From Sparassis latifolia (taxonomy: Eukaryota; Basidiomycota; Agaricomycetes; Polyporales; Sparassidaceae): a stretch of DNA of 64,000 nt. This document shows, in pieces, positions 1-64,000 of the stretch. Position numbers and translations under genes: made by a program. The stretch is taken from positions 1,426,001 through 1,490,000 of the forward strand of contig CM031555.1 in the NCBI GenBank assembly GCA_018466975.1. The letters are read 5' to 3'. Every line of letters begins with the position of its first letter. Position 1 is the first letter of the stretch. The notes under the pieces are model-generated. The model saw nothing but the letters and a program-made list of their open reading frames with translations, ran no database searches and was not told the DNA's origin.

Positions 1-1177
1 AAGCATTGCGTCGCGTGTCCGAACGTGGTCTGCAGCATAATTCGGTACGTTCCCTCAGCCATCTTGGACTCCGTTATGGCACGTCGCGACAGAGTTTGCC
101 AGGCTTTGTTCGCGGCAGCGGCTTCGACAGTGGCTGGATATACTGCGGCGTATGCAGCATCGTGGCAGACCAACGCCTGCGCGAGGATAGTCCACTGTGC
201 CTCTATTACGCAGCACTGGATGAAGTAACCGCTCAGTGGTCTACCACGGGAGACATAACGAGAAACGAGGGTCTGGATGTAATGAATCTCCTCTGGGTCG
301 TAGCCTTTTGCAGGTATTACGTCGACTAGCAGTCGGTTAAGACGGTCAACAACGTCCGTAGTAAAGAGGGAGTTCAGATGGCCAGACAAGATTGACCATT
401 CGTCAGTTGTCCAGTCAAACGACATGGATATGATGGCTCTGTACAAGCCATGAAATGACGGTGCGTATTGTGTAAGCACATCCACAGCTTGTGACGTGAT
501 GTCAGCAATGTTGGCGTATGATTGCTCTTTAGGACTCACAGTCTCCTGTATTCAGCTTTGAGACAATGTTCATAACGAAGTTCTGCAGAGCCTGCATGAC
601 TACTTCGCGACGTGCAGGGTGGGAACTGGCGATGCGGAGAAGCGCAGAGACAACCGCAAACACCAATTGGTCAGGCAACGCCCATTCTGTGAAGAAGGGT
701 GAGGACATGCTCCGAGCTATGCTAGATTTTCTTACCTTCCCAGGCGAGGCATTGGTCAAAGTCGACATATGGAACGTCTCGCAGAATATCGACCAACACA
801 GGGATTGTTTCATTAACATGCGAGTTTGGTAGATTAACGGCGAGCTCAGCGAAGCCAACGTTGCACTGAATCCTCGAATTTGGCTGGTATTTCTCGAAGA
901 TCAGCGGAGGCGTATAACAGACACATGTAACGCACCATGAAGACCCTCTCTTCCCGGAGATTCTCAGGCACAGGTACCTCCTCCGATATAAGTCGAGTTT
1001 CAACCTTCGCGGCTACCAATGCTACGGTCGACTGGATATCTGAATTCTGGCTGTCATCCTTGGACTCTCCGATGTTTGCAGCCAGGTCAGAGAGGATGAG
1101 TTGCTGGATGTTGAGCTCCAAGCTAATATGACATCAGAGATGTATTTGTATATGTTCAATGACACTTGCCAATCCAT
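1..1177 (-). CDS. stt4: Phosphatidylinositol 4-kinase Stt4-type, N-terminal part (cut by window edge)
   Basis: Helical-repeat N-terminus of a PI4-kinase III alpha, which makes PI4P at the plasma membrane. The catalytic end lies beyond position 1. The start is ATG at 1177 (MDWQ), followed by a 50-nt intron (1116-1165) that restores the frame to LNIQQLILSDLAANI. Later stretches include HVNETIPVLVDILRDVPYVD, ALPDQLVFAVVSALLRIAS and, after an intron near 490-540, SRYVSRGRPLSGYFIQCC and EAQWTILAQAL. These blocks resemble my recollection of filamentous-fungal Stt4 N-termini. No kinase motif is in the window, so the family call rests on this region alone. A different HEAT-like scaffold protein is the main alternative. 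Confidence 0.55.
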
Positions 1178-1756
1178 ATCAGCTGCGAAATGAGCTAGGT
1201 GGTGCCTGCTGGTGGTGCTGGTGGTGGTGAACAGATGCACTGACGCGGAACGCTCTACCGACGCGTTGGTAACGTGACGAGGGACATGCCATGCCTGCAA
1301 TTTAACTGCAAATTCGCATGAAGGTCCAGCCTATATATTTCCCAAGAGCCCCACCGGGGAGAGGCATGTAGCAGAGAAGCTCGAAGGAGAATCACCAGCC
1401 GGCAAACGCGTGTCAGATCTTAGAAACCGAGCAGCGCAACAATAACGAAGGAACTACTTATCATAGACATGTCCATCGCCGGGACAATGAACAGACAATG
1501 GATCCAACGTCAAATGCGGCTTCATTACGGTGCACATGATATCAAAACTATGGTACGGTGTATATAGCGAGCGTGTGTAGTAGCGAATTGATCGCAAGTA
1601 CAATGTCCATCACAATCCCTGTATCTGCTGCCAGTGTGCAAGTGAAATATAATATAAGAACAGTCCGTACGCAGATACCAAATCTAAAAACTCATCGTTG
1701 TGAGCAAGTCGTGATCATGGGCGCGCTGTAACGAACGAACGACCGTCACAATCGAC
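1178..1756. other. Intergenic: stt4 upstream region and glucan synthase 3' flank
   Basis: About 580 bases between two minus-strand genes. It should hold the stt4 promoter and the 3' UTR of the glucan synthase gene. A GGT/GGTGGT-rich patch lies near 1198-1230. I see no ORF with coding character. Confidence 0.5.
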
Positions 1757-4700
1757 TCAATCGGCTGAATGAGGAAACTCACCAAGTTGTTCCTTGCGAT
1801 AGAACCAGAAGTAACCAATTACGATGACAATCTGGCAAATGAGAGCTATCCAGAAAGGAGCAGATGCCATCGGACTCCCTGGATAAAGGATTAGCGATGT
1901 GAACACACTAGAGAGTTTAGCTTTTTTTGTCCCTTACCTTTGAGTCCGCTGGAGATATCCCAGGAAGCAAGATCAGGGAAAACGCTCGAGGGACCTATCT
2001 TGTCGGGGGCTGTTGCTCGTGCAACCATCACACTGATAGATCCAATGATTTGTGCGAATGCTAGTGTCGCGCAAACGTGCAACCTAGAAAGTGTCTGCAT
2101 TAAATAGTAAGCGGTGATTTCCATCTCATTCAACGGGAAAGGAGCCCACCTGAAGGAGGATCATGCCAAGGCCAACACCCTGGACGGCATCCAAAACACC
2201 CAACCATAGCCAGAGGGAGATACCAAGGTATGGGCCTGCGTGTCCAGCCCATGGAATGTACAGAGCGAGCGATGACGTGCCCCACAACATCTGAGAATAA
2301 CGTCAACAGGCGACGGAAACAAACAGACCGACACGAACCTGACACCATCTTGGCGCCCCCAGTCCCACTGCGAAGACAGGCAGAAGCCACGTATGAGTCA
2401 TGCTCATGCGCGTGAGACCGAACATCATCAGCGCCCAGACACCGATGAAGAACCCGATAATGAGAAGCAGAATCTGCCACTTCGGAATAGGAACACTCCA
2501 GAGGAAAGTCCAGTTACGACCATAGGGCTAGAATGCTGTTAGATTGTAAATAAAACGACAAGCGACCAGTAGACTCACTCCACTCAACCAATAGTCGCGC
2601 AAAATCTCTGAGCCAAGGAACCTGCGGCAACATTCACTTCCAGAACCGAAGGACCGTAATAATATAGTTACGCACCATAGAACAAGTTTTCGGCGGAAAA
2701 GGGTTTTGAGGAAGTTGGGTACCTTTGGGGGAGTCTGGCGGTAATAATCTATGTGATGGTCAGAGACTGAACACGAGAACGTCAACAGAGTTATTTCACC
2801 TGGCAAGCCGTAAAGCATAAGGTACGAGAACACGAGGCTCATCACTGAGAGTGGCCAAACGATAAGAACAATCCACCATGGCATGATACTGCCTGCTGTT
2901 GCGTTGTCCAACTCATAACCCCAATACCACAGAGCAGCCACCCAGATCTGCTGCGATCCTTGTACAATACACGCTCTCATGGTCCAGACCTCGGTCGCCG
3001 CACCCTGGAGTAAAACACAGTCAGTAGACGATATTGAAGCGAGAAAACAATAACACATACAGCTTCCTCTCCGAAGTTAAGACCAAAGAAGATAAAGGAA
3101 GCCGCAGATGCTATAGCGTAACACCACGTGGCTGCACTCGCCATGGCATAGTGGGTCCTGTGAAGTGCGGGAGCAACTGCTGGCAGGCCGATGAAGAAGA
3201 AGGCTAGACCAAAAAAGAGCCAAGGAAATGAAAGGACATAGACTGAAGGCTTCAGGCGGAACAATGGGTACCAGACCGCAGATGCAGCCAGGAAGACACC
3301 ACCAAGCACATACAGTTGCAGATTAGACTGATAGTTCTGTCCAGAGAGTAGGGTGATTTGGAAACTCGTTGCGCTCAACATCTAATGCCGTGAGATCAGC
3401 TACCGCAAGCCAACAGTCGCAGAGAAGACCTACCTGTCCGAGGCCAATAACAATAGCGTACAATGGCCAGCCGAAGAGTTCCCTTGACATTGCAATTTGC
3501 AATCTCGTCATGATCACGACGTCGTTGCCATTTGGTAAGGGGCCGCTGTAGTCGCCGAATTCTTGAGAACCGCCGTCTGGAGCGAAAGAGTGCATGCTAG
3601 GAGCTGATGAACAAGTTAACAGACCTAGAGACAGAACCAGCCAACTGCACTCACACGAGGGTCGAGATTGGTCAAATGTAGACGGAGCAGGTGTCCCCCA
3701 CACTGAATCTCTTTTCGATGATCGGATACTCGCCGCCATAGAAAGTCGATCGCGCTTAACTTTGTCGAAGAACGCCTCCTCACTCTTTGTCAAGAACTTC
3801 TCGATAGACAGCTCCCCCTTGGAGTTGTGTGAGTTGAGCATCTGTAATTTCTGGACAAATTCTTGTGCAACTCCTCCATCCGCATCAGTGAACTAAAATG
3901 AAATAACGGTATAAGCTGCACATCCACCGTAGGAGTCGTTACTACAAACCGATGCAATGGCCTTATTCAAAGGCGAGTTCTGCTTCTCATCCACGATCGA
4001 AGCAATGGACTCAACGGAAGAGACTCGGGAGTGAGCACCGAATGGCCGCGAGGGTGCAGTAGCATCTAAGAATGGATCCGGGACGTGCTTTTGGTCGCGC
4101 GCAATTGTCTTGTTGGCTCTCTCGAGGAAGTTGCCGAAGTCTTGTGGAGTGTTGTCTGCGCTAGTGCCCGAATGAGAGAAGTAGTCACTGTCGTTGTCCG
4201 AGATGTCGGTGCTGAACGATCCTCTACGCCCATCAGGAAGGAGCCGCGGCGGTGCAGCAAGATGGCTATCTGGGCCTGGCGTTAATGTCTCCTGACTCCA
4301 AGCACCCGGTGATCCTGGAGGGCCGCCATTCCTAGGACTTTCGTTGAGACTGCGACTTTCCCAATCTGGCTGAGACGGGTACGCCTGGTCCACGGGATTC
4401 CAGTCATCCATTTCGGGAATGGGACGATTTTGACCCCCGTCGCAGTCTGAAGCACGGAAGGCGTTCTCACCGGCCAGACCACGACTAAGATTGATACTAC
4501 GCTTGTGGAAGTCCTCCATGCGCTGGCGCCACTCCACGACAGGGAAACGTTGCACGGCAGAGCGAGCGCGGAGCATTGCTCGCTCTTCCTCTGACGACTT
4601 CAGTGCCATCTTGATCGTCTTCGTAAGCTGGGACATCATATGTTCCGTCGACGTCGACTCGACGGGGAACCACTGAGTAGTACAGTTTAGAAGGGAGGGC

Positions 4701-7700
4701 CCACTGAACGACGGAGAACACACGTACCCAACCGGGCATCAATCCAAGACCTCCGAGACGACTACCAACACCGAGAGCACCCTTTCTACCGAATTCAACA
4801 GCTACAAGACCAAATGGTTCATCACGAGACGGAATCAACGCGAAGTCTGCGCCGCTGAAAAGGTACGGTGGAAGAGCTGTGAATTCCGGCTTCGAGAAGA
4901 CGCGATCAGGGTAGAGCTCCATCAATCGCGCCAACTTCTCAGCAGCAAAACGACCATACAAATCGATGACAGGACCGACAGTGATGAGCTGAATCGAAGG
5001 ACGTTTCTCGAGCCTGAATGTTACAAAGTCAATGAGAAGACATTAGGAGTGAACGGTTCGACGTACAGCGACGGCATAACATCTGCAATCAGATCTACAC
5101 CCTTTTGTTTCGACCAACGACCGACGAACACGAATAGGTCGGCATTGGGATCCTGCTTGATACCAGCCCATTCTTGCGCTTGGCGCTTGTGTTCAGGTCT
5201 CTCTGCTTCCGCAGCTTGATCAATCTTGATGTCGCGAACTTCAATCGGGTTCTCATCGAGAGCTGCGATATCAGTAGGATCAGGGTTGGGCAAGGAGTCG
5301 ACGTGTTTGAGAGTCCACAACGCGGGATAACGCGCCCAACTACGTTTACCGTACTTGTCGGAGACACCAGCAACACCAATACTCTTCTGGTGAACGCTAA
5401 TAAAGGAAGCGGCAGCGTGAAGCAAATTGAACGTATTTCCGAACTGAACGTATTTGGTGCAGTGCTCTTTGCTGATATTGAACGCGGAACACACTTCCTT
5501 CATTTCTTCCTTCGTGCGGAGTGGCCACAGACCCTGAAATTCAGCATTGTGCAGAGACAGACAAATTGGCAGGACCTTCGGCAAGAGGTAGATAGGGGCA
5601 AGGGCACCATGATAGTCGTTAATGTGGTATATGTCGATGAGCGGGTTTCGGCGGACTGTCGCAGCGATCGCCTGGTTCCAGGTAGAGTAGAAGATGGCAG
5701 AGCTGAGATCATCCATGCGAGCTGGGTATGGATCGGCCTTCGTCTGGGCACGGAAAACTGGGCTGTCGAGGATGACATAGGTGATGTTGTCCAACACGTG
5801 GGTCTCGACTTCAATCAAATACGGTTCGCCGAAGATGATGACTTCTATGGGATCTGCAGGTTCACCAGGAGGGTACTCGAGATCCTTGACCTTCGGGACC
5901 ACCCAGACGAGATCGACGTCGGTCATGGCCTTGCCCATAAGACTTGACATGACACCAAGACCGCCAATCTTCACCTTCAGCTTCCAGTCGATGATTTCGT
6001 ACTCAAGGGTGGCAATCAAGACTTTACGGCGCTTATTCTTGTCTTCCGGCCATCCAATAATGTCTGCGTTGTGTTTGTGCCCGAACATCTTCTCCGAGAG
6101 TGGCGTGGAATCCTGTAAATTCGACTTCGACTTGTTCCCGAGGCTGCCTAGGATGGGGAAGTAGCTGCTATGATCCTTCTGAGGCTTCACACCCCACTGG
6201 TTGTACCGAATGCCGTAGAAAGACCACATAAAGATAACGACCGCGAGCGAACCGGTGATGAATGGGATCGACAAGAGGAGGGCGAACATGATAGCACCAA
6301 TGGCAGACTCGCCGACCGGTACCAACCACCACTGCAAAGAGGAATCATCGATAACCAGATTCCATGCAAGATGGGGATGCGGTGGAGCAGACAAGTTCAA
6401 GTAGTTCGGCGCGAGCGTGTTGGGGGGTAGGCGATCCATCACACCGTCACCGTCGACATCTCCATAGTAGTAGTTATCAAAGCTGAAGACGTTGAGTTGA
6501 ACATACGATGGCCAAGTGTCCATGATTTCGAGCTCCCACTGGCCTTGAGAATTCTGGGTCATCTCGAAGGGGAGACCTTTATCCAAGCCCCACTGGTTGA
6601 ATGGTCCGCGAACCAGGAACTGAGGGTACCGACGAGGAGTGTTGAAATTGTAGTCGGAGTGAACGACACTGCTTGATGACATCGCCGCTTGGCTCCAATC
6701 TTCCGCAACCGTCAGTTTATACTATCAGAAAAAGCCGTACGATACTCACATTGCACCATGATATGCTTTCCACTCCAGAACATGTTGGTGCCGTCGAAGA
6801 ACGAGGTGTTGACCAGGGTAGAGTCTTCCCATGGTTGCCAGTCCGTCCAGTTCTGACCGAAGTTCCAAGAGTAACGGAAGGTGTCTGCGCCATAGGCCTT
6901 GTGGGTGAAGTTGTACTGACCGCCTGAGTACGTCAATGCGCCGCTGTCATAGTCGGAATCCGGGAAGACAACAGCGTTGTTTGCCTGACCCTTACGAAGT
7001 AATAGATGGTCTATAGACTGATAAAAGTCTTCCCGTCAGTCAACAAAGGGTGACCATAAGACACGAAACGCACTCCAGTGGATGCGGTACCATCTTGCGA
7101 CGTCGGGTTGTTGACAGTAATGGTGAGAATACCGTCAGGGAAATTCACCAACGTAGCAGACCACGCCCATGCAGACGTGGAGACTCCAGAAACCTGAGCT
7201 GGTACGGGCTCAGATACCGCAGCACAGGTGATCGAAGACTGTTGAATCGTCGGTGCTGATCCATGTCCCGAAGACGACATTGCAAAGGAAAGCGAATTGG
7301 TGACACTGTCACAATTCATTTGAACGCTAAATTCCAGCGAGATATTAACCGCGTTTGCATTGCTGTCACCGCTCACTGAAGTAATACGTGCGTCGTGGCC
7401 TGGCAAGAACCGTGTGAGAGCAGGCAGAGGGGCGACCCAGTTCTCGAGCGGAACGAGAGCTTTGAAACCGAAGGGCTCCATGGTCACATTTCCCAAGCAA
7501 CCGAACCAAGGGGCTTGACTGTTGTTGTAGTACGCTGATTCAGACTGTTCGAGAGCATACTCCTCGTATGGGGCAAACAGGTTTCTGACGGTCACAGTCG
7601 ACACGTAGGGAGCAGAGATCCACAGTTTAGAAGAACAAGGGTACTCCCAAGTCTGCGTCGTGTTCTCGTTCGAGTACAGCATCCAAACCTCAATGCTGTT

Positions 7701-9894
7701 GTTACCGGACAAAGTTTGAGCACCGGTCATTTCTGAGCGAGAGACCGACCAGAGACCCATCTCCGTGGCAGTATCGTTAGAACCCGGACGCTGAATGTAA
7801 GAAGTCCAATTGCCTTGCTGCACGAGATTCCAACCGTCTTGGAGAGCGGGGTAGACCGATCGCAGATACATGAATTGCGCGAAAAGACGACGAGAATCCG
7901 ATGTGGGATCGAAATGGTCCAACGAGTTCCAATCATCCTCACAACCAAGGAGCGATCTGCCCCACGGAGCATTGAAATACTGCTGAGAACCGAGCGTGTA
8001 GCATCCGTGGCGCTGCCATGCCTTGTTGCTCATCATGGCCTGACGACTGCAAAAACAATTTCAGAAACTCGTCGAGAGAACAGAAAGAGGGCCTACCCAT
8101 AGAGGTAATTGTTAGCCGTGGTATCGAAGACGTAGAAATTCTGCTCCTCTCCGTAGTAAAACTAGAATATCAATGTCAAAGTCCGCTTCACGGAATCGTA
8201 TCGGTTTTACACGCACTAGTGGAATACCCGGCATCACAAGCGAAGTGATGAATGTAGCTATGACGCTCCGAGCTGTTCCGTTCTCCAAACTCGGCCAACG
8301 GAACACATCAAAGTTGCTGGTGCCAAACATATGTCTCGGATCCGTCTTCCCCGTATTTGCGTTGATCATGTCATTGTCGACAAACATCTCGTGCCACGCC
8401 GTGATGAAATTGCTACTGATATCGTACGCGACTTCCAAGTTACCGTCCATGCCGAGGAAGCGAGTCAGCGCTCGGTATGTTGAGTAGTGGAAGGCGACAC
8501 CGTCCAGACCGATGTCAGTGGTACGGAGGAAGTACTGATTGTCTGCGTAGGTCACGTTTGGCACTGCCGAATAACCGGGTGGAAGTTGACCAGGCGTACG
8601 ACCACGACCACTGAATAATGTCAGACGGGGTAAAACCTCGATACCAGTGAGTCACGTACTAATAGAGAGATCCAAACGTATCACCACCAGTAACTTCGCC
8701 AGTAATCAAGAAATTTTTCTTTCCAAGATTGGTAGCACATTTCCGAGTGGCGGCAGTCCACTCTGCCAACGCAGCAACCGTGATCTGCGTGGATTTGTCG
8801 ATACGAATACCGTCGAAGTCAAGTGCGGTAATCGCGAGACAGGCGAAGGTTTCCAACTTCGCCAATACATCCGGCTTCCACTCCCTGAGACGATCCTGGA
8901 CTGAAGAGAACTTCGACAACTGACGCTGCCAGTCAGGGTGGACACCGAAAGCCTCCATGTCACCATACTGATCGAACTCGGACTCGTAACAACCTCCATC
9001 CCAGTTGATGTCTTGTATTTGACCGTCGTCATTCCAGAAGACGGGCATTACACAGGAGTAGTTGTACGTGTTGTTGATCTATGGCAGATATCTTAAGTAG
9101 AGGTCCAATGGACCAAACCGAGTAAACGCACCGCGAAGTCCTTGTACTCATTGAAACCCCACGGTATGTACATGGGTTTCTTCCACTCCGATTGATACTC
9201 GTTGAGACTGAACGGAGCAGACGCGTTGATGAACCTGCAGGGAAGAAGGTCAGCACTAAAGTGACTAGAGGTATAGAGTAACATACCCTTCGAAACCGAC
9301 CAGATCGCTCATGGTTCCAACGGTGAAGTCCATCATGACGTACATCCCACGATTGTGAACAGCGTCGATAGCCGACTGCCATTCAGTGATGTTGCCAAAG
9401 TGAGGATCCAGCACAGTGAAGTCGAGAGGTGAATAGCCTGATTAATATACGTCAGTGTGCAGAAATTAGTGAGGGCTTCGCTCCTACTCACTGTCCGCTT
9501 CCCATATCATGTTAATCCATGGTGTACCAGAAATATAGACGCCTCTGACACCCATTCCGTAGAGGTAGTCCAATTTTGACGTAAATCCCGCCAAGTCACC
9601 GCCAAATCGAAGCTGCGTCTCCCGCCAGTCCCACTCGTACATAGTACCAAAGTAATCATTGTTAGAAGGATCACCGTCCGCGAACTTGTCGAGCAGGACG
9701 GTATAGAATGGAACGGCGCGCCAGTTTTCTGGCGAAAGAGTGTAATTGGAACGGGTTGGATAGGAATAGTCGAGGACGGACTGGGCGTTTTGGTTGGTGT
9801 TGAGGTTGTAGGCCACAAGGTCAGACCTGTAAGGAGAAGCCCAAGCTAAATGGGCTAGGGATAAGAGAGACAGTGATGCTGCCCGCATCCACAT
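1757..9894 (-). CDS. ags1: Cell-wall alpha-1,3-glucan synthase
   Basis: Large plasma-membrane enzyme that makes cell-wall alpha-1,3-glucan. The start at 9894 gives a signal peptide ([20 protein letters not shown]). Domain order: an extracellular alpha-amylase-like region (about 9840-7000) with [11 protein letters not shown] (nucleophile Asp) and [11 protein letters not shown] (acid/base Glu); a membrane segment near 6290-6210; an intracellular GT5 glycogen-synthase-like domain (about 6100-4500) with the sugar-nucleotide motif [16 protein letters not shown] and [20 protein letters not shown]; a polar linker; and a multi-span C-terminal domain (about 3500-1757) ending [17 protein letters not shown]. 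Many short introns interrupt it. This is the standard architecture and full length for the family, at roughly 2,400 residues. The last exon could instead splice at a GTGAGT near 1783, giving a different tail. Confidence 0.93.
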
Positions 9895-11595
9895 GACGAG
9901 AGATCAGGAGGTGTCAGTCCGAGCCAGGTAAAGGGGATATAGAAATGCGGGTAAATGGTCCTAGTAAGCGTCTTTTGAGAGAAGGGGAGGGGGAAGGAGC
10001 GAAGGGAATGTATCTATATCCAGGGATTATGGGGGGGGTGATGAGGACGAAGCCCGGTAGACGAGGAGGAGGAGGAGAAGGAGGAGGGATGTTGACAGGG
10101 AGCGTGCAGGTGCTGCAACCCAGGGGCAACCCAGGGCACATTTTGTTATCCCTTTTCCCGCACCGGAGAAGACGCCCCGATCACAATTATTTACTTCTTT
10201 TAGCTTTCAGGGATAAGTACCCTCCTAGTGCTGGCTATCGGAGCTTACATCCACGCCGCCCAACGTCTAACTACGAACCAGATATGATAGATGGACAATC
10301 TTCCTGCACACAACACACACGCACGTCTGAATCCAGAACGCAGAACAGGCAGCGCAGACAGTGATATAACCTAATTTGTAAAGCGTCAAAAAGGACGCCT
10401 CGGCAGGGACATGCATAAATGGTCGACCCTCCCACTCGCAGTCCTAGACAGAATTATTAGATCTGCGCATCAGTACTCAGTAGTCGTGCGAGTTGTTTCG
10501 GCGGCACGGCGAAGCTTGTCAAGCTAACTTAGGTTTCATCCAAGAGCTGTGAAAATTCCGAGGTGCAACAACCGATGCACAACGTTGATGCAAATGATTC
10601 AATAATGCCTGAACATAGACGAGGAATCTGCAGCTGACGGCTGTTCGTGGCTACGACAACACGCGTCTCACTCGCCATAGGTGTTGCGGTCGTGTCTTAA
10701 AGTGCGATTGTCATTCCTTTGAAGCAGTATTCTTGCTCTCCCGAGTATGGAAGAATGACAGGTGCGCGGAAGCGCGTCGAACCGCGAAAATATATAAAAT
10801 GGCGACGGATCCAAACCTGATAATCAGAGCTCTCGAGGTGCTGCTGCACCTGCTGAGAAAAAAGTTGCTTTATCGAAGATTGATTGTCAGCAGAGTGACC
10901 AGCAGTCGCTATAGATACGACGAAAGGTGTACTGCAGATGCGACACTCACCCCGGTCCTCCTTGTATGTGAGCGCTCGTAGAGAACGCGTGTAATGGCCA
11001 TGCACAATGAGACACACGCAACGTCGCACAGCACACAAATTGCTGGTGCACGACTGCCATAATGTACATGACAGTAAGAGATACGCTCGCCATCATTGCC
11101 CAATCGCAATTGCCTAGTGGGCGCAGGTGTTGACTGCTTGGAAATAGACAGAACGCTTGTACCTGGCGAACAGCGAGCAGATATACTGGGTGCAAAGAGG
11201 CGGCCCATCCGAGAAACCACTGAAATCTCGAGTCCCGAAGCCTGAACGAGGATGCAACTTCAAGCCTGCATCAAGTACGGAGGAGAACGACTTCGAAGTC
11301 CCACGCATGCGCGCTGGACGCTGGATTGGCTCTCATTGTTGTTATCTCTTCTTTTCACTCCTTGTGCTGTCTTCAGCCCGTCTTCAACGATTTCCGGACG
11401 CGAGATTATTCCATTTTTCTTCTCTTGTGTTGCCGCAATTGTTTCCCCCTGCGAAATGACCGCATAGACTTTCGCCGACATCTCGAATTCTTACCACAAA
11501 CCGCTCGCCCGCGACCGCATCTTCTTGCCTGAGAGCTGCCCCACTATTGGTAGACCGTTTGAAAAATCGCTTTCTGTTGATTTACGACATCCAGG
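9895..11595. promoter_or_regulatory. Divergent intergenic region between glucan synthase and STE11 genes
   Basis: A 1.7-kb region shared by two head-to-head genes, by far the longest gene-free stretch here. It should hold both promoters and probably a long 5' leader for the kinase. A purine-only tract lies about 170 bp upstream of the glucan synthase start. An ATATATAAAA TATA-like string lies near 10789 on the plus strand. Pyrimidine-rich stretches occur at about 11340-11450, close to the kinase start. Open frames inside (for example 10697-11220 minus) have no coding character that I recognise. Confidence 0.55.
10063..10089. repeat. GGA-rich polypurine tract
   Basis: An interrupted run of GGA/GAA units on the plus strand, hence a CT-rich tract on the glucan synthase coding strand, about 170 bp upstream of its start codon. 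Such tracts often mark core promoters or transcription start regions in fungi. That role here is inference. Confidence 0.6.
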
Positions 11596-14500
11596 ATGAC
11601 AGCCGTAATGGCGGCCAGTACCGCCCTTCAAGTACTTGACGACCCGTCTCAACCTACTTCTCAAACTCCTTCTCCTACATCACCCACACCGTCGTTGCAA
11701 AATGTATACCGCTCCACTGGCAATCCGAACGGCATCGCCTCATCTGCATACGCCTCATCGTCCCTATATCAAAATGTAACCCTAGACCTACCACCAGGCA
11801 TGTCATATCCTGACTTCCTCCGTACCTGGACGGACGCACATGTTGCTCGGTGGTTGACCGATATCAAGTGCGGACATCATGCTGCGACGTTCAAGGCAAA
11901 CGATATCCGAGGTGATGTCCTTCTTGAGCTTGACCAGGTCACCCTGAAGGAAATGGGCATGACGAGTGTTGGGGACAGGCTGAGGATAGTCAACGCAGTC
12001 AAATTCCTCAGACAGAGGTGTTCTTCCACCAGCTCTCCCTTATCAGTATTCGTGAACCGCCCACGGTTTTCTGTTCCTGAACATTCTCGCAGCCCGAGCG
12101 GAGATCTTCACAATTCTGCGGCGCGAGGCGTCAATCGGCGACTGGAGGGCAGTCGTCCGGCTCCATTGCACTTGACTCCTGCTGGTTCTCTGGACTTACC
12201 ACGCGTAGTCCGTGACGGTCAAGATTCTGCCAAGTATATTCCCTCTATACGACCGTTGCCACAGCCCAGCTCAGGTTCGAGTCACGGCACACCGACCACC
12301 GCGCACAGTACCCGCTCCAATCTCCCGCCTCTTCCACCCCCTCCCCGTGGTCAACCGCCCTTGCCACCCACTAACGGCCGATTAACTCCCCGCTCGCTTC
12401 AGGCTCCTGCCAATCCGCTGTCTGGACGGCGCACCCCCGAATCGTCACCTTTATCATCTCACCCCGCTCCCCACGGACAGAACCTACTATCTCCTGCATC
12501 ACAATCCTCAGGATCGAGTAGGCTGGGATTCAACTTATCTCCGGATACTCGTCAGGGGAACAGAACGCCTATCCGCACAACTTCTCCGCTTCCATTGCCT
12601 CCAATATCGTCCAATTCCCGCAATCTTGTCCGCCCCCCCAACGAAAGTGGTAGTCACAACAGGAATACTTCGTTGTCAAATCCTGCATCCAACCCTCCCG
12701 GCAAATCGCCCTCTCGTCCTCCTCAAGGCAATAGCCCTCATCCGTATGCATCCTCAAACCCACAGCACGGTCTATCGCCTATCGCAGAATCTTTCGCCAC
12801 GCAGCGCTCCGGTTCGAATGCTCCTTCATACAAGGCTGGCATCAGTCCTTTGTTGCGCCCTGGCACACCTTCCTACAACACGCCTTCCTTGGATGACCTG
12901 AAGAGAAAGCTGGCCAAGTTCATCTTACCAGACGAAGGTCAATCCACCAGGATTAATACTGCAGATTGCACGGACGGTGTTGAGGTCCTTATGAGGGCCC
13001 TCAAGAAGCTCGGCAAGTTGAGCTCGAGACTAAGCCCAGATAGTGTGGAACATGTTGAGTTGGAACATGGGGCGTTGTGTGTGGATGGATGGGGGGCTTA
13101 TCTTGATTATGGACAAGATGGTACCACGAGTAGGTTATTTCACCGGGATAAATGCATCCTACAACTCATTGACTTGTTGTGTCGTGCAGATGGTCCCTTG
13201 ACGGCGGCACAGCTTCTCTCTATTTGCCAAGCTCCGGCAGATGACCCTGCTCGTGATTACGGACTTACTCTTCGTGTGATTGAAAGGCTACCGCGAAGAG
13301 GAGAAAGCCCGACGAGTCTGGTGTTCGCCAATCCTGATTTCGACCCAGATGAAGAGCTAATGGCGCCAGACGGACCTGGAGCGCATACGCCCAGCACGAA
13401 GAACATGAAGCGCGCGAGTTCTGTTAGTATTCTGAGTGGGCTCGGTGTGCGGATACCGGAGAAGGCGTCGGACACTTCAGCATCCAATTCCCCTAGCCAG
13501 AGTCCTGTGAAAAGCGCGTCCGCGGGCAAGAAGGTGCCATCAAAGCTCCGCAACTTCTTTGGGCAGCGTCCTCCCAGCGAGCTCATCACAACACATTTGG
13601 CGGAGTACTTCCCGTTCACGGAGAAGAAAGTACTGGAACGTACAAGGAGACAGAGTATGATGCGCACCAGTGGTGCTCGCGCCCCTGATAGACGAGACAG
13701 CATCATTTCTTGGAACCCGCCGCCGTCTCGCTTCAGCGTCAGCACACTGGGCTCACAGCAGAATGCGTCCCCGAGGGTCTCCGTGTCCTCTGCATCTGTG
13801 CCGCTTCCTGACAAGCCGCCGCCTCCTGTACCCACAGTCGAACGACTGGGTCCTCCTCCTCGATTATCATTGTCCACAGATGAGGGTCATTCTCTCGAAA
13901 TCACTGAGACAGACCAATCGGAGGCTTCGAAGCGAGTTTCAAGTCCCCATATCCTACCGCCTGTAGCATTCCCGTCTGAATCACTGTCGGAATCTCTGAA
14001 CCTTGGACCTAGTCTGCAAGGGACAGTGACCTTCCCGCGAACGCTATCGAACGCTTCAAAACGCATGAGCTACATCACTGAGCTGCGGAGCAAGCGGGAT
14101 CGTTCTGATGCTGCGAGTCTTCTCACCGTGGACGAGATCACGGCGGAAGTAGAGAGTCGAGAAATCAGCGAGAGCAAGAAGGACGTAGAGAGCACGGAGG
14201 AGTGGACCAAAGTTGACGTGGAGGACGAGTACGACAAGCAGAGCATCAAGGAAGAGGATGAAGAGGATGACGATGTAGCTGGGGAAGAGGAGGAGAGCGA
14301 ACTAGACGAAGACGATGCGGATGATGTAACTGTTGAAGTTGACGACGAGGGTGAGCCTGGCAAGGCGATTACATCACGTGGGAGTGAGTTCCTGTACTTT
14401 CAAGGCTTCGGTTACGACTCTAACTATGCTACAGGCGAGAGAACGATTAAATGGATCAAAGGCGCCCTCATTGGTGCGGGCTCGTTCGGAAAAGTTTACC

Positions 14501-15441
14501 TTGGAATGGATGCTGCCACAGGCCTCCTCATGGCGGTGAAGCAAGTTGAGTTGCCGACGGGATCCGCACCTAACGAAGAACGCAAGAAGAGTATGCTCAG
14601 TGCTCTAGAGCACGAGATTGAACTCTTGAAAGAATTTCACCACGAAAACATTGTCCAGTATCACTGTGAGTCTTTCCCTCTCCATATTTTCTAATGGTTA
14701 ATTATGGCCTGTAGCTTCATGCATTGACGATGACCACCTCAATATCTTCTTGGAGTATGTGCCTGGCGGTTCCGTAACATCATTGTTACGCAATTACGGA
14801 GCCTTCGAGGAGCCTCTTGTGCGCAACTGGGTTAGGCAGATTCTCCTGGGACTCAACTATCTTCACGAACGGGATATCATTCATCGTGATATCAAGGGCG
14901 CCAATATGTTAGTTGACAACAAGGGCGGCGTCAAGATCTCAGACTTTGGCATCTCAAAGAAAGTTGAAGATAGTGAGTGTCATTACGACCTTATTCCCAG
15001 ACTCTCACTGACTATTTTTTGTTCTTGTCAGATCTACTTCCTGGACATCGCGCCCATCGCCCTTCTCTCCAAGGATCAGTGTTTTGGATGGCTCCAGAAG
15101 TGGTGAAGCAGACCGCTTACACACAAAAGGCTGATATCTGGAGTGTGGGTTGCCTGGTCGTGGAGATGTTGACCGGAGAACATCCTTGGGCGCAGCTGAC
15201 ACAAATGCAAGCTATTTTCAAGGCGAGTTACCGTATCACCTGCGCACAAAGTATTCCCTCACTTATTTAACCTGAACAGATTGGTTCATCAGCAAAGCCT
15301 ACTATTCCAGCCGATATTTCCGCCGAAGCTGAGAATTTCCTCCAACTCACGTTTGAGCTTAATCATAAGGCGAGACCAACCGCCGCAGAACTGCTCAAAC
15401 ATCCCTGGATTGTGAACCAGCCACTTCCGTTAGGTCACTAG
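11596..15441 (+). CDS. STE11: MAP kinase kinase kinase, Ste11 type (SAM, Ras-binding-like, kinase)
   Basis: MAPKKK of the pheromone/filamentation cascade. Coding exons: 11596-14665, 14715-14972, 15032-15222, 15280-15441. Domains: SAM at about residues 75-140 ([20 protein letters not shown]); a long Pro/Ser-rich linker; a Ras-binding-like fold at about 425-480 ([20 protein letters not shown]); a second disordered region ending in an acidic block; and a C-terminal kinase with [34 protein letters not shown] and [11 protein letters not shown]. The kinase is complete, with the C-lobe ending [16 protein letters not shown] plus Ras-binding region plus kinase is the Ste11/Byr2 layout; Bck1 is the alternative. 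The third intron has a GC donor. It is convergent with TRM1, 172 bp away. Confidence 0.9.
15223..15279 (+). other. GC-AG intron in STE11
   Basis: The exon ends ...GCTATTTTCAAG and the intron begins GCGAGT, ending AACAG before ATTGGTTCATC. Joining here keeps the kinase C-lobe in frame (MQAIFK then [13 protein letters not shown]). No GT donor nearby gives the conserved sequence. GC-AG introns are a known minority class in fungi. Confidence 0.85.
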
Positions 15442-15613
15442 CTCTGTCCTTGACTCTTGCTATGAATTTTGCGCTTTGCCATGAATATACTAGGGAATTC
15501 ATTTCGGGTTTTGATACTTCGCGCACGGACTTCATGCATCTCACTTCGTCGATTCGCAAGTAGCACAGATACAATATAGTTATTCATCATGTTGTGCCCG
15601 CTACGTGTCCCGA

Positions 15614-18042
15614 CTAGTCATCCGCTTGATCCCGTTTCCTCTTCGTGCCCGAGCCAGCTTTTTTGCCAGGGCCCCAGTTTGGCAGAGGATTTTCTTGGTA
15701 ACGCACAAGCTTCACGTGGGAAGCTTTAGATGTCATCCACTGTGGATGTTTCTTGAAGTTGGCTTCCGTTCTGCAGGAAGTCCAATGAGCATCGGCAAAG
15801 CTAATACTGGGTGTTACTCACTTTAATTCCCGGCTCAACAGGTGATGCGTCGGCGACGTCTGGGATATTTTCTCCATCTTTACCGGATGCGTTTTTATCC
15901 AGGAGCGGTACATATCATACAACTCGGCGCGTGTGGCTGTTGTTTTCAATGAGCCAGCAGCTGCATGCGAACGGGATATTTGGTGACCAGCATTCAGTAG
16001 GGCCGACCTGCGACAGTGTGAGCTTGAAGGCCGTCATCAGAGGTGAAGAGACACTCACGCCACGTCATCCAAAGAGGGGCATATACAGTGGAAAAATCCT
16101 GCAATCTTAGGCGGGGTGAAATAGAAAGGAATATCTAACTCCTACGAGCAAAAAATCAGACAAAGATAAGCATGCAAGACAAGGGAGTGCTCACTTCTTT
16201 CGCGACCGACAGCATACCCTTCATGCGAGTGGCAGTTCCATATTTGCCCTCAGACGCTTCCACATGCTGCAATACTCGTCCAACGAAGGCGGTGTCGTGT
16301 AAGGAACCTGACCACATTGGACCAGCAATCTGCAACAAAATTATCAGATAACACTGTATGTACCATCTCAGACCACAATCTCACATGGAGGATAGAGTTA
16401 CATTCGGGGCACTTATCGGCCGCTGTTGGTCCAGTATGGGCTTTGTACTGCAAATTGATATTCCCACTGGCTTCATGGACTTGCTCAACTATCCGACCTA
16501 GGGGTTGGTTGTAGAAGGCCTGACAGCCACTACAAATGTAGTACATTGATGTCTTACTGTCAAGTATCGTGGTCAATGAAGTACTGATGAGCTAAGAGTG
16601 AAACCTGCCTGAACGCTTTTTTGACCTCGGTGGGGGAAGAGTTGATACGGACAAAAATGCGAACATAGAAATCGATCGAGAGCGACAACAGCGGTTGGAT
16701 ATAGCGTCCGTATCTCGCTGCACTTGTCGATATCGTATTCAGGACCAGACGGAGGGCCTGACATAGGTCGTCAACAGATATCCAGTAGCTAACGCTCTCG
16801 CGCACTAACCGCTTCATGACAGTACTCCGCCCTGACAGATGTGCCACCATAGTTGGAGAAGCTATCCGAGGCTATGAGTAGCGTCCCTAGTAAGAGAGGG
16901 CGTAGGAATGCACCATTTCTCAGGATAGTTCAGCGTCGCCAATACGGCGAGATCTGTGCAAGTCACACAGAGTAACCCTAATGGGAGAGAACGTTATCGC
17001 AGAACCAATGCAAACACAGAAGTAAGTTACCTCCGTCGGTGACGCATTGAACAGCTGCGTCAATAAATGGTGCTGCTGTACCGTAGGGATCCAGGTCTAC
17101 CACATCGACGCGTTCCTTCTCCGCATGATGATTGTACATCAAAACGCTTGAGATCGTCGTTCAGATTAACATCCCATCGAACGACGTTAAAGCGCACCAT
17201 GCATCACCTTCATTGACTCTGACTTTTGGTGATTTTGCTGGACCCTGGCTGCTTCCAGCTTCAGCGGATCCGGAGGACCCTTGGCCCGACCCTTCCTCTC
17301 CTCCGAGTCCATTGATGTCGATATTCCTCCTCATTGCTGCGACCGCAGTCGGGGAAAGGTCATTTGCTATGACATATCTGTCTCGACGGCTGTTAGGGCG
17401 AAGATGTCGAATAACGACGATGCGCACGAACTTTACCAAGGGGATCTCCTTAGCATACCGGATGGAACGCAACCCAGTCGCAGACAGTGCTTCGAGGATG
17501 ACAGATTTATACGGTCGATACTAGTTTTGAACTGTCCTGTCAAAGAGCGGTACAAAGTGTAACTGGAATCTACTTACCTCCTTCTGCTTGTAAGAATCGG
17601 ACGCGATTTTGGTCGGGCTCTCTGCAGATCCGGATTCCTCAGAAGGTGGTGGCACATCATCGGTCTTTACTTCAGGTTTAGCTTCTCCGGGATCAGCCTC
17701 TTCCACAGCATCAGACGCAGAGGTCTCAACTGATACGCATGTCCTGACGCGTTCATAAGCACTCCATGCCCTCAACAATTTAAACTCACTTTTTGCACGC
17801 TTCACCTTCGGCCCCTTCTCGAGCTTGCGCGCCCGCTTCTCCTGGCCTTGCCTCCATTTATTCTCCTTCTCCTCGTTCAGCAGCTCGCTCCACGTACGGA
17901 TGCACGCGACGCTGAGATCGCGATTGAATTCTTGGACAGGATTGAGGAACGCCTCGTTGTCTGCCGATCGCAGGATGTAGGAGTTGTTCTCCGTGTGCAG
18001 AGAGAACCCCTCGGGAACCGCAATTGGGGCCTCAGCAGTCAT
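15614..18042 (-). CDS. TRM1: tRNA (guanine26-N2)-dimethyltransferase
   Basis: S-adenosylmethionine-dependent enzyme that makes m2,2G at position 26 of nuclear- and mitochondrial-encoded tRNAs. The start is ATG at 18042 ([20 protein letters not shown]), with [20 protein letters not shown] next. A basic and acidic insertion follows. Then come the Rossmann methyltransferase core ([33 protein letters not shown], then [19 protein letters not shown]) and a zinc-binding-like [11 protein letters not shown] with [19 protein letters not shown]. The lysine-rich tail ends [11 protein letters not shown] at 15614. All are Trm1 hallmarks and the gene looks complete, with several introns of about 50 nt. Upstream of the ATG an open, arginine-rich extension without ATG is present (see findings). 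Confidence 0.92.
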
Positions 18043-18123
18043 ATTTCCTAGCCGACGGAATCTGGTGTGCAATGCGTTTTGGAGGCGCAGAGGCCTGACG
18101 GCGTACCGGAGAATGAACAGCGT
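18043..18123 (-). other. Possible non-AUG N-terminal mitochondrial extension of TRM1
   Basis: Reading upstream in frame from the TRM1 ATG, 27 codons stay open, counting from an ACG at 18123 that is followed by CTG. They encode six Arg and one His, no Asp or Glu, and many Leu, Phe, Ile, Ala and Val, beginning TLFILRYAVRPLRLQ. That is the composition of a mitochondrial presequence. A stop lies further upstream in the same frame. Trm1 is known to serve both nucleus and mitochondria in yeast. Use of ACG or CTG here is inference; an upstream spliced exon carrying an ATG is the alternative. Confidence 0.4.
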
Positions 18124-18480
18124 GTTGATGTCCGAAGATATTCTCGCAACTGCGAGATTTCACGGAGCACTTGGTGTCGATTGCGTCAAATGTGATACTG
18201 TAGTTGCCGGACCGGGGCAGCCGAACAATCGCACTCTGTGACTCTATGATTGTAGTACTGGCACAGTTGGCCGGACACATCCAGTCTGACCCAAAGCTTC
18301 ACCAATTGTAACAGTAGACTGAGGAGGGGAAACGCGGAATAGAGATGCAGTAGAAATACAAATGATGTCCATGCTTCCTGCAAATGTCCAGACAGAATGT
18401 ACGAATTAGAAGCAGCCCAATTATCATGCAGTATTTACCCAATAGACGTGTTCAATCCAACCGTCAGTTTCACCCAAAAA

Positions 18481-21317
18481 TCAGTACTCAAAATCCTCCG
18501 AAATCATGGAAATCAACCCGCGCATGTCGCCCCGCGCAATCCGCGCCGGGTCGATCTGTGCGGCGATGGCCTTGCGCATCATGGCATTGAGAGAGGTAGG
18601 ACCACAGCCTGGAGCAACAAATGTATTGATTAGTACCCATTCCGCCTAGCACTATAGACCACGTACATCCAACGATGATAGATCCCTTCGCCCGCTCAAC
18701 CTCGTCTGCTAGGATGCGATCCAGTCGCGGCTTCCCAGGGCGGGCGTGTTCCGCAACGACACCGACATCCTCCATCTCCTGCGCGTCGAGGTCGTGCTGC
18801 AGCTGCTCGCTCTCCTTCGTCACGAGCGCCGCAAGACTGCGCGTGTCGGACATCTGCGAGACGGCCGAATCGCGGCGCGGCCGGTGCGAGCTGGATTCGT
18901 GCGGCGGAGACACCGGCGAACGTAGCCCCGACATAGGGTGCTCATGGTTCAGCAATGGTGCAGCGCTGTTGGGGGAACGGAGAGCAGACGACGGGCTGCC
19001 GTCACTGCCATACTCCAGCGGCGAGAGATGCGTTCTACTGTCCGCCATATTCACCATCGACTGGTTCCAGCCGGTGTCGACGCGCATCCCCAGCTGCCGC
19101 TGCTTGGCACCCTGCGTGCCCTGAATCATGGACTGCCGCCGCGTATTCGCGCGTCGCAGCCGCCCCTCTCTCTTTATCGAGAGGCTGAACACATGCTCCC
19201 CAGGAATCGCCGTGTCGTTGTCGCCCTCGAAGTTCGTGAGGTCGAGCACGTGCTCCTCGTGCCCGAGCTCGTCGTTGTCCCGAACGTAGTCCCCCGAGTA
19301 GTAGCTGAGGTCCATATTGTCCACCCACGTGTCGCTCTCCATGCCGTCGTCGTCATCAGGCGACGCGGATCGCGACTGCTGCTTGCCTAGCGCACGCGCG
19401 AAATCAGGTATTGGCATTGTCAGGTTGTCGTCCTTCATCGGCAGTGCCTGGCTCGTGAACGAAGCGATCGCTGCTGGCCCCGATTGGGGCGCCGGCGCAA
19501 CGTTCGTTACAAATATTTCGACTTGCAGCTCAGCAGAGGGTACCATCGCCATGCACCGACGCAGTATCGAAGCGCCCCACTGGATATGGCCTGTGCACTC
19601 GTGAGGCCAAAGGAAACTACACATATGTCAAAAGGCAAACATACCAAACTCGCGGACAAGCCATACAAAGCGGACGCGAGTGGTCCTAAATCCGGGTTTA
19701 CCCCAGCCTCCCTTCTGTCCACCAAGGTGACTCCCATCCCTCCCAGCAAGGCATAGGCACAGATACTGCAGAACCGACAAGCCGAAACATACGCCAGAAC
19801 CTCCAGTGACAAGGAGCACCGTCGAATGCGCGCCCCACCGCGCGCGCTCAGCAGAGCCAAATGGCCCGTCGACATAAGCACCACCCGTTCTTGGCGCGGA
19901 CGATCAGCACACCGCCCTCATCTGTCGAGGCAACGGATAGGGATGCGTAGTGAACCGGGTAGATTCTCGCCCGATATGCAGAAAGTGTTGCCCAGGTGCC
20001 CACGGTAAATAGCCAGGTGTGATAAGACGGAGACGAACCGTGCGGCCTGGGAGTAACTCCGCCAAAGCGAATCCAGGTGGTGGAATATACCTCTCTGGGA
20101 CGAGGAGGTGTGGAACGGATAACGGCGGAGGATACTGGCTTGATTCTTCAGCACCCGCCCCAGACTTGGCGGGGGGACCGAGGGAAACAGTCGGCACGGG
20201 TGGCTGCACGCTACCGAAAAAGCCGTTGGTGTGCAACCACCACGCCCCGCGCCAGATACGTTCACCGAACCACAGATAGAGGGCAGCGCCGCACCACCAC
20301 CACACCTGCGGATGGTGCAGGGCAGACATGACGATAGTCATGGGGATCAGGATGACGTGCATGAAGTAGAACGCTTCATAATGCGCCTGCCGGATAGGTT
20401 TTATGGAAAGGATGACCAGTAGCGTCATGAGACCATACGCCTAGACAGAAATTCCACCATTAGACGGAGTACGAACAGCACAAATGTTATCGAAAGGTAC
20501 ATACTGTCCAAGCGAATATGAATCTCTGAAAGTCCCAGGCATACGTGTATGCGATTTTCCCAGTCCCATCACGACGGTCCTCAAATAACTGCACACTCCA
20601 GAACACGACATGAAGTGTCGTGACGAACCAGATCAAACGGCCAGACCACCGGTGGAGCCAAGCGAGCTTGTCAAAATGAATTTGAAGAACGAACGGCAGT
20701 GCAAAAATCGCAAAGGGGGGCGCTTTGAGAGCGAATAACACGCAGAGCGGAAAGAGAGCAAAGGCAACGATGCCTGTCCTGTTGCTAGAAGTCCACCATG
20801 CCTTCTGGATGGTGTACTGAGGCGCAAGGTTGTCAGCGGGAGGGATTTCGCGCTTAGTCGCCGGGGTAGTAGTCGTTGGAGTGCCGAGACCAAATATCGT
20901 GGAATTCGGTGCTATATAATCAGGCCCGACGAAGGACAGAAGCATAGTTGCTATAATGAGGACACTGAGGGCGAGGAGTTGGGCGTTGGAGGGAAAAGGT
21001 AGCGGTGGTTTGTAGGGCAGGCCCTTGCGCTTGGCTTCGGCGAGACTGTGTTTCTTCCGCCATGTTCTGCGACGAAGAGACCATTTGGTGAAGTATGCTC
21101 CGAGGACGCGTGCTCTGAGGCCGGCCAAATGAAAGAGGGCGTAGATGACGAGGACAACGGCGATAGCGACCCAAAGAATGTAAGCATAGACAGTGCTAGG
21201 ATTGCTGGAGCAATGTATTGTGAGATACGCAGTGATCCAGTCGAGATCGTTGGAGTAAGAAGGAGTGGTTGGGTTCGGAGTCAGGGGAGACTGAACGGAT
21301 GTGGTGGTCGAGGACAT
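18481..21317 (-). CDS. Ferric/cupric reductase, FRE family (suspected frame lesion)
   Basis: Plasma-membrane flavocytochrome that reduces Fe3+/Cu2+ before uptake. The start at 21317 (MSSTTTSVQ) gives an extracellular segment and several membrane helices. The heme-ligand pattern is HRWSGRLIWFVTTLH and HYEAFYFMH. FAD site region: APGQHFLHI and RFTTHPYP. NADPH site: LLVTGGSGVCFGLSVL, with the terminal CGPTSLNAMMRKA. An unusual polar, Asp/Ser/Arg-rich insertion of roughly 220 residues precedes CGPTSL. Right after HPYP the conserved VASTDEGGVLIVRAKNGW continues in another frame, and AYVDGPFGS returns to the first, which has a TGA at 19904-19906 between. So the gene may be a pseudogene, or the sequence may have an error. 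Confidence 0.85.
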
Positions 21318-22088
21318 GCAGTTGAGAGAGAACCAGCTCGCGGAGAGAATAGACTCGGTGAAGGTGAAGGAGCGTCTGCAAAAATGTGCAGATGCCTTGC
21401 ACGAATTGGATGTTCTTGAAGGCTGAGATCGGAACAAACGTAGATGAGCAGACAGTGTCCAGGCGCAGGCTGGACGTCCGAGGCGGCGGCGTAGCTATGG
21501 ACAAGATATAACGGTCAATTGTCAGATTTCTCTACGTTCCTCTGGAGGACGGAAGGCGAAGGGACACGCAGATGCGCGAAGAGAAGGAGAAGTCGAACAT
21601 GGAGTGCTGCGCGAAGGAACGGCTCGCTGCACGGCAAGTCGAGTTCTCCTCGCAGCAGACGCCCAAATATAGTGACGTTCTTCTGCTGGGCGCCGCGCAG
21701 ATGGATCTCACCAGATCTGCCAAAAATACATATTACATAATTACACCCGGGCCCATCCGGTCAAAATTAATCACATCATACGATAATCCTCCTCTGAAAT
21801 TTAAACCGCCTGGCGTTCAGACGTCAGCTGGATGGATCACTGTATAGCAGTCCTAAACGTTAAACAGCCACCCTCCATGCTGGATGCCGGCCTCACTCGA
21901 CACCTTGACATCTTCTGTCTGCTGCCAACGCATGTCGCGTTCAATTTCCATCACGCGTCTGCTGATCCCACCAATGTGGTCTTCAACGTCCCAAAATACA
22001 TCACTCGTATTCACAGCGTCTCACCGGTGGCCCCATTAACCTGTATCATACATATACCAGTATCATGTGCAAGACAAGCGTCCGTCTC
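21318..22088. other. Intergenic: reductase promoter and ATX1 3' flank
   Basis: About 770 bases between two minus-strand metal-related genes. The open frames run out of coding character. An AT-rich patch lies at about 21720-21800. I see no recognisable gene, repeat or RNA. Confidence 0.5.
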
Positions 22089-22547
22089 TCACGACACAGT
22101 TTCTCCAGAGCGAACCTGCGCGCAAGCGGTGCGGGATCAGTGTCGGTCGACAATCCATATCAACAGCACAGACGCACCTCCTTGCCCGTCTTCTTGATCT
22201 TCTCGAGCAGGGTATCATACGGGATCGTCCCAGTCACCAGCACCTCCTGCTTCTCCAGGCTGACGGTGAACGAGTTCACACCTGACGAACAAGGGGCGTC
22301 AGCATTCGTCGTCTACGAGCAGTCCAAATCGGAGACCATCGGACTCCGCTTTCTTGAGCGCGCGCTCGACAGCACCGGAGCAGCCGGAGCAGGTCATCTA
22401 ACGCCCTCGCGTTGAGCCATCTTTGTCCTGGTTATTAAGACGATGGTCATGCGCACCTTGACATCGAATTTGTAACTATGCGTCGACTGTTGCAGTTACT
22501 GTTAGTCTGGGATTCAGTGCGAGATGGCATTGCCGAAGACGTACCAT
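22089..22547 (-). CDS. ATX1: Cytosolic copper metallochaperone Atx1
   Basis: Small HMA-domain protein that carries Cu(I) to the Golgi P-type ATPase Ccc2. It is built from five exons: 22545-22547, 22457-22486, 22337-22397, 22178-22281 and 22089-22115, all with GT-AG introns of about 55-62 nt. They join to 74 residues starting MSTHSYKFDVKMTCSGCSGA and ending KKTGKEVRSGETVS. MTCSGC is the metal-binding MxCxxC motif, at about residues 12-17. The KKTGKE lysine loop is also typical, and the length matches the family. The first coding exon is the ATG alone. It lies just downstream of nothing else on its strand and just upstream of the reductase gene. Confidence 0.93.
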
Positions 22548-22978
22548 TGTGAGAACAGAGCACAGCGGAAGGTCAGCTTGCAGGACAGGTCTCGCAACGT
22601 ACTGTGCTTATACGAAAAGTAGAGCAATAGGGAAGTAGGGAAGTTACGGACGTGGCGTATTCAGCCACTTCCGCATGCTGGCTCCTTTATATCTGCATGA
22701 CAGCAGCAACTCTCCAAGAAATCGCGCAATAGGATCAGTCATAGGGATGAGTCAGCCCGTAACTCTATTGCACTATCATGGCAAGTGGACACAGATTGCA
22801 CGCAGCATCGATAACCCGAGAATGATCATCCAACGACTATGTATGTATACGTGGGTTACAAAGTTTGAACCTATACGTCTAGCTACTAGCATAACGCGCT
22901 TGAAACACGTTAGAGCGTTCCACTGCGGCTTCGTCAAACGGGTCGCAGTCACCGTACTCAAACACTATACGCAAAACA
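22548..22978. other. Intergenic: ATX1 upstream region and permease 3' flank
   Basis: About 430 bases between two minus-strand genes. It must include the ATX1 promoter and 5' leader. I could not identify copper- or iron-responsive sites with confidence. Confidence 0.45.
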
Positions 22979-25423
22979 TCACGACGTCCGTGTTTGCTGC
23001 GCCATCTCAACCTGTTCGTCTCCCTCAGTCGCCACCGCCTCCCAGCCCGAACTCGGGGAGGGCCTGCCGCGTATTCGCGCGAAGCAGTTCGAGAAGAAAG
23101 CTGACAAACAGGTCATCATTAGCGGCATGTGGAAAACGAGTTGCGCACCTGAAATCGCCGTTGGCGCGCCGTGGTTTCTCCGTGTGATGTAATAGATTGG
23201 TATACCCACCAGCACGAAGCCTACACCACCGTAAGATTCTGCAGATACAAACGAGAATCTGGGTACTTACCTACCACGGCCATCGCTTCTAGTGGTGCTG
23301 CAATGACCGGCATGCATAGCAGGAACAAGCATACCTATCGGGGAACGAGGATGTGACTAAAAGGCTGCGGGATGTGTAGGTGAACGTACAGCACAGAAAA
23401 TAAGTGGTGTCGTGATCCACGTCTTATAAGGTCTGTTCACGCTCGTTGAGTCGCACGACGACACAGGGTGCAATGAGAATGGAAATACACACCGTTCTAA
23501 CATAGGTTCTTTGATCCGTAAGATAACCAATCCAAGTACCTGTCAACGAGTTGAGCTTGCTGCAGTCGATACCCAGGCCACGATACCAACAGTAAGGAAA
23601 TAAAACGCCCAAGACGCGACCACAGCAAAGTTGATGAGAGTCCGGAAACCGCCACCAAAGACAATAAACGTAATTGTGAGCGCAGCTTGCAAACACATCG
23701 CATTGAGCGGGGTCTTGAGCTTCTTGTTGTTCCGACCGAACAACGCGGGCAGATATCCTTCCCGTCCAGCCACATATATAAGTCGCGCGGAGGTGAAAAA
23801 CGACCCTAGCCGGTAGCATTGGAGGTGAGACCCATAGGCACGTCCCATAGGATCTCTACTTCACGCACCGTTTAATGCCCCAAAGCATGAGGTCGCCACC
23901 ATACAAGCAAAGACGATCCCGCCTATAGGTCCAAATAGCGCGCGCCCGAAATCAAGAGCAACGGTGTTGCTCAGTCCAACAGTCACCTGCGAGGTCGCGT
24001 CATAGGCCGCCCAACAGACACATGAGTATCTCCGCACCTTGTCCAGGACCGCGAAGTAGGCCAGATTGGCCAGTAAGAACAGTGCCTGGGAGCACAATCA
24101 GGAGAGACGAAATATCTCGTGATGGAGTGCTGACGCACTGCCACGATAGCCATACTGATATGGATCGCTCGGGGGATGTTCTTCTCCGGGTTCTTCATCT
24201 CCCCGCCAACGTAGTTGGCTTGGTCCCAGCCGTCGAATGCCCAGAGCCCAGAATAGAGTGCTAGCGCGTATGCCGACGGGCTAGTACTCGATCCGTCGAA
24301 TAGAGGGTCCGTCAACGAAGACGAAGCATGTCCTCTACCTAGTTGGATGAGTCCAAGGACGGTAATGGATACCTGCATGGGAGTTCAATACCACGGACCG
24401 GTCGAAAGACACGATGTGATGTCTACGCACCAACGAAACGATCTACTGACCCGACTTGAGGTCAGACGATCTACAATACGACGAGGCTGCCTCACCTTAA
24501 TCGTGGTGAAAACGACAGCAGTGCGCGTAGCGAGAGTGGGTGTGGCTACACAGATGATGGAGACCACGAGGACCGCCGCAACCGCGGTGAGTTTGATCGC
24601 CCACTGTGGAATGTCATCCGGAGATACCTCAGCGCTTGTACTGTGCCAGAAGAGCCGGTTAAGGTATTCAGCGAAGATTAAACTAATGACAGCATTGCCA
24701 CCTAAGCGGCAGCTATAAGTGAACCTGGAGAGAAGTCTCTGCCGCAGGAAGCATACCGGGTTTAAGTGCTGATATGGCTGTCCAAGCGAACAGGTACGAG
24801 ACCAGCGGGCCATACGAATACTGGAGATACGCCTGCGCACCTCCATTTACAGGTATTGAAGACCCTAACTCCGCAAAGCTACTGGCACCTGTCCATGCGA
24901 GCAATCCTGACGCGAGCCATACCGCTAAGCTCGCGCCTACACTCTGGGTATTAGCAACCACCACTCCCGGGGAGGAACTTTGAAAAAGATAAACATAGAA
25001 AGCAGTGTAGGTTCTGGCAGTACAACGCACAAGATGCCAGAGCCAATCTGCAATCCGACGACAAGCGCGACGCCTTGCCTGCGCTGTCAATGGAGCTTCA
25101 CTCTCTGGACACTGAGTTAACGCACCATTCACAAGCCCTATGTGCTTCTCGTGCGCTTCTCCGTGAAGAGATTCGGGTTCACTTAGACTTGCAGCCAGCG
25201 GCAGAAGATCTCGCTGGAAGTCGAAGCCAGAGATTGAGTATGCTCTGCCACGCGTCGGTCTTGGTGCATCAGCCAGAAGAGGTCCATCCGAAATTTCTAG
25301 AGCTCTCAAGGAATCGTCAGAGTCGTGTGAGGAGCGAGATGTACGCGGAGACAACGAGTAGGTTTGTGAACGTGGTGACTTCAGAGCGTCGAATAGCGGG
25401 ACCTTGGGTGATGGAGAAGTCAT
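22979..25423 (-). CDS. LAT-family amino acid permease (Mup1/Mup3-like)
   Basis: Multi-span APC-superfamily amino acid transporter, probably for methionine or other large neutral amino acids at the plasma membrane. The start is at 25423 (MTSPSPKVPLFDALKSPR), with a Ser-rich cytosolic N-tail. Two introns then restore GVALVVGLQIGSGIF and SSPGVVVANTQSVGASLAVW. Later come SLIFAEYLNRLFW, ALYSGLWAFDGWDQANYVGG, GEMKNPEKNIPRAIHISM and YVAGREGYLPALFG. The final exon follows IPIYYITRRNHGAPTA and ends DEQVEMAQQTRTS. WAFDGWDQANYV is characteristic of fungal L-type (methionine permease) members. Frames are consistent throughout. Substrate is inferred from the family only. Confidence 0.88.
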
Positions 25424-26118
25424 ATAGTTACGAAAGCCGACCGAGAGTGGTGAAGAAATCGACCTGTCTACACGATTTCGGATTTCGTCTACAGCACGAT
25501 GGGCGATTTATCTCCCTGCTAAGTAAGAGGCAAGCCAAAGCTTGGACCCAGCAGTTTGGATGGAAGAAACGTAAGCGCCCAAAATCAGATCGAGTTCACG
25601 TGGCAAGAGTCAACGGTAGCGTCTGTTATCCCTGACAGAACTTGCGATGTCACAGGAATTTTTTCCAATTGCAAGAGGATGTGATTGCATTTGGACAGTT
25701 GCAGGGAATGCAACCGCACTAGGCCCAAGTTCAGCTGTGCTGCAAGAGGTACACGTACTGCCGCCCGGATGGCGAGAAGAAAATTTGGAGGATTTCTGCA
25801 TGCCATCAACTTGTAAGCTCTAGAGAACCCATGCCTTTAGGTTGCACTGCATGAAGAGCTGTCTTTGCAGTGATGTTTGTACATCTGACCATACTGCAAA
25901 GATTGAATATAACTCTACAAAATCATCATGGATTGTACCTAAGTGACATACAAACTGATTTTCATACCCCAGAGAACCCGTGTGTTAGAGTCGAAGACAC
26001 AGCGAGCATCATGCAGAGCTGCAGGGTGAATTCTTTCTCACTCGAATTAATTTCATTTAATTTATTTAATTTTCGCCGACCCTACCTCTATAAGTAGACT
26101 GCCGCGTCTGTTCACCAA
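25424..26118. other. Intergenic: permease upstream region
   Basis: About 700 bases upstream of the permease gene. Plus-strand open frames here are short and overlap the permease 5' end. An AT-rich run (TTAATTTCATTTAATTTATT region) sits at about 26045-26075, next to the MITE-like element. No gene recognised. Confidence 0.45.
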
Positions 26119-26120
26119 TA

Positions 26121-26494
26121 CTATCAATGACCCGGATGTGCCATAATATGGCACTTCTGGTCCCGCTACACACTACCTTGCCCGATTGTCTTCGGCACTT
26201 CAGAGACTGTTTCTGTAGCATGTAGAACACTAAAGACTATTTTTTCGGATTTTTTTGACTAGCGTTGAACATTTTGGAGACATGCCGAGGTGTGGCACCA
26301 GCCAAATACATTCCGGCAATCCCGGATTTCATGGGACCCAAGTGGGCCACATTTAATTCTGAAACTTTTACAGTACTAAAGTACAATGTATGAGAGCATC
26401 CTTGAATAATTTCGAGGCAATCAGTGTAGAGGATCAAACTGTAGAAAAAAGTATGGCACTTCTGGGCCATATGGCATATCCGGGTCACTGATAG
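26121..26494. mobile_element. MITE-like element with terminal inverted repeats
   Basis: A 374-bp non-coding element. Its left end CTATCAATGACCCGGAT and the reverse complement of its right end CTATCAGTGACCCGGAT differ at one position; the match continues, imperfectly, through TGCCATA. A TA dinucleotide flanks both ends, as expected of a Tc1/mariner-type target duplication. CAA/TTG outside the TA are also complementary. Next to the left repeat is a small hairpin (GTGCCATA, 1-nt loop, TATGGCAC), and TATGGCACTTCTGG recurs near the right end. No transposase is encoded, so it would be non-autonomous. Confidence 0.75.
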
Positions 26495-26706
26495 TATTGA
26501 GGTACCGCTTCAGCATCTCATATCATATTTGAGCAAACTCGATGCTAACATGGACCCCAACAACAGCCAGGTAGCAGTATGCTGCACCACACCACGAAAC
26601 AGGCTTGTATCCCGGAGAACTCGATTTATTCGATTTATTAGTGGGTTGCAGGCAGAGCTTTATGCTCAGAATCCAGGAGCAGAGAAGCCAGCACCGAAAT
26701 CGACCA

Positions 26707-27765
26707 TCAATTCTGTGCATTCAGAAGAAGTCCTTGAGCGACTACAGCATGTATATCCTCACATCTTTCTTGGCAGGCCTCCATGCACTGTGGTAAATAC
26801 AGTAAATTAGTAGGCAGCATTCAACCATACGAGCATTATCTCACCTTGACGATTTCAGCTGACGTCAAACGACCTGACTGCCAGATACTTGTGATAGTAT
26901 CTAAAGCCGGCATACCAGCCAAAATTAAGCTGCCCGATGCAGCCTCTGCTTCAACCTCTGTTGGGTCTAACCAGATCTCCTTCCCTATGGCAGACTGTGA
27001 ACGCAGTAAGAACTTATACCAGCACATGGATCACATCTCACTTACTGCAGCGCACGACACGACCAACCCTAGCATTTCAATCCCTGCGTCCGCAAGAGCA
27101 GCACTAGCAGCTACGGAACCCGCTGCTATACAGCCTTCAATACCGTCATTCTCTATGATGGTAATGTAGACGTCGATTGTAGACTTCGGCAGTAATTCCA
27201 ACCTCACGGCAGGGAGCAGCGCTTGATATATTTGCACGGCTACTGACCTATCTTCGGCATCCTAGTGCACAGATAACGTCTGAATACAAAACGAGGACGG
27301 GGACTGAACACTTACGTGAATAGGCACCCTTCTGTGTGTGCAAGAGAAAGGTGTAAACTTGACTTCCACGTTCAAACGCCCCTGCTCGCTATATACTGTA
27401 GTTTTTGACTGGCGAGGGCCATAACTGTTCGATCAGGGTTCGCTCTGCACCTCAGGCGAAGAGAAAATAACAAACTGACACAGCGCACGCAATTTTTGTT
27501 CGCTCCGTCTCAATATACGCTGAACCGTTCGCCTGATTGATCAGGCCAGCTTCAAGAACTGTGAACAGCGGAATGGTGGTCAAGGGAGCCTCAAACAGAC
27601 GGGTAACCTCGTACAAACAGGCCGAATGTCTCCTGCGGACCGTCCTTGACGGGATTTTCCTGGCGTCACTAGCAGAGACTCGTCCTCTTCGTCCGACGCG
27701 AACACAGGAGAGAAGCTCTCTTCCGGGCCGTTTATTCGTCTGCGATCGAAGTTGCTCAAAGCCAT
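26707..27765 (-). CDS. MTR3: Exosome complex subunit Mtr3 (RNase PH-like)
   Basis: Core ring subunit of the RNA exosome, acting in rRNA processing and RNA decay in nucleus and cytoplasm. It starts MALSNFDRRRINGPEESFSP at 27765; an in-frame upstream extension to 27831 lacks a convincing start. After introns it has VQIYQALLPAVRLELLPKST, IDVYITIIENDGIEGCIAAG and SAALADAGIEMLGLVVSCAA, then KEIWLDPTEVEAEAASGSLI and LAGMPALDTITSIWQSGRLT. The last exon, from near 26790 and missed by simple frames, gives CMEACQERCEDIHAVVAQGL and stops at 26707. The domain is complete. It diverges from the deaminase gene, 135 bp away. Confidence 0.9.
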
Positions 27766-27900
27766 GAAAGTCACGACAGAGTCGGTGATGACCACCGTGA
27801 CATAGAAATCTTGAAGTGGGTGTGACTCCACCTAGTAAGTGCTGTAACCCCGGTTACACTACTGTACAGTAATGACTGTTGTCGGGGTTTCAACTACACT
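27766..27900. promoter_or_regulatory. Short bidirectional promoter between MTR3 and deaminase gene
   Basis: Only 135 bp separate the two divergent start codons, so both promoters must lie here or inside the 5' ends of the genes. GTAACC and GGTTAC at about 27843-27855 form a small inverted repeat. Confidence 0.5.
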
Positions 27901-28461
27901 ATGTTGTTACAAAGGTCCATGATGTCCCAGTCCAGAGACTCGAGCACTCATCATCTTCACCTCCTGGGTCTTGCCCTCGACGAAGCACGAAAATGCGAGC
28001 CGACACCTACCGCTTTTTGTGTTGGGTGCATCCTTACCGTCGCTTCATCCACCGAGCCTAATAAACCCATTATACTCGCACGCGGTTACTCTCGAGAACT
28101 TCCGGGTAACACTCATGCCGAAGCAAATGCTTTGGCGAAAGCGCATCAGTTATCCCAGACGGAACTGAGCCATATTGTTCCCTTCACATCTACATACACC
28201 ATCGGCGATTTGCTCACCTGCGCGGATATCTATACCACCATGGAACCTTGTTCGATACGCACATCGGGACTAGCTCCTTGTGCCGATGCCATCATAGCTG
28301 CCAGAATACGCAGGTGCTTCATAGGTGTGGGAGAGCCTGATGACTTTGTCAAGTGTGAAGGCGCACGGAAGTTGGCAGATGCAGGAGTGGAGGTGATCTG
28401 GTTAAAGGGATTTGAAGATGAGTGTCTGGAGGTAGCAAGGCGGGGCCAAGAACGACTGTGA
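27901..28461 (+). CDS. RibD/Rib2-like zinc deaminase
   Basis: Intronless 186-residue CMP/dCMP-type deaminase. Zinc-site residues are in GNTHAEANAL (His and catalytic Glu) and TTMEPCSIRTSGLAPCADAI (two Cys eight residues apart). That wide Cys spacing and the EPCS...PCADAIIAA context resemble the pyrimidine deaminase of riboflavin synthesis (bacterial RibD, fungal Rib2) more than cytidine deaminase. It probably deaminates 2,5-diamino-6-ribitylamino-pyrimidinone phosphate, but lacks a reductase or pseudouridine synthase domain. In-frame ATGs at 27901, 27919 and 27922 are all possible starts. The substrate is inferred. Confidence 0.8.
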   Translation: MLLQRSMMSQSRDSSTHHLHLLGLALDEARKCEPTPTAFCVGCILTVASSTEPNKPIILARGYSRELPGNTHAEANALAKAHQLSQTELSHIVPFTSTYTIGDLLTCADIYTTMEPCSIRTSGLAPCADAIIAARIRRCFIGVGEPDDFVKCEGARKLADAGVEVIWLKGFEDECLEVARRGQERL

Positions 28462-28826
28462 CCAATTAACGTTGAACATCGCGTACAGTATCTACACACC
28501 TTGCAAGAAAATCTGTCGTGGTCTGCTCACGACGATATCGGACGGCATATACATAGTGCAGATGCCCCATCTCCCGGCCCAGTGCGCCACTTGACGCGGA
28601 ACCGTAGAAAGATGCACCACGAGCACATTCAATTCCATCTGGAGTGTTATCTGCGTTGTTTCTGTCAATACAGATATCTATTCATCACATTTTGAGTTGC
28701 GAGTTTCACGCCAAAATCGCCTCGGAAATGAAGCAGCTTGAAGGTGTTTGCGATTGTTTGCGAGATCCATGAGAGATACTGAGATACTTGTTCCTGCACT
28801 CCATCTTTTTTGAAAGCGGCTGAACG
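28462..28826. other. Intergenic: RLP24 promoter region
   Basis: 365 bases between tandem plus-strand genes. The minus frame overlapping its right end is a shadow of RLP24 exons. Nothing else seen. Confidence 0.5.
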
Positions 28827-29623
28827 ATGCGTATCGAAAAGTGCTACTTCTGCTCGAAGAGCGTGTATCCCGGGCACGGTATGTGGACTTGCAGACGTCT
28901 TGGCTGTGTAGTTTGACTGTCGAAACATAGGGAGTGCTTTTGTAAGAAACGATGCAAAGGTCTTCCGGTTCTGTACTTCAAAGTGAGTCACACTACAGTG
29001 CAAGTGTCCTCTCTTCTGACGGAGGGATCATTCAGATGTCATAAGAACTTCAAGTATACTGCCTCTCTATTCTGTGCGGTACGAGCTATTGAACCCTTGC
29101 CACTAGAATGAAGCGCAACCCAAGAAAAGTAAAGTGGACTAAGGCATTCCGGAAAGCTGCTGGGAAGGAGATGACCATCGTGAGTCAATTCTGGTGTGCT
29201 GGAGTCTTCGGAGGCTCAGAACGATTGTGCAGGACTCAACTATCGAGTTCGAGAAGCGGAGAAATATCCCCGTGCGCTACAACCGCGAGCTGGTGCAGAC
29301 GACTGTGCAGGCCATGAAACGGATAGCGGATATCAAGAAACGGAGAGAACGTGCCTTCTGGAAAAGCAGGTGCGTCTCGACCTTTCTCGCAGAGTGTTGG
29401 ATGTACTCACACGATCTCTTACAGGATGGCCGCCAGCAGGGAGAAGCTGCGGAAGTATAGGAAGAAGAGGCTGGAAGCAAAATTACCTGTCAAGCTAGTG
29501 GAACCTATGTCGATAGAGTCACCAGAGACAGTGAAAGTCCGGGAGAAGATCAAGGTCTCCATAAAAGCGAGGAGTGCCCTGATCCCGGGCGAAGGCCGTT
29601 CAATGGGCATGGAGATCGACTGA
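28827..29623 (+). CDS. RLP24: Ribosome biogenesis protein Rlp24
   Basis: Pre-60S assembly factor, paralogous to ribosomal protein L24, that is exchanged for L24 in the cytoplasm after recruiting the AAA-ATPase Drg1/Afg2. Six exons: 28827-28878, 28931-28982, 29036-29053, 29107-29179, 29233-29369 and 29425-29623. The protein begins [20 protein letters not shown], with zinc-finger pairs CYFC and CTSKCH. It continues [40 protein letters not shown] and [17 protein letters not shown], ending SMGMEID. Exon 3 is only 18 nt. The C-terminal extension is the part that binds Drg1 in yeast. It is convergent with ATG2, 171 bp away. Confidence 0.95.
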
Positions 29624-29794
29624 TGCTGCGCAGATCTCGGATTCGTTTACTGGCATATGTATTCACGCAGATTCCGGACTATGCAAGTGTATGATGAATC
29701 GGTGTACATGCTACTAGTACAATGTGCGATGCGTGCTACAGTATACATACTTATTCTACTACGATGCTAGAGCTACAATGTAATCCGGGATAAA

Positions 29795-32700
29795 TCATCG
29801 TTGCTTGTATTTTGCCTCGTTCTCAAGGTGAACCTTTGGATCCAGTGAATTGTGTAGCCCAAGAAGGGTCTTGCTGACAGCCTCGCTTGCGCCAATCATG
29901 GGCTTCAGCACAGCGATTGGCACAGCTCGAACTACAGCACGGACAGGCCCCTATACAGCTCTGAGCAATTTGTGCCTGAAGAACGGAGCCTAGTGCTCAC
30001 CTCGTTGCCCGACCGTTCATATACTTCCATCGGAACGGCGAGAATAGTTTGTGCAGCGGAACCGAAGTTTCTCTTGAGGCTCCTGAACGCCGTATGAATG
30101 CCCTCTTTCACGTTTATGGGCTGATCAGCATATCTACTGATCAGATCTCCCTCAGTGAACTGTTCTCCAAGTTCACCAGGGAGGGGAGACGTCCGAACTG
30201 CTTCTGCTGTAATAGTGTCCAGATGTTGTCCTCCAAGGACGTTCTCCGCCTGCTCCAGGATAACTTGTGTTCCGGTGGCTAAGCGAGCACCCAGCTTAAT
30301 GGCCTCCGTCGCGGTTGACTTTACAAACGCAGTCGCCCCCTTCTGCAAACCTCGAACGACTCGGCCATCTTTCTTGTACTGCGCAATCGGTAAGAGCACG
30401 AGATCTGCAAATCCGGAACCAACGTTCACCACTGAACGAATGGGAGCAACTCCGGAGATGACATCCACTAGTTGCGTGGCTTTCACATCAGGAGTCCAGA
30501 GATCGTTCAGCAGATCGAATAACCTTGACCATCCAGTCACCTGTATACTGGTCAGCATCCATGCTGTGCAATCACATAGGAACTCACCCCAGTCAGGGTT
30601 ATGTGACGCAGTGTCATCTCTGCACCGTCGAAGTGGAAGAAATTCATGAGCTCAATAGTCCTGCCATCTCGCAAAGCTCTGTAATCTACGCGTCGGGGCT
30701 TGTAATCCAACTTGATTCCTATAGGGAATATCTCCGCTTGTTCTGGTAGAAGAATGTTAGCCTTTGAATCAGGATTAATGAGCAAAAACCGACGGAAGTA
30801 TATCTCTTCGGATTGAGGGGCAGGGAGACTATCGAGATCCTTGAAACTGAAGAATTTCTTCAGAAAGTCCAGCGCGTCTTGATCAACATGCAACCGTAGC
30901 GGCAAGATTTTTGCCTGTCGCGTGAAGATCAGTGCGCTTCCTAGCATCACTCAATGGATATGCAACTCACACGTAGTCTGGCCTCCACAGAAGGATGATC
31001 CGGGATTGGATGAATGCTTCGGAGTTCTACCTTCACCATGTTGGAATCAGTCTCCCGGACATTGCCACGAGAGTCCTCCCGCAGAGCCGTCAAAAACCTG
31101 CTCCACGTCGATGTCTTGATGTGATCAAGGATCTCGATATGAGTGATCGTAATGAGAATCCTCGAGACAAGAGCTGCGCCAGGTTCATAATGGTCGACTT
31201 CGGCGTTCAAACCCAAAAATTGGAGTTCGATACTGGCGCCTCTTGATCTGACCATTCCCTTGCGACGAGGTCGCACCTGAGGTGCCCTGATACTCACAGG
31301 AGAGGTTGATGTTTGTTGCTTCAGAGATTGCCAAGAGCTTTGACTGGCAGTTTCAAACTCCTCGTTCAACTCTTCGTCGATCGCTGCTATCAAAGCCCCC
31401 GGTTCCAATTCGTCGATGTTATGTTCCAGGCCAATATAAACCGAATTGAACAGGAGAGTGTTCGTCTCTTCAACACTTGGATCAGGTGTTTGACCGCTTG
31501 CCACAAGCTGCCTGATCTTTGCTAGTTTGCGTCTCATTTCTTTCCTTTCTTCTTCTATTATCCTGCGTGTTCGCGCCCAGTCATAGCCGTCATAGAGAAA
31601 CAAAGTGGCATTGCAGTCGTGCACCCGTACTGCGATAGTCGTTTCCTCAGAGCTAGTGATGTGAATATGTAATTCGACGGATCAAGTACCTAACACGAGA
31701 GACTGACCTGAACGTTCCCTCAGCACCATCTGGCTTCATGGTGTCGAAATAGTTTTGCACTATGTGCATTCCTTCGGGATGGAGCATCTTGATAGTTTCT
31801 CCGCCATATCGTGTGATCAGCCCGTGTTCATCAGCACTGGCTACTGCGGAGGGTTCATGAGCATCGACGTCGAAATCGTCCAGATCATCGTCTGTAAGTT
31901 CTCGAAGACCGGCTGCGGCGCCAAATGATTCGTCGAGATAATCCATATTGCTAGGAAGGTCATCGCTAATCATATCCGGTGCCGCACCGACCTCTGGTAG
32001 CTGTCGGAATGCGTGCTCATCTAGAGAAGCTAGAATGAACATGAGTGCCATTCTTTGTCAGTGTCACAATATGTACGCACCTAGTAGACTGCGAGATGCT
32101 GAGTCTTTCGAGAGAATACTTGGCTCTTGCCTCTTCTTCGGTACTGTGGACCTGGGGGTGCATGAGCAGGCATTCTGACGTTTACGTGGAACAACGTACG
32201 TCACTTCCGAAGGGCTGCTAAACATTGAAGTGAAATCATTAATGAAGCCAGTTAAAGCCGTCAATGTATCAGCACACAGATGAAGATGAAGATCTCCATG
32301 GCCGATAGTGACCTAACATCAAAATCTAAGCCGATCGAAATGATGATAACAAATACCTCACTTACTCGTGTATGTGGAGGTTCTTTACGTCGCACCAACC
32401 TGACGTCAACGTCTGTAAGTTCCGCAAGCACAGAATAGCCTGCTCCCTGTCACCGTCCGTCAGTTAAGAAGAACTTGAGTAAGCATAGGACGAACCTCCC
32501 AAAATAGAGCACCGGGAGAATGCGATGCTACCTGTACTGTTCCATCAGCCGATCCGTGGGAGACAGCAGCGAGATCGTCGACGAGAAATAATGACAGCGC
32601 CGGTACATGAAGTTGGAATGAAGTCTCTGGCGAGCTGCCAACGATTAAAACGGAGAAATTGAGTTCTCCGACATATGGTATGAGAGTACCGGGGAAAGTG

Positions 32701-35700
32701 GGAGCTAGCAAACGAAAAGAGGTGTCCACAAGCTTGATGGACACACTGGTCCTTTCACTAGGGACAACCGATTCAAATGCCTGCGACATCCGGTAAACAC
32801 AGATGATACATATACACGACGCAGGCTACTTACTCCTGGCGGAGCCTGCGCAAATCGTCCCAGGTCCGCGGCCCAGTCAAAATATGGATGAAAGTTGTAC
32901 GTGAGACCACTCAGCGTAAGCCTTATTCGGGATTCCTTGGAGGTGGTTTCAGGTACAGTTAGAGAAGTCAACCGCAGTTTGAGTGCTGAGCGGGTTGCAG
33001 CCTGTTCCGCGTGACATCAATGCCCGATTACTATATAATGTGGATAATCACATACCAAACTATGAGGCAAGGTCAGCGATAGAAAAGTCGTACTCGATCC
33101 AGACTTTGCAGTCTCCTTGACAGAAATATCCATGATGCCTAGCGTTAAAACAGTCTCGTCCTGTATGAGGTTTGTCAAGAGGAATGAAGGACAAGCACCG
33201 ACTACAAAGATCACACACCTTTCCTTCCGGCTGCAGCTCTACGAGAATATCAACGTCGGAAGCTGCGATGTCAAAAGGTCGAATAGTCCCTTCGGCGTCT
33301 CTAGGTAGCAACAGTCTGACCACGGCTACGTATATCACTCTCAACCAGTGCACTCACACGATTAAGGATAGGAACTTACCATTTGACACAGTAAGCTTTA
33401 TTGCTGTCTCACTCCTGGCGTTCTGAGGATTGGCGCTAGCAATTGTCCCGCCTTCGCTTCCGCTGGCCTGACTGCCCGCCCTCGTCATAGCGAAGAAGCG
33501 ACTTCCGATGAGACTAGGATCCCTACTGTCTCCCCTCTCGGTATCAGACTCCCACCGGGATGATCCACTGGAGACGGCTTCCATTAATTGCGCCAGATCA
33601 TCCGCCCACAGCTGAATCACATCGAGATTCGGCTTCGAAAGCTCTACGTGAACAGAAGGTATATCCACAGCAACTGCGGTCGTAATGAGACCAGCAGGTC
33701 CCGAACGATCGGATGCAGGGGAGCGGATGAGACTAATGGATGGCCATGTTTGTGGTCCCACTGGAGAAGTTCCAAACTGTCCACCACGCCTGTCAATTGC
33801 GTCTGTAGAGATCGAACCTAGCGACAGAATAGAGCTGGCTTTATCCTCTCCAACCAACGAACAACCAACTACGAGACGCCGCCAACTCGCAGCCAAAAGG
33901 GGTTTCCCTGTCATGTCGTCCGTGTGGTCTGTAGAATGGAAATCATGCGTGAAAGGTTCGCCATCAGCGAATCGCGTGGACGTTGGTCTGTTGTCGTGCG
34001 ATAGACCACCAAGGGATAGCCTGAGGTCATGGACATCGAAAACGATGACTCCAGAACGAGGAGTGCATGATGGAGGAGGGGGAACTCTCACTTGCACACG
34101 AATCATGGGAAATCTCAATGTGATGAGCGGACTATTATCCTTCATCCCTTTAGCCCCCCTCTGGTGGACACGAATAAGTAAGAGAAAACGTCTATACAAG
34201 GATGTTGATTCACCTTGCGCCTAGAGTGAACAGGTGATGGAGTAGTTCCTAGCTTGCTTCCAGTACCCTCGTTCCGATAATCAAATCCAAGATTCAAATC
34301 GTCCAGGACAAGACGTTCCAATCGGCGCCTCTCTCTCTCCTGTTCCCTCTCCTGCTCGCGTAAAAAGAAAATGTTGCTCGCCCGTGGAGTACTTGGAGGT
34401 GTTTCCACATCTTCAGCGTTTTCCTCCAGCTCGTCGCCAGCGTCTGATCGGTTATTCACAGGAAGTTTACTTTCTTCCCCAATAGAACGCGCGTTCTCTT
34501 CGGGAAAAACAATTTCCTCAAGGAACACCAATGTCTCACTGATCCCGTATCGGTCGCCCGAAGTTAGGACCAGACCCAGATCTACGAACACATGGAGAGG
34601 GGCAAAGTCTACCTCGACCTGTACCCTGTTGTTCTCTCTGGATAAAATTCGTGACGATAGAGGTCTTGGTAATGATACCTTCACAGCCATGGCTGGAGAA
34701 TGTGAGCGCTGCATTATCTCAGTGGACCTACTCGGCCAACCCGATGCGTTCGCGAGTCCAGCCATTCCTGGTGAAGATGGAGAACCGAAGGAAAATGGCC
34801 GCGCAGAACTCGGACTTACATTAGGAGAAAGAGGTGATATGGTTCCTTGAGGGCTCGTATGGACAGACGCAGAGGTAGGGGAGCGACCTGTTGTGTGCTG
34901 TGCATGCGAACGAGGCAGGGAATGAGGGTGTAGGTGGGGAGGGGGTTTGCTGCGCCATAACGAGAGCTTTGCAGCGGTACTGCGACGTGCAGGATCTGTC
35001 CAATTTATTACCTCGAACACAGGTAACGAGAAGGTGATATCTGCCACGTTGAGATCGGGAGAGATATGTTGAGGGTGATATTGCACGGGAAGATGGGGAT
35101 CTGTGATCATGAGAGGAATCGCATAAGTAGGAGTTGAGACCCGCTGAGAGCCAGTGGCAGGTTGGTCTGGGGCCATGAAAGCAAATGCAGACATTTCAGA
35201 AAGTGAGAAGGATAGTTCTGTGGTCATGGCCTGGAAGGTTTCCACACCCGGTATTCTTTGCGCCGACGCGCCATGGAGGCCATGGGAAAGCGGTGAAGAC
35301 ATGCTGATACATGTAGACAGATTATCTAGATGCAGCCGCACGAATCCATGGCAAAGGCGCGGAGGTACGAGGGGGAGGGCGTAAAACTCCGTAAGCCCAT
35401 CATCATAGCCGAATGGTGGCACTTTCAACCCTGGTAGTAGAAGAATAACCACACCACGAACGTGCAGGTTCGCCTCGAGTTCGTCCAACCAAGCAGGGCG
35501 TAGATTTGATCCTGAGGTCTGGCGGGAAACCGAGGGATGCGGTGCAGAGTAGTCGGGAGAATGAGAGTTCCACGAATGTACAACGTCTAGGATACTCCGA
35601 ATATGGCGAGCGCGGAGAGAGCAAGCGATGATTCCAACACTTGCGTCTAGTCTGATCTTCTCGTTGGTGATATTACTTTGTTCTGCATTTGGGTTAGAGG

Positions 35701-37155
35701 CCTTCGGCGGAGAATGCTGCGAAAACCGAGGCGATTGTGACAATGCTGGGCTTTGATTTGAAGCATGTAGCAACACCGGAGTAGTAAGACGAATGGTGAT
35801 GGGTTCTGCTCTCGACGAAATCAAGGTATCATCTCGAATTTCGTTCGTTCTGATGGCAAGCTGAGGCTGATGCTGGAATCCATCGTCTGAAGGCACTTTG
35901 GAAGGGCTCGCTCTGCTCGGGTGGTCGCGACTTCGTGAAGTCGGGTCCCGGTTTGCAGGCTCAGGCCACGGGGAACAATCTTTGGTGCTTGCAATTGTCG
36001 ATGCAGTCGACACTGCACTTTGATACATACTGCTTGCTATCGTGCTTGCAGGGGATGCCACACGAGGGGGGAGAGCAATGATGGATTGCGACATTAGCAA
36101 TTGTGTTTCTTCATCCAAGTCAGAAGAGTCTGAATATGGGGAAGATGGCATCGGAGAGTGATTAGACGGAGACGCGGGGACAGGAGACGATGGACTATAG
36201 TGAGAAGGCGACGGCGCATAGGACGATGGTGCCGGCGATGAGGGTGATTGCGGCCTAGGTGGTCGGAGGCAACGCGTGGTGAGGTTAACACCGGAGATGG
36301 TAATAGTTCGTACTTCTCCAGATGTCCGTTCTGCCTTCATAGAAGAGGTCGGAACAGAAGACGTCACGCTCGGTCCTTCGGCTCCATAATGAATTTCTAG
36401 TACTGCAAGAGTGAAACTGGCGTGCTGTGGATGAACGAGGGTGATCTTGATATCAGAAGCGTCAAATTCGAAACGGGCGAGTAACCGCTCGATTAGCGTA
36501 GCAAATATTGAAACACCCGCCGGCTCGCTTTCTGGATGCGCCATCTCCTCATCTGTTATAAATGGATCCAGTCCACCAGGAAGATTATCATCCAGAGAGT
36601 GAGTTGAGGCAGTCAAATCGGGATAGAGAGATTCGCGAAGTGCTGCTTCTTCACGAGGAGTGAGTTCTTCGTGCATGAAAGTCTCAGCTACTGATGCAAC
36701 AGACTCTGCAAGATCAATGGGGTTTAGTGGGGTGTTAGAGAGGGTTGGGTTGAGGTAAAATGTCAGGTGGAAAGACTCCAGCGAGAGACCAACAGTGGAA
36801 GTCAGAGGATTAGGCCAAGGGATACGGACTGTCACTTTCCCAAGAGAGCCATCATGTAGCTGAATGGGCAGCCCAGAGAATACGTGATTGACCGCCTGAG
36901 GGACGAGTTGTTAGTCAGTGAGCAGTTTGGAGATGGAATGGAACACACATCATTATCCAGCTCGAGATCTCTGACTTGGACATAGCCTGAGCCAATCTGC
37001 GAGTCAATCTGCTGTATATTAAGTTGTCCTGGCTTTAGAAAATGTCCTAGCGATCGTCGCAACGCAAACGAGATGAACCGTCTTTGAATACTTGACGGCA
37101 ACACGAAGTCAAGGGAAGGGAGAGTCGGGAACCATGAAGAAGGCCACCAAGACAT
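29795..37155 (-). CDS. ATG2: Autophagy lipid-transfer protein Atg2
   Basis: Very large rod-shaped lipid-transfer protein that links ER exit sites to the growing phagophore, with Atg9 and Atg18. The start at 37155 gives MSWWPSSWFPTLPSLDFVLP, then SIQRRFISFALRRSLGHFLK, the chorein-N/VPS13-like motif, and QIGSGYVQVRDLELDN. The middle is long, with Ser/Pro-rich low-complexity stretches (about 34300-36300). The C-terminus holds VVNVGSGFADLVLLPIAQYK, GLQKGATAFVKSTATEAIKL and ATGTQVILEQAENVLGGQ, ending NEAKYKQR at 29795. Several introns cut the 3' half. All parts appear intact and the length, well over 2,000 residues, suits the family. Confidence 0.92.
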
Positions 37156-37415
37156 GATTGTAGAGATACACACTGCCAGGCCGTAGATGAGTGCAACAAG
37201 TCTTCCCAGTCTGTCGCAAAGCAGAAGAATGCTAGCAGCTCCGAGGTGAGAGAGCTCAGGCCGGTGAGGCTCAGGGTGACGAACACGTGACCCTAGAGCA
37301 CCCACAAGCGCCCATAATGAACGTACGGATCCGAGTCCACAGAGGCACGGCTACAACCAACGTCTGCTGCACAACAGCGCATCCACCTGCTTCTCCCTAG
37401 TAAACCCCTCTCTGG
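37156..37415. promoter_or_regulatory. Bidirectional promoter between ATG2 and GDSL esterase genes
   Basis: 260 bp between divergent start codons. Minus-strand open frames reaching 37305 extend past the ATG2 start but lack conservation clues. No clear motif. Confidence 0.5.
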
Positions 37416-38470
37416 ATGTCATCCACTGTCATCCGGCCGTCTTGGCAAGGATTTGCAAACCTGCAATATCTTGTAATATTGTAAGTACATCCCCGATGCC
37501 GGCGGACCTGGCAGCTGATTTGGTCCGATCTGTCCCTCAGTGGAGACTCTTATTCAGATGTAGGATATAACGCATTGCTCTCCAACCATCCGACTGTCGA
37601 GGACCCCCTTGGCGTTGATTTTCCCGGTTACGGGTTTGTGGAGCCCGGGGCAGCGAATTGGGTTGGCCATCTAATCACAAACTATGCAAACCATAAGCCT
37701 TTACTGGTGTATGATTATGCTGTGGGTGGCGATGATGTTTCTGGCGTTCGAAAGCAGGTGCAGGTGCGATTTTTACCTCGGGTGGGTGAGAAACCTGACT
37801 GGGCCCCTTGGCTCGGATCGAATACCCTTTTCAGTATGTGTCAACTTTTCTCAACATACTACAGCATCATGGACTGAAATCCATCAAGTAACGTGGATTG
37901 GAATCAATGATTGTGGGTAAGTTCAGCATTGCTTATAGGTAGTCCACAACAAGCGCCTAATTTAAAACAGGTATGCGGACGATCGAACCGTCAGTGCTAG
38001 TATCAAACAGCTTTTCAACGAGCAAGAAGATCTGTACAAAGTTGGTGCACGGAATTTTCTGTTCATAGACGTTCCGCCAATTCATCGAACCCCAATTGGT
38101 ATGGTTTCTATTCTCACAACACATGTTCAACCTAATTTAGGGCAAGCTATTAGGTTTAACATTGGCAAGAACTGAGCAAAGGAGTAGTGATATATACGAA
38201 TTATGGAACACTGAACTCCGCGAAGCTATCATACACTTCTCGACTGCTCACTCGGACGTGACTACCCTCCTTTTCTCATCCTGGGCGACCTTTATGCGGG
38301 TGCTAGACGACCCAATGTCGCATGGCTTTGAAGTAGAAGACGTTGTCAGAAATGCGGGCAGGATATGGGTGGATCATTTGCATCCAACGAGCAGGATGCA
38401 TGACTGGATTGCCCGTGATTTGGCTGAATTCTTGTCAGCTCAGCCTGCATATCTCGAGAATGTAGACTGA
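37416..38470 (+). CDS. GDSL/SGNH esterase (carbohydrate esterase 16-like)
   Basis: SGNH hydrolase, probably an acetylesterase on carbohydrates. Exon 1 (37416-37480) encodes MSSTVIRPSWQGFANLQYLV and splices at phase 2 into 37541, creating VIFGDSYSDVGY, block I with the nucleophile Ser. Next come DYAVGGDDVSG (block II), WIGINDCGYADD (block III GxND) and, in the last exon, WVDHLHPTSRMHDWIARDLA (block V, catalytic Asp and His). It ends PAYLENVD. No signal peptide is visible, unlike secreted CE16 enzymes, so it may be intracellular. A decayed copy follows directly downstream. Confidence 0.88.
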
Positions 38471-38639
38471 GAGAGTGGAACAAGATTGTAGAGTTACTGT
38501 AGGTTCTACCTAGCATGCCCGCCTACAACTGTACATGTACGATTATCTTGGAAGTTTCAACACTTCTACGCATTGACGCTGCTTGCACATATGTATGTGG
38601 TATGCGACTATAACTTGTAGTAGCTTCGTGGCAATAAGT

Positions 38640-39200
38640 ATGTGAGGACGAATCTTCTACTTCTCCGAAGTCAGCCATTCGTCTGGTCGTTGAGCTTAAA
38701 CATGCACAGGCCCACAGGGGAAGATGTAATCCCGCAAGTAATGGAACGCTTGTCCAGCCTGCAATATTATCAATTGCATACTGCGGGTGTCAAAAATTTT
38801 CTGCTTGTAGATCCCCCACCGATCAACCGAGCTCCATGTGTGTGGTACTTCCTTACCTCGTCGAATTTACTCTCTGACAGAAATTGCCTATTATTGCAGC
38901 CCAGAATTTAGGGCCATTGGCCAGTGCCACGTCACAATATTAATATAGCATTTGGAATGTCATAGTCTCCTTGAGGCACTTCGCTGCACGATTCGTCTTG
39001 TCCCATGCGTCATCTACGTTTTGATGTATCCGTCCTGGGACACGTTCACTCGTGTACTGGACAAACCTGCTGCGTAAAACTTTAACGAAGGGGATGGATG
39101 CAGTGAAGGCGGTACCATCTGGGTCGATCGATCGATTACATCCCACCAGCAAGATGCACGAGTCACTCGGACCAGATTGCCTGCCACTGACATGTCGAGG
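38640..39200 (+). pseudogene. Decayed tandem copy of the GDSL esterase (3' half)
   Basis: Fragments match the C-terminal half of the upstream gene in order. QYYQLHTAGVKNFLLVDPPP aligns with DLYKVGARNFLFIDVPP. YPSWDTFTRVLD aligns with SSWATFMRVLD. LHPTSKMHESLGPDCL aligns with LHPTSRMHDWIARDL. An in-frame TAA near 38940 and a frame change before YPSWDTF break the copy. A CGAT tandem repeat at 39125-39135 adds four bases between the block V Asp and LHPTS. The 5' half with GDS is missing. Identity is clearly below that of a recent copy. Confidence 0.8.
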
Positions 39201-40559
39201 ATCATTAGAATCTCCGACTCACCCCCAGACACGGATATCCTGAGGAACGAAGGTTGAAGCAGAGTGTCAGTCTGCCTTTGGGAGACTAACTCACCCTGCC
39301 AACTGGCAAGATGAAGATCACTGGCGAGCTTCGTGAATATATGGCGCTACATCTGTCTTACTTACTCCTGTCCTAAACAGGCTTAGGACACTGGAGTCTT
39401 GCTTTATTTGCTTCAGAGTTGGTTACAGCACCCGGCCTGTCTTCCTTTCACCCTTTTCTGATGGACCCTTGTGGTAGAGAAAATTGACGTGCCCACAGAA
39501 CGAACGCGACGAGCTGACTAATATTTATTTGCATGAGAGATAGCAGGAAGCCGGTGCTCGTATGATGCCCAAGACTTTCGAGACGTGCGAAGGATGGTTA
39601 GGTCCAGTCGCAATTTCTCTGTTCCCCTTTTCTCGATAGCTCTTTTATGATTGTATCCATCTGAGTCTACCTCGTGCAGACGCAAGACCGAAGGATCGAT
39701 CCGACGCGGTAGACAGTCATGGCGCATCGGTAGGTTGAGCTCCCCGCTTCTGTTGGGGGGCCGGAACGCGTCTCGCAAATAGGGACGACTCCACCCTTGT
39801 TGCCTGACTGTTCCTGCTGATGAGAAGTGTCCCGAAGTCGCGCCAAAGCATGAGTACACCGCGGACAAGGCTCCCAGAATTTTATTTCCTTTCTTAGTAT
39901 ATTGATTTCCTGATTCGGTTCCCACTTAGAACATTGCGTCATCGACGTCATTGCCTCTTACTCGCTTCTACCTACCTTCTCGAACGAACGAATCACAGCC
40001 CGAGGAAGGTCCCGAGCTGAGAAAGTGTCGGGACAGGCAGAAATGTATATAAGGAGCTCGGTTCTCCTATGAATAGCCAGGTTTTTCTCCCCGGTTCTCT
40101 TTTCTCTCTCTCTCATTTACCGGAAGTCGGAATCAGTCGCGTCAAGTCTAAGAGCACGCGAAGTAAAGATAGCAATGTGACAAGTATATTCTAGAGATTC
40201 AAACAGAATTTTAACCCACAGCGGCCAGCCTTATCCTCTTTCCCACAGGTGTCATACCAGTCCAAAAGACGCCAATAGTCGACCTCCGTCTCCGTCGTTT
40301 TAACACCCCGCAAGTTTCCCCTCCACAGCACACTCCCAGTACTTGCGCTTCGCATCCTGTACTAGCCGACCACCATGTTGCACCGGCTACGCTAACGCAT
40401 GACGATTTAAGTACCCGACTTAGTGTGCTCGTCTTTGGAACCAGTGCATGACAAATGGGGAATGCACTTCAAAGATGGAGACTACGGAGTCCTGATATGT
40501 ACGTGAGATGTACTGATATACAATTCGGTCGAGACCGCGTCGCGGATGCTCGCAGATGG
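39201..40559. other. Long intergenic stretch without a recognised gene
   Basis: About 1.36 kb. A small hairpin (GTCCTAA, six-base loop, TTAGGAC) lies at 39370-39389. A promoter-like array occurs at about 39975-40125 on the plus strand. The minus frame 39518-39951 has no recognisable similarity and an odd composition, so I do not call it a gene. The right end carries the 3' flank of the RPA32-like gene. Confidence 0.5.
40046..40121 (+). promoter_or_regulatory. Orphan TATA box followed by CT-rich block
   Basis: TATATAAG at 40046-40053 is followed about 40 bp later by a pyrimidine-rich block (TTCTCTTTTCTCTCTCTC, about 40096-40116). This is the usual fungal core-promoter order. No coding frame of note follows on the plus strand before the minus-strand RPA32-like gene. 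It could drive a non-coding transcript antisense to that gene. Confidence 0.35.
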
Positions 40560-41715
40560 TCATGGGTCAGTGGAAGCTGCGCTTTTCTTCGTGAGCTTGT
40601 AATGTGAAAGATCAATGGTGGTGACAATGTATGCTTTGTCAGTGAGTAAATCAAATGCTTGTCTGAAGAATGCAACATTCAGCATGTCTATACTGCACTT
40701 GAATAGGTCACGAAGAACACTCACTCGACTTCTTGAGCAGTGACATTGAGATGTCTAACACCTCTAGCAATGGCTCTGACACCGGCTCCGCCTGGCGATT
40801 GTTCATATTTCCGTATCTGTTCAATGATGCCACGCTGCAAAGCAGTGAGATGCACCAAGTCGTCATTCCCTGTTTCCGTAGCAAATCAGTCGACGTGTAA
40901 CAGAAAGAGTGGTACACGCAAGGAATCACTTATGCTCGGATTACTGCAATCACCGGCACGCTCTCCGTCGTCATGATCAGAGTCATCTATATCCATGTCA
41001 TTCACCCCTTGTGCCAGATCAACATCCTGGGTCAGTGGGGCTACAGAGGGCGGTGAGGATGATTCCGTTATTAACTCTTGTTCTAGGACAGAAGCGCCAT
41101 CGCCCAAATGTCGTACTTCTATTGGAGGCTGTAGAAAAAAAGAGAAAACGATGAGATAAACCGATGATGGAGTACAATAAATCATACAGGTGGGCCAATT
41201 TCCAAATACCGCGTGGCGACCAGTGCTTCGAGAAAGTGGAAGTATACTTCATGCGGGTCAATTACTTTGCGTATATGCTTGACCTTGACGCAATTGTTTT
41301 CAAATCTCGACTCCAGTTGACCAATAATTCGTGCGTATGGCAAGCCTTCATCGGCGTCGATCGGAACTTGGTTCTCCTCGTGGAAGTGACGAGCAGTAAT
41401 TTGGCCTGGAGAGGTCCCGCCGTCCTCAAGATGGTAGTCAACGTACGAATCGTGTATTTCAACTTCCAGGACATGAGCAACTGTAGTAATCTGGAACAGT
41501 AAATAGACCTGAGAAGGGTGTACTGTCAATCGTTACTCACTGTGTCGATTTCGTACCCATCAATCGTGAAATGAGCCAGGGAATGAAGCTGTTTCGCGTC
41601 CAGCATCTGGCGTATAGTTACTGGTCTAAGAGCCCTTAAGATAGCTTCGCTCTGCGCATAGTGAAGTCAGTTGAGAAGAGAAGAGTGTGATCACAAAGCT
41701 CACATTGAACACCAT
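40560..41715 (-). CDS. Replication protein A 32-kDa subunit, divergent paralogue
   Basis: OB-fold subunit of the single-stranded-DNA-binding complex RPA. The start at 41715 gives a four-codon first exon (MVFN), then SEAILRALRPVTIRQMLDAK and HFTIDGYEIDT. Next: HVLEVEIHDSYVDYHLEDGG, ITARHFHEENQVP, YARIIGQLESRFENNCVKVK and DPHEVYFHFLEALVATRYLE. An acidic linker with MDIDDSDHDDGE leads to the C-terminal winged helix (LVHLTALQRGIIEQIRKY; GVRAIARGVRHLNVTAQEVE; AFDLLTDKAYIVTTIDLSHY), ending AASTDP. It lacks the Gly-rich, phosphorylatable N-tail seen in the other copy at 45284-46377. It appears intact but more diverged, perhaps specialised. Confidence 0.82.
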
Positions 41716-42192
41716 TGCAATATTCACAGCACTGAAGTGAGGAGTTATGGAGATGAAGAGAAGGCAAGGGGATCTTCGTATGGCTCTCAGGCTAGTGGGG
41801 CAGCACACGTAGATGGATCGTATCCCTTGAAGACATTCCACGACAATCAGTTATGAGAGCATCAGATCGCAATCCATCAGACAGAGAAGGTCAATAGGAG
41901 GGGATTTGCCAAGTTCAAGTCATCGGGCATATGATGACCTTGGCCCATTATGCATTAACTTTCGCGGGTAGATCGGCGAATCGAAGTACCACTCTCGGAT
42001 ATTGTGCTATATTGTGTCGACGACGCATACGGATTGATCGTACTTCAGACTGGTACATTACTGCAAGGGTTCACAGTCATAGTTTCCGACGATCTCTATC
42101 TTTGTAGGCAGCCAAGATTGCTATGTGAACCTTATCTCCACCTGACTTCTACTAATCTCCTCGCCCGCGAGTGTTCAGCTTCTGGATGCTGA
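41716..42192. other. Intergenic: promoter of the RPA32-like gene
   Basis: 477 bases between two minus-strand genes. No coding or repeat signal recognised. Additional 5' exons of the RPA32-like gene cannot be excluded. Confidence 0.4.
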
Positions 42193-44648
42193 TCATGGAT
42201 GCTCCGAGCCCGACTTGGGATCGGGATATAACTATGCACGCATAAAAAGCTAAGATCGTTGCGTCTTGTTTCCTGAGTATGTTAACCTCACCTTGCCCGG
42301 ATTGAAAAGGTTGTACGGATCAATTGCTGTTTTGACCGTCTTCATCAGATTGACTGTGCCTTCGCCCAGCTCGTGATTGAGATACTCGCGCTTGCCAATA
42401 CCGACACCGTGCTCTCCAGTACCTGCAGATATAAGATATCAAGACGCGAGTACAGCAGGAGCCTGATGATCCACACTCACACGTTCCGTCTAGAGCGATA
42501 GCACGTTCTACCATTCTGTGAACAACTTCACGAGCAACTTCTAGATCCTTGTCTTCTTTGAGCATAAGAAGAGCATGGAAATTGCCTGCAAAGAGATTAT
42601 GTTAAACCAACGTAAGAGGGGATAAGCATGTACCATCGCCGACATGTCCAACGATAGTAGACACCAATCCGGACTCGTCCACATCTTTCTTCGTCTCGTA
42701 GACCAGCTCAGGAAGGCGAGACACCGGAACACTGGAACCGCGATAAGTGTCAAGATACCTCGCGTAACCACCTAGTGGCTCAAGACATACCATACATCCG
42801 TACTCCATCCTCGAGACCCTTCAAGCAATGCCAATCCCGAAAACAGAGCATTTTTCCTGTCTGCCCACAGAAGCGCCGCCTCCTTGTCGTCCTTCGCCAG
42901 GGCAAAACCTGTTCCACCATGTCTTTCCGTAATCTTGCGGGTGATCTCGGAGCTCTCTTGCAGTGAACGGGAAGTGGGACCTTGGAACTTGAAGAACAAG
43001 CTATCCTTCTCGGGCCATTTCCGTGTAGACATGCCATATATGTTAGTCGCGTGCATGAAGCGGTCATCGCAAAGCTCGACGCATTCTAAGAACGCAGAGC
43101 ATGTCAGTAAGGCTAACATGCAACGAGAGCAAATTTCAGACACCCACGAATTCCGACACCCTGGTTAAGTACATCAATCACCGCCTCTGTAGCATGGCGC
43201 ACATCAGGAAACTGCACAACGGCTACGGTTGTCGGGAGGACCGGAGTAAGACGGATCGTCGCTGCACGGAACCAGTGTTTATTAGACGGTGAGGCTCAGA
43301 CGAAGTCTCGTTCGAGCGTGGGCACCTTCGGTGATGATCCCAAGAGTACCCTCTGCACCAATGAACAACTTAGTCACGTCAAATCCAGCAGAAGATTTAC
43401 GTGAGCGCCGCCGAGTTTTGATCACCTCGCCTGAAGGCAGTACGACCGTCTATGGACGAGATTAGGTTACAGTGAGAGTAGAACGTTCGTTCAGATGAAC
43501 AATACCGACCACGTTTAAGATCCATTCGCTCTTTGCTGTACCATACCGCACCGCATTGGCTTTGAGGATAAGAAGACAAGCGTCGGCAGTAGCTCTTCGA
43601 GAGTTCTAGCTACTTACTGCCTGAACAACCAGTGCTTATCATCCCACCAATAGTGGCTCCTGGAGCAGGATCAAGCTGGAACAGCCAGTAAGTGAATGAC
43701 AACCGTCAGTTGGGCACGAACTCACGGGAAAAAATAGAGGGATTCCTGAAGTCAATGTTTGAGTAACTCAAGTAGGAAAGTCGGCATCATCATGCACGAA
43801 CCCTTCTTCTTCAGAGTTTCGTTGATGTCCATCCAGCGTGCACCCGATTGGCATACCAAGTCGGAGTCGGCCTCTGCAAGAAACGCGTATGAAAACAAAT
43901 GCATCCTAATATTTTATTGATACATACCGTGAATTTCCAGAATCTGGTCCATGCCAGAAAGATCCACACAAATGCCTCCCACAGTAGGCTTGTGACCGAC
44001 GAACGACGCTCAATTCGGGTCCTCGTGAAACAAAGTATGGGCCAACGCACAGCTCTAAAGTTTCCCTCGAGGCTCGTAGCACCCGAATATGGGGTGACAG
44101 GCATCTTGTACTTATTGGCTACCCTCACGATCTTAACCACATCCTCGGTGGAATTCGGAAACACCACAACAGTGGGTGATGATCCTGTATCAAGATCAGC
44201 AGCCGCTCTCGAAGCCAGGAGATGCATCATAAGGGAGCTCACCACCATGATAATCGTACTCTGAATAGCCATGGACATGTAGGTCTTCAGGGTCTGTGGT
44301 AACGCTATCCTCTGAAGGAAACAACCGTCGCAACTCGGCTATCGCTTTTTTGAAGTCCTCAGGGGTACCATACAGAGTGTTCAGCTCATGGCCAGAGGCA
44401 GCGGCCGCACGAGGAGACTGGGTCGTCGCGAGATAATATCCAAAAAAAGCGCTGCTAATCGCACCGAAGGCATAGGCCAGCGCACGGCGACCACTGCCCT
44501 CGCTGGCAGATGATAGCTGGCTATTGCGTCGAGTCCCAGGCACCTGCAGTCTACTAGGCAGGGGTCGTCGGCCTGGTAGTAAGCCACACTGGAGTTTACT
44601 ACCACCGGGAAGCAGAGGACGTAAACGCGTGCCAGTGTATGTCAACAT
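42193..44648 (-). CDS. DLD1: Mitochondrial D-lactate dehydrogenase (cytochrome)
   Basis: FAD enzyme that oxidises D-lactate to pyruvate and passes electrons to cytochrome c, at the inner mitochondrial membrane. The start at 44648 gives an arginine-rich presequence ([20 protein letters not shown]) and one membrane helix ([19 protein letters not shown]). The FAD-binding domain has [33 protein letters not shown] and [17 protein letters not shown]. Downstream: [60 protein letters not shown] and [14 protein letters not shown] last intron precedes [12 protein letters not shown]. All FAD and substrate motifs are present, with about ten short introns. It sits between two RPA32 genes on the same strand. 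Confidence 0.92.
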
Positions 44649-45283
44649 GTCTTCAGCACAGCACAGTCAGACAATGAAGATAGAAGGAAACCGCGAGGCG
44701 GAGGATGCGCTTTCGCAATATCTCGCCATTGAATTCCCCAGATGGGGTTCACATGACTGTGCTCATGGTAGCGTAATTTTAGGTTACTGTACCCGCTGGA
44801 ACGACGATGAAGCTTGAAGCTCGATGAAGAAGTGCGAAGACGTGCAATAATATGTATGCATGTGCATGATCATGAACATCCACTAGCAAAAACTGTTTCA
44901 CCATTGATCACAACCACGCCGGCACGTCGGATCCTGGGCATAGTCGCGCCGAGTTAGCTTACGCGCACCGTGACTACACCATACCGCCTGCAGCTCCTCA
45001 AACGGCGGCGAAGGGATGTAATCGGGCGTCGGGGAGCAGTGGAATAGAATCCACCCTTTTATCACACCGACTTGAACGATCCAGAACTCACAACTCGCCT
45101 GATCGCAAGAGGTGGTGAGCTTCAAATTGTTTCATGCGGGGTTTCATAGGTGTGTTTCTGTGAGACACACACGTTGCTTTAATGTAAAATGTGCTTTTCA
45201 GAGGTGACGATTGATCCCGAGCCCGTGCGTGGAAGACGAGTGATAGAAATATCGAGAGCAAAACAGACAGCATGAATGGTACT
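44649..45283. other. Intergenic: DLD1 promoter and RFA2 3' flank
   Basis: 635 bases. A minus-strand open frame at 44898-45125 has no recognisable similarity. Nothing else stands out. Confidence 0.45.
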
Positions 45284-46377
45284 TCAGACAGAGAGATTGA
45301 AATGTGAGTCATCGATGGTACTGAAGACATGTCCTTCGTCCATCAGTTTATCCAGAGCTTCGCTACAGCAATGCACTAGTAAGCGTCGACAATGTTTTCG
45401 GAGCCAGACAACTTGCCTGATGGAGTGTGCGTCTCCGCCTACAGCCCTGGCAATGGCAGCAACATGCACGCCTTCGTCGTTGCGCGTTTGAGAGAGTATG
45501 AAGGTCACAATCTTGCGTTGAATGGGTGGCAAGTTCGAGTACTGATCATTGACCGCTGACGCGTCGTTTGATTGCCCCGAGTAAGCCGAATGCCCCCCAG
45601 CACTCGTGGTGCTTACATTCTGACCAGCTTCACTTGGCCGAGGAGGCTGAAGACGAGATTAACAATTGCGTTCGAGCGCGCGAGATAAATCATACCGGTC
45701 CTCGCTCATATACCAGCTGGTCGAAAGCGGCTTCAAGTATGTGGAAGTAAAGTTCATGCGGATCTGCACAAGGTCGCAGATGTGTAGCATTGATGTAACG
45801 CTTGTTGCCGAATGACTTCAGGCTGCCCGTGACACGGACATAAGTGTTCTCTCTGTGGGGGTATCAGAGACAACCAAAAAAGCTAGGGGAACCCATACTC
45901 AATGTTGCCCCATCGTTCGGCCTCTTCTTCGTTGGAGGAATCAACCCAATGACGAGCTTCGAATCGACCAGTCCCATCATCAAGCCAATATATACAATTT
46001 GTCGTCTGCACTTGAACTGTGACGACAACCGCTACAACGGTGATCTGAGACGATGGTGAACATGCACAATATACAGAGACGATGAAATACACGACAAACC
46101 TGTCCAACATCCACATCATCAATCGTCCATTCGGCGTCCGCATGGGGTTGGGACGCGTTTAGGAGTTGTTTGACAGTGACAGGTCGTAGAGAGGATTGAC
46201 CGCCACGCTAGTTGGAGATATCAGTATGCAGTACCGAAAGATGGAAAAAGCACATACGCGACCGGTACCGCCGGGACTCCCACTCCCACTACCAAAAGGC
46301 GAACCACCGCTGAGATAACCTCCACCTCCACCGCCCGCACTGGGGTAATAAGGATTCTCGCCGTCTGTCACAGCCAT
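45284..46377 (-). CDS. RFA2: Replication protein A 32-kDa subunit (canonical copy)
   Basis: Middle subunit of RPA, needed for replication, repair and checkpoint signalling in the nucleus. The start at 46377 gives the typical Gly/Ser-rich N-tail (MAVTDGENPYYPSAGGGGGG), likely phosphorylated. Then come RPVTVKQLLNASQPHADAEW and the OB fold (TTNCIYWLDDGTGRFEARHW; VRVTGSLKSFGNKRYINATH; DPHELYFHILEAAFDQLVYE), a linker, and a C-terminal winged helix (QRKIVTFILSQTRNDEGVHV; ALDKLMDEGHVFSTIDDSHF), ending NLSV. Several introns. A foldback element begins only 198 bp upstream of the start, so the promoter is short or lies partly in the element. Confidence 0.9.
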
Positions 46378-46574
46378 TCAGCGTAAAATAGGAATGAGGG
46401 ACTCGAGGACATACATGTTTGGCTCATCACAGTTGATTTTCGTATGCTGGTTGTACGTGGAAAGACGAAAGACGCGTCGCGACGCGAACGTAACGTGTTA
46501 TATGCCTGTCGGTCACGCGGCTGTGACATTCGCACACTATCGAGAAGTTGTACGCCATGATTACTTCTAGGTAT

Positions 46575-47483
46575 CACTGGAGGCAAAAGTGGATGTTCTG
46601 CCTTGGAACAGTGTCTGAACATCCAAGGAACAGATTACATTTTTGGACATGTCACATGTTCTGAACATGGTAAGGAACATCTAATATGTCTCGCACAATG
46701 TTCCATTGGAGAGCATGCTGGAGACATGTTGCATGTACCATTCTGGAACATATAATATGTCTCACACAATGTCTCATTGGAGAATGTCCTGCAGACTTGC
46801 TGCATGTTTCATTCTGGAACATTTATCATTTTGCTACTATATTCTGGGCTTATCTCTTGATGCAATATGCTCTGTATAATAAGGATTTCCCATGGCCAAA
46901 CACATTACATTTCTGGCTGCCGTTAATCTTCAGAACATTGTGAGAAGATGTTAAGTGCTCCTACTCCAAACATACAAGATGTCCTGGGCACCAAGAACAT
47001 TTGCAGTACATGTATAATTTTAGTATAATTTTAGTATGTATCATACATGTACTGCAGATGTTCTTGGTGGTCAGAAGATCTTGTATGTTTGGAGTAGGAG
47101 CACTTAACATCTTCTCACAATGTTCTGAAGATTAATGGCAGCCAGAAATGTAATGTGTTTGGCCATGAGAAATCCTTATTATACAGAGCATATTGCATCA
47201 AGAGATAAGCCCAGAATATAGTAGCAAAATGATAAATGTTCCAGAATGAAACATGCAGCAAGTCTGCAGGACATTCTCCAATGAGACATTGTGTGAGACA
47301 TATTATATGTTCCAGAATGGTACATGCAACATGTCTCCAGCATGCTCTCCAATAGAACATTGTGCGAGACATATTAGATGTTCCTTATCATGTTCAGAGC
47401 ATGTGACATGTCCAAAAACGTAATCTGTTCCTTGGATGTTCAGACACTGTCCCAAGGCAGAACATCCACTTTTGCCCCCAGTG
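46575..47483. mobile_element. Foldback (snap-back) element with 441-bp inverted arms
   Basis: Left arm 46575-47015 and right arm 47043-47483 are inverted copies separated by a 27-bp AT-rich loop. By eye I count 13 differences in 441 positions (about 97 percent identity) and no indels; 11 are transitions. Ends read CACTGG(A/G)GGCAAAAGTGGATG. TAT flanks both sides (46572-46574 and 47484-47486), a likely 3-bp target duplication. Each arm holds an 85-codon open frame in opposite orientation, with no similarity to transposases, so it is non-autonomous. It lies between RFA2 (198 bp from its start) and the 3' end of MDM20 (87 bp away). Confidence 0.9.
46683..46822. repeat. Diverged tandem repeat inside the foldback left arm
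   Basis: Two 69-bp units (46683-46751 and 46754-46822), both beginning AATATGTCTC and ending CATTCTGGAACAT, separated by two bases. They are about 80 percent identical and are mirrored in the right arm, so the duplication predates formation of the hairpin. Confidence 0.8.
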
Positions 47484-47569
47484 TATGTAGGATTATAGAT
47501 CTGAGCTGGGATGTAGCTACGCCGGATATTTAAGAGGTATGAGGGCTCAATACCCAATATTAATACCTC

Positions 47570-50500
47570 TCAAACATGATTTTTGCAGACCCGGATGATG
47601 CCTTTGCCAACGCCCTCCAGTATCTGCTTGCGAGCATCCCCTACTTTTTTCGATACTCCGGACACAAAGTCGTGATCAAGCTGTACACAATTCGGTAAGT
47701 GCTGCAAGAAGGCACCTTAAATGAAAGAAATTTTACCTCAGAGGGACCCCAGACAGGCTTGCATGCATCTACAAAGGCCTTTCTACCCTCGACTGTGGCA
47801 TCCGTGTCGCCTAGCTTGATGAGCGACGCAGACATCTCACTCAGCACTGCGGCAGCTTTTATGCGGATATCCTTGAAACTTTGCACCATCTGGTACAAGG
47901 CCCGGTCGATCATAAGCCCAATACCATAACATATACCAGAACGTACCGCCCCTAGTTTATTCATCTTCACGACGGAAGCCGGTTTAAATCGTTGCGTTTC
48001 AATGGTAAGAAGGATCAATGCCTGGCCAACGGTTAAAAATCGCATTCAACCTTGCCATTGCTCAGACACACCTCTTGTGTCAGGGTGGCTACATGAAGGA
48101 CCTCGTAAGGTAGACGCTTGCCTTCTATAACCTCCCTGAAGCGGGCAGCCATGTCTATCAGGAAGTCAGTATGAGATGAGTAAGCATAACACCGCAGGTG
48201 CGCACCATCGAAGAACTTTGTTACAAGCTCTGGAGGTTCTGTGGCAGCAGGAGGATCCTCTTCCTTCTTCGTGTGTCCATTTGCAGCGTCGCCTTTGGGA
48301 GGAAGCTCGACACCCTTGAGAGGATGACCTGTCTTCAGCTCGGTCTGCTTGGCCGCTTCCGCAAGGACCGCAGAAGGCGGTGGCCGGATGTAATCATGGT
48401 AAGGGGCAAGCCAATCTCCCAAAACAGCAGCAAATTCAAGGAACGTCAGCTCGTCAGGGGTCAACTGTGAAAAGAGATGACAATCAGGTGAAGGTTTTCA
48501 GCCATAGATCGCCTGTTGCACCTCATCCAGTTCCTCCTGCTTCCTCCTGACTAGCCTCTCTTTCAGCGGGAGCTTGTTTTCGGGATCAATACTTGGTTTC
48601 GGACGATCACCGATCAACAGTTTGTCCTCGACCGAGTCATCGAGATCGCTGGCGAGTTGTAGCGCTCTGATGTAGATTTTCAAGAAAACCCACAACCAAC
48701 CCAGCTAAACGTCATGCGGAGTGAGTAGTAGGACGATGAACGGGTTCGTGGACATACTCCTGGTAACCTGTCAAACAGCAGGGTTTGTTGGTCAAAGGAT
48801 GGGTGGCAACGCGGTTGGTAGTTGGGGAGAATGCTGAGATCCCGGTTGTCGTGGTGGACTATGAGACAAATTCACTTTAGGAGAAACGTCGTATCTCGGA
48901 AGATATATCACGCACAGCGGTCGAAGATGAATTTCAGCTCGATGAGCTCCATGTCAATAAGGTCGGAATTTACTTGCTCATGAGCTAGTCGCATCCGGAC
49001 ATGTTCGACCTTGATGAGGTCTCGCTGCAGAGAATTGTCGAGTCGATCCTCGAAGAGGATGAACTCTGGGATCTGCACATCCTGAGTCAACCAGAGCAAC
49101 ACATCAGACTATGTAGAGGCGTACTTGCGTGTATTTCTCTGCGTTGAATGCTCGCACGATAAATTCCGCAGTCTGTAAGCGAATGTGTCAATCACATACG
49201 TGGAAACAATGTAGAGCCCAAACCTCTTGAGAGTTGTTTAGATAGATCTGACTCGATTCAAGACACTCAGACGAGTACGTCAGATCCCCAATAGACGACA
49301 ATGAGAATATAGAGGCTCGCGACAAGATGAAGTGCGAAAGTGTATCGCATTGAACTTGCTTCACATTCACCGCCCTGTATTGCTCCAGAGCCAAGGACGG
49401 CGCACCTATCCGGGGAGACATAAATGACACTCCCAAAGTTCTGGATTAGGCTGCCCTGCTCACCCAACAGTCTGTATATGCGGACGAGTGATAATCGCAG
49501 TGGGTACGAGTCTTTGCTCCGACCAATCGCGTATTCCAATACTGCAGCTGCCTGATACAAAAACGCCACCTGACTGGTGGATTTCCACAAGTCAACATAG
49601 ACGTGGCTAGCAAGAACAGCAATATCATCTGCTGGTTGCCTCTCAGTATCTGGGAAATCTTTCCCAAATTTGAGAGCATCAAGGTACACATGAAGGTACT
49701 GCTGCGCACGAGCAGCTTCCAACTCCGGGGTCAATTGAGCTCCACAGAGGTTGTAGCGTGCCAATTTTTGGGCATTGATATAGCGGGATAGATCCGAGAG
49801 CGTGTCCTGTTGGGAGTCATTAACATAGCGAGAGCTGTAGAGTAAAATATGACGAACCATGGAAGTTTGAGACTCTAAGAACGATGTCCACGCCGAAAGA
49901 TCGTCACCTTCCAATTCGACGTATGTCCTCAGATCTTCATAGCAGCAACCTTTGTCACCGAATTGCTGAAAGTACTGCTTCAGGAGGTTTAATAGTTCAG
50001 AGGGTTCTTTAGACGGATGTGAGATCGTGAGTGGCCAATATTTGTAAATGGAGGGATAACCTTGTGATAGACCGTGCATTCTCGCCCGCCTCTCCAATTC
50101 CAGCAACGCCAAGGGACCGGAGCGATCATGCAGACCATCTTGCTCCGCCACCTGAGTGAAAAATTCTCGAGTCTTGGAGATTTCTTCCGCACATGCAGCC
50201 CTAGTAGTATCGTTATCTGAAAGTTCGGAGGTCACGTCCCAGAATGTAGCATCTAACACAGCCAGGAATTCGAGCCAGTTGCGGACCCTCGTGACACAGA
50301 CAACACTCAGAGTCAGCAAATTGTTCGATCAAGCCATGACCATACTCACTTCGCGTCTGTAATTCGCTCCTTCGCCCGAGCTCCCTCCTCCTTGCATAGA
50401 CCTTTCGCCTTCCAGACTTCTCGCCGCAATTCGTCACATGCTAGACTGACTGAGCAGACGGCCTTGCCGGCCTCGTGTTCAAGCATTGTATACGCATCAT

Positions 50501-51394
50501 CATACAGCTTCAGCTCCCGTAGAACAACTAGGTGAAGATAGAACCGGTCTGAGCTGTAGTAAGAGGGAGTGGTTGATGATGTGAGCAACCTGTGGGCGAG
50601 CTTGTAGAGAACGTCGCGGAAGTTCGGTGGGGTGGCAGGATCATTTGCCTGCAACGCAGCAAAAGTCAATGCCATCCAAAGATCAAGTTTAAAAAGGGAG
50701 ATTCACCTGGAGCACAGCGCTCATCACACTCCAATACAGGTAGTGGTCATCGTGAAACTGCTTGTGCATTTTGGTTGCAATCTGCGCGGACGAGTGCATC
50801 GTTCAAGATCACCGAAGAAGGAACATCGCGAAGTCACAACATTGGTGAGATACTGTACCTGTTGTGCTGCTTTCCAGTTCCCGATCCGCACGTTCGCAAA
50901 GAACGTCTGAGAGCCCAGTTCTTCGTTATTGGGTTGCTGCTTGTACGCCTCCTCGTACATTGTTACCATGTCCGTGTCTGATCTACCAAGTAGGCATTCA
51001 GTAATACGGCGGAGATTCCATGCGCTTACGTCGACCTAGTCCACGTAACACGTGCATCATGGCAGTTAATGTTGCCACATCTGCTGGCCTTGCCGCTAGG
51101 ATCTCATCGCAGAGCAAGAGCGACTCTTCTACTTTCTGTGACCGAACCAGAGCGAGAGCCTTGAGAGCCTGTGCGGCCTAGTGAGCTACCGCGTTGTTGG
51201 ACAAGAGGGTGATCGTACCTTGACGAGTTCAATCTTGGGCTGCTTTTTCAAAACCTTGTTACATGCTAGGATAGCAAACTTATTTGAACCAGTGTCAAGG
51301 GCCTCTGACGGAGATGCTGAGTGACAATATGTATCCTTGCAGCAGGAGACTCACCATAAATGGCACGAATCTGGCGATCTAGGTCGGCCGACAT
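47570..51394 (-). CDS. MDM20: NatB auxiliary subunit Mdm20/Naa25
   Basis: TPR-repeat subunit that anchors the Nat3 catalytic subunit to ribosomes for N-terminal acetylation of Met-Asp/Glu/Asn proteins, including actin and tropomyosin. The start at 51394 gives MSADLDRQIRAIYDALDTGS, then NKFAILACNKVLKKQPKIEL and repeated helical hairpins (ALALVRSQKVEESLLLCDEI; MVTMYEEAYKQQPNNEELGS; RIGNWKAAQQIATKMHKQF). The middle has RNWLEFLAVLDATFWDVTS, GYPSIYKYWPL and LRTYVELEGDDLSAWTSFLE, then QLYRLLG-type helices to a C-tail ending GIIRVCKNHV. Many introns. The 3' end lies 87 bp from the foldback element. It diverges from the small gene at 51553. Confidence 0.85.
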
Positions 51395-51552
51395 CAAGAA
51401 GGGACGCTGGCCAGGACTGATAACGAGAGACTACGAAGTAGAGGCCTGTTCAAGCCAAGCGACTGAGCCTTATACTCGCGTGTCGGAAATTTTTGGCAGA
51501 CTGCGAGTCGGCGGCGGGAAAGCAAGTACACGGTCGAGCGTCACGGGACGGA

Positions 51553-52055
51553 ATGGCACGTAGAATGCCGAGTCCGACCTTCCTGAGTTCTCCGGTCGCA
51601 TCCTTCAGCGTTTCCCACTCTCGGAACACGCTGTTTGCGACGGTGGGCGTGAAGGCTTGGTGAGGTCGCAGTGGTTTTAGCGCACTGCTGGGAGACTAGT
51701 ACTGACAGAAGCGGGACTACTTGCAGGTCAATTTCACCTCTGACGCGCGTGGCGATCCACAAGTTGTGTATGGCGCCCGCGCTCCTTTCGCGGTGAGGAT
51801 GCTTTCCTTCGAAGCATTGACCCAACAGCTGATGCAGGCCATAGCACCCTTGACCCTTTCCTTGGAGTCTTCACTGGAGTGTTCGCTTACTATCTGCACG
51901 AGACAAATCCCCGTTCTGCCGTTCCTCGGGATGATAGACTGGTGGAACTTATGAAGTGGAAGTGGTCAAAACGGAAGCGGGAGCGGGAGATGCACTTGGC
52001 GAATGATGACGATACTGTCTTGACTGCAGTCAGTGCAAATCTCGAGAAGGAATGA
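51553..52055 (+). CDS. Small predicted mitochondrial membrane protein, unknown function
   Basis: The first exon encodes MARRMPSPTFLSSPVASFSV and GVKA, an Arg/Ser-rich, acid-free start suited to mitochondrial import. One or two introns follow (donor GTGAGG near 51659). The last exon reads RSFRGEDAFLRSIDPTADAG, then a hydrophobic segment (FLGVFTGVFAYYLHETNPRS) and a very basic stretch (VELMKWKWSKRKREREMHLA), ending SANLEKE. The exon join is uncertain; an acceptor near 51763 would keep the frame. I do not recognise the family. Its start is 158 bp from the divergent MDM20 start. It is convergent with the PAC3-like gene. Confidence 0.5.
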
Positions 52056-52145
52056 GGTACGCTTGTCCTATAATGCCCTATCAATTTCAGCCTCAAACGC
52101 GTGCTTTACAAGTCCAGCTGCTCAATTTCCGGGAACCGACGCTGC

Positions 52146-52681
52146 TCACTGGCGTCGTAAAAGATCTCTGACCATATCCATCACCCCATGGAACACTTCC
52201 CTCTCGTGTTCAGTAAGCCCATCATCCTCTGTCTCAGCCGTGTTGTGCAGAGCGATCCCGACCACAACTCCCCGCCGATCACCTTGTAGCAAGTTGCCGG
52301 CTTCTTCCGCCCATAAGACTGTTGCGATCTGAGAGGCATACAGAGAGTACAGCGTGTGAAGGCGGTCAGAAGGAGCATTTCCGAGGAGTGGGGTTAGTTG
52401 GATGGAAGTCGGCGGTACTGGAAGAGGTGTGACATTCGGCTGCAATGGGTTTGGAGGAGGAGCTGGGAGCAACGGCGCCGTCGGAGGGATCGTCGCTTGT
52501 ATCTTGTGATGTCAGCAAATTCGGTCTCAAGTCTCTTTGATCCAATGCACTGGCAACATACCAGATTCCCCACTTTACCTAGTTGCGTTACCAGAACGAG
52601 GGTACGGTCTGCGTAGGTCTGCAAGAGAACCTCTGTTGGTATCCCATCAAGAACTCTGAACGCTTGACCTGATGGTGGCAT
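52146..52681 (-). CDS. Proteasome assembly chaperone 3-like protein
   Basis: Two exons, 52562-52681 and 52146-52502, joined across a 59-nt intron, give 158 residues. The protein reads MPPSGQAFRVLDGIPTEVLL and TYADRTLVLVTQLGKVGNLI, a Pro-rich linker (PPTAPLLPAPPPNPLQPNVT), and helices from LLGNAPSDRLHTLYSLYASQ to MDMVRDLLRRQ. The pattern GIPTEV...ADR.LV.VTQLGK.G is what I recall for PSMG3/PAC3, a chaperone of 20S alpha-ring assembly. The family call is from that block and size only. The start lies next to, or inside, the 3' end of the doubtful gene upstream. Confidence 0.55.
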
Positions 52682-53200
52682 GTTCTACAACAAGTGGGCG
52701 GTCTGATATTCTGGAGAAAAAGTGACAATAAATGCCGATTTGAGGCCCTACCACGGAAGGAGGTGGTGGGAGATGACCGTGCTTGTCACAACAGGCGCCC
52801 ACTCTGGCACCCATCACAAGCCTTTCAATGGTGGTATTCAATCTCTCTAAGTCGTCTTTGTTGTATATCGTTCCAGCCAACTGCCACTAAGTGAGTCGTT
52901 TGCGTCTGGAGAAGGTTGACAATATTTCGACGTAGTTCAGTGAGTTAATGCCCTACAATAGTTCATGTGGGCCGTGTGACTCAACTGGCAATCTACAGCA
53001 ATCGAGACTGCAGAGCGGGGATACTTACTTCGTACGAGACACCATTGACTGTGGCATCGTATTCCAGCTGACTCGATGCGCAGTGTTGTCCCACTTCTTG
53101 AAGATTAAAATGGTTGGGATGCACGAAACGAAATTGTCCAAGGGCAAAGCAAGGGAGGATATCCACTGGCAGTTGGGTTGGTGGGACCTTTGTCGCTCAT
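52647..53200 (-). CDS. Doubtful small gene antisense to MED16 exon 1
   Basis: Two GT-AG introns join three minus-strand exons into one frame: MSDKGPTNPTA (from 53200), then KVGQHCASSQLEYDATVNGV and SYE, then WQLAGTIYNKDDLERLNTTI and ERLVMGARVGACCDKHGHLP. The reading is smooth and looks protein-like, with an amphipathic helix at DDLERLNTTIERLV, but I cannot name a family. The first exon overlaps exon 1 of MED16 on the other strand, and the open frame runs 35 bp into the PAC3-like start. Either the true 3' end is spliced differently or this is not a gene. Confidence 0.35.
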
Positions 53201-56200
53201 CAGAAAGACCACGAAGGTTAGTGGCCCTAACAATCGTCTGGAACATATTTCCTGAATCGTGAAAGATGTGTGTAGCCCTCTTGTATGGTCAAAGTCTTCG
53301 CTGATTTTCACCGCCCATCCTTCTCAGCCTTTGGTCCTTGCGAGTCATTTCCCATCATCTAAACAGTTCATCGTGCCCTCTCCGTCGCCTGTAGCATCTT
53401 CGCCCGCGTCCTACGAGCCCCCCACTATTATCTCGGTCTCGCCTACTGACGATTGGTTGTTTGCCTACTTCCCTGGCCGGGGCGGTGATGGAGCGGGATG
53501 TCTTTGGAAAAGGGGTCCTCAGCTAGACAGCTGGGTTGTCCGAGAGTGGTGGAGCTTTGCAGTCGGCGCCGGAGTCGTCGCCGCCGATTGGACAAGTGGC
53601 CATCGAGAGGTAAGTATTTCTCATTACACTTGTTGACAACTTCAATAATCCCCTAGTGGGTGGTGACGGATTCAGGGTCTTCCGTTCGGCTACCTCCACG
53701 CGGGCCAGTCACTTCAGTGTCCAACCCGACCTTGCTGCTGATCACCCAAAGTCATCAAATCAATATTTGCTGCCTACCTCCCTCAGTACCATCCATGAAG
53801 ATTCTGAGGGGTTCTCTATTGCAGTACAGTGCTTTCACGGAGTCTCAATCTTCCGTGGCAGAAACTTCTTATACTGGGCCAGGGCCAGGGGGCGTGAGCC
53901 TATGTACGGATTCTGCTATTGGCTTGAGCTATGACAGTACGTGCATATGAGATTCCCTAAGACGCGTTAATGAACAGCGTTCCACTGCCAGAGCCTTTTA
54001 TCATAGTTGCTATGCGCTCTCGTCTGCTCCCGTCATACAGTCCCACTCAAGCGCCATACAGCTCTATGGATATTGACCTCTCACTGGATATCACTGATAG
54101 TGGCATACTATTAGAAGCAATTCTTCCTCCTGAAGGGGAGCTATGGGGAGAGGAGTCCGTGATCCGCCTGTGCAAAGTTTCGCTGGATTTAAGGGCGATG
54201 GGTCTGAGTATGTAGACAAGTGATCTCGCCGACTCTACGCTAACAATGATGACTGCAGCTGTGATGATAGAACCGCTCCCACCCATCACTGGTGCTGGCT
54301 CGCATCTTACAGATCTCGCTTTTCTGAGCGTGCCATCCACACAACCTGATATCGTCCCCGTGGAAGTAACCGCAGGTGCACGTCAGGATCTGTACCTTAC
54401 GGCAAGTTTTATCGACCCGGGAGACTGTAGGTATTATCTCTCGACCATCTTGCATTTCTGGTGTATCTCCATTATAATGCTCGCTAATTACGCGCCGCAG
54501 ATAGTTCGATGCCAAAGACGGAGCTTGTCTTGTACACCTTCACTGCGACAGATCAACCTACCGGCAGCGGTGGCTCGAGTCAAGTAAGTTCACATCTGCT
54601 GACTCCACAAGAGGAGTATTCTCATAGCGAGTAGGCGGCACACGCCGAAGCGAAACGCGTATTTGATGATGGATTCCTCAGTTTCATTCTACCTTGCACC
54701 CCAAGGGGTACACTGTTGGCAGGCTTCATGGATCCTGTAGGTGCAATATCGCACAAGAGGTCCCAGGCGAAGGAGGTTTGCGTGGGGAGGATCACGGCTT
54801 TGAAGTTGTAAGTCTTCCATAACATTTTGAGCCACCCGTCTCATTTAATTGCTTCTTTAGGCCTGATCTTTCCGACTTAGCAAATCGTCCAATGATGTCA
54901 GCTATAGCGGATGTCGGACGCGATGGTGGGTAGTCTCACCGCACTGTCAATTGCAGCAGCAATGAGATTTCTTCGTCTATGCCAGTACCTGTCAACGCTG
55001 CCATTTCACCCAATTCGGTGCTCTTATGCACCCTTCCCTCATCCTCGTTCCTAGGCACTCCGGTGTCTATTCACTCTTTACCACCGTATCTTCCTCCGAC
55101 AGCCTCTCAGAGCAAGACTGCTCCAAGCATTCTTGGGTTGACATCCGATCTAGAACTTCCAAGTTGCATTGTTGCATCGATCCGCTCGAGAAAGTCACCG
55201 TCCGATATTATTCACAGCCTGTCGACATCATTGGCTTCTGTCGATATGTTGTCGAGTACGTTGCATGGTGCCGCATCGATTCTTGACTCCGATTCGTTTG
55301 GATTGTCTGAGATGTGGCTGAAGGACACGTTTGGCATTGCTACTGAAGTCTATCTGTACGAATTTCTCTGCTGTGAAACATGGTTGTCGTCTGATTAATT
55401 ACTGTGTTCACTTGCAGTACGAAGTCGCGTCGCACCAACGTAGATGCAGAGAAGATAGACCTGATTGCTCGCTGGAAGGCTGCGCACGACGCATGCTCAT
55501 TGACAGCTTGTTGCAGTGCGTTCGAAGAATGTCAGGAGCTTGTAGGTTATGACCTTGGTAACCATCCCTCGTCAGAATTTGTATGGAATGTCGCTAACTG
55601 TTTTTACAGATGCTGTGTGGCATCTGGTTGGCCTCTCCAGCTGGCTCATCGAATTCACGGAGAGCTTACTGAAGGAGTGTGTACTGGCTGGCGATGACTT
55701 GTTGTCGTCCGGCGCAGTGAAAGATGAGCCAGGGAATGGAACTTGTGAGTCTCTCTATACGTGCGAAAACCCACGCCCAGTAATTGACGAGAAACATCCA
55801 GCATATTCGAAGTCAACATTTGGTCCGCCAATGTTTCTACATCTCGTTCACCCGTACTGCCTCAACAAGTTGCATGCCGCTCTCGCTCATGTAAAGCGAT
55901 TTCGGGACCATGTAGCAAGTCTGCCCGCCGGCGGGGAAAATGCACAGATTGCAAAAGAAGTCCTCATGGATGTTGTGGACGATGCTGGGCTTGATTTGGC
56001 AGCGTTTGTTCGAGTACTCTCCGAGGTCATCCAGGAAGCTAACCATATGGACGGTGAGAGTGAATGATAGTTCAGCTTGGGACATATAAGCTAATTTTGA
56101 CATTTGAGCCGACGCCCTTCGGAGAAGCCTGGCAGATTGCCGTCCCGCATCGTCGCTGATTCCTCACCTACGCAAGATTGTGCGAAGGATCCTGGACTCC

Positions 56201-56494
56201 AATGTAATTGACCGGCCTCGTCTTTTCCTGAAGCCCACAGACCTCGTGGATGGGGTCGCGCGTGCCTCCGTTTCTGAGCGGCAATACAAGGGTAAGGACA
56301 GAGATGTGGTCACGAAGGGCGTGCTGCCCCACAATCGAGTTGGCGCAGTCTGTCTGCGTTGCGGAGGAAAGTCTGAAGTTCCAAGTGCAGAGCCTTTTGT
56401 AGACGCCTCTGTGCCGTGGAGAGTTTGGGAACAAGGTTGGACTGTCTGCATATGTGGTGGGTCGTGGTTGAGGACAACATTGGGACATGCGTAG
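53110..56494 (+). CDS. med16: Mediator complex subunit 16 (Sin4-like)
   Basis: Tail-module subunit of Mediator in RNA polymerase II transcription. The main frame from 53276 has no Met for over 120 codons, so a first exon at 53110-53216 is needed. It gives MVGMHETKLSKGKAREDIHW and QLGWWDLCRSSERPRS, spliced to PLVWSKSSLIFTAHPSQPLV. Beta-propeller-like blocks follow (PTIISVSPTDDWLFAYFPG; GCLWKRG; VVTDSGSSVRLPPRGPVTSV), then a helical region (DAVWHLVGLSSWLIEFTESL; LHLVHPYCLNKLHAALAHVK). The C-terminus has two Cys pairs (VGAVCLRCGGKSEVP; GWTVCICGGSWL), matching the Med16 zinc-ribbon-like end. About a dozen introns. Confidence 0.75.
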
Positions 56495-56693
56495 GGTTTT
56501 TGCATGTATGCGAACATATTTTTAGAGCACTAAGGTGTTTTCGCCGTCTCCGTCAAGTGAGTTGCGTTGTATGTTGCTAAATAGGTAATAGTAGGCGTGG
56601 GAAATCGGAGTAGAACTGCATAGCAGCTCAAGCCACCGAGAGCTTGCGCTCGTGCACGAACGTTCCATGCACGCCCCGCCTCAACATCCGCCA

Positions 56694-57951
56694 ATGGCCC
56701 CCTCAACTACGTGTGTACTCCTGGTCTCTCTCATATGTTAGTGCGCTGATCAGTTTCCTCTCATGTGTGTAGTGTACCGACAGTCTCGGTCTGTCTTTCT
56801 GGTGTAGCCTCGGCGTACTAGTGAACTTCTGACTTTTGTTGTACTTTGGATCATATAGGACATCGAAGTCCCAGAGACTCTCCTCAAGAAACGCAAGCAA
56901 AACGAAAAAGCTCGTGAGGAGCGCTTGGTGGCCGCAACTGCAGCGCGTAAGGTAGGTATTGCTTACCCCAAGCGTTTCCGTCTGGACTTCACATTTCATG
57001 ATGCATACTACTTCTTTCGGCTAGTGGGGACGATGTTTTCGCCATGTTGCCTGAAACAACCATCTTTCGGGACTGATCTTTCGAACCAAATTCACTCAAT
57101 ATTTCAGTTTATCTGGCCGCGTTTGCTGATACAATGATTCGGATCTTCAGGCTGCCAAGGCGAAGCGTAAGGTCATCTTCAAGCGCGCTGAGGCCTATGT
57201 GAAGGAGTATCTTACTCAGGAGAAGGAGGAGATCCGCTTCAAGCGGGCTGCGCGCGCCGTGGGTGACTTCTACGTACCTGCACAGGCGAAGGTATACTTC
57301 GTCATCCGTATCCGGGGGTCAGTGGCTATCTGCGTGTTTTGTGTGAGAAGTTCATCCTCAATTTTGTGTTTTAGTATCAACGAAATTGCGCCAAAGCCTC
57401 GCAAAATCATGCAGCTCCTCCGTCTCCTCCAGATTAACAACGGTGTGTTTGTCAAAGTCACGAAGGCGACCGAACAGATGCTCCGTCTGATTGAGCCGTA
57501 CGTTGCATATGGGTAGGTGTGATTTTCTATGCTTTGGTTCGAGTGCTCGCTCATGCGATGCGGTTGACAGGGAGCCAAATTTGAAGTCCGTGCGTGAGCT
57601 GATCTACAAGCGCGGATACGGCAAGGTCAATAAGCAGCGCATTCCCCTCGCCAACAACGGTGTCATCGAGGAGTCGCTCGGCAAATATGACATCCTGTCA
57701 GTAGAAGATCTCGTCCATGAGATCTTAACTGCTGGCCCAAACTTTAAGCAGGTGCGTTGAGCCGTTCCGTCTAGTGTGGTTTTCATGGCCGATGGTGCTT
57801 TATGACGCAGGCGTCGAACTTCCTGTGGCCCTTCAAGCTCTCTAACCCCACCGGTGGTTGGAGGACACGCAAGTTCAAGCATTACGTCCAGGGTGGTGAC
57901 TTTGGTAACCGGGAGGAGAACATCAACAAGCTCATCCGACAGATGAACTAA
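56694..57951 (+). CDS. RPL7: 60S ribosomal protein L7 (uL30)
   Basis: Large-subunit protein. ATG at 56694 (MAPSTT) is followed by intron(s) whose exact joins I could not fix. Then [20 protein letters not shown] and VAATAARK, a 199-nt intron (56952-57150), [60 protein letters not shown] and [20 protein letters not shown]. Next are [40 protein letters not shown] and [20 protein letters not shown], with the end at NKLIRQMN. All blocks are strongly conserved uL30. Several introns, as usual for fungal ribosomal protein genes. The long second intron is a candidate snoRNA host. Confidence 0.94.
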
Positions 57952-58405
57952 GGTGCTGCTTGTGTTGATGCGGTTTGGCGCGCTTCGGGCAGTGGTGGTT
58001 CTATGCGGGAGCAAGTCCAGCATGCGATATGTCACTAATCGTTATCACTCATCTGTATGCCGTTTATGATTATCCCGTAGCAAGACAGTGATTTGAGGAG
58101 CATGTATTTCTTGCATGAATTCCGTGTGCAGTCGAAGCGTCACTTTGCCGTCGTCGCCGAATCACACTGCCCGGGGGCACTAGGTGACCACATAGTCGTT
58201 TTGCGCGTGAGGAAAAGGTGTGGGCAGGCGGCTTCGACAGACTACTTCTTCTGGTCCACGGTGATCTTGCTTCACGCTCCCGCCATACTCAACTTAGCAT
58301 ATGTGATTTAGATTTGACACTTATTACAAGCAGCCTCTCAAGATCTCATGTCTTACCATAAACATCTAGAAGATAATTGTTTCTTAGAGCGTTAGCGCCA
58401 TAGAA
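57952..58405. other. Intergenic: RPL7 3' flank and promoter of the next gene
   Basis: 454 bases between tandem plus-strand genes. A short plus frame at 58093-58311 shows no similarity. Nothing else seen. Confidence 0.45.
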
Positions 58406-59725
58406 ATGCCGGACTCCCAAAATTCGAAGAACTTGAAGGGCGAGTCGAAGCCTCAGCCACGACAGGTTAATACCCTACTGCACACCCTTAGGTGAGCTCA
58501 GTTTCCCGCGAACTCAAGTAGAGCATGCTGACAGACATCCAGGGGCGAGCAGTTCCGTCACGAGCAGAACCTTCAGCGATCCAATGCCCACCTTGTTCGC
58601 CTGTCCTCGTTTCACTCACACAACATCCCTACCCTACCTTTCTCCGAGATCTACGACAATGCAGAGCGCACTGTGGACGTGGAGCAGGGTGCCCAAGCCC
58701 GAGGCGTGCCCACGATACCCCCCGTGCGGATTAATCCTGGAGGGATGCTGGAGTACGCGTATCCACGAGGCGAAGTCCCTGGTCCACCGATCCCGAAGAG
58801 CTGGAGCGGGGTGTCCGGCAGGGACAGGGATAGCGAGGTCGACAAGGAGGCGCGCAGAGCCGATGCGCTCTCGCTCATCTTCTCTCACCTGCCCCCGAGT
58901 GCGGGTTCTGGATGGGTACACGCCGAGGATCGGCGGGAGCCCACTGTGCCCCCACTCACCCTGCTTTGTCTGCGCGTCCTGCTGTCTGCGTGCTCCGCGG
59001 AAGAGTTCGCCGAGGACGTCGTCCCGTGCTTGCCTCCCCACCTGCGACGCGACCTTCTCCGCTGGACAGCCGTGCACTCTCCGCTGTCCAACGCGAAGCT
59101 GTACGCGCTGTGTAACACCGACGGGCATGCCGATGGTGAACTCATCGTCGTCGGACCCCAGGCGTCGCTACCCCGTGATTATCTGAGAGCAGAGCCTGAC
59201 AGACTAGGATCCAGCAGACAAGATGTGGATGCGGCAGTGCACGAGGGCGAGGATGAGGATGAAGACTGGTCCTGGGACTCACCGGCATCTCACGCAGACA
59301 CACCGTCTCCCCTCACTGCGCTCATCCTGCTCAACACTCCTCTCTCAGTCAGCACCTTGTTCACCTTCCCGCCGACGCTTACGCATCTCGCGTTGCTTGC
59401 GCTGCCGTCTCCTGCGCCTGTGCACCGCCTTCCGCGCATATGCCCCCTTCTGGAGGTGCTCGATCTATCGTTCAATCCGTGGGTTGGCCAGTCGGACTCT
59501 GCAGCGAGAGGTGCATGGATTCTTGCGCGCGGGGAGATGATCCTGGACAGGCTGGAGTGGAATCAGTGGGGGCGATTGAAGGTGCTTGGCTTGCGAGACT
59601 GCGGCGTGGGCACCGAAATCGCGAGGCGGGTGAACATGGGGAGATGGGTGGATGTGGAGATCGTCGGGGCAGCATCACGGACTGCCATCTCTTCGTGTCG
59701 ATCACCGTACGCTGGCCAACTGTAG
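58406..59725 (+). CDS. Unrecognised protein with leucine-rich-repeat-like C-terminus
   Basis: Two exons. Exon 1 encodes MPDSQNSKNLKGESKPQPRQ and VNTLLHTLR; a phase-2 join gives GEQFRHEQNLQRSNAHLVRL. The next region has SFHSHNIPTLPFSEIYDNAE and a Pro-rich part. Helical blocks follow (LTLLCLRVLLSACSAEEFAE; DVVPCLPPHLRRDLLRWTAV), then an acidic stretch (EGEDEDEDWSWDS). The end carries LRR-like lines (LTHLALLALPS; CPLLEVLDLSFNPW; GRLKVLGLRDCGVG). I do not recognise the family; it may be a basidiomycete-specific scaffold or F-box-like adaptor. It is convergent with the LisH gene, 214 bp away. Confidence 0.75.
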
Positions 59726-59939
59726 AGGCATCAGTGAGGAGCCTGACTTTTGATTGAGCACCTGCTGTATTCGGTAAGAGCGAAGAGGACACAATCCAAT
59801 TGCTGAGTGGAGCGTAAGATACAATGCGTGTTTGATGAGAGCTAGAGTAAGTACAGAAGTACGCCATTCCTGTGAGATACAGTTCCGAATAATAAAACGA
59901 TGTCCCTCCGATTGTAGCGTGCGTGAGCATCTGTATACC

Positions 59940-61257
59940 TTACGGCCCCCCGTCCAGGAAAGCGTGCAGGTCAAACCGGGGCACAGACTGAGGGTGACAG
60001 AACCCCGTGAAATGATGTACTCTCGACCGCGTGAAGGGGGTAAACCTACCTCTCGTGTGTCGGCATCGACGCCTGCTTTCTTCCGTGCAGCAGTGATGTC
60101 GCTGCCGGCAGTCTTTCCGGTGGGGCCAGTAGGGGCTAGCGCTGGCAGACTGCGGGGCAGGGAGAGACCCACGGGCCAAGCGGAAGGTGGAGGAGACTTG
60201 ACATTCATGTCATGGAGGGCCGACCACAGCACGGACGTATACCGCGTGGACAGCTCGATCTTCGATGTCGTAGGCTGTCCCAGCCGATCTATGAGTATAT
60301 TCATCGGTCAGTACGAGTGAAAAGACGGCACAAGACTCAGCATACACAGTATCGCGCTCTCGATCTGGTTAGCAACCGCTTCGCGCCGCTCGGGGGTCAT
60401 GTACTCCGCTGTTGGACCAGACTCGGGCACCCTGTATGCGAGCAACGCGCTCACGCGCCCGAGCTCGTGCAGGTACAGAGCGCGGTCGCTCGCGCTCGGC
60501 AGGCGGTTCGCTTCGGCGTAGAGGTTCTGTGCGCGGTGCAGCTGGCGTTCCTCGGCGCTGTCGCCTTCCGGCGCCGCCGGATCGTTCTCTTCACCAGGTC
60601 TGTCTGCGATGATGGGCGGCGTGGACGGCTTGGTGCCCGGAAGGTAGTACGGGAGCGGCACGGTTCGGGAGGCTTCGATGAAGGCGAGGATGCGGAGGTT
60701 GAGTGCGAGGTGAGTAGGGTCGACGGAGGTTGATGGGATCCACTCGAGGTGGTCGATAGTCTTGGATGCGGGCAGGATTTCGGCGTCCTCGGAGAGCACT
60801 GAGGGGAAGTGCTTGTTCAGGAGCACGGTGGCTTCGTCCACCTGGCCCGAAAGGATGAGGATGCGGATATCTACAGACCAGCGACATCAAATGGACGACA
60901 GCGACGCTGAGAAGCAGGGATGATGAGTGGTCTGCATACCCTTACGGAGCTCGCCCAAGGAGAGTCTCTCCTCGAATGTTTCGGTATCGAGCAGCTCATC
61001 ACCTTTCTCGACCGGAGACATGATCTCATCACCGTCGGCATCGAGGTGTTTCACGGCGCTGTCCCTCAGGAAGGAACGAGCAGCATTGGAATAGGAATTG
61101 TGACATAGATAATCGAGCACTAGGAGACGCTGTAAATCCGGAATTGAGGTAAGTTGGATGCAGAACGGCCTGGACAAAACCGTACAAGATCGTTCGGAGG
61201 GGGCTCAAATGGACGGTTGCTCGGAAAAGACTTGTCGTGAGCAGTAGATAGCTGCAT
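59940..61257 (-). CDS. LisH-CTLH domain protein (GID/CTLH or RanBPM-related)
   Basis: The start is ATG at 61257. Exon 1 (MQLSTAHDKSFPSNRPFEPP) splices at GTACGG to give RLLVLDYLCHNSYSNAARSF, a LisH motif. The CTLH motif follows at TFEERLSLGELRKDIRILIL and SGQVDEATVLLNKHFPSVLS. Then comes a CRA-like helical region: LALNLRILAFIEASR, QLHRAQNLYAEANRLPSASD and LYLHELGRVSALLAYRVPES. After GVDADTRE a final intron leads to SVPRFDLHAFLDGGP. LisH-CTLH-CRA proteins build the GID/CTLH ubiquitin ligase. No SPRY domain is visible and it is longer than Gid8, so the exact orthologue is open. Confidence 0.72.
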
Positions 61258-61618
61258 GTCGCCTGGCGTCGGGATGGTCGTCGCAGAGAAAGAGTGTTTT
61301 CGTAGGGGTGAGTGCTTGAGTGGCGGCGTGCACATGGATGACTTCTCCGTATCATTTCACTCGCCTGCATGCCTCTCGCATGCATTTCTCCATGCAACTT
61401 ACTCGTCCTGCAAGTATTCCTCCTTCTCCGTACGTCTCTACAGCATACGAAATGGATTTACGAACGCCTGGCAAAGCACGCGCGGCGACGAGCCAGATAA
61501 GCAGAGACTGTCCAGGAATGGAAAGAAGAATCTCGGAAGACGCCGTACCCCACACTCACTGCCTTCTGGGTCTTTGTGGACGAGAGATCCGTCGGTCTCA
61601 TCGTCAGAGACAGCGACG
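61258..61618. promoter_or_regulatory. Bidirectional promoter between LisH-CTLH and PQ-loop genes
   Basis: 361 bp between divergent start codons. Open frames across it are not convincing. No specific motif recognised. Confidence 0.45.
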
Positions 61619-63495
61619 ATGGCCTCGCCCGCGGCCCTCAGTGATCTCCTCGGTTACGCCTCTATAGGCTGCTGGCTCGGTGCCCAGTTCCCGTGAGTCC
61701 TATTCCTTCATTTTTCCGTCCAATTCTCCCATCATCGCGCCATCTGACGAACCATCCCAGCCAGGTCCTCGAGAATATCCGCAGGCAGTCATGCGACGGC
61801 CTCGCCCTTCCATTCCTCTTCAGCTGGCTTCTTGGTCAGTCCTTTCTGCGTGCTTGACCGAGTCGTCGTCTGACCGGCTCCAGGTGATGCGACCAATCTT
61901 CTGGGCTGTATCCTAACCCATCAGCTCCCATTCCAAGTAAGCGACCGGCTCTCGTGCGCATGCCGACCACTGACATCTACACAGACCTATCTCGCGACGT
62001 ATTTTTGTTTCGTCGACTTCACCCTCCTAGCCCAGTTCTTCTATTACCGCTCTATCTCGAAGCCGATCTTACCGCCCTTCCTCCATGGCCGCCAACGCAC
62101 CGGTTCGATCGCCACTCGCCGCATATCCATCGAACGCGCGCCCATACACTACCGTACACTCTCCAACGTCGCAGCGAACGTAGCAGCGGCAGCAGCGCTC
62201 GCGGCGGAACAAGAAGAGCAGTCGCGCTGGCACAGACACTCTCTCGAGCGCCCGCCGTATTCGACGATCGACGCGCTCGAAGAAGAGGACGATGACGACG
62301 AGGTCTCCGAGGAGGCCCTCGCTCGCCTGGCGGACAGCTTCCACTCCGAGGGCGGGCGCTCGCGGCGGGGGAAGAAGGTCTCGTGGAGCCAGGAGCGCCG
62401 CGGCGCGAGCTTGGGCAGGAGCCAGCGGCCGCCTTTATCTCCTCCAACACACATCCATTCGTCTCTTCTGATGACGGCGCAGGCCGATCTTGGCGACGCG
62501 CCAGATATTCTTCCCAGGGGTAGGCCGCTGTCCAGGGGAGGACAGGCGGCGGACGAGGAGGAGGACGAGCTTGACTGGTCGGGTGCGCAGAGGCGCAGCT
62601 CGCGGGCCAGTCGGAAAGGTGCGAGTATGGTGTTCATGGGCGTGTGGGCGCTGTTTGGGATTGGGACGCTGGCGGGAGGGCAGCGAGTGGTGAGCGATAG
62701 TCTGAGTACAGGCCGGGTTTTACACCGCGCGGAAGTCCCAGTGCCATATATCGCGAACTCCGTACCGACGGTGCACTCGAATTCTCTATTTCATGTTCCT
62801 GAGCCCACGTCCGTGGTGCTCGATTTCGTCGGAGTACAAGAGGACGAAACATTCAGCGCCTTCCGTCAACCACCGCCATCCACTGAATTTATCATCGGGC
62901 GGATCTCAGCATGGGTGTGCACGACGCTGTATCTGACTTCGCGACTGCCCCAGATATGGAAGAATGTGAGCAGCATAATTTGGCCACATGTTACTTTTGT
63001 CTCTAACGTTTTGCTCAGTTTGTCAGGAAATCCGTCGAGGTCGAGCGTTTCTTTTCCATACATGCCGGAGTTAAAATGCTGAAACTCGTTGCAGGGACTC
63101 TCGATATATCTGTTCATCTTCGCCTTCCTCGGCAATTTGTTTTACGTCGCTTCCATCCTCGCTTCTCCAAAGCTGGGCCTCCCAGCACCCGAAGCCTCGG
63201 CGTTCATTCGCGAGAGCACACCGTGCGTGTATACCCGCTCTGCTCGTCTTCACACTCTGACGCGTGCGCCTTTAGGTATTTGCTGGGCAGCGGGGGCACG
63301 CTCATGTTCGATGTGATTATCGTCATGCAGGCGCACATTTACCGAGCAAAGCCCCACGGCCACGGGCGGCGGAACTCGCGGACGGTGAACGAGGAGGAGG
63401 CCGGGCTGCTGAGTGCAGGCGCGACGGGCGCGGAGGATTCCACTACGCCGTCACGGCGACGGATGGGTAGCTCGACTGAGCCCGACGGTATCTAG
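61619..63495 (+). CDS. PQ-loop vacuolar cationic amino acid transporter (Ypq/PQLC2-like)
   Basis: Seven-helix PQ-loop protein, probably exporting Arg/Lys/His at the vacuolar membrane. The start at 61619 gives MASPAALSDLLGYASIGCWL and GAQFP, the first PQ-like motif. After an intron come QVLENIRRQSCDGLALPFLF and SWLLGDATNLLGCILTHQLP. A roughly 200-residue polar insertion with acidic and basic runs follows. The second half has FIIGRISAWVCTTLYLTSRL and PQIWKN (second PQ motif), GLSIYLFIFAFLGNLFYVAS and YLLGSGGTLMFDVIIVMQAH, ending GSSTEPDGI. Layout and insertion fit fungal Ypq1-3. Several introns. Confidence 0.85.
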
Positions 63496-63871
63496 ATGTT
63501 TTTGCCGCTTCGGCAGGACTCTGTCTGGTGAGTGTGTCGGTGGTCATGCGAAACGGATGCTGACGGTTTGCAGGTGTATATCTTTGATGATACAGTTATT
63601 GTATGTCCTCAATAATTCGACGATTGTATTCTCTAGAAGGACATCTACTGTTGACGACATATATACGATTGGAGCTCGATACCTGACGACTCTACATGTT
63701 ACTCTGTTTCCCCTGCGAGCTGAAGTCGCCCAACTTGAGTAAAGTGGAGATCGATCGGGATCATGATCGGGACGGAATTTAGCCACAATCCAAATGCACA
63801 CAAACATCTGATTTGTCACTAGACAACATCCCTCTGAATTGCCCAGTGTAACTCTCTCACCCTTTGCCACT
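63496..63871. other. Intergenic: PQ-loop 3' flank and promoter of the last gene
   Basis: 376 bases between tandem plus-strand genes. GATCGATCGGGATCATGATC at about 63751-63770 is rich in GATC. No gene seen. Confidence 0.4.
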
Positions 63872-64000
63872 ATGTCGTTCCGTCCAGCTCGCAAGCGAGC
63901 AGGCTCGTCGGGTGAGGGTTCGTCGGCACCAAAAATATCCAAAAAAACCAGATTCGTGGAGCCCTCCGAGGACCCGGTCAACTTCGCTGAAGAGGTCGAT
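63872..64000 (+). CDS. 5' end of an unidentified gene (cut by window edge)
   Basis: An open frame from ATG at 63872 runs to the window end: MSFRPARKRAGSSGEGSSAP, then KISKKTRFVEPSEDPVNFAE and EVD. The start is basic and disordered, followed by an acidic turn. This resembles the N-termini of nuclear factors such as Lin1/CD2BP2, but 43 residues are too few to assign a family. Confidence 0.5.
   Translation, partial: MSFRPARKRAGSSGEGSSAPKISKKTRFVEPSEDPVNFAEEVD

Follow-up and report, generated by a model that had tools for sequence, protein, structure and literature searches.

A dispersed family of palindromic, CACTGG-ended foldback elements in Sparassis latifolia, with one copy between MDM20 and a putative RFA2 gene

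The foldback element and its neighboring genes

The window analyzed here is a 64,000-nt stretch of the Sparassis latifolia genome (assembly GCA_018466975.1, contig CM031555.1, referred to below as C4, positions 1,426,001 to 1,490,000). In agreement with a source in Sparassis, the cauliflower mushrooms of the Polyporales, a 1,032-aa ORF of the window matched an S. latifolia protein with kinase domains at 95% identity, compared to 60% for the next match, which came from another genus. A repeat search of the window sequence delimited a 909-bp foldback at positions 46575-47483, lying between two genes that are both encoded on the minus strand (Table 1). The first of these, RFA2, is named solely from its N-terminal translation as read by eye, and the second was identified as MDM20 from a Pfam match (NatB_MDM20, E 7.7e-39) in the ORF at 49267-50319. 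A preliminary description of this DNA had placed a foldback with TAT on both sides between RFA2 and MDM20, and this was confirmed by the repeat search and by the sequence itself. The dimensions given at that time (441-nt arms, a 27-bp loop, 13 differences) referred to the same structure with each arm taken 3 nt shorter. The full arms are 97% complementary and ungapped, with 14 mismatches in 444 positions, the 14th of which sits at arm position 442, beyond the earlier 441-nt arm. Likewise, the distances of 198 bp to RFA2 and 87 bp to MDM20 were adjusted to 197 bp and, with the last MDM20 intron spliced, to 86 bp. Given these spacings and the minus-strand orientation of both genes, the element is placed in the upstream region of RFA2, and from its position alone an influence on RFA2 or MDM20 is possible.

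When folded computationally as single-stranded RNA, the element had a predicted energy of -808.9 kcal/mol, compared to -237.2 (sd 7.7) for 20 shuffled sequences; the resulting z of -74 excludes chance as an explanation of the foldback. No ORF of 100 aa or more, counted from ATG, GTG or TTG, overlapped positions 46575-47483. If transcribed through, the predicted hairpin could form a long dsRNA, and the suggestion that it feeds small-RNA silencing is structurally conceivable. Nothing in our results shows a role in the host for the copy between MDM20 and RFA2.

Table 1. Positions of the foldback element, the adjacent codons and the larger CACTGG-ended elements (window coordinates unless a contig is given)
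Feature	Position	Strand	Basis
Start codon of putative RFA2, 197 bp from the element	46375..46377	-	translation read by eye
Left target-site duplication, TAT	46572..46574	.	window sequence and flank comparison of copies
Left arm, 444 nt, starts CACTGGAGGCAAAAGTGG	46575..47018	+	repeat search
Two tandem 71-nt repeats in left arm, 82% alike	46674..46815	+	repeat search
Loop of 21 nt separating the arms	47019..47039	.	repeat search
Right arm, 444 nt, inverted copy, terminates CCCCCAGTG	47040..47483	-	repeat search
Two tandem 71-nt repeats in right arm, 80% alike	47233..47374	-	repeat search
Right target-site duplication, TAT	47484..47486	.	window sequence and flank comparison of copies
Stop codon in last MDM20 exon, assuming splicing of the last intron; 86 bp from the element	47570..47572	-	
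MDM20 stop codon in the unspliced frame	47641-47643		window sequence
Larger elements (L025-L029, L042-L045)	C20:18557 down; C21:48145 up; C7:1219625 up; C9:2771346 up; C9:2865609 down		

Copies, termini and target sites in the genome

The element was used as a query against the assembly from which the window derives (41.4 Mb; 41,407,202 bases in 22 contigs). At least 84 matches were obtained, counted as at least 42 places, and these included at least 27 full-length copies of 889-919 bp on 12 of the 22 contigs. The set of 27 excludes a right-truncated copy (C10:4637570), an overlapping cluster (C6:3171658-3173635), two single arms (C8:1984840 and C7:2225903), five larger elements with CACTGG ends and two interrupted copies on C5. 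All 27 full-length copies had CAC..GTG ends, and 25 of them read CACTGG..CCAGTG, with a single variant end base on the right of L009 and on the left of L039. The window copy carried 19 changes from the family consensus, and the other copies carried 10 to 82. The whole-genome search for relatives that the preliminary description had proposed thus revealed, rather than a single-copy sequence, a multi-copy family with element-free sites. Among the titles and abstract openings searched, no description of a CACTGG foldback family was found.

Exact 3-bp target-site duplications (TSDs) bounded 26 of the 27 full-length copies, and in none did the match extend over 4 bp. The sole exception, L037, had TTA at one end and TGA at the other; a further 3-bp pair (AAA/AAA) was found around a nested copy on C5. 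The triplets were diverse; they were preceded by C and followed by G in 28 of 54 strand-symmetrised cases, and the left triplet was TWA in two copies, both times as TTA (one of them L037). Queries for empty sites were built for all 27 copies from 55 bases on each side, joined with one target triplet, and matches had to reach 15 or more bases past the joint in both directions. Element-free paralogues of the insertion site were found in the same genome for at least 12 of the 27 copies, the best with 100% identity over 111 bases; this number is a lower bound because the best 40 of 241 candidates were scored. For nine of the 12, at least one match had equal lengths in query and genome, as a single 3-bp target requires, and in L007, L016 and L017 the lengths were unequal by 1, 2 and 6 bases, respectively. 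No element-free paralogous site of the window copy was seen in this one genome among the best 40 of the 241 candidates. The exact duplications in 26 of 27 copies and the element-free sites of at least 12 bear out the earlier proposal of transposition with a 3-bp duplication. As read in the assembled sequence, dispersal, fixed ends, 3-bp TSDs and element-free paralogous sites are all established for the foldback family.

Several other places deserve mention. At C10:4637570-4643068, a foldback copy apparently contains an insert of ~4.6 kb about 40 bp before its right end, and a 187-bp sequence at C11:2875023-2875209 bears both CACTGG ends and is perhaps a smaller derivative. Foldback copies overlap or are nested in the C6:3171658-3173635 cluster (L034). 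A CACTGG arm (L030/L031) is split into pieces ~40.6 kb apart, at C5:4297489-4297785 and 4338442-4338601. At the break in this arm, inverted ends are accompanied by two 7-base repeats that are nearly the same (GTTGCAT/GTTGCAA), and there are KDZ matches in the region; this is another insertion into a foldback arm.

Likeness of the arms and pattern of mutation

Arms were compared in 28 copies, namely the 27 full-length copies and the nested C5 copy (C5n). In the family consensus, the two arms differ at 2 of 444 positions. The mean within-copy arm distance was 0.0233, against a mean of 0.0441 for shuffled arms, and none of 20,000 shuffles, which retain part of the subfamilies' shared ancestry, was as low. 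With CpG columns omitted, the distance was 0.0220 compared to 0.0349 (0 of 20,000 as low), and with L041, C5n and L036 omitted as well it was 0.0186 compared to 0.0280 (again 0 of 20,000), the lowest shuffle, 0.0199, coming near the observed value. Changes mirrored between the arms of a copy amounted to 150 pairs over all sites, against 9.3 expected from position alone. Since some CpG columns vary strongly, the mirrored changes were recounted without them, and 109 pairs were obtained against 6.2 expected from position alone; 39 of the CpG-free pairs were confined to a single copy, including 20 outside L041.

A tree built from 63 arms paired left and right arm as sisters for 7 of the 28 copies (support 93-100) and not for the other 21. 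The pairs L003/L006, L014/L017, L005/L007 and L041/C5n grouped left with left and right with right, as expected for plain copying. These groupings, together with the 21 copies lacking sister arms, indicate that arm exchange has not been constant. The simplest reading is arm-to-arm exchange, occurring either in place or in source copies. The Drosophila foldback Galileo offers a precedent for such homogenization: in each of two Galileo copies the arms share >99% identity, and the copies diverge from one another by ~7% (PMC2775673). In Tetris, the TIR-220 repeats of two among three complete copies cluster by element (PMC4079207).

Single-copy C>T changes were distributed as 50 at CA, 21 at CC, 21 at CT and 1 at CG, with backgrounds of 184, 71, 100 and 14, respectively. 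The strong CA bias of a RIP signature was not found among these changes. Across the 27 full-length copies, CpG columns 64, 118, 344 and 347 had lost some or most of their CpGs to TG or CA; column 344, for example, read CG in 5 copies, TG in 13 and CA in 9. This decay would fit cytosine methylation of the foldback family.

Larger relatives, mobilization and classification

Five larger elements, one each on C20, C7 and C21 and two on C9, begin CACTGGGGGCAAAAGCGG in five different flanks. Their first 4.1 kb are alike at 96.7-99.0%; compared with the window arm, the initial 444 bp have an identity of 90.6-91.0% in four of them and of 82% in the fifth. When each is taken as one element, similarity continues to ~13 kb in those on C7, C20 and C9:2865609 and to ~26 kb at C21:48145-74223 and C9:2771346-2797731. 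PRP8 is a spliceosomal gene, and the C7 element holds Prp8-like fragments (PROCN and RRM_4), with similar DNA in the other four. In the 5 to 13.6 kb that were read of each element, neither a second end nor a transposase was found. The nearest inward-facing CACTGG end (≤2 mismatches) lay 94 kb away with unlike flanks for the C9 pair and 369 kb away for C7, and there was none for C20 or C21. A 94-kb giant element between the inward-facing ends C9:2771346 and C9:2865609, with a PF02992 match inside, was considered and rejected because its flanking triplets differ (GTT vs. TTC). Diverged kin (81-93%) of the Prp8-bearing stretch were observed at C9:2163126-2167085, C9:2213980-2216204, C1:325185-330035 and C8:1919912-1940102; each of these regions includes a piece beginning at query base 1894/1895, resembling a separate mobile or duplicated unit.

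The preliminary description had noted that no transposase is present, and for the element and its surroundings this held up in whole-genome scans for Plavaka, KDZ and Transposase_21, in which none of the matches listed fell within C4:1426001-1490000. Elsewhere in the genome there are 27 Transposase_21 (PF02992) matches, and when these were set against 71 CACTGG ends the smallest distance was 22,954 bp. CACTA-like transposases are therefore encoded in this genome, making mobilization of the foldback in trans plausible. No autonomous partner was identified among 39 ORF pieces compared with Pfam (20 from the C5 element described below, 19 from the C21 and C7 elements), the pieces being a selection from genes that are split by introns. 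Pfam's curated cut-offs were passed only by KDZ, Tet_JBP and CxC1/CxC2 in the nested C5 element and by the Prp8-like PROCN and RRM_4 in that on C7.

The CACTGG foldbacks are a new family of a known kind of transposon, with the features of MITEs and foldbacks: they are short, non-coding, multi-copy and built of inverted arms. CACTA/EnSpm elements carry repeated motifs behind their ends. In the consensus arm, ATGTTC/GAACAT occurs 10 times, a count to which the tandem repeats contribute, and in 500 first-order Markov controls no 6-mer occurred more than 7 times. We assign the family to the CACTA type because CAC..GTG ends with a 3-bp TSD are consistent with EnSpm in the classification of PMC12730594. 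The probability that the window element is a copy of a non-autonomous foldback (palindromic MITE) DNA transposon family with CACTA/EnSpm-like ends is, in our estimate, about 90%.

A transposase of CACTA type, acting in trans, presumably serves the family. Such an enzyme would recognize the CACTGG ends, and probably also the repeated motifs behind them, excise the element and insert it at a staggered 3-bp cut, fill-in of which would give the 3-bp direct repeat; the window copy would in this manner have landed between MDM20 and RFA2. We infer that the palindrome arose from one end of a larger CACTGG element, a terminal stretch of ~455 bp possibly having been joined to its own inverted copy. Arm-to-arm exchange, through gene conversion or re-formation of the palindrome, could then keep the arms of a copy alike. 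A more elaborate proposal, which we put forward only tentatively and consider rather doubtful, is that the foldbacks are palindromic offspring of one end of ~13-26 kb CACTGG transposons, these being CACTA-like carriers of PRP8-related fragments, and that arm-to-arm conversion preserves a near-perfect capacity for long dsRNA.

Other origins were weighed against the CACTA-type foldback MITE. Harbinger elements target mostly TWA, which was present in just 2 of 27 left triplets, the triplets being varied. Canonical Harbinger elements do share a 3-bp TSD with the foldback family, but the CAC..GTG ends suit EnSpm (both points from PMC12730594), and a PIF/Harbinger-type MITE is accordingly an improbable assignment. 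The high predicted stability of the hairpin, which lies 197 bp before the start codon of RFA2, might instead be taken to indicate a host hairpin gene in the RFA2-MDM20 interval, with a conserved regulatory or small-RNA function. However, 27 dispersed full-length copies at differing sites, 26 with exact TSDs, are hard to reconcile with such a locus, and the number of consensus changes in the window copy lies within the range of the other copies; we regard this origin as very unlikely. Misassembly of palindromes does occur, and one arm could in principle have been falsely duplicated, but an artefact is scarcely credible, since the full-length copies are spread over 12 of 22 contigs and each has distinct flanks and a distinct set of differences.

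The 20.5-kb element at C5:1322629-1343132 might also be viewed as the source of the family, the foldback then being a deletion derivative moved by a KDZ transposase. It has the same CACTGG ends on both sides, 20,504 bp apart and flanked by AAA, with Tet_JBP, CxC2 and KDZ domains in between. Against this, the inner part was found at no fewer than 17 other places, with no match to query bases 1-448 alongside, among the best 18 of 178 candidates. At eight of the 17 places the first matching base on the left is 449 or 450, precisely the start of the inner element; at the others it falls further in, inside tandem repeats. The inner part, 5'-CACACC...GGGCTG-3', is moreover bordered on both sides by TGATTTT, a perfect 7-bp repeat, within a foldback loop, and by arithmetic the removal of the 19,586-bp inserted element and one repeat leaves a foldback of 911 bp. 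Its CA..TG ends and 7-bp TSD fit Kyakuja as described by Kojima 2025 (PMC12730594). The C5 element was rejected as an autonomous parent, being a foldback copy into which a TET/JBP transposon has inserted, and we give the derivation of the family from it very little credence. Transposons of this Kyakuja type (~19.6 kb, with TET/JBP and KDZ) were observed at C5:1323078-1342663 (L022-L024) and at least 17 other places, and were 91-99% alike over the stretches compared. The other split foldback arm lies in the same region as one of these 17, the one near 4.30 Mb on C5. The C5 case is a warning that an autonomous-looking 20.5-kb copy can be a nested insertion.

As a CACTA-type MITE, the family adds a clean palindromic example from a polypore mushroom, in which TSDs and paralogous empty sites demonstrate transposition. 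The 28 two-armed palindromes form a set for measuring arm-to-arm homogenization outside sex chromosomes. Where a copy lies close to a gene, as here 197 bp upstream of RFA2, it could offer a natural experiment on the question whether basidiomycete RNA silencing draws on long hairpin transposons. Arm homogenization and the link to the large Prp8-bearing CACTGG elements are worth following.

With non-autonomous CACTA/EnSpm (CMC) elements, the Sparassis family shares CAC..GTG ends, a 3-bp TSD (PMC12730594) and motifs repeated behind the ends. It is unlike them in being almost wholly palindromic (444-nt arms and a 21-nt loop) and non-coding. Long inverted arms are a feature held in common with the Drosophila foldbacks Tetris and Galileo, and Tetris also has tandem repeats within its arms and non-autonomous copies (PMC4079207). 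However, Tetris has a TSD of 8-10 bp and is placed there in Mutator (PMC4079207), and Galileo is assigned to the P superfamily (PMC4168063), whereas the Sparassis family has a 3-bp TSD and CACTGG ends. Kyakuja (KDZ) elements differ in having a 7-bp TSD, CA..TG ends and no TIRs, as stated in PMC12730594, compared to the 3-bp TSD, 444-nt inverted arms and different ends of the foldback. The Kyakuja-like TET/JBP elements of Agaricomycetes are found in the same genome, one of them inside a foldback copy.
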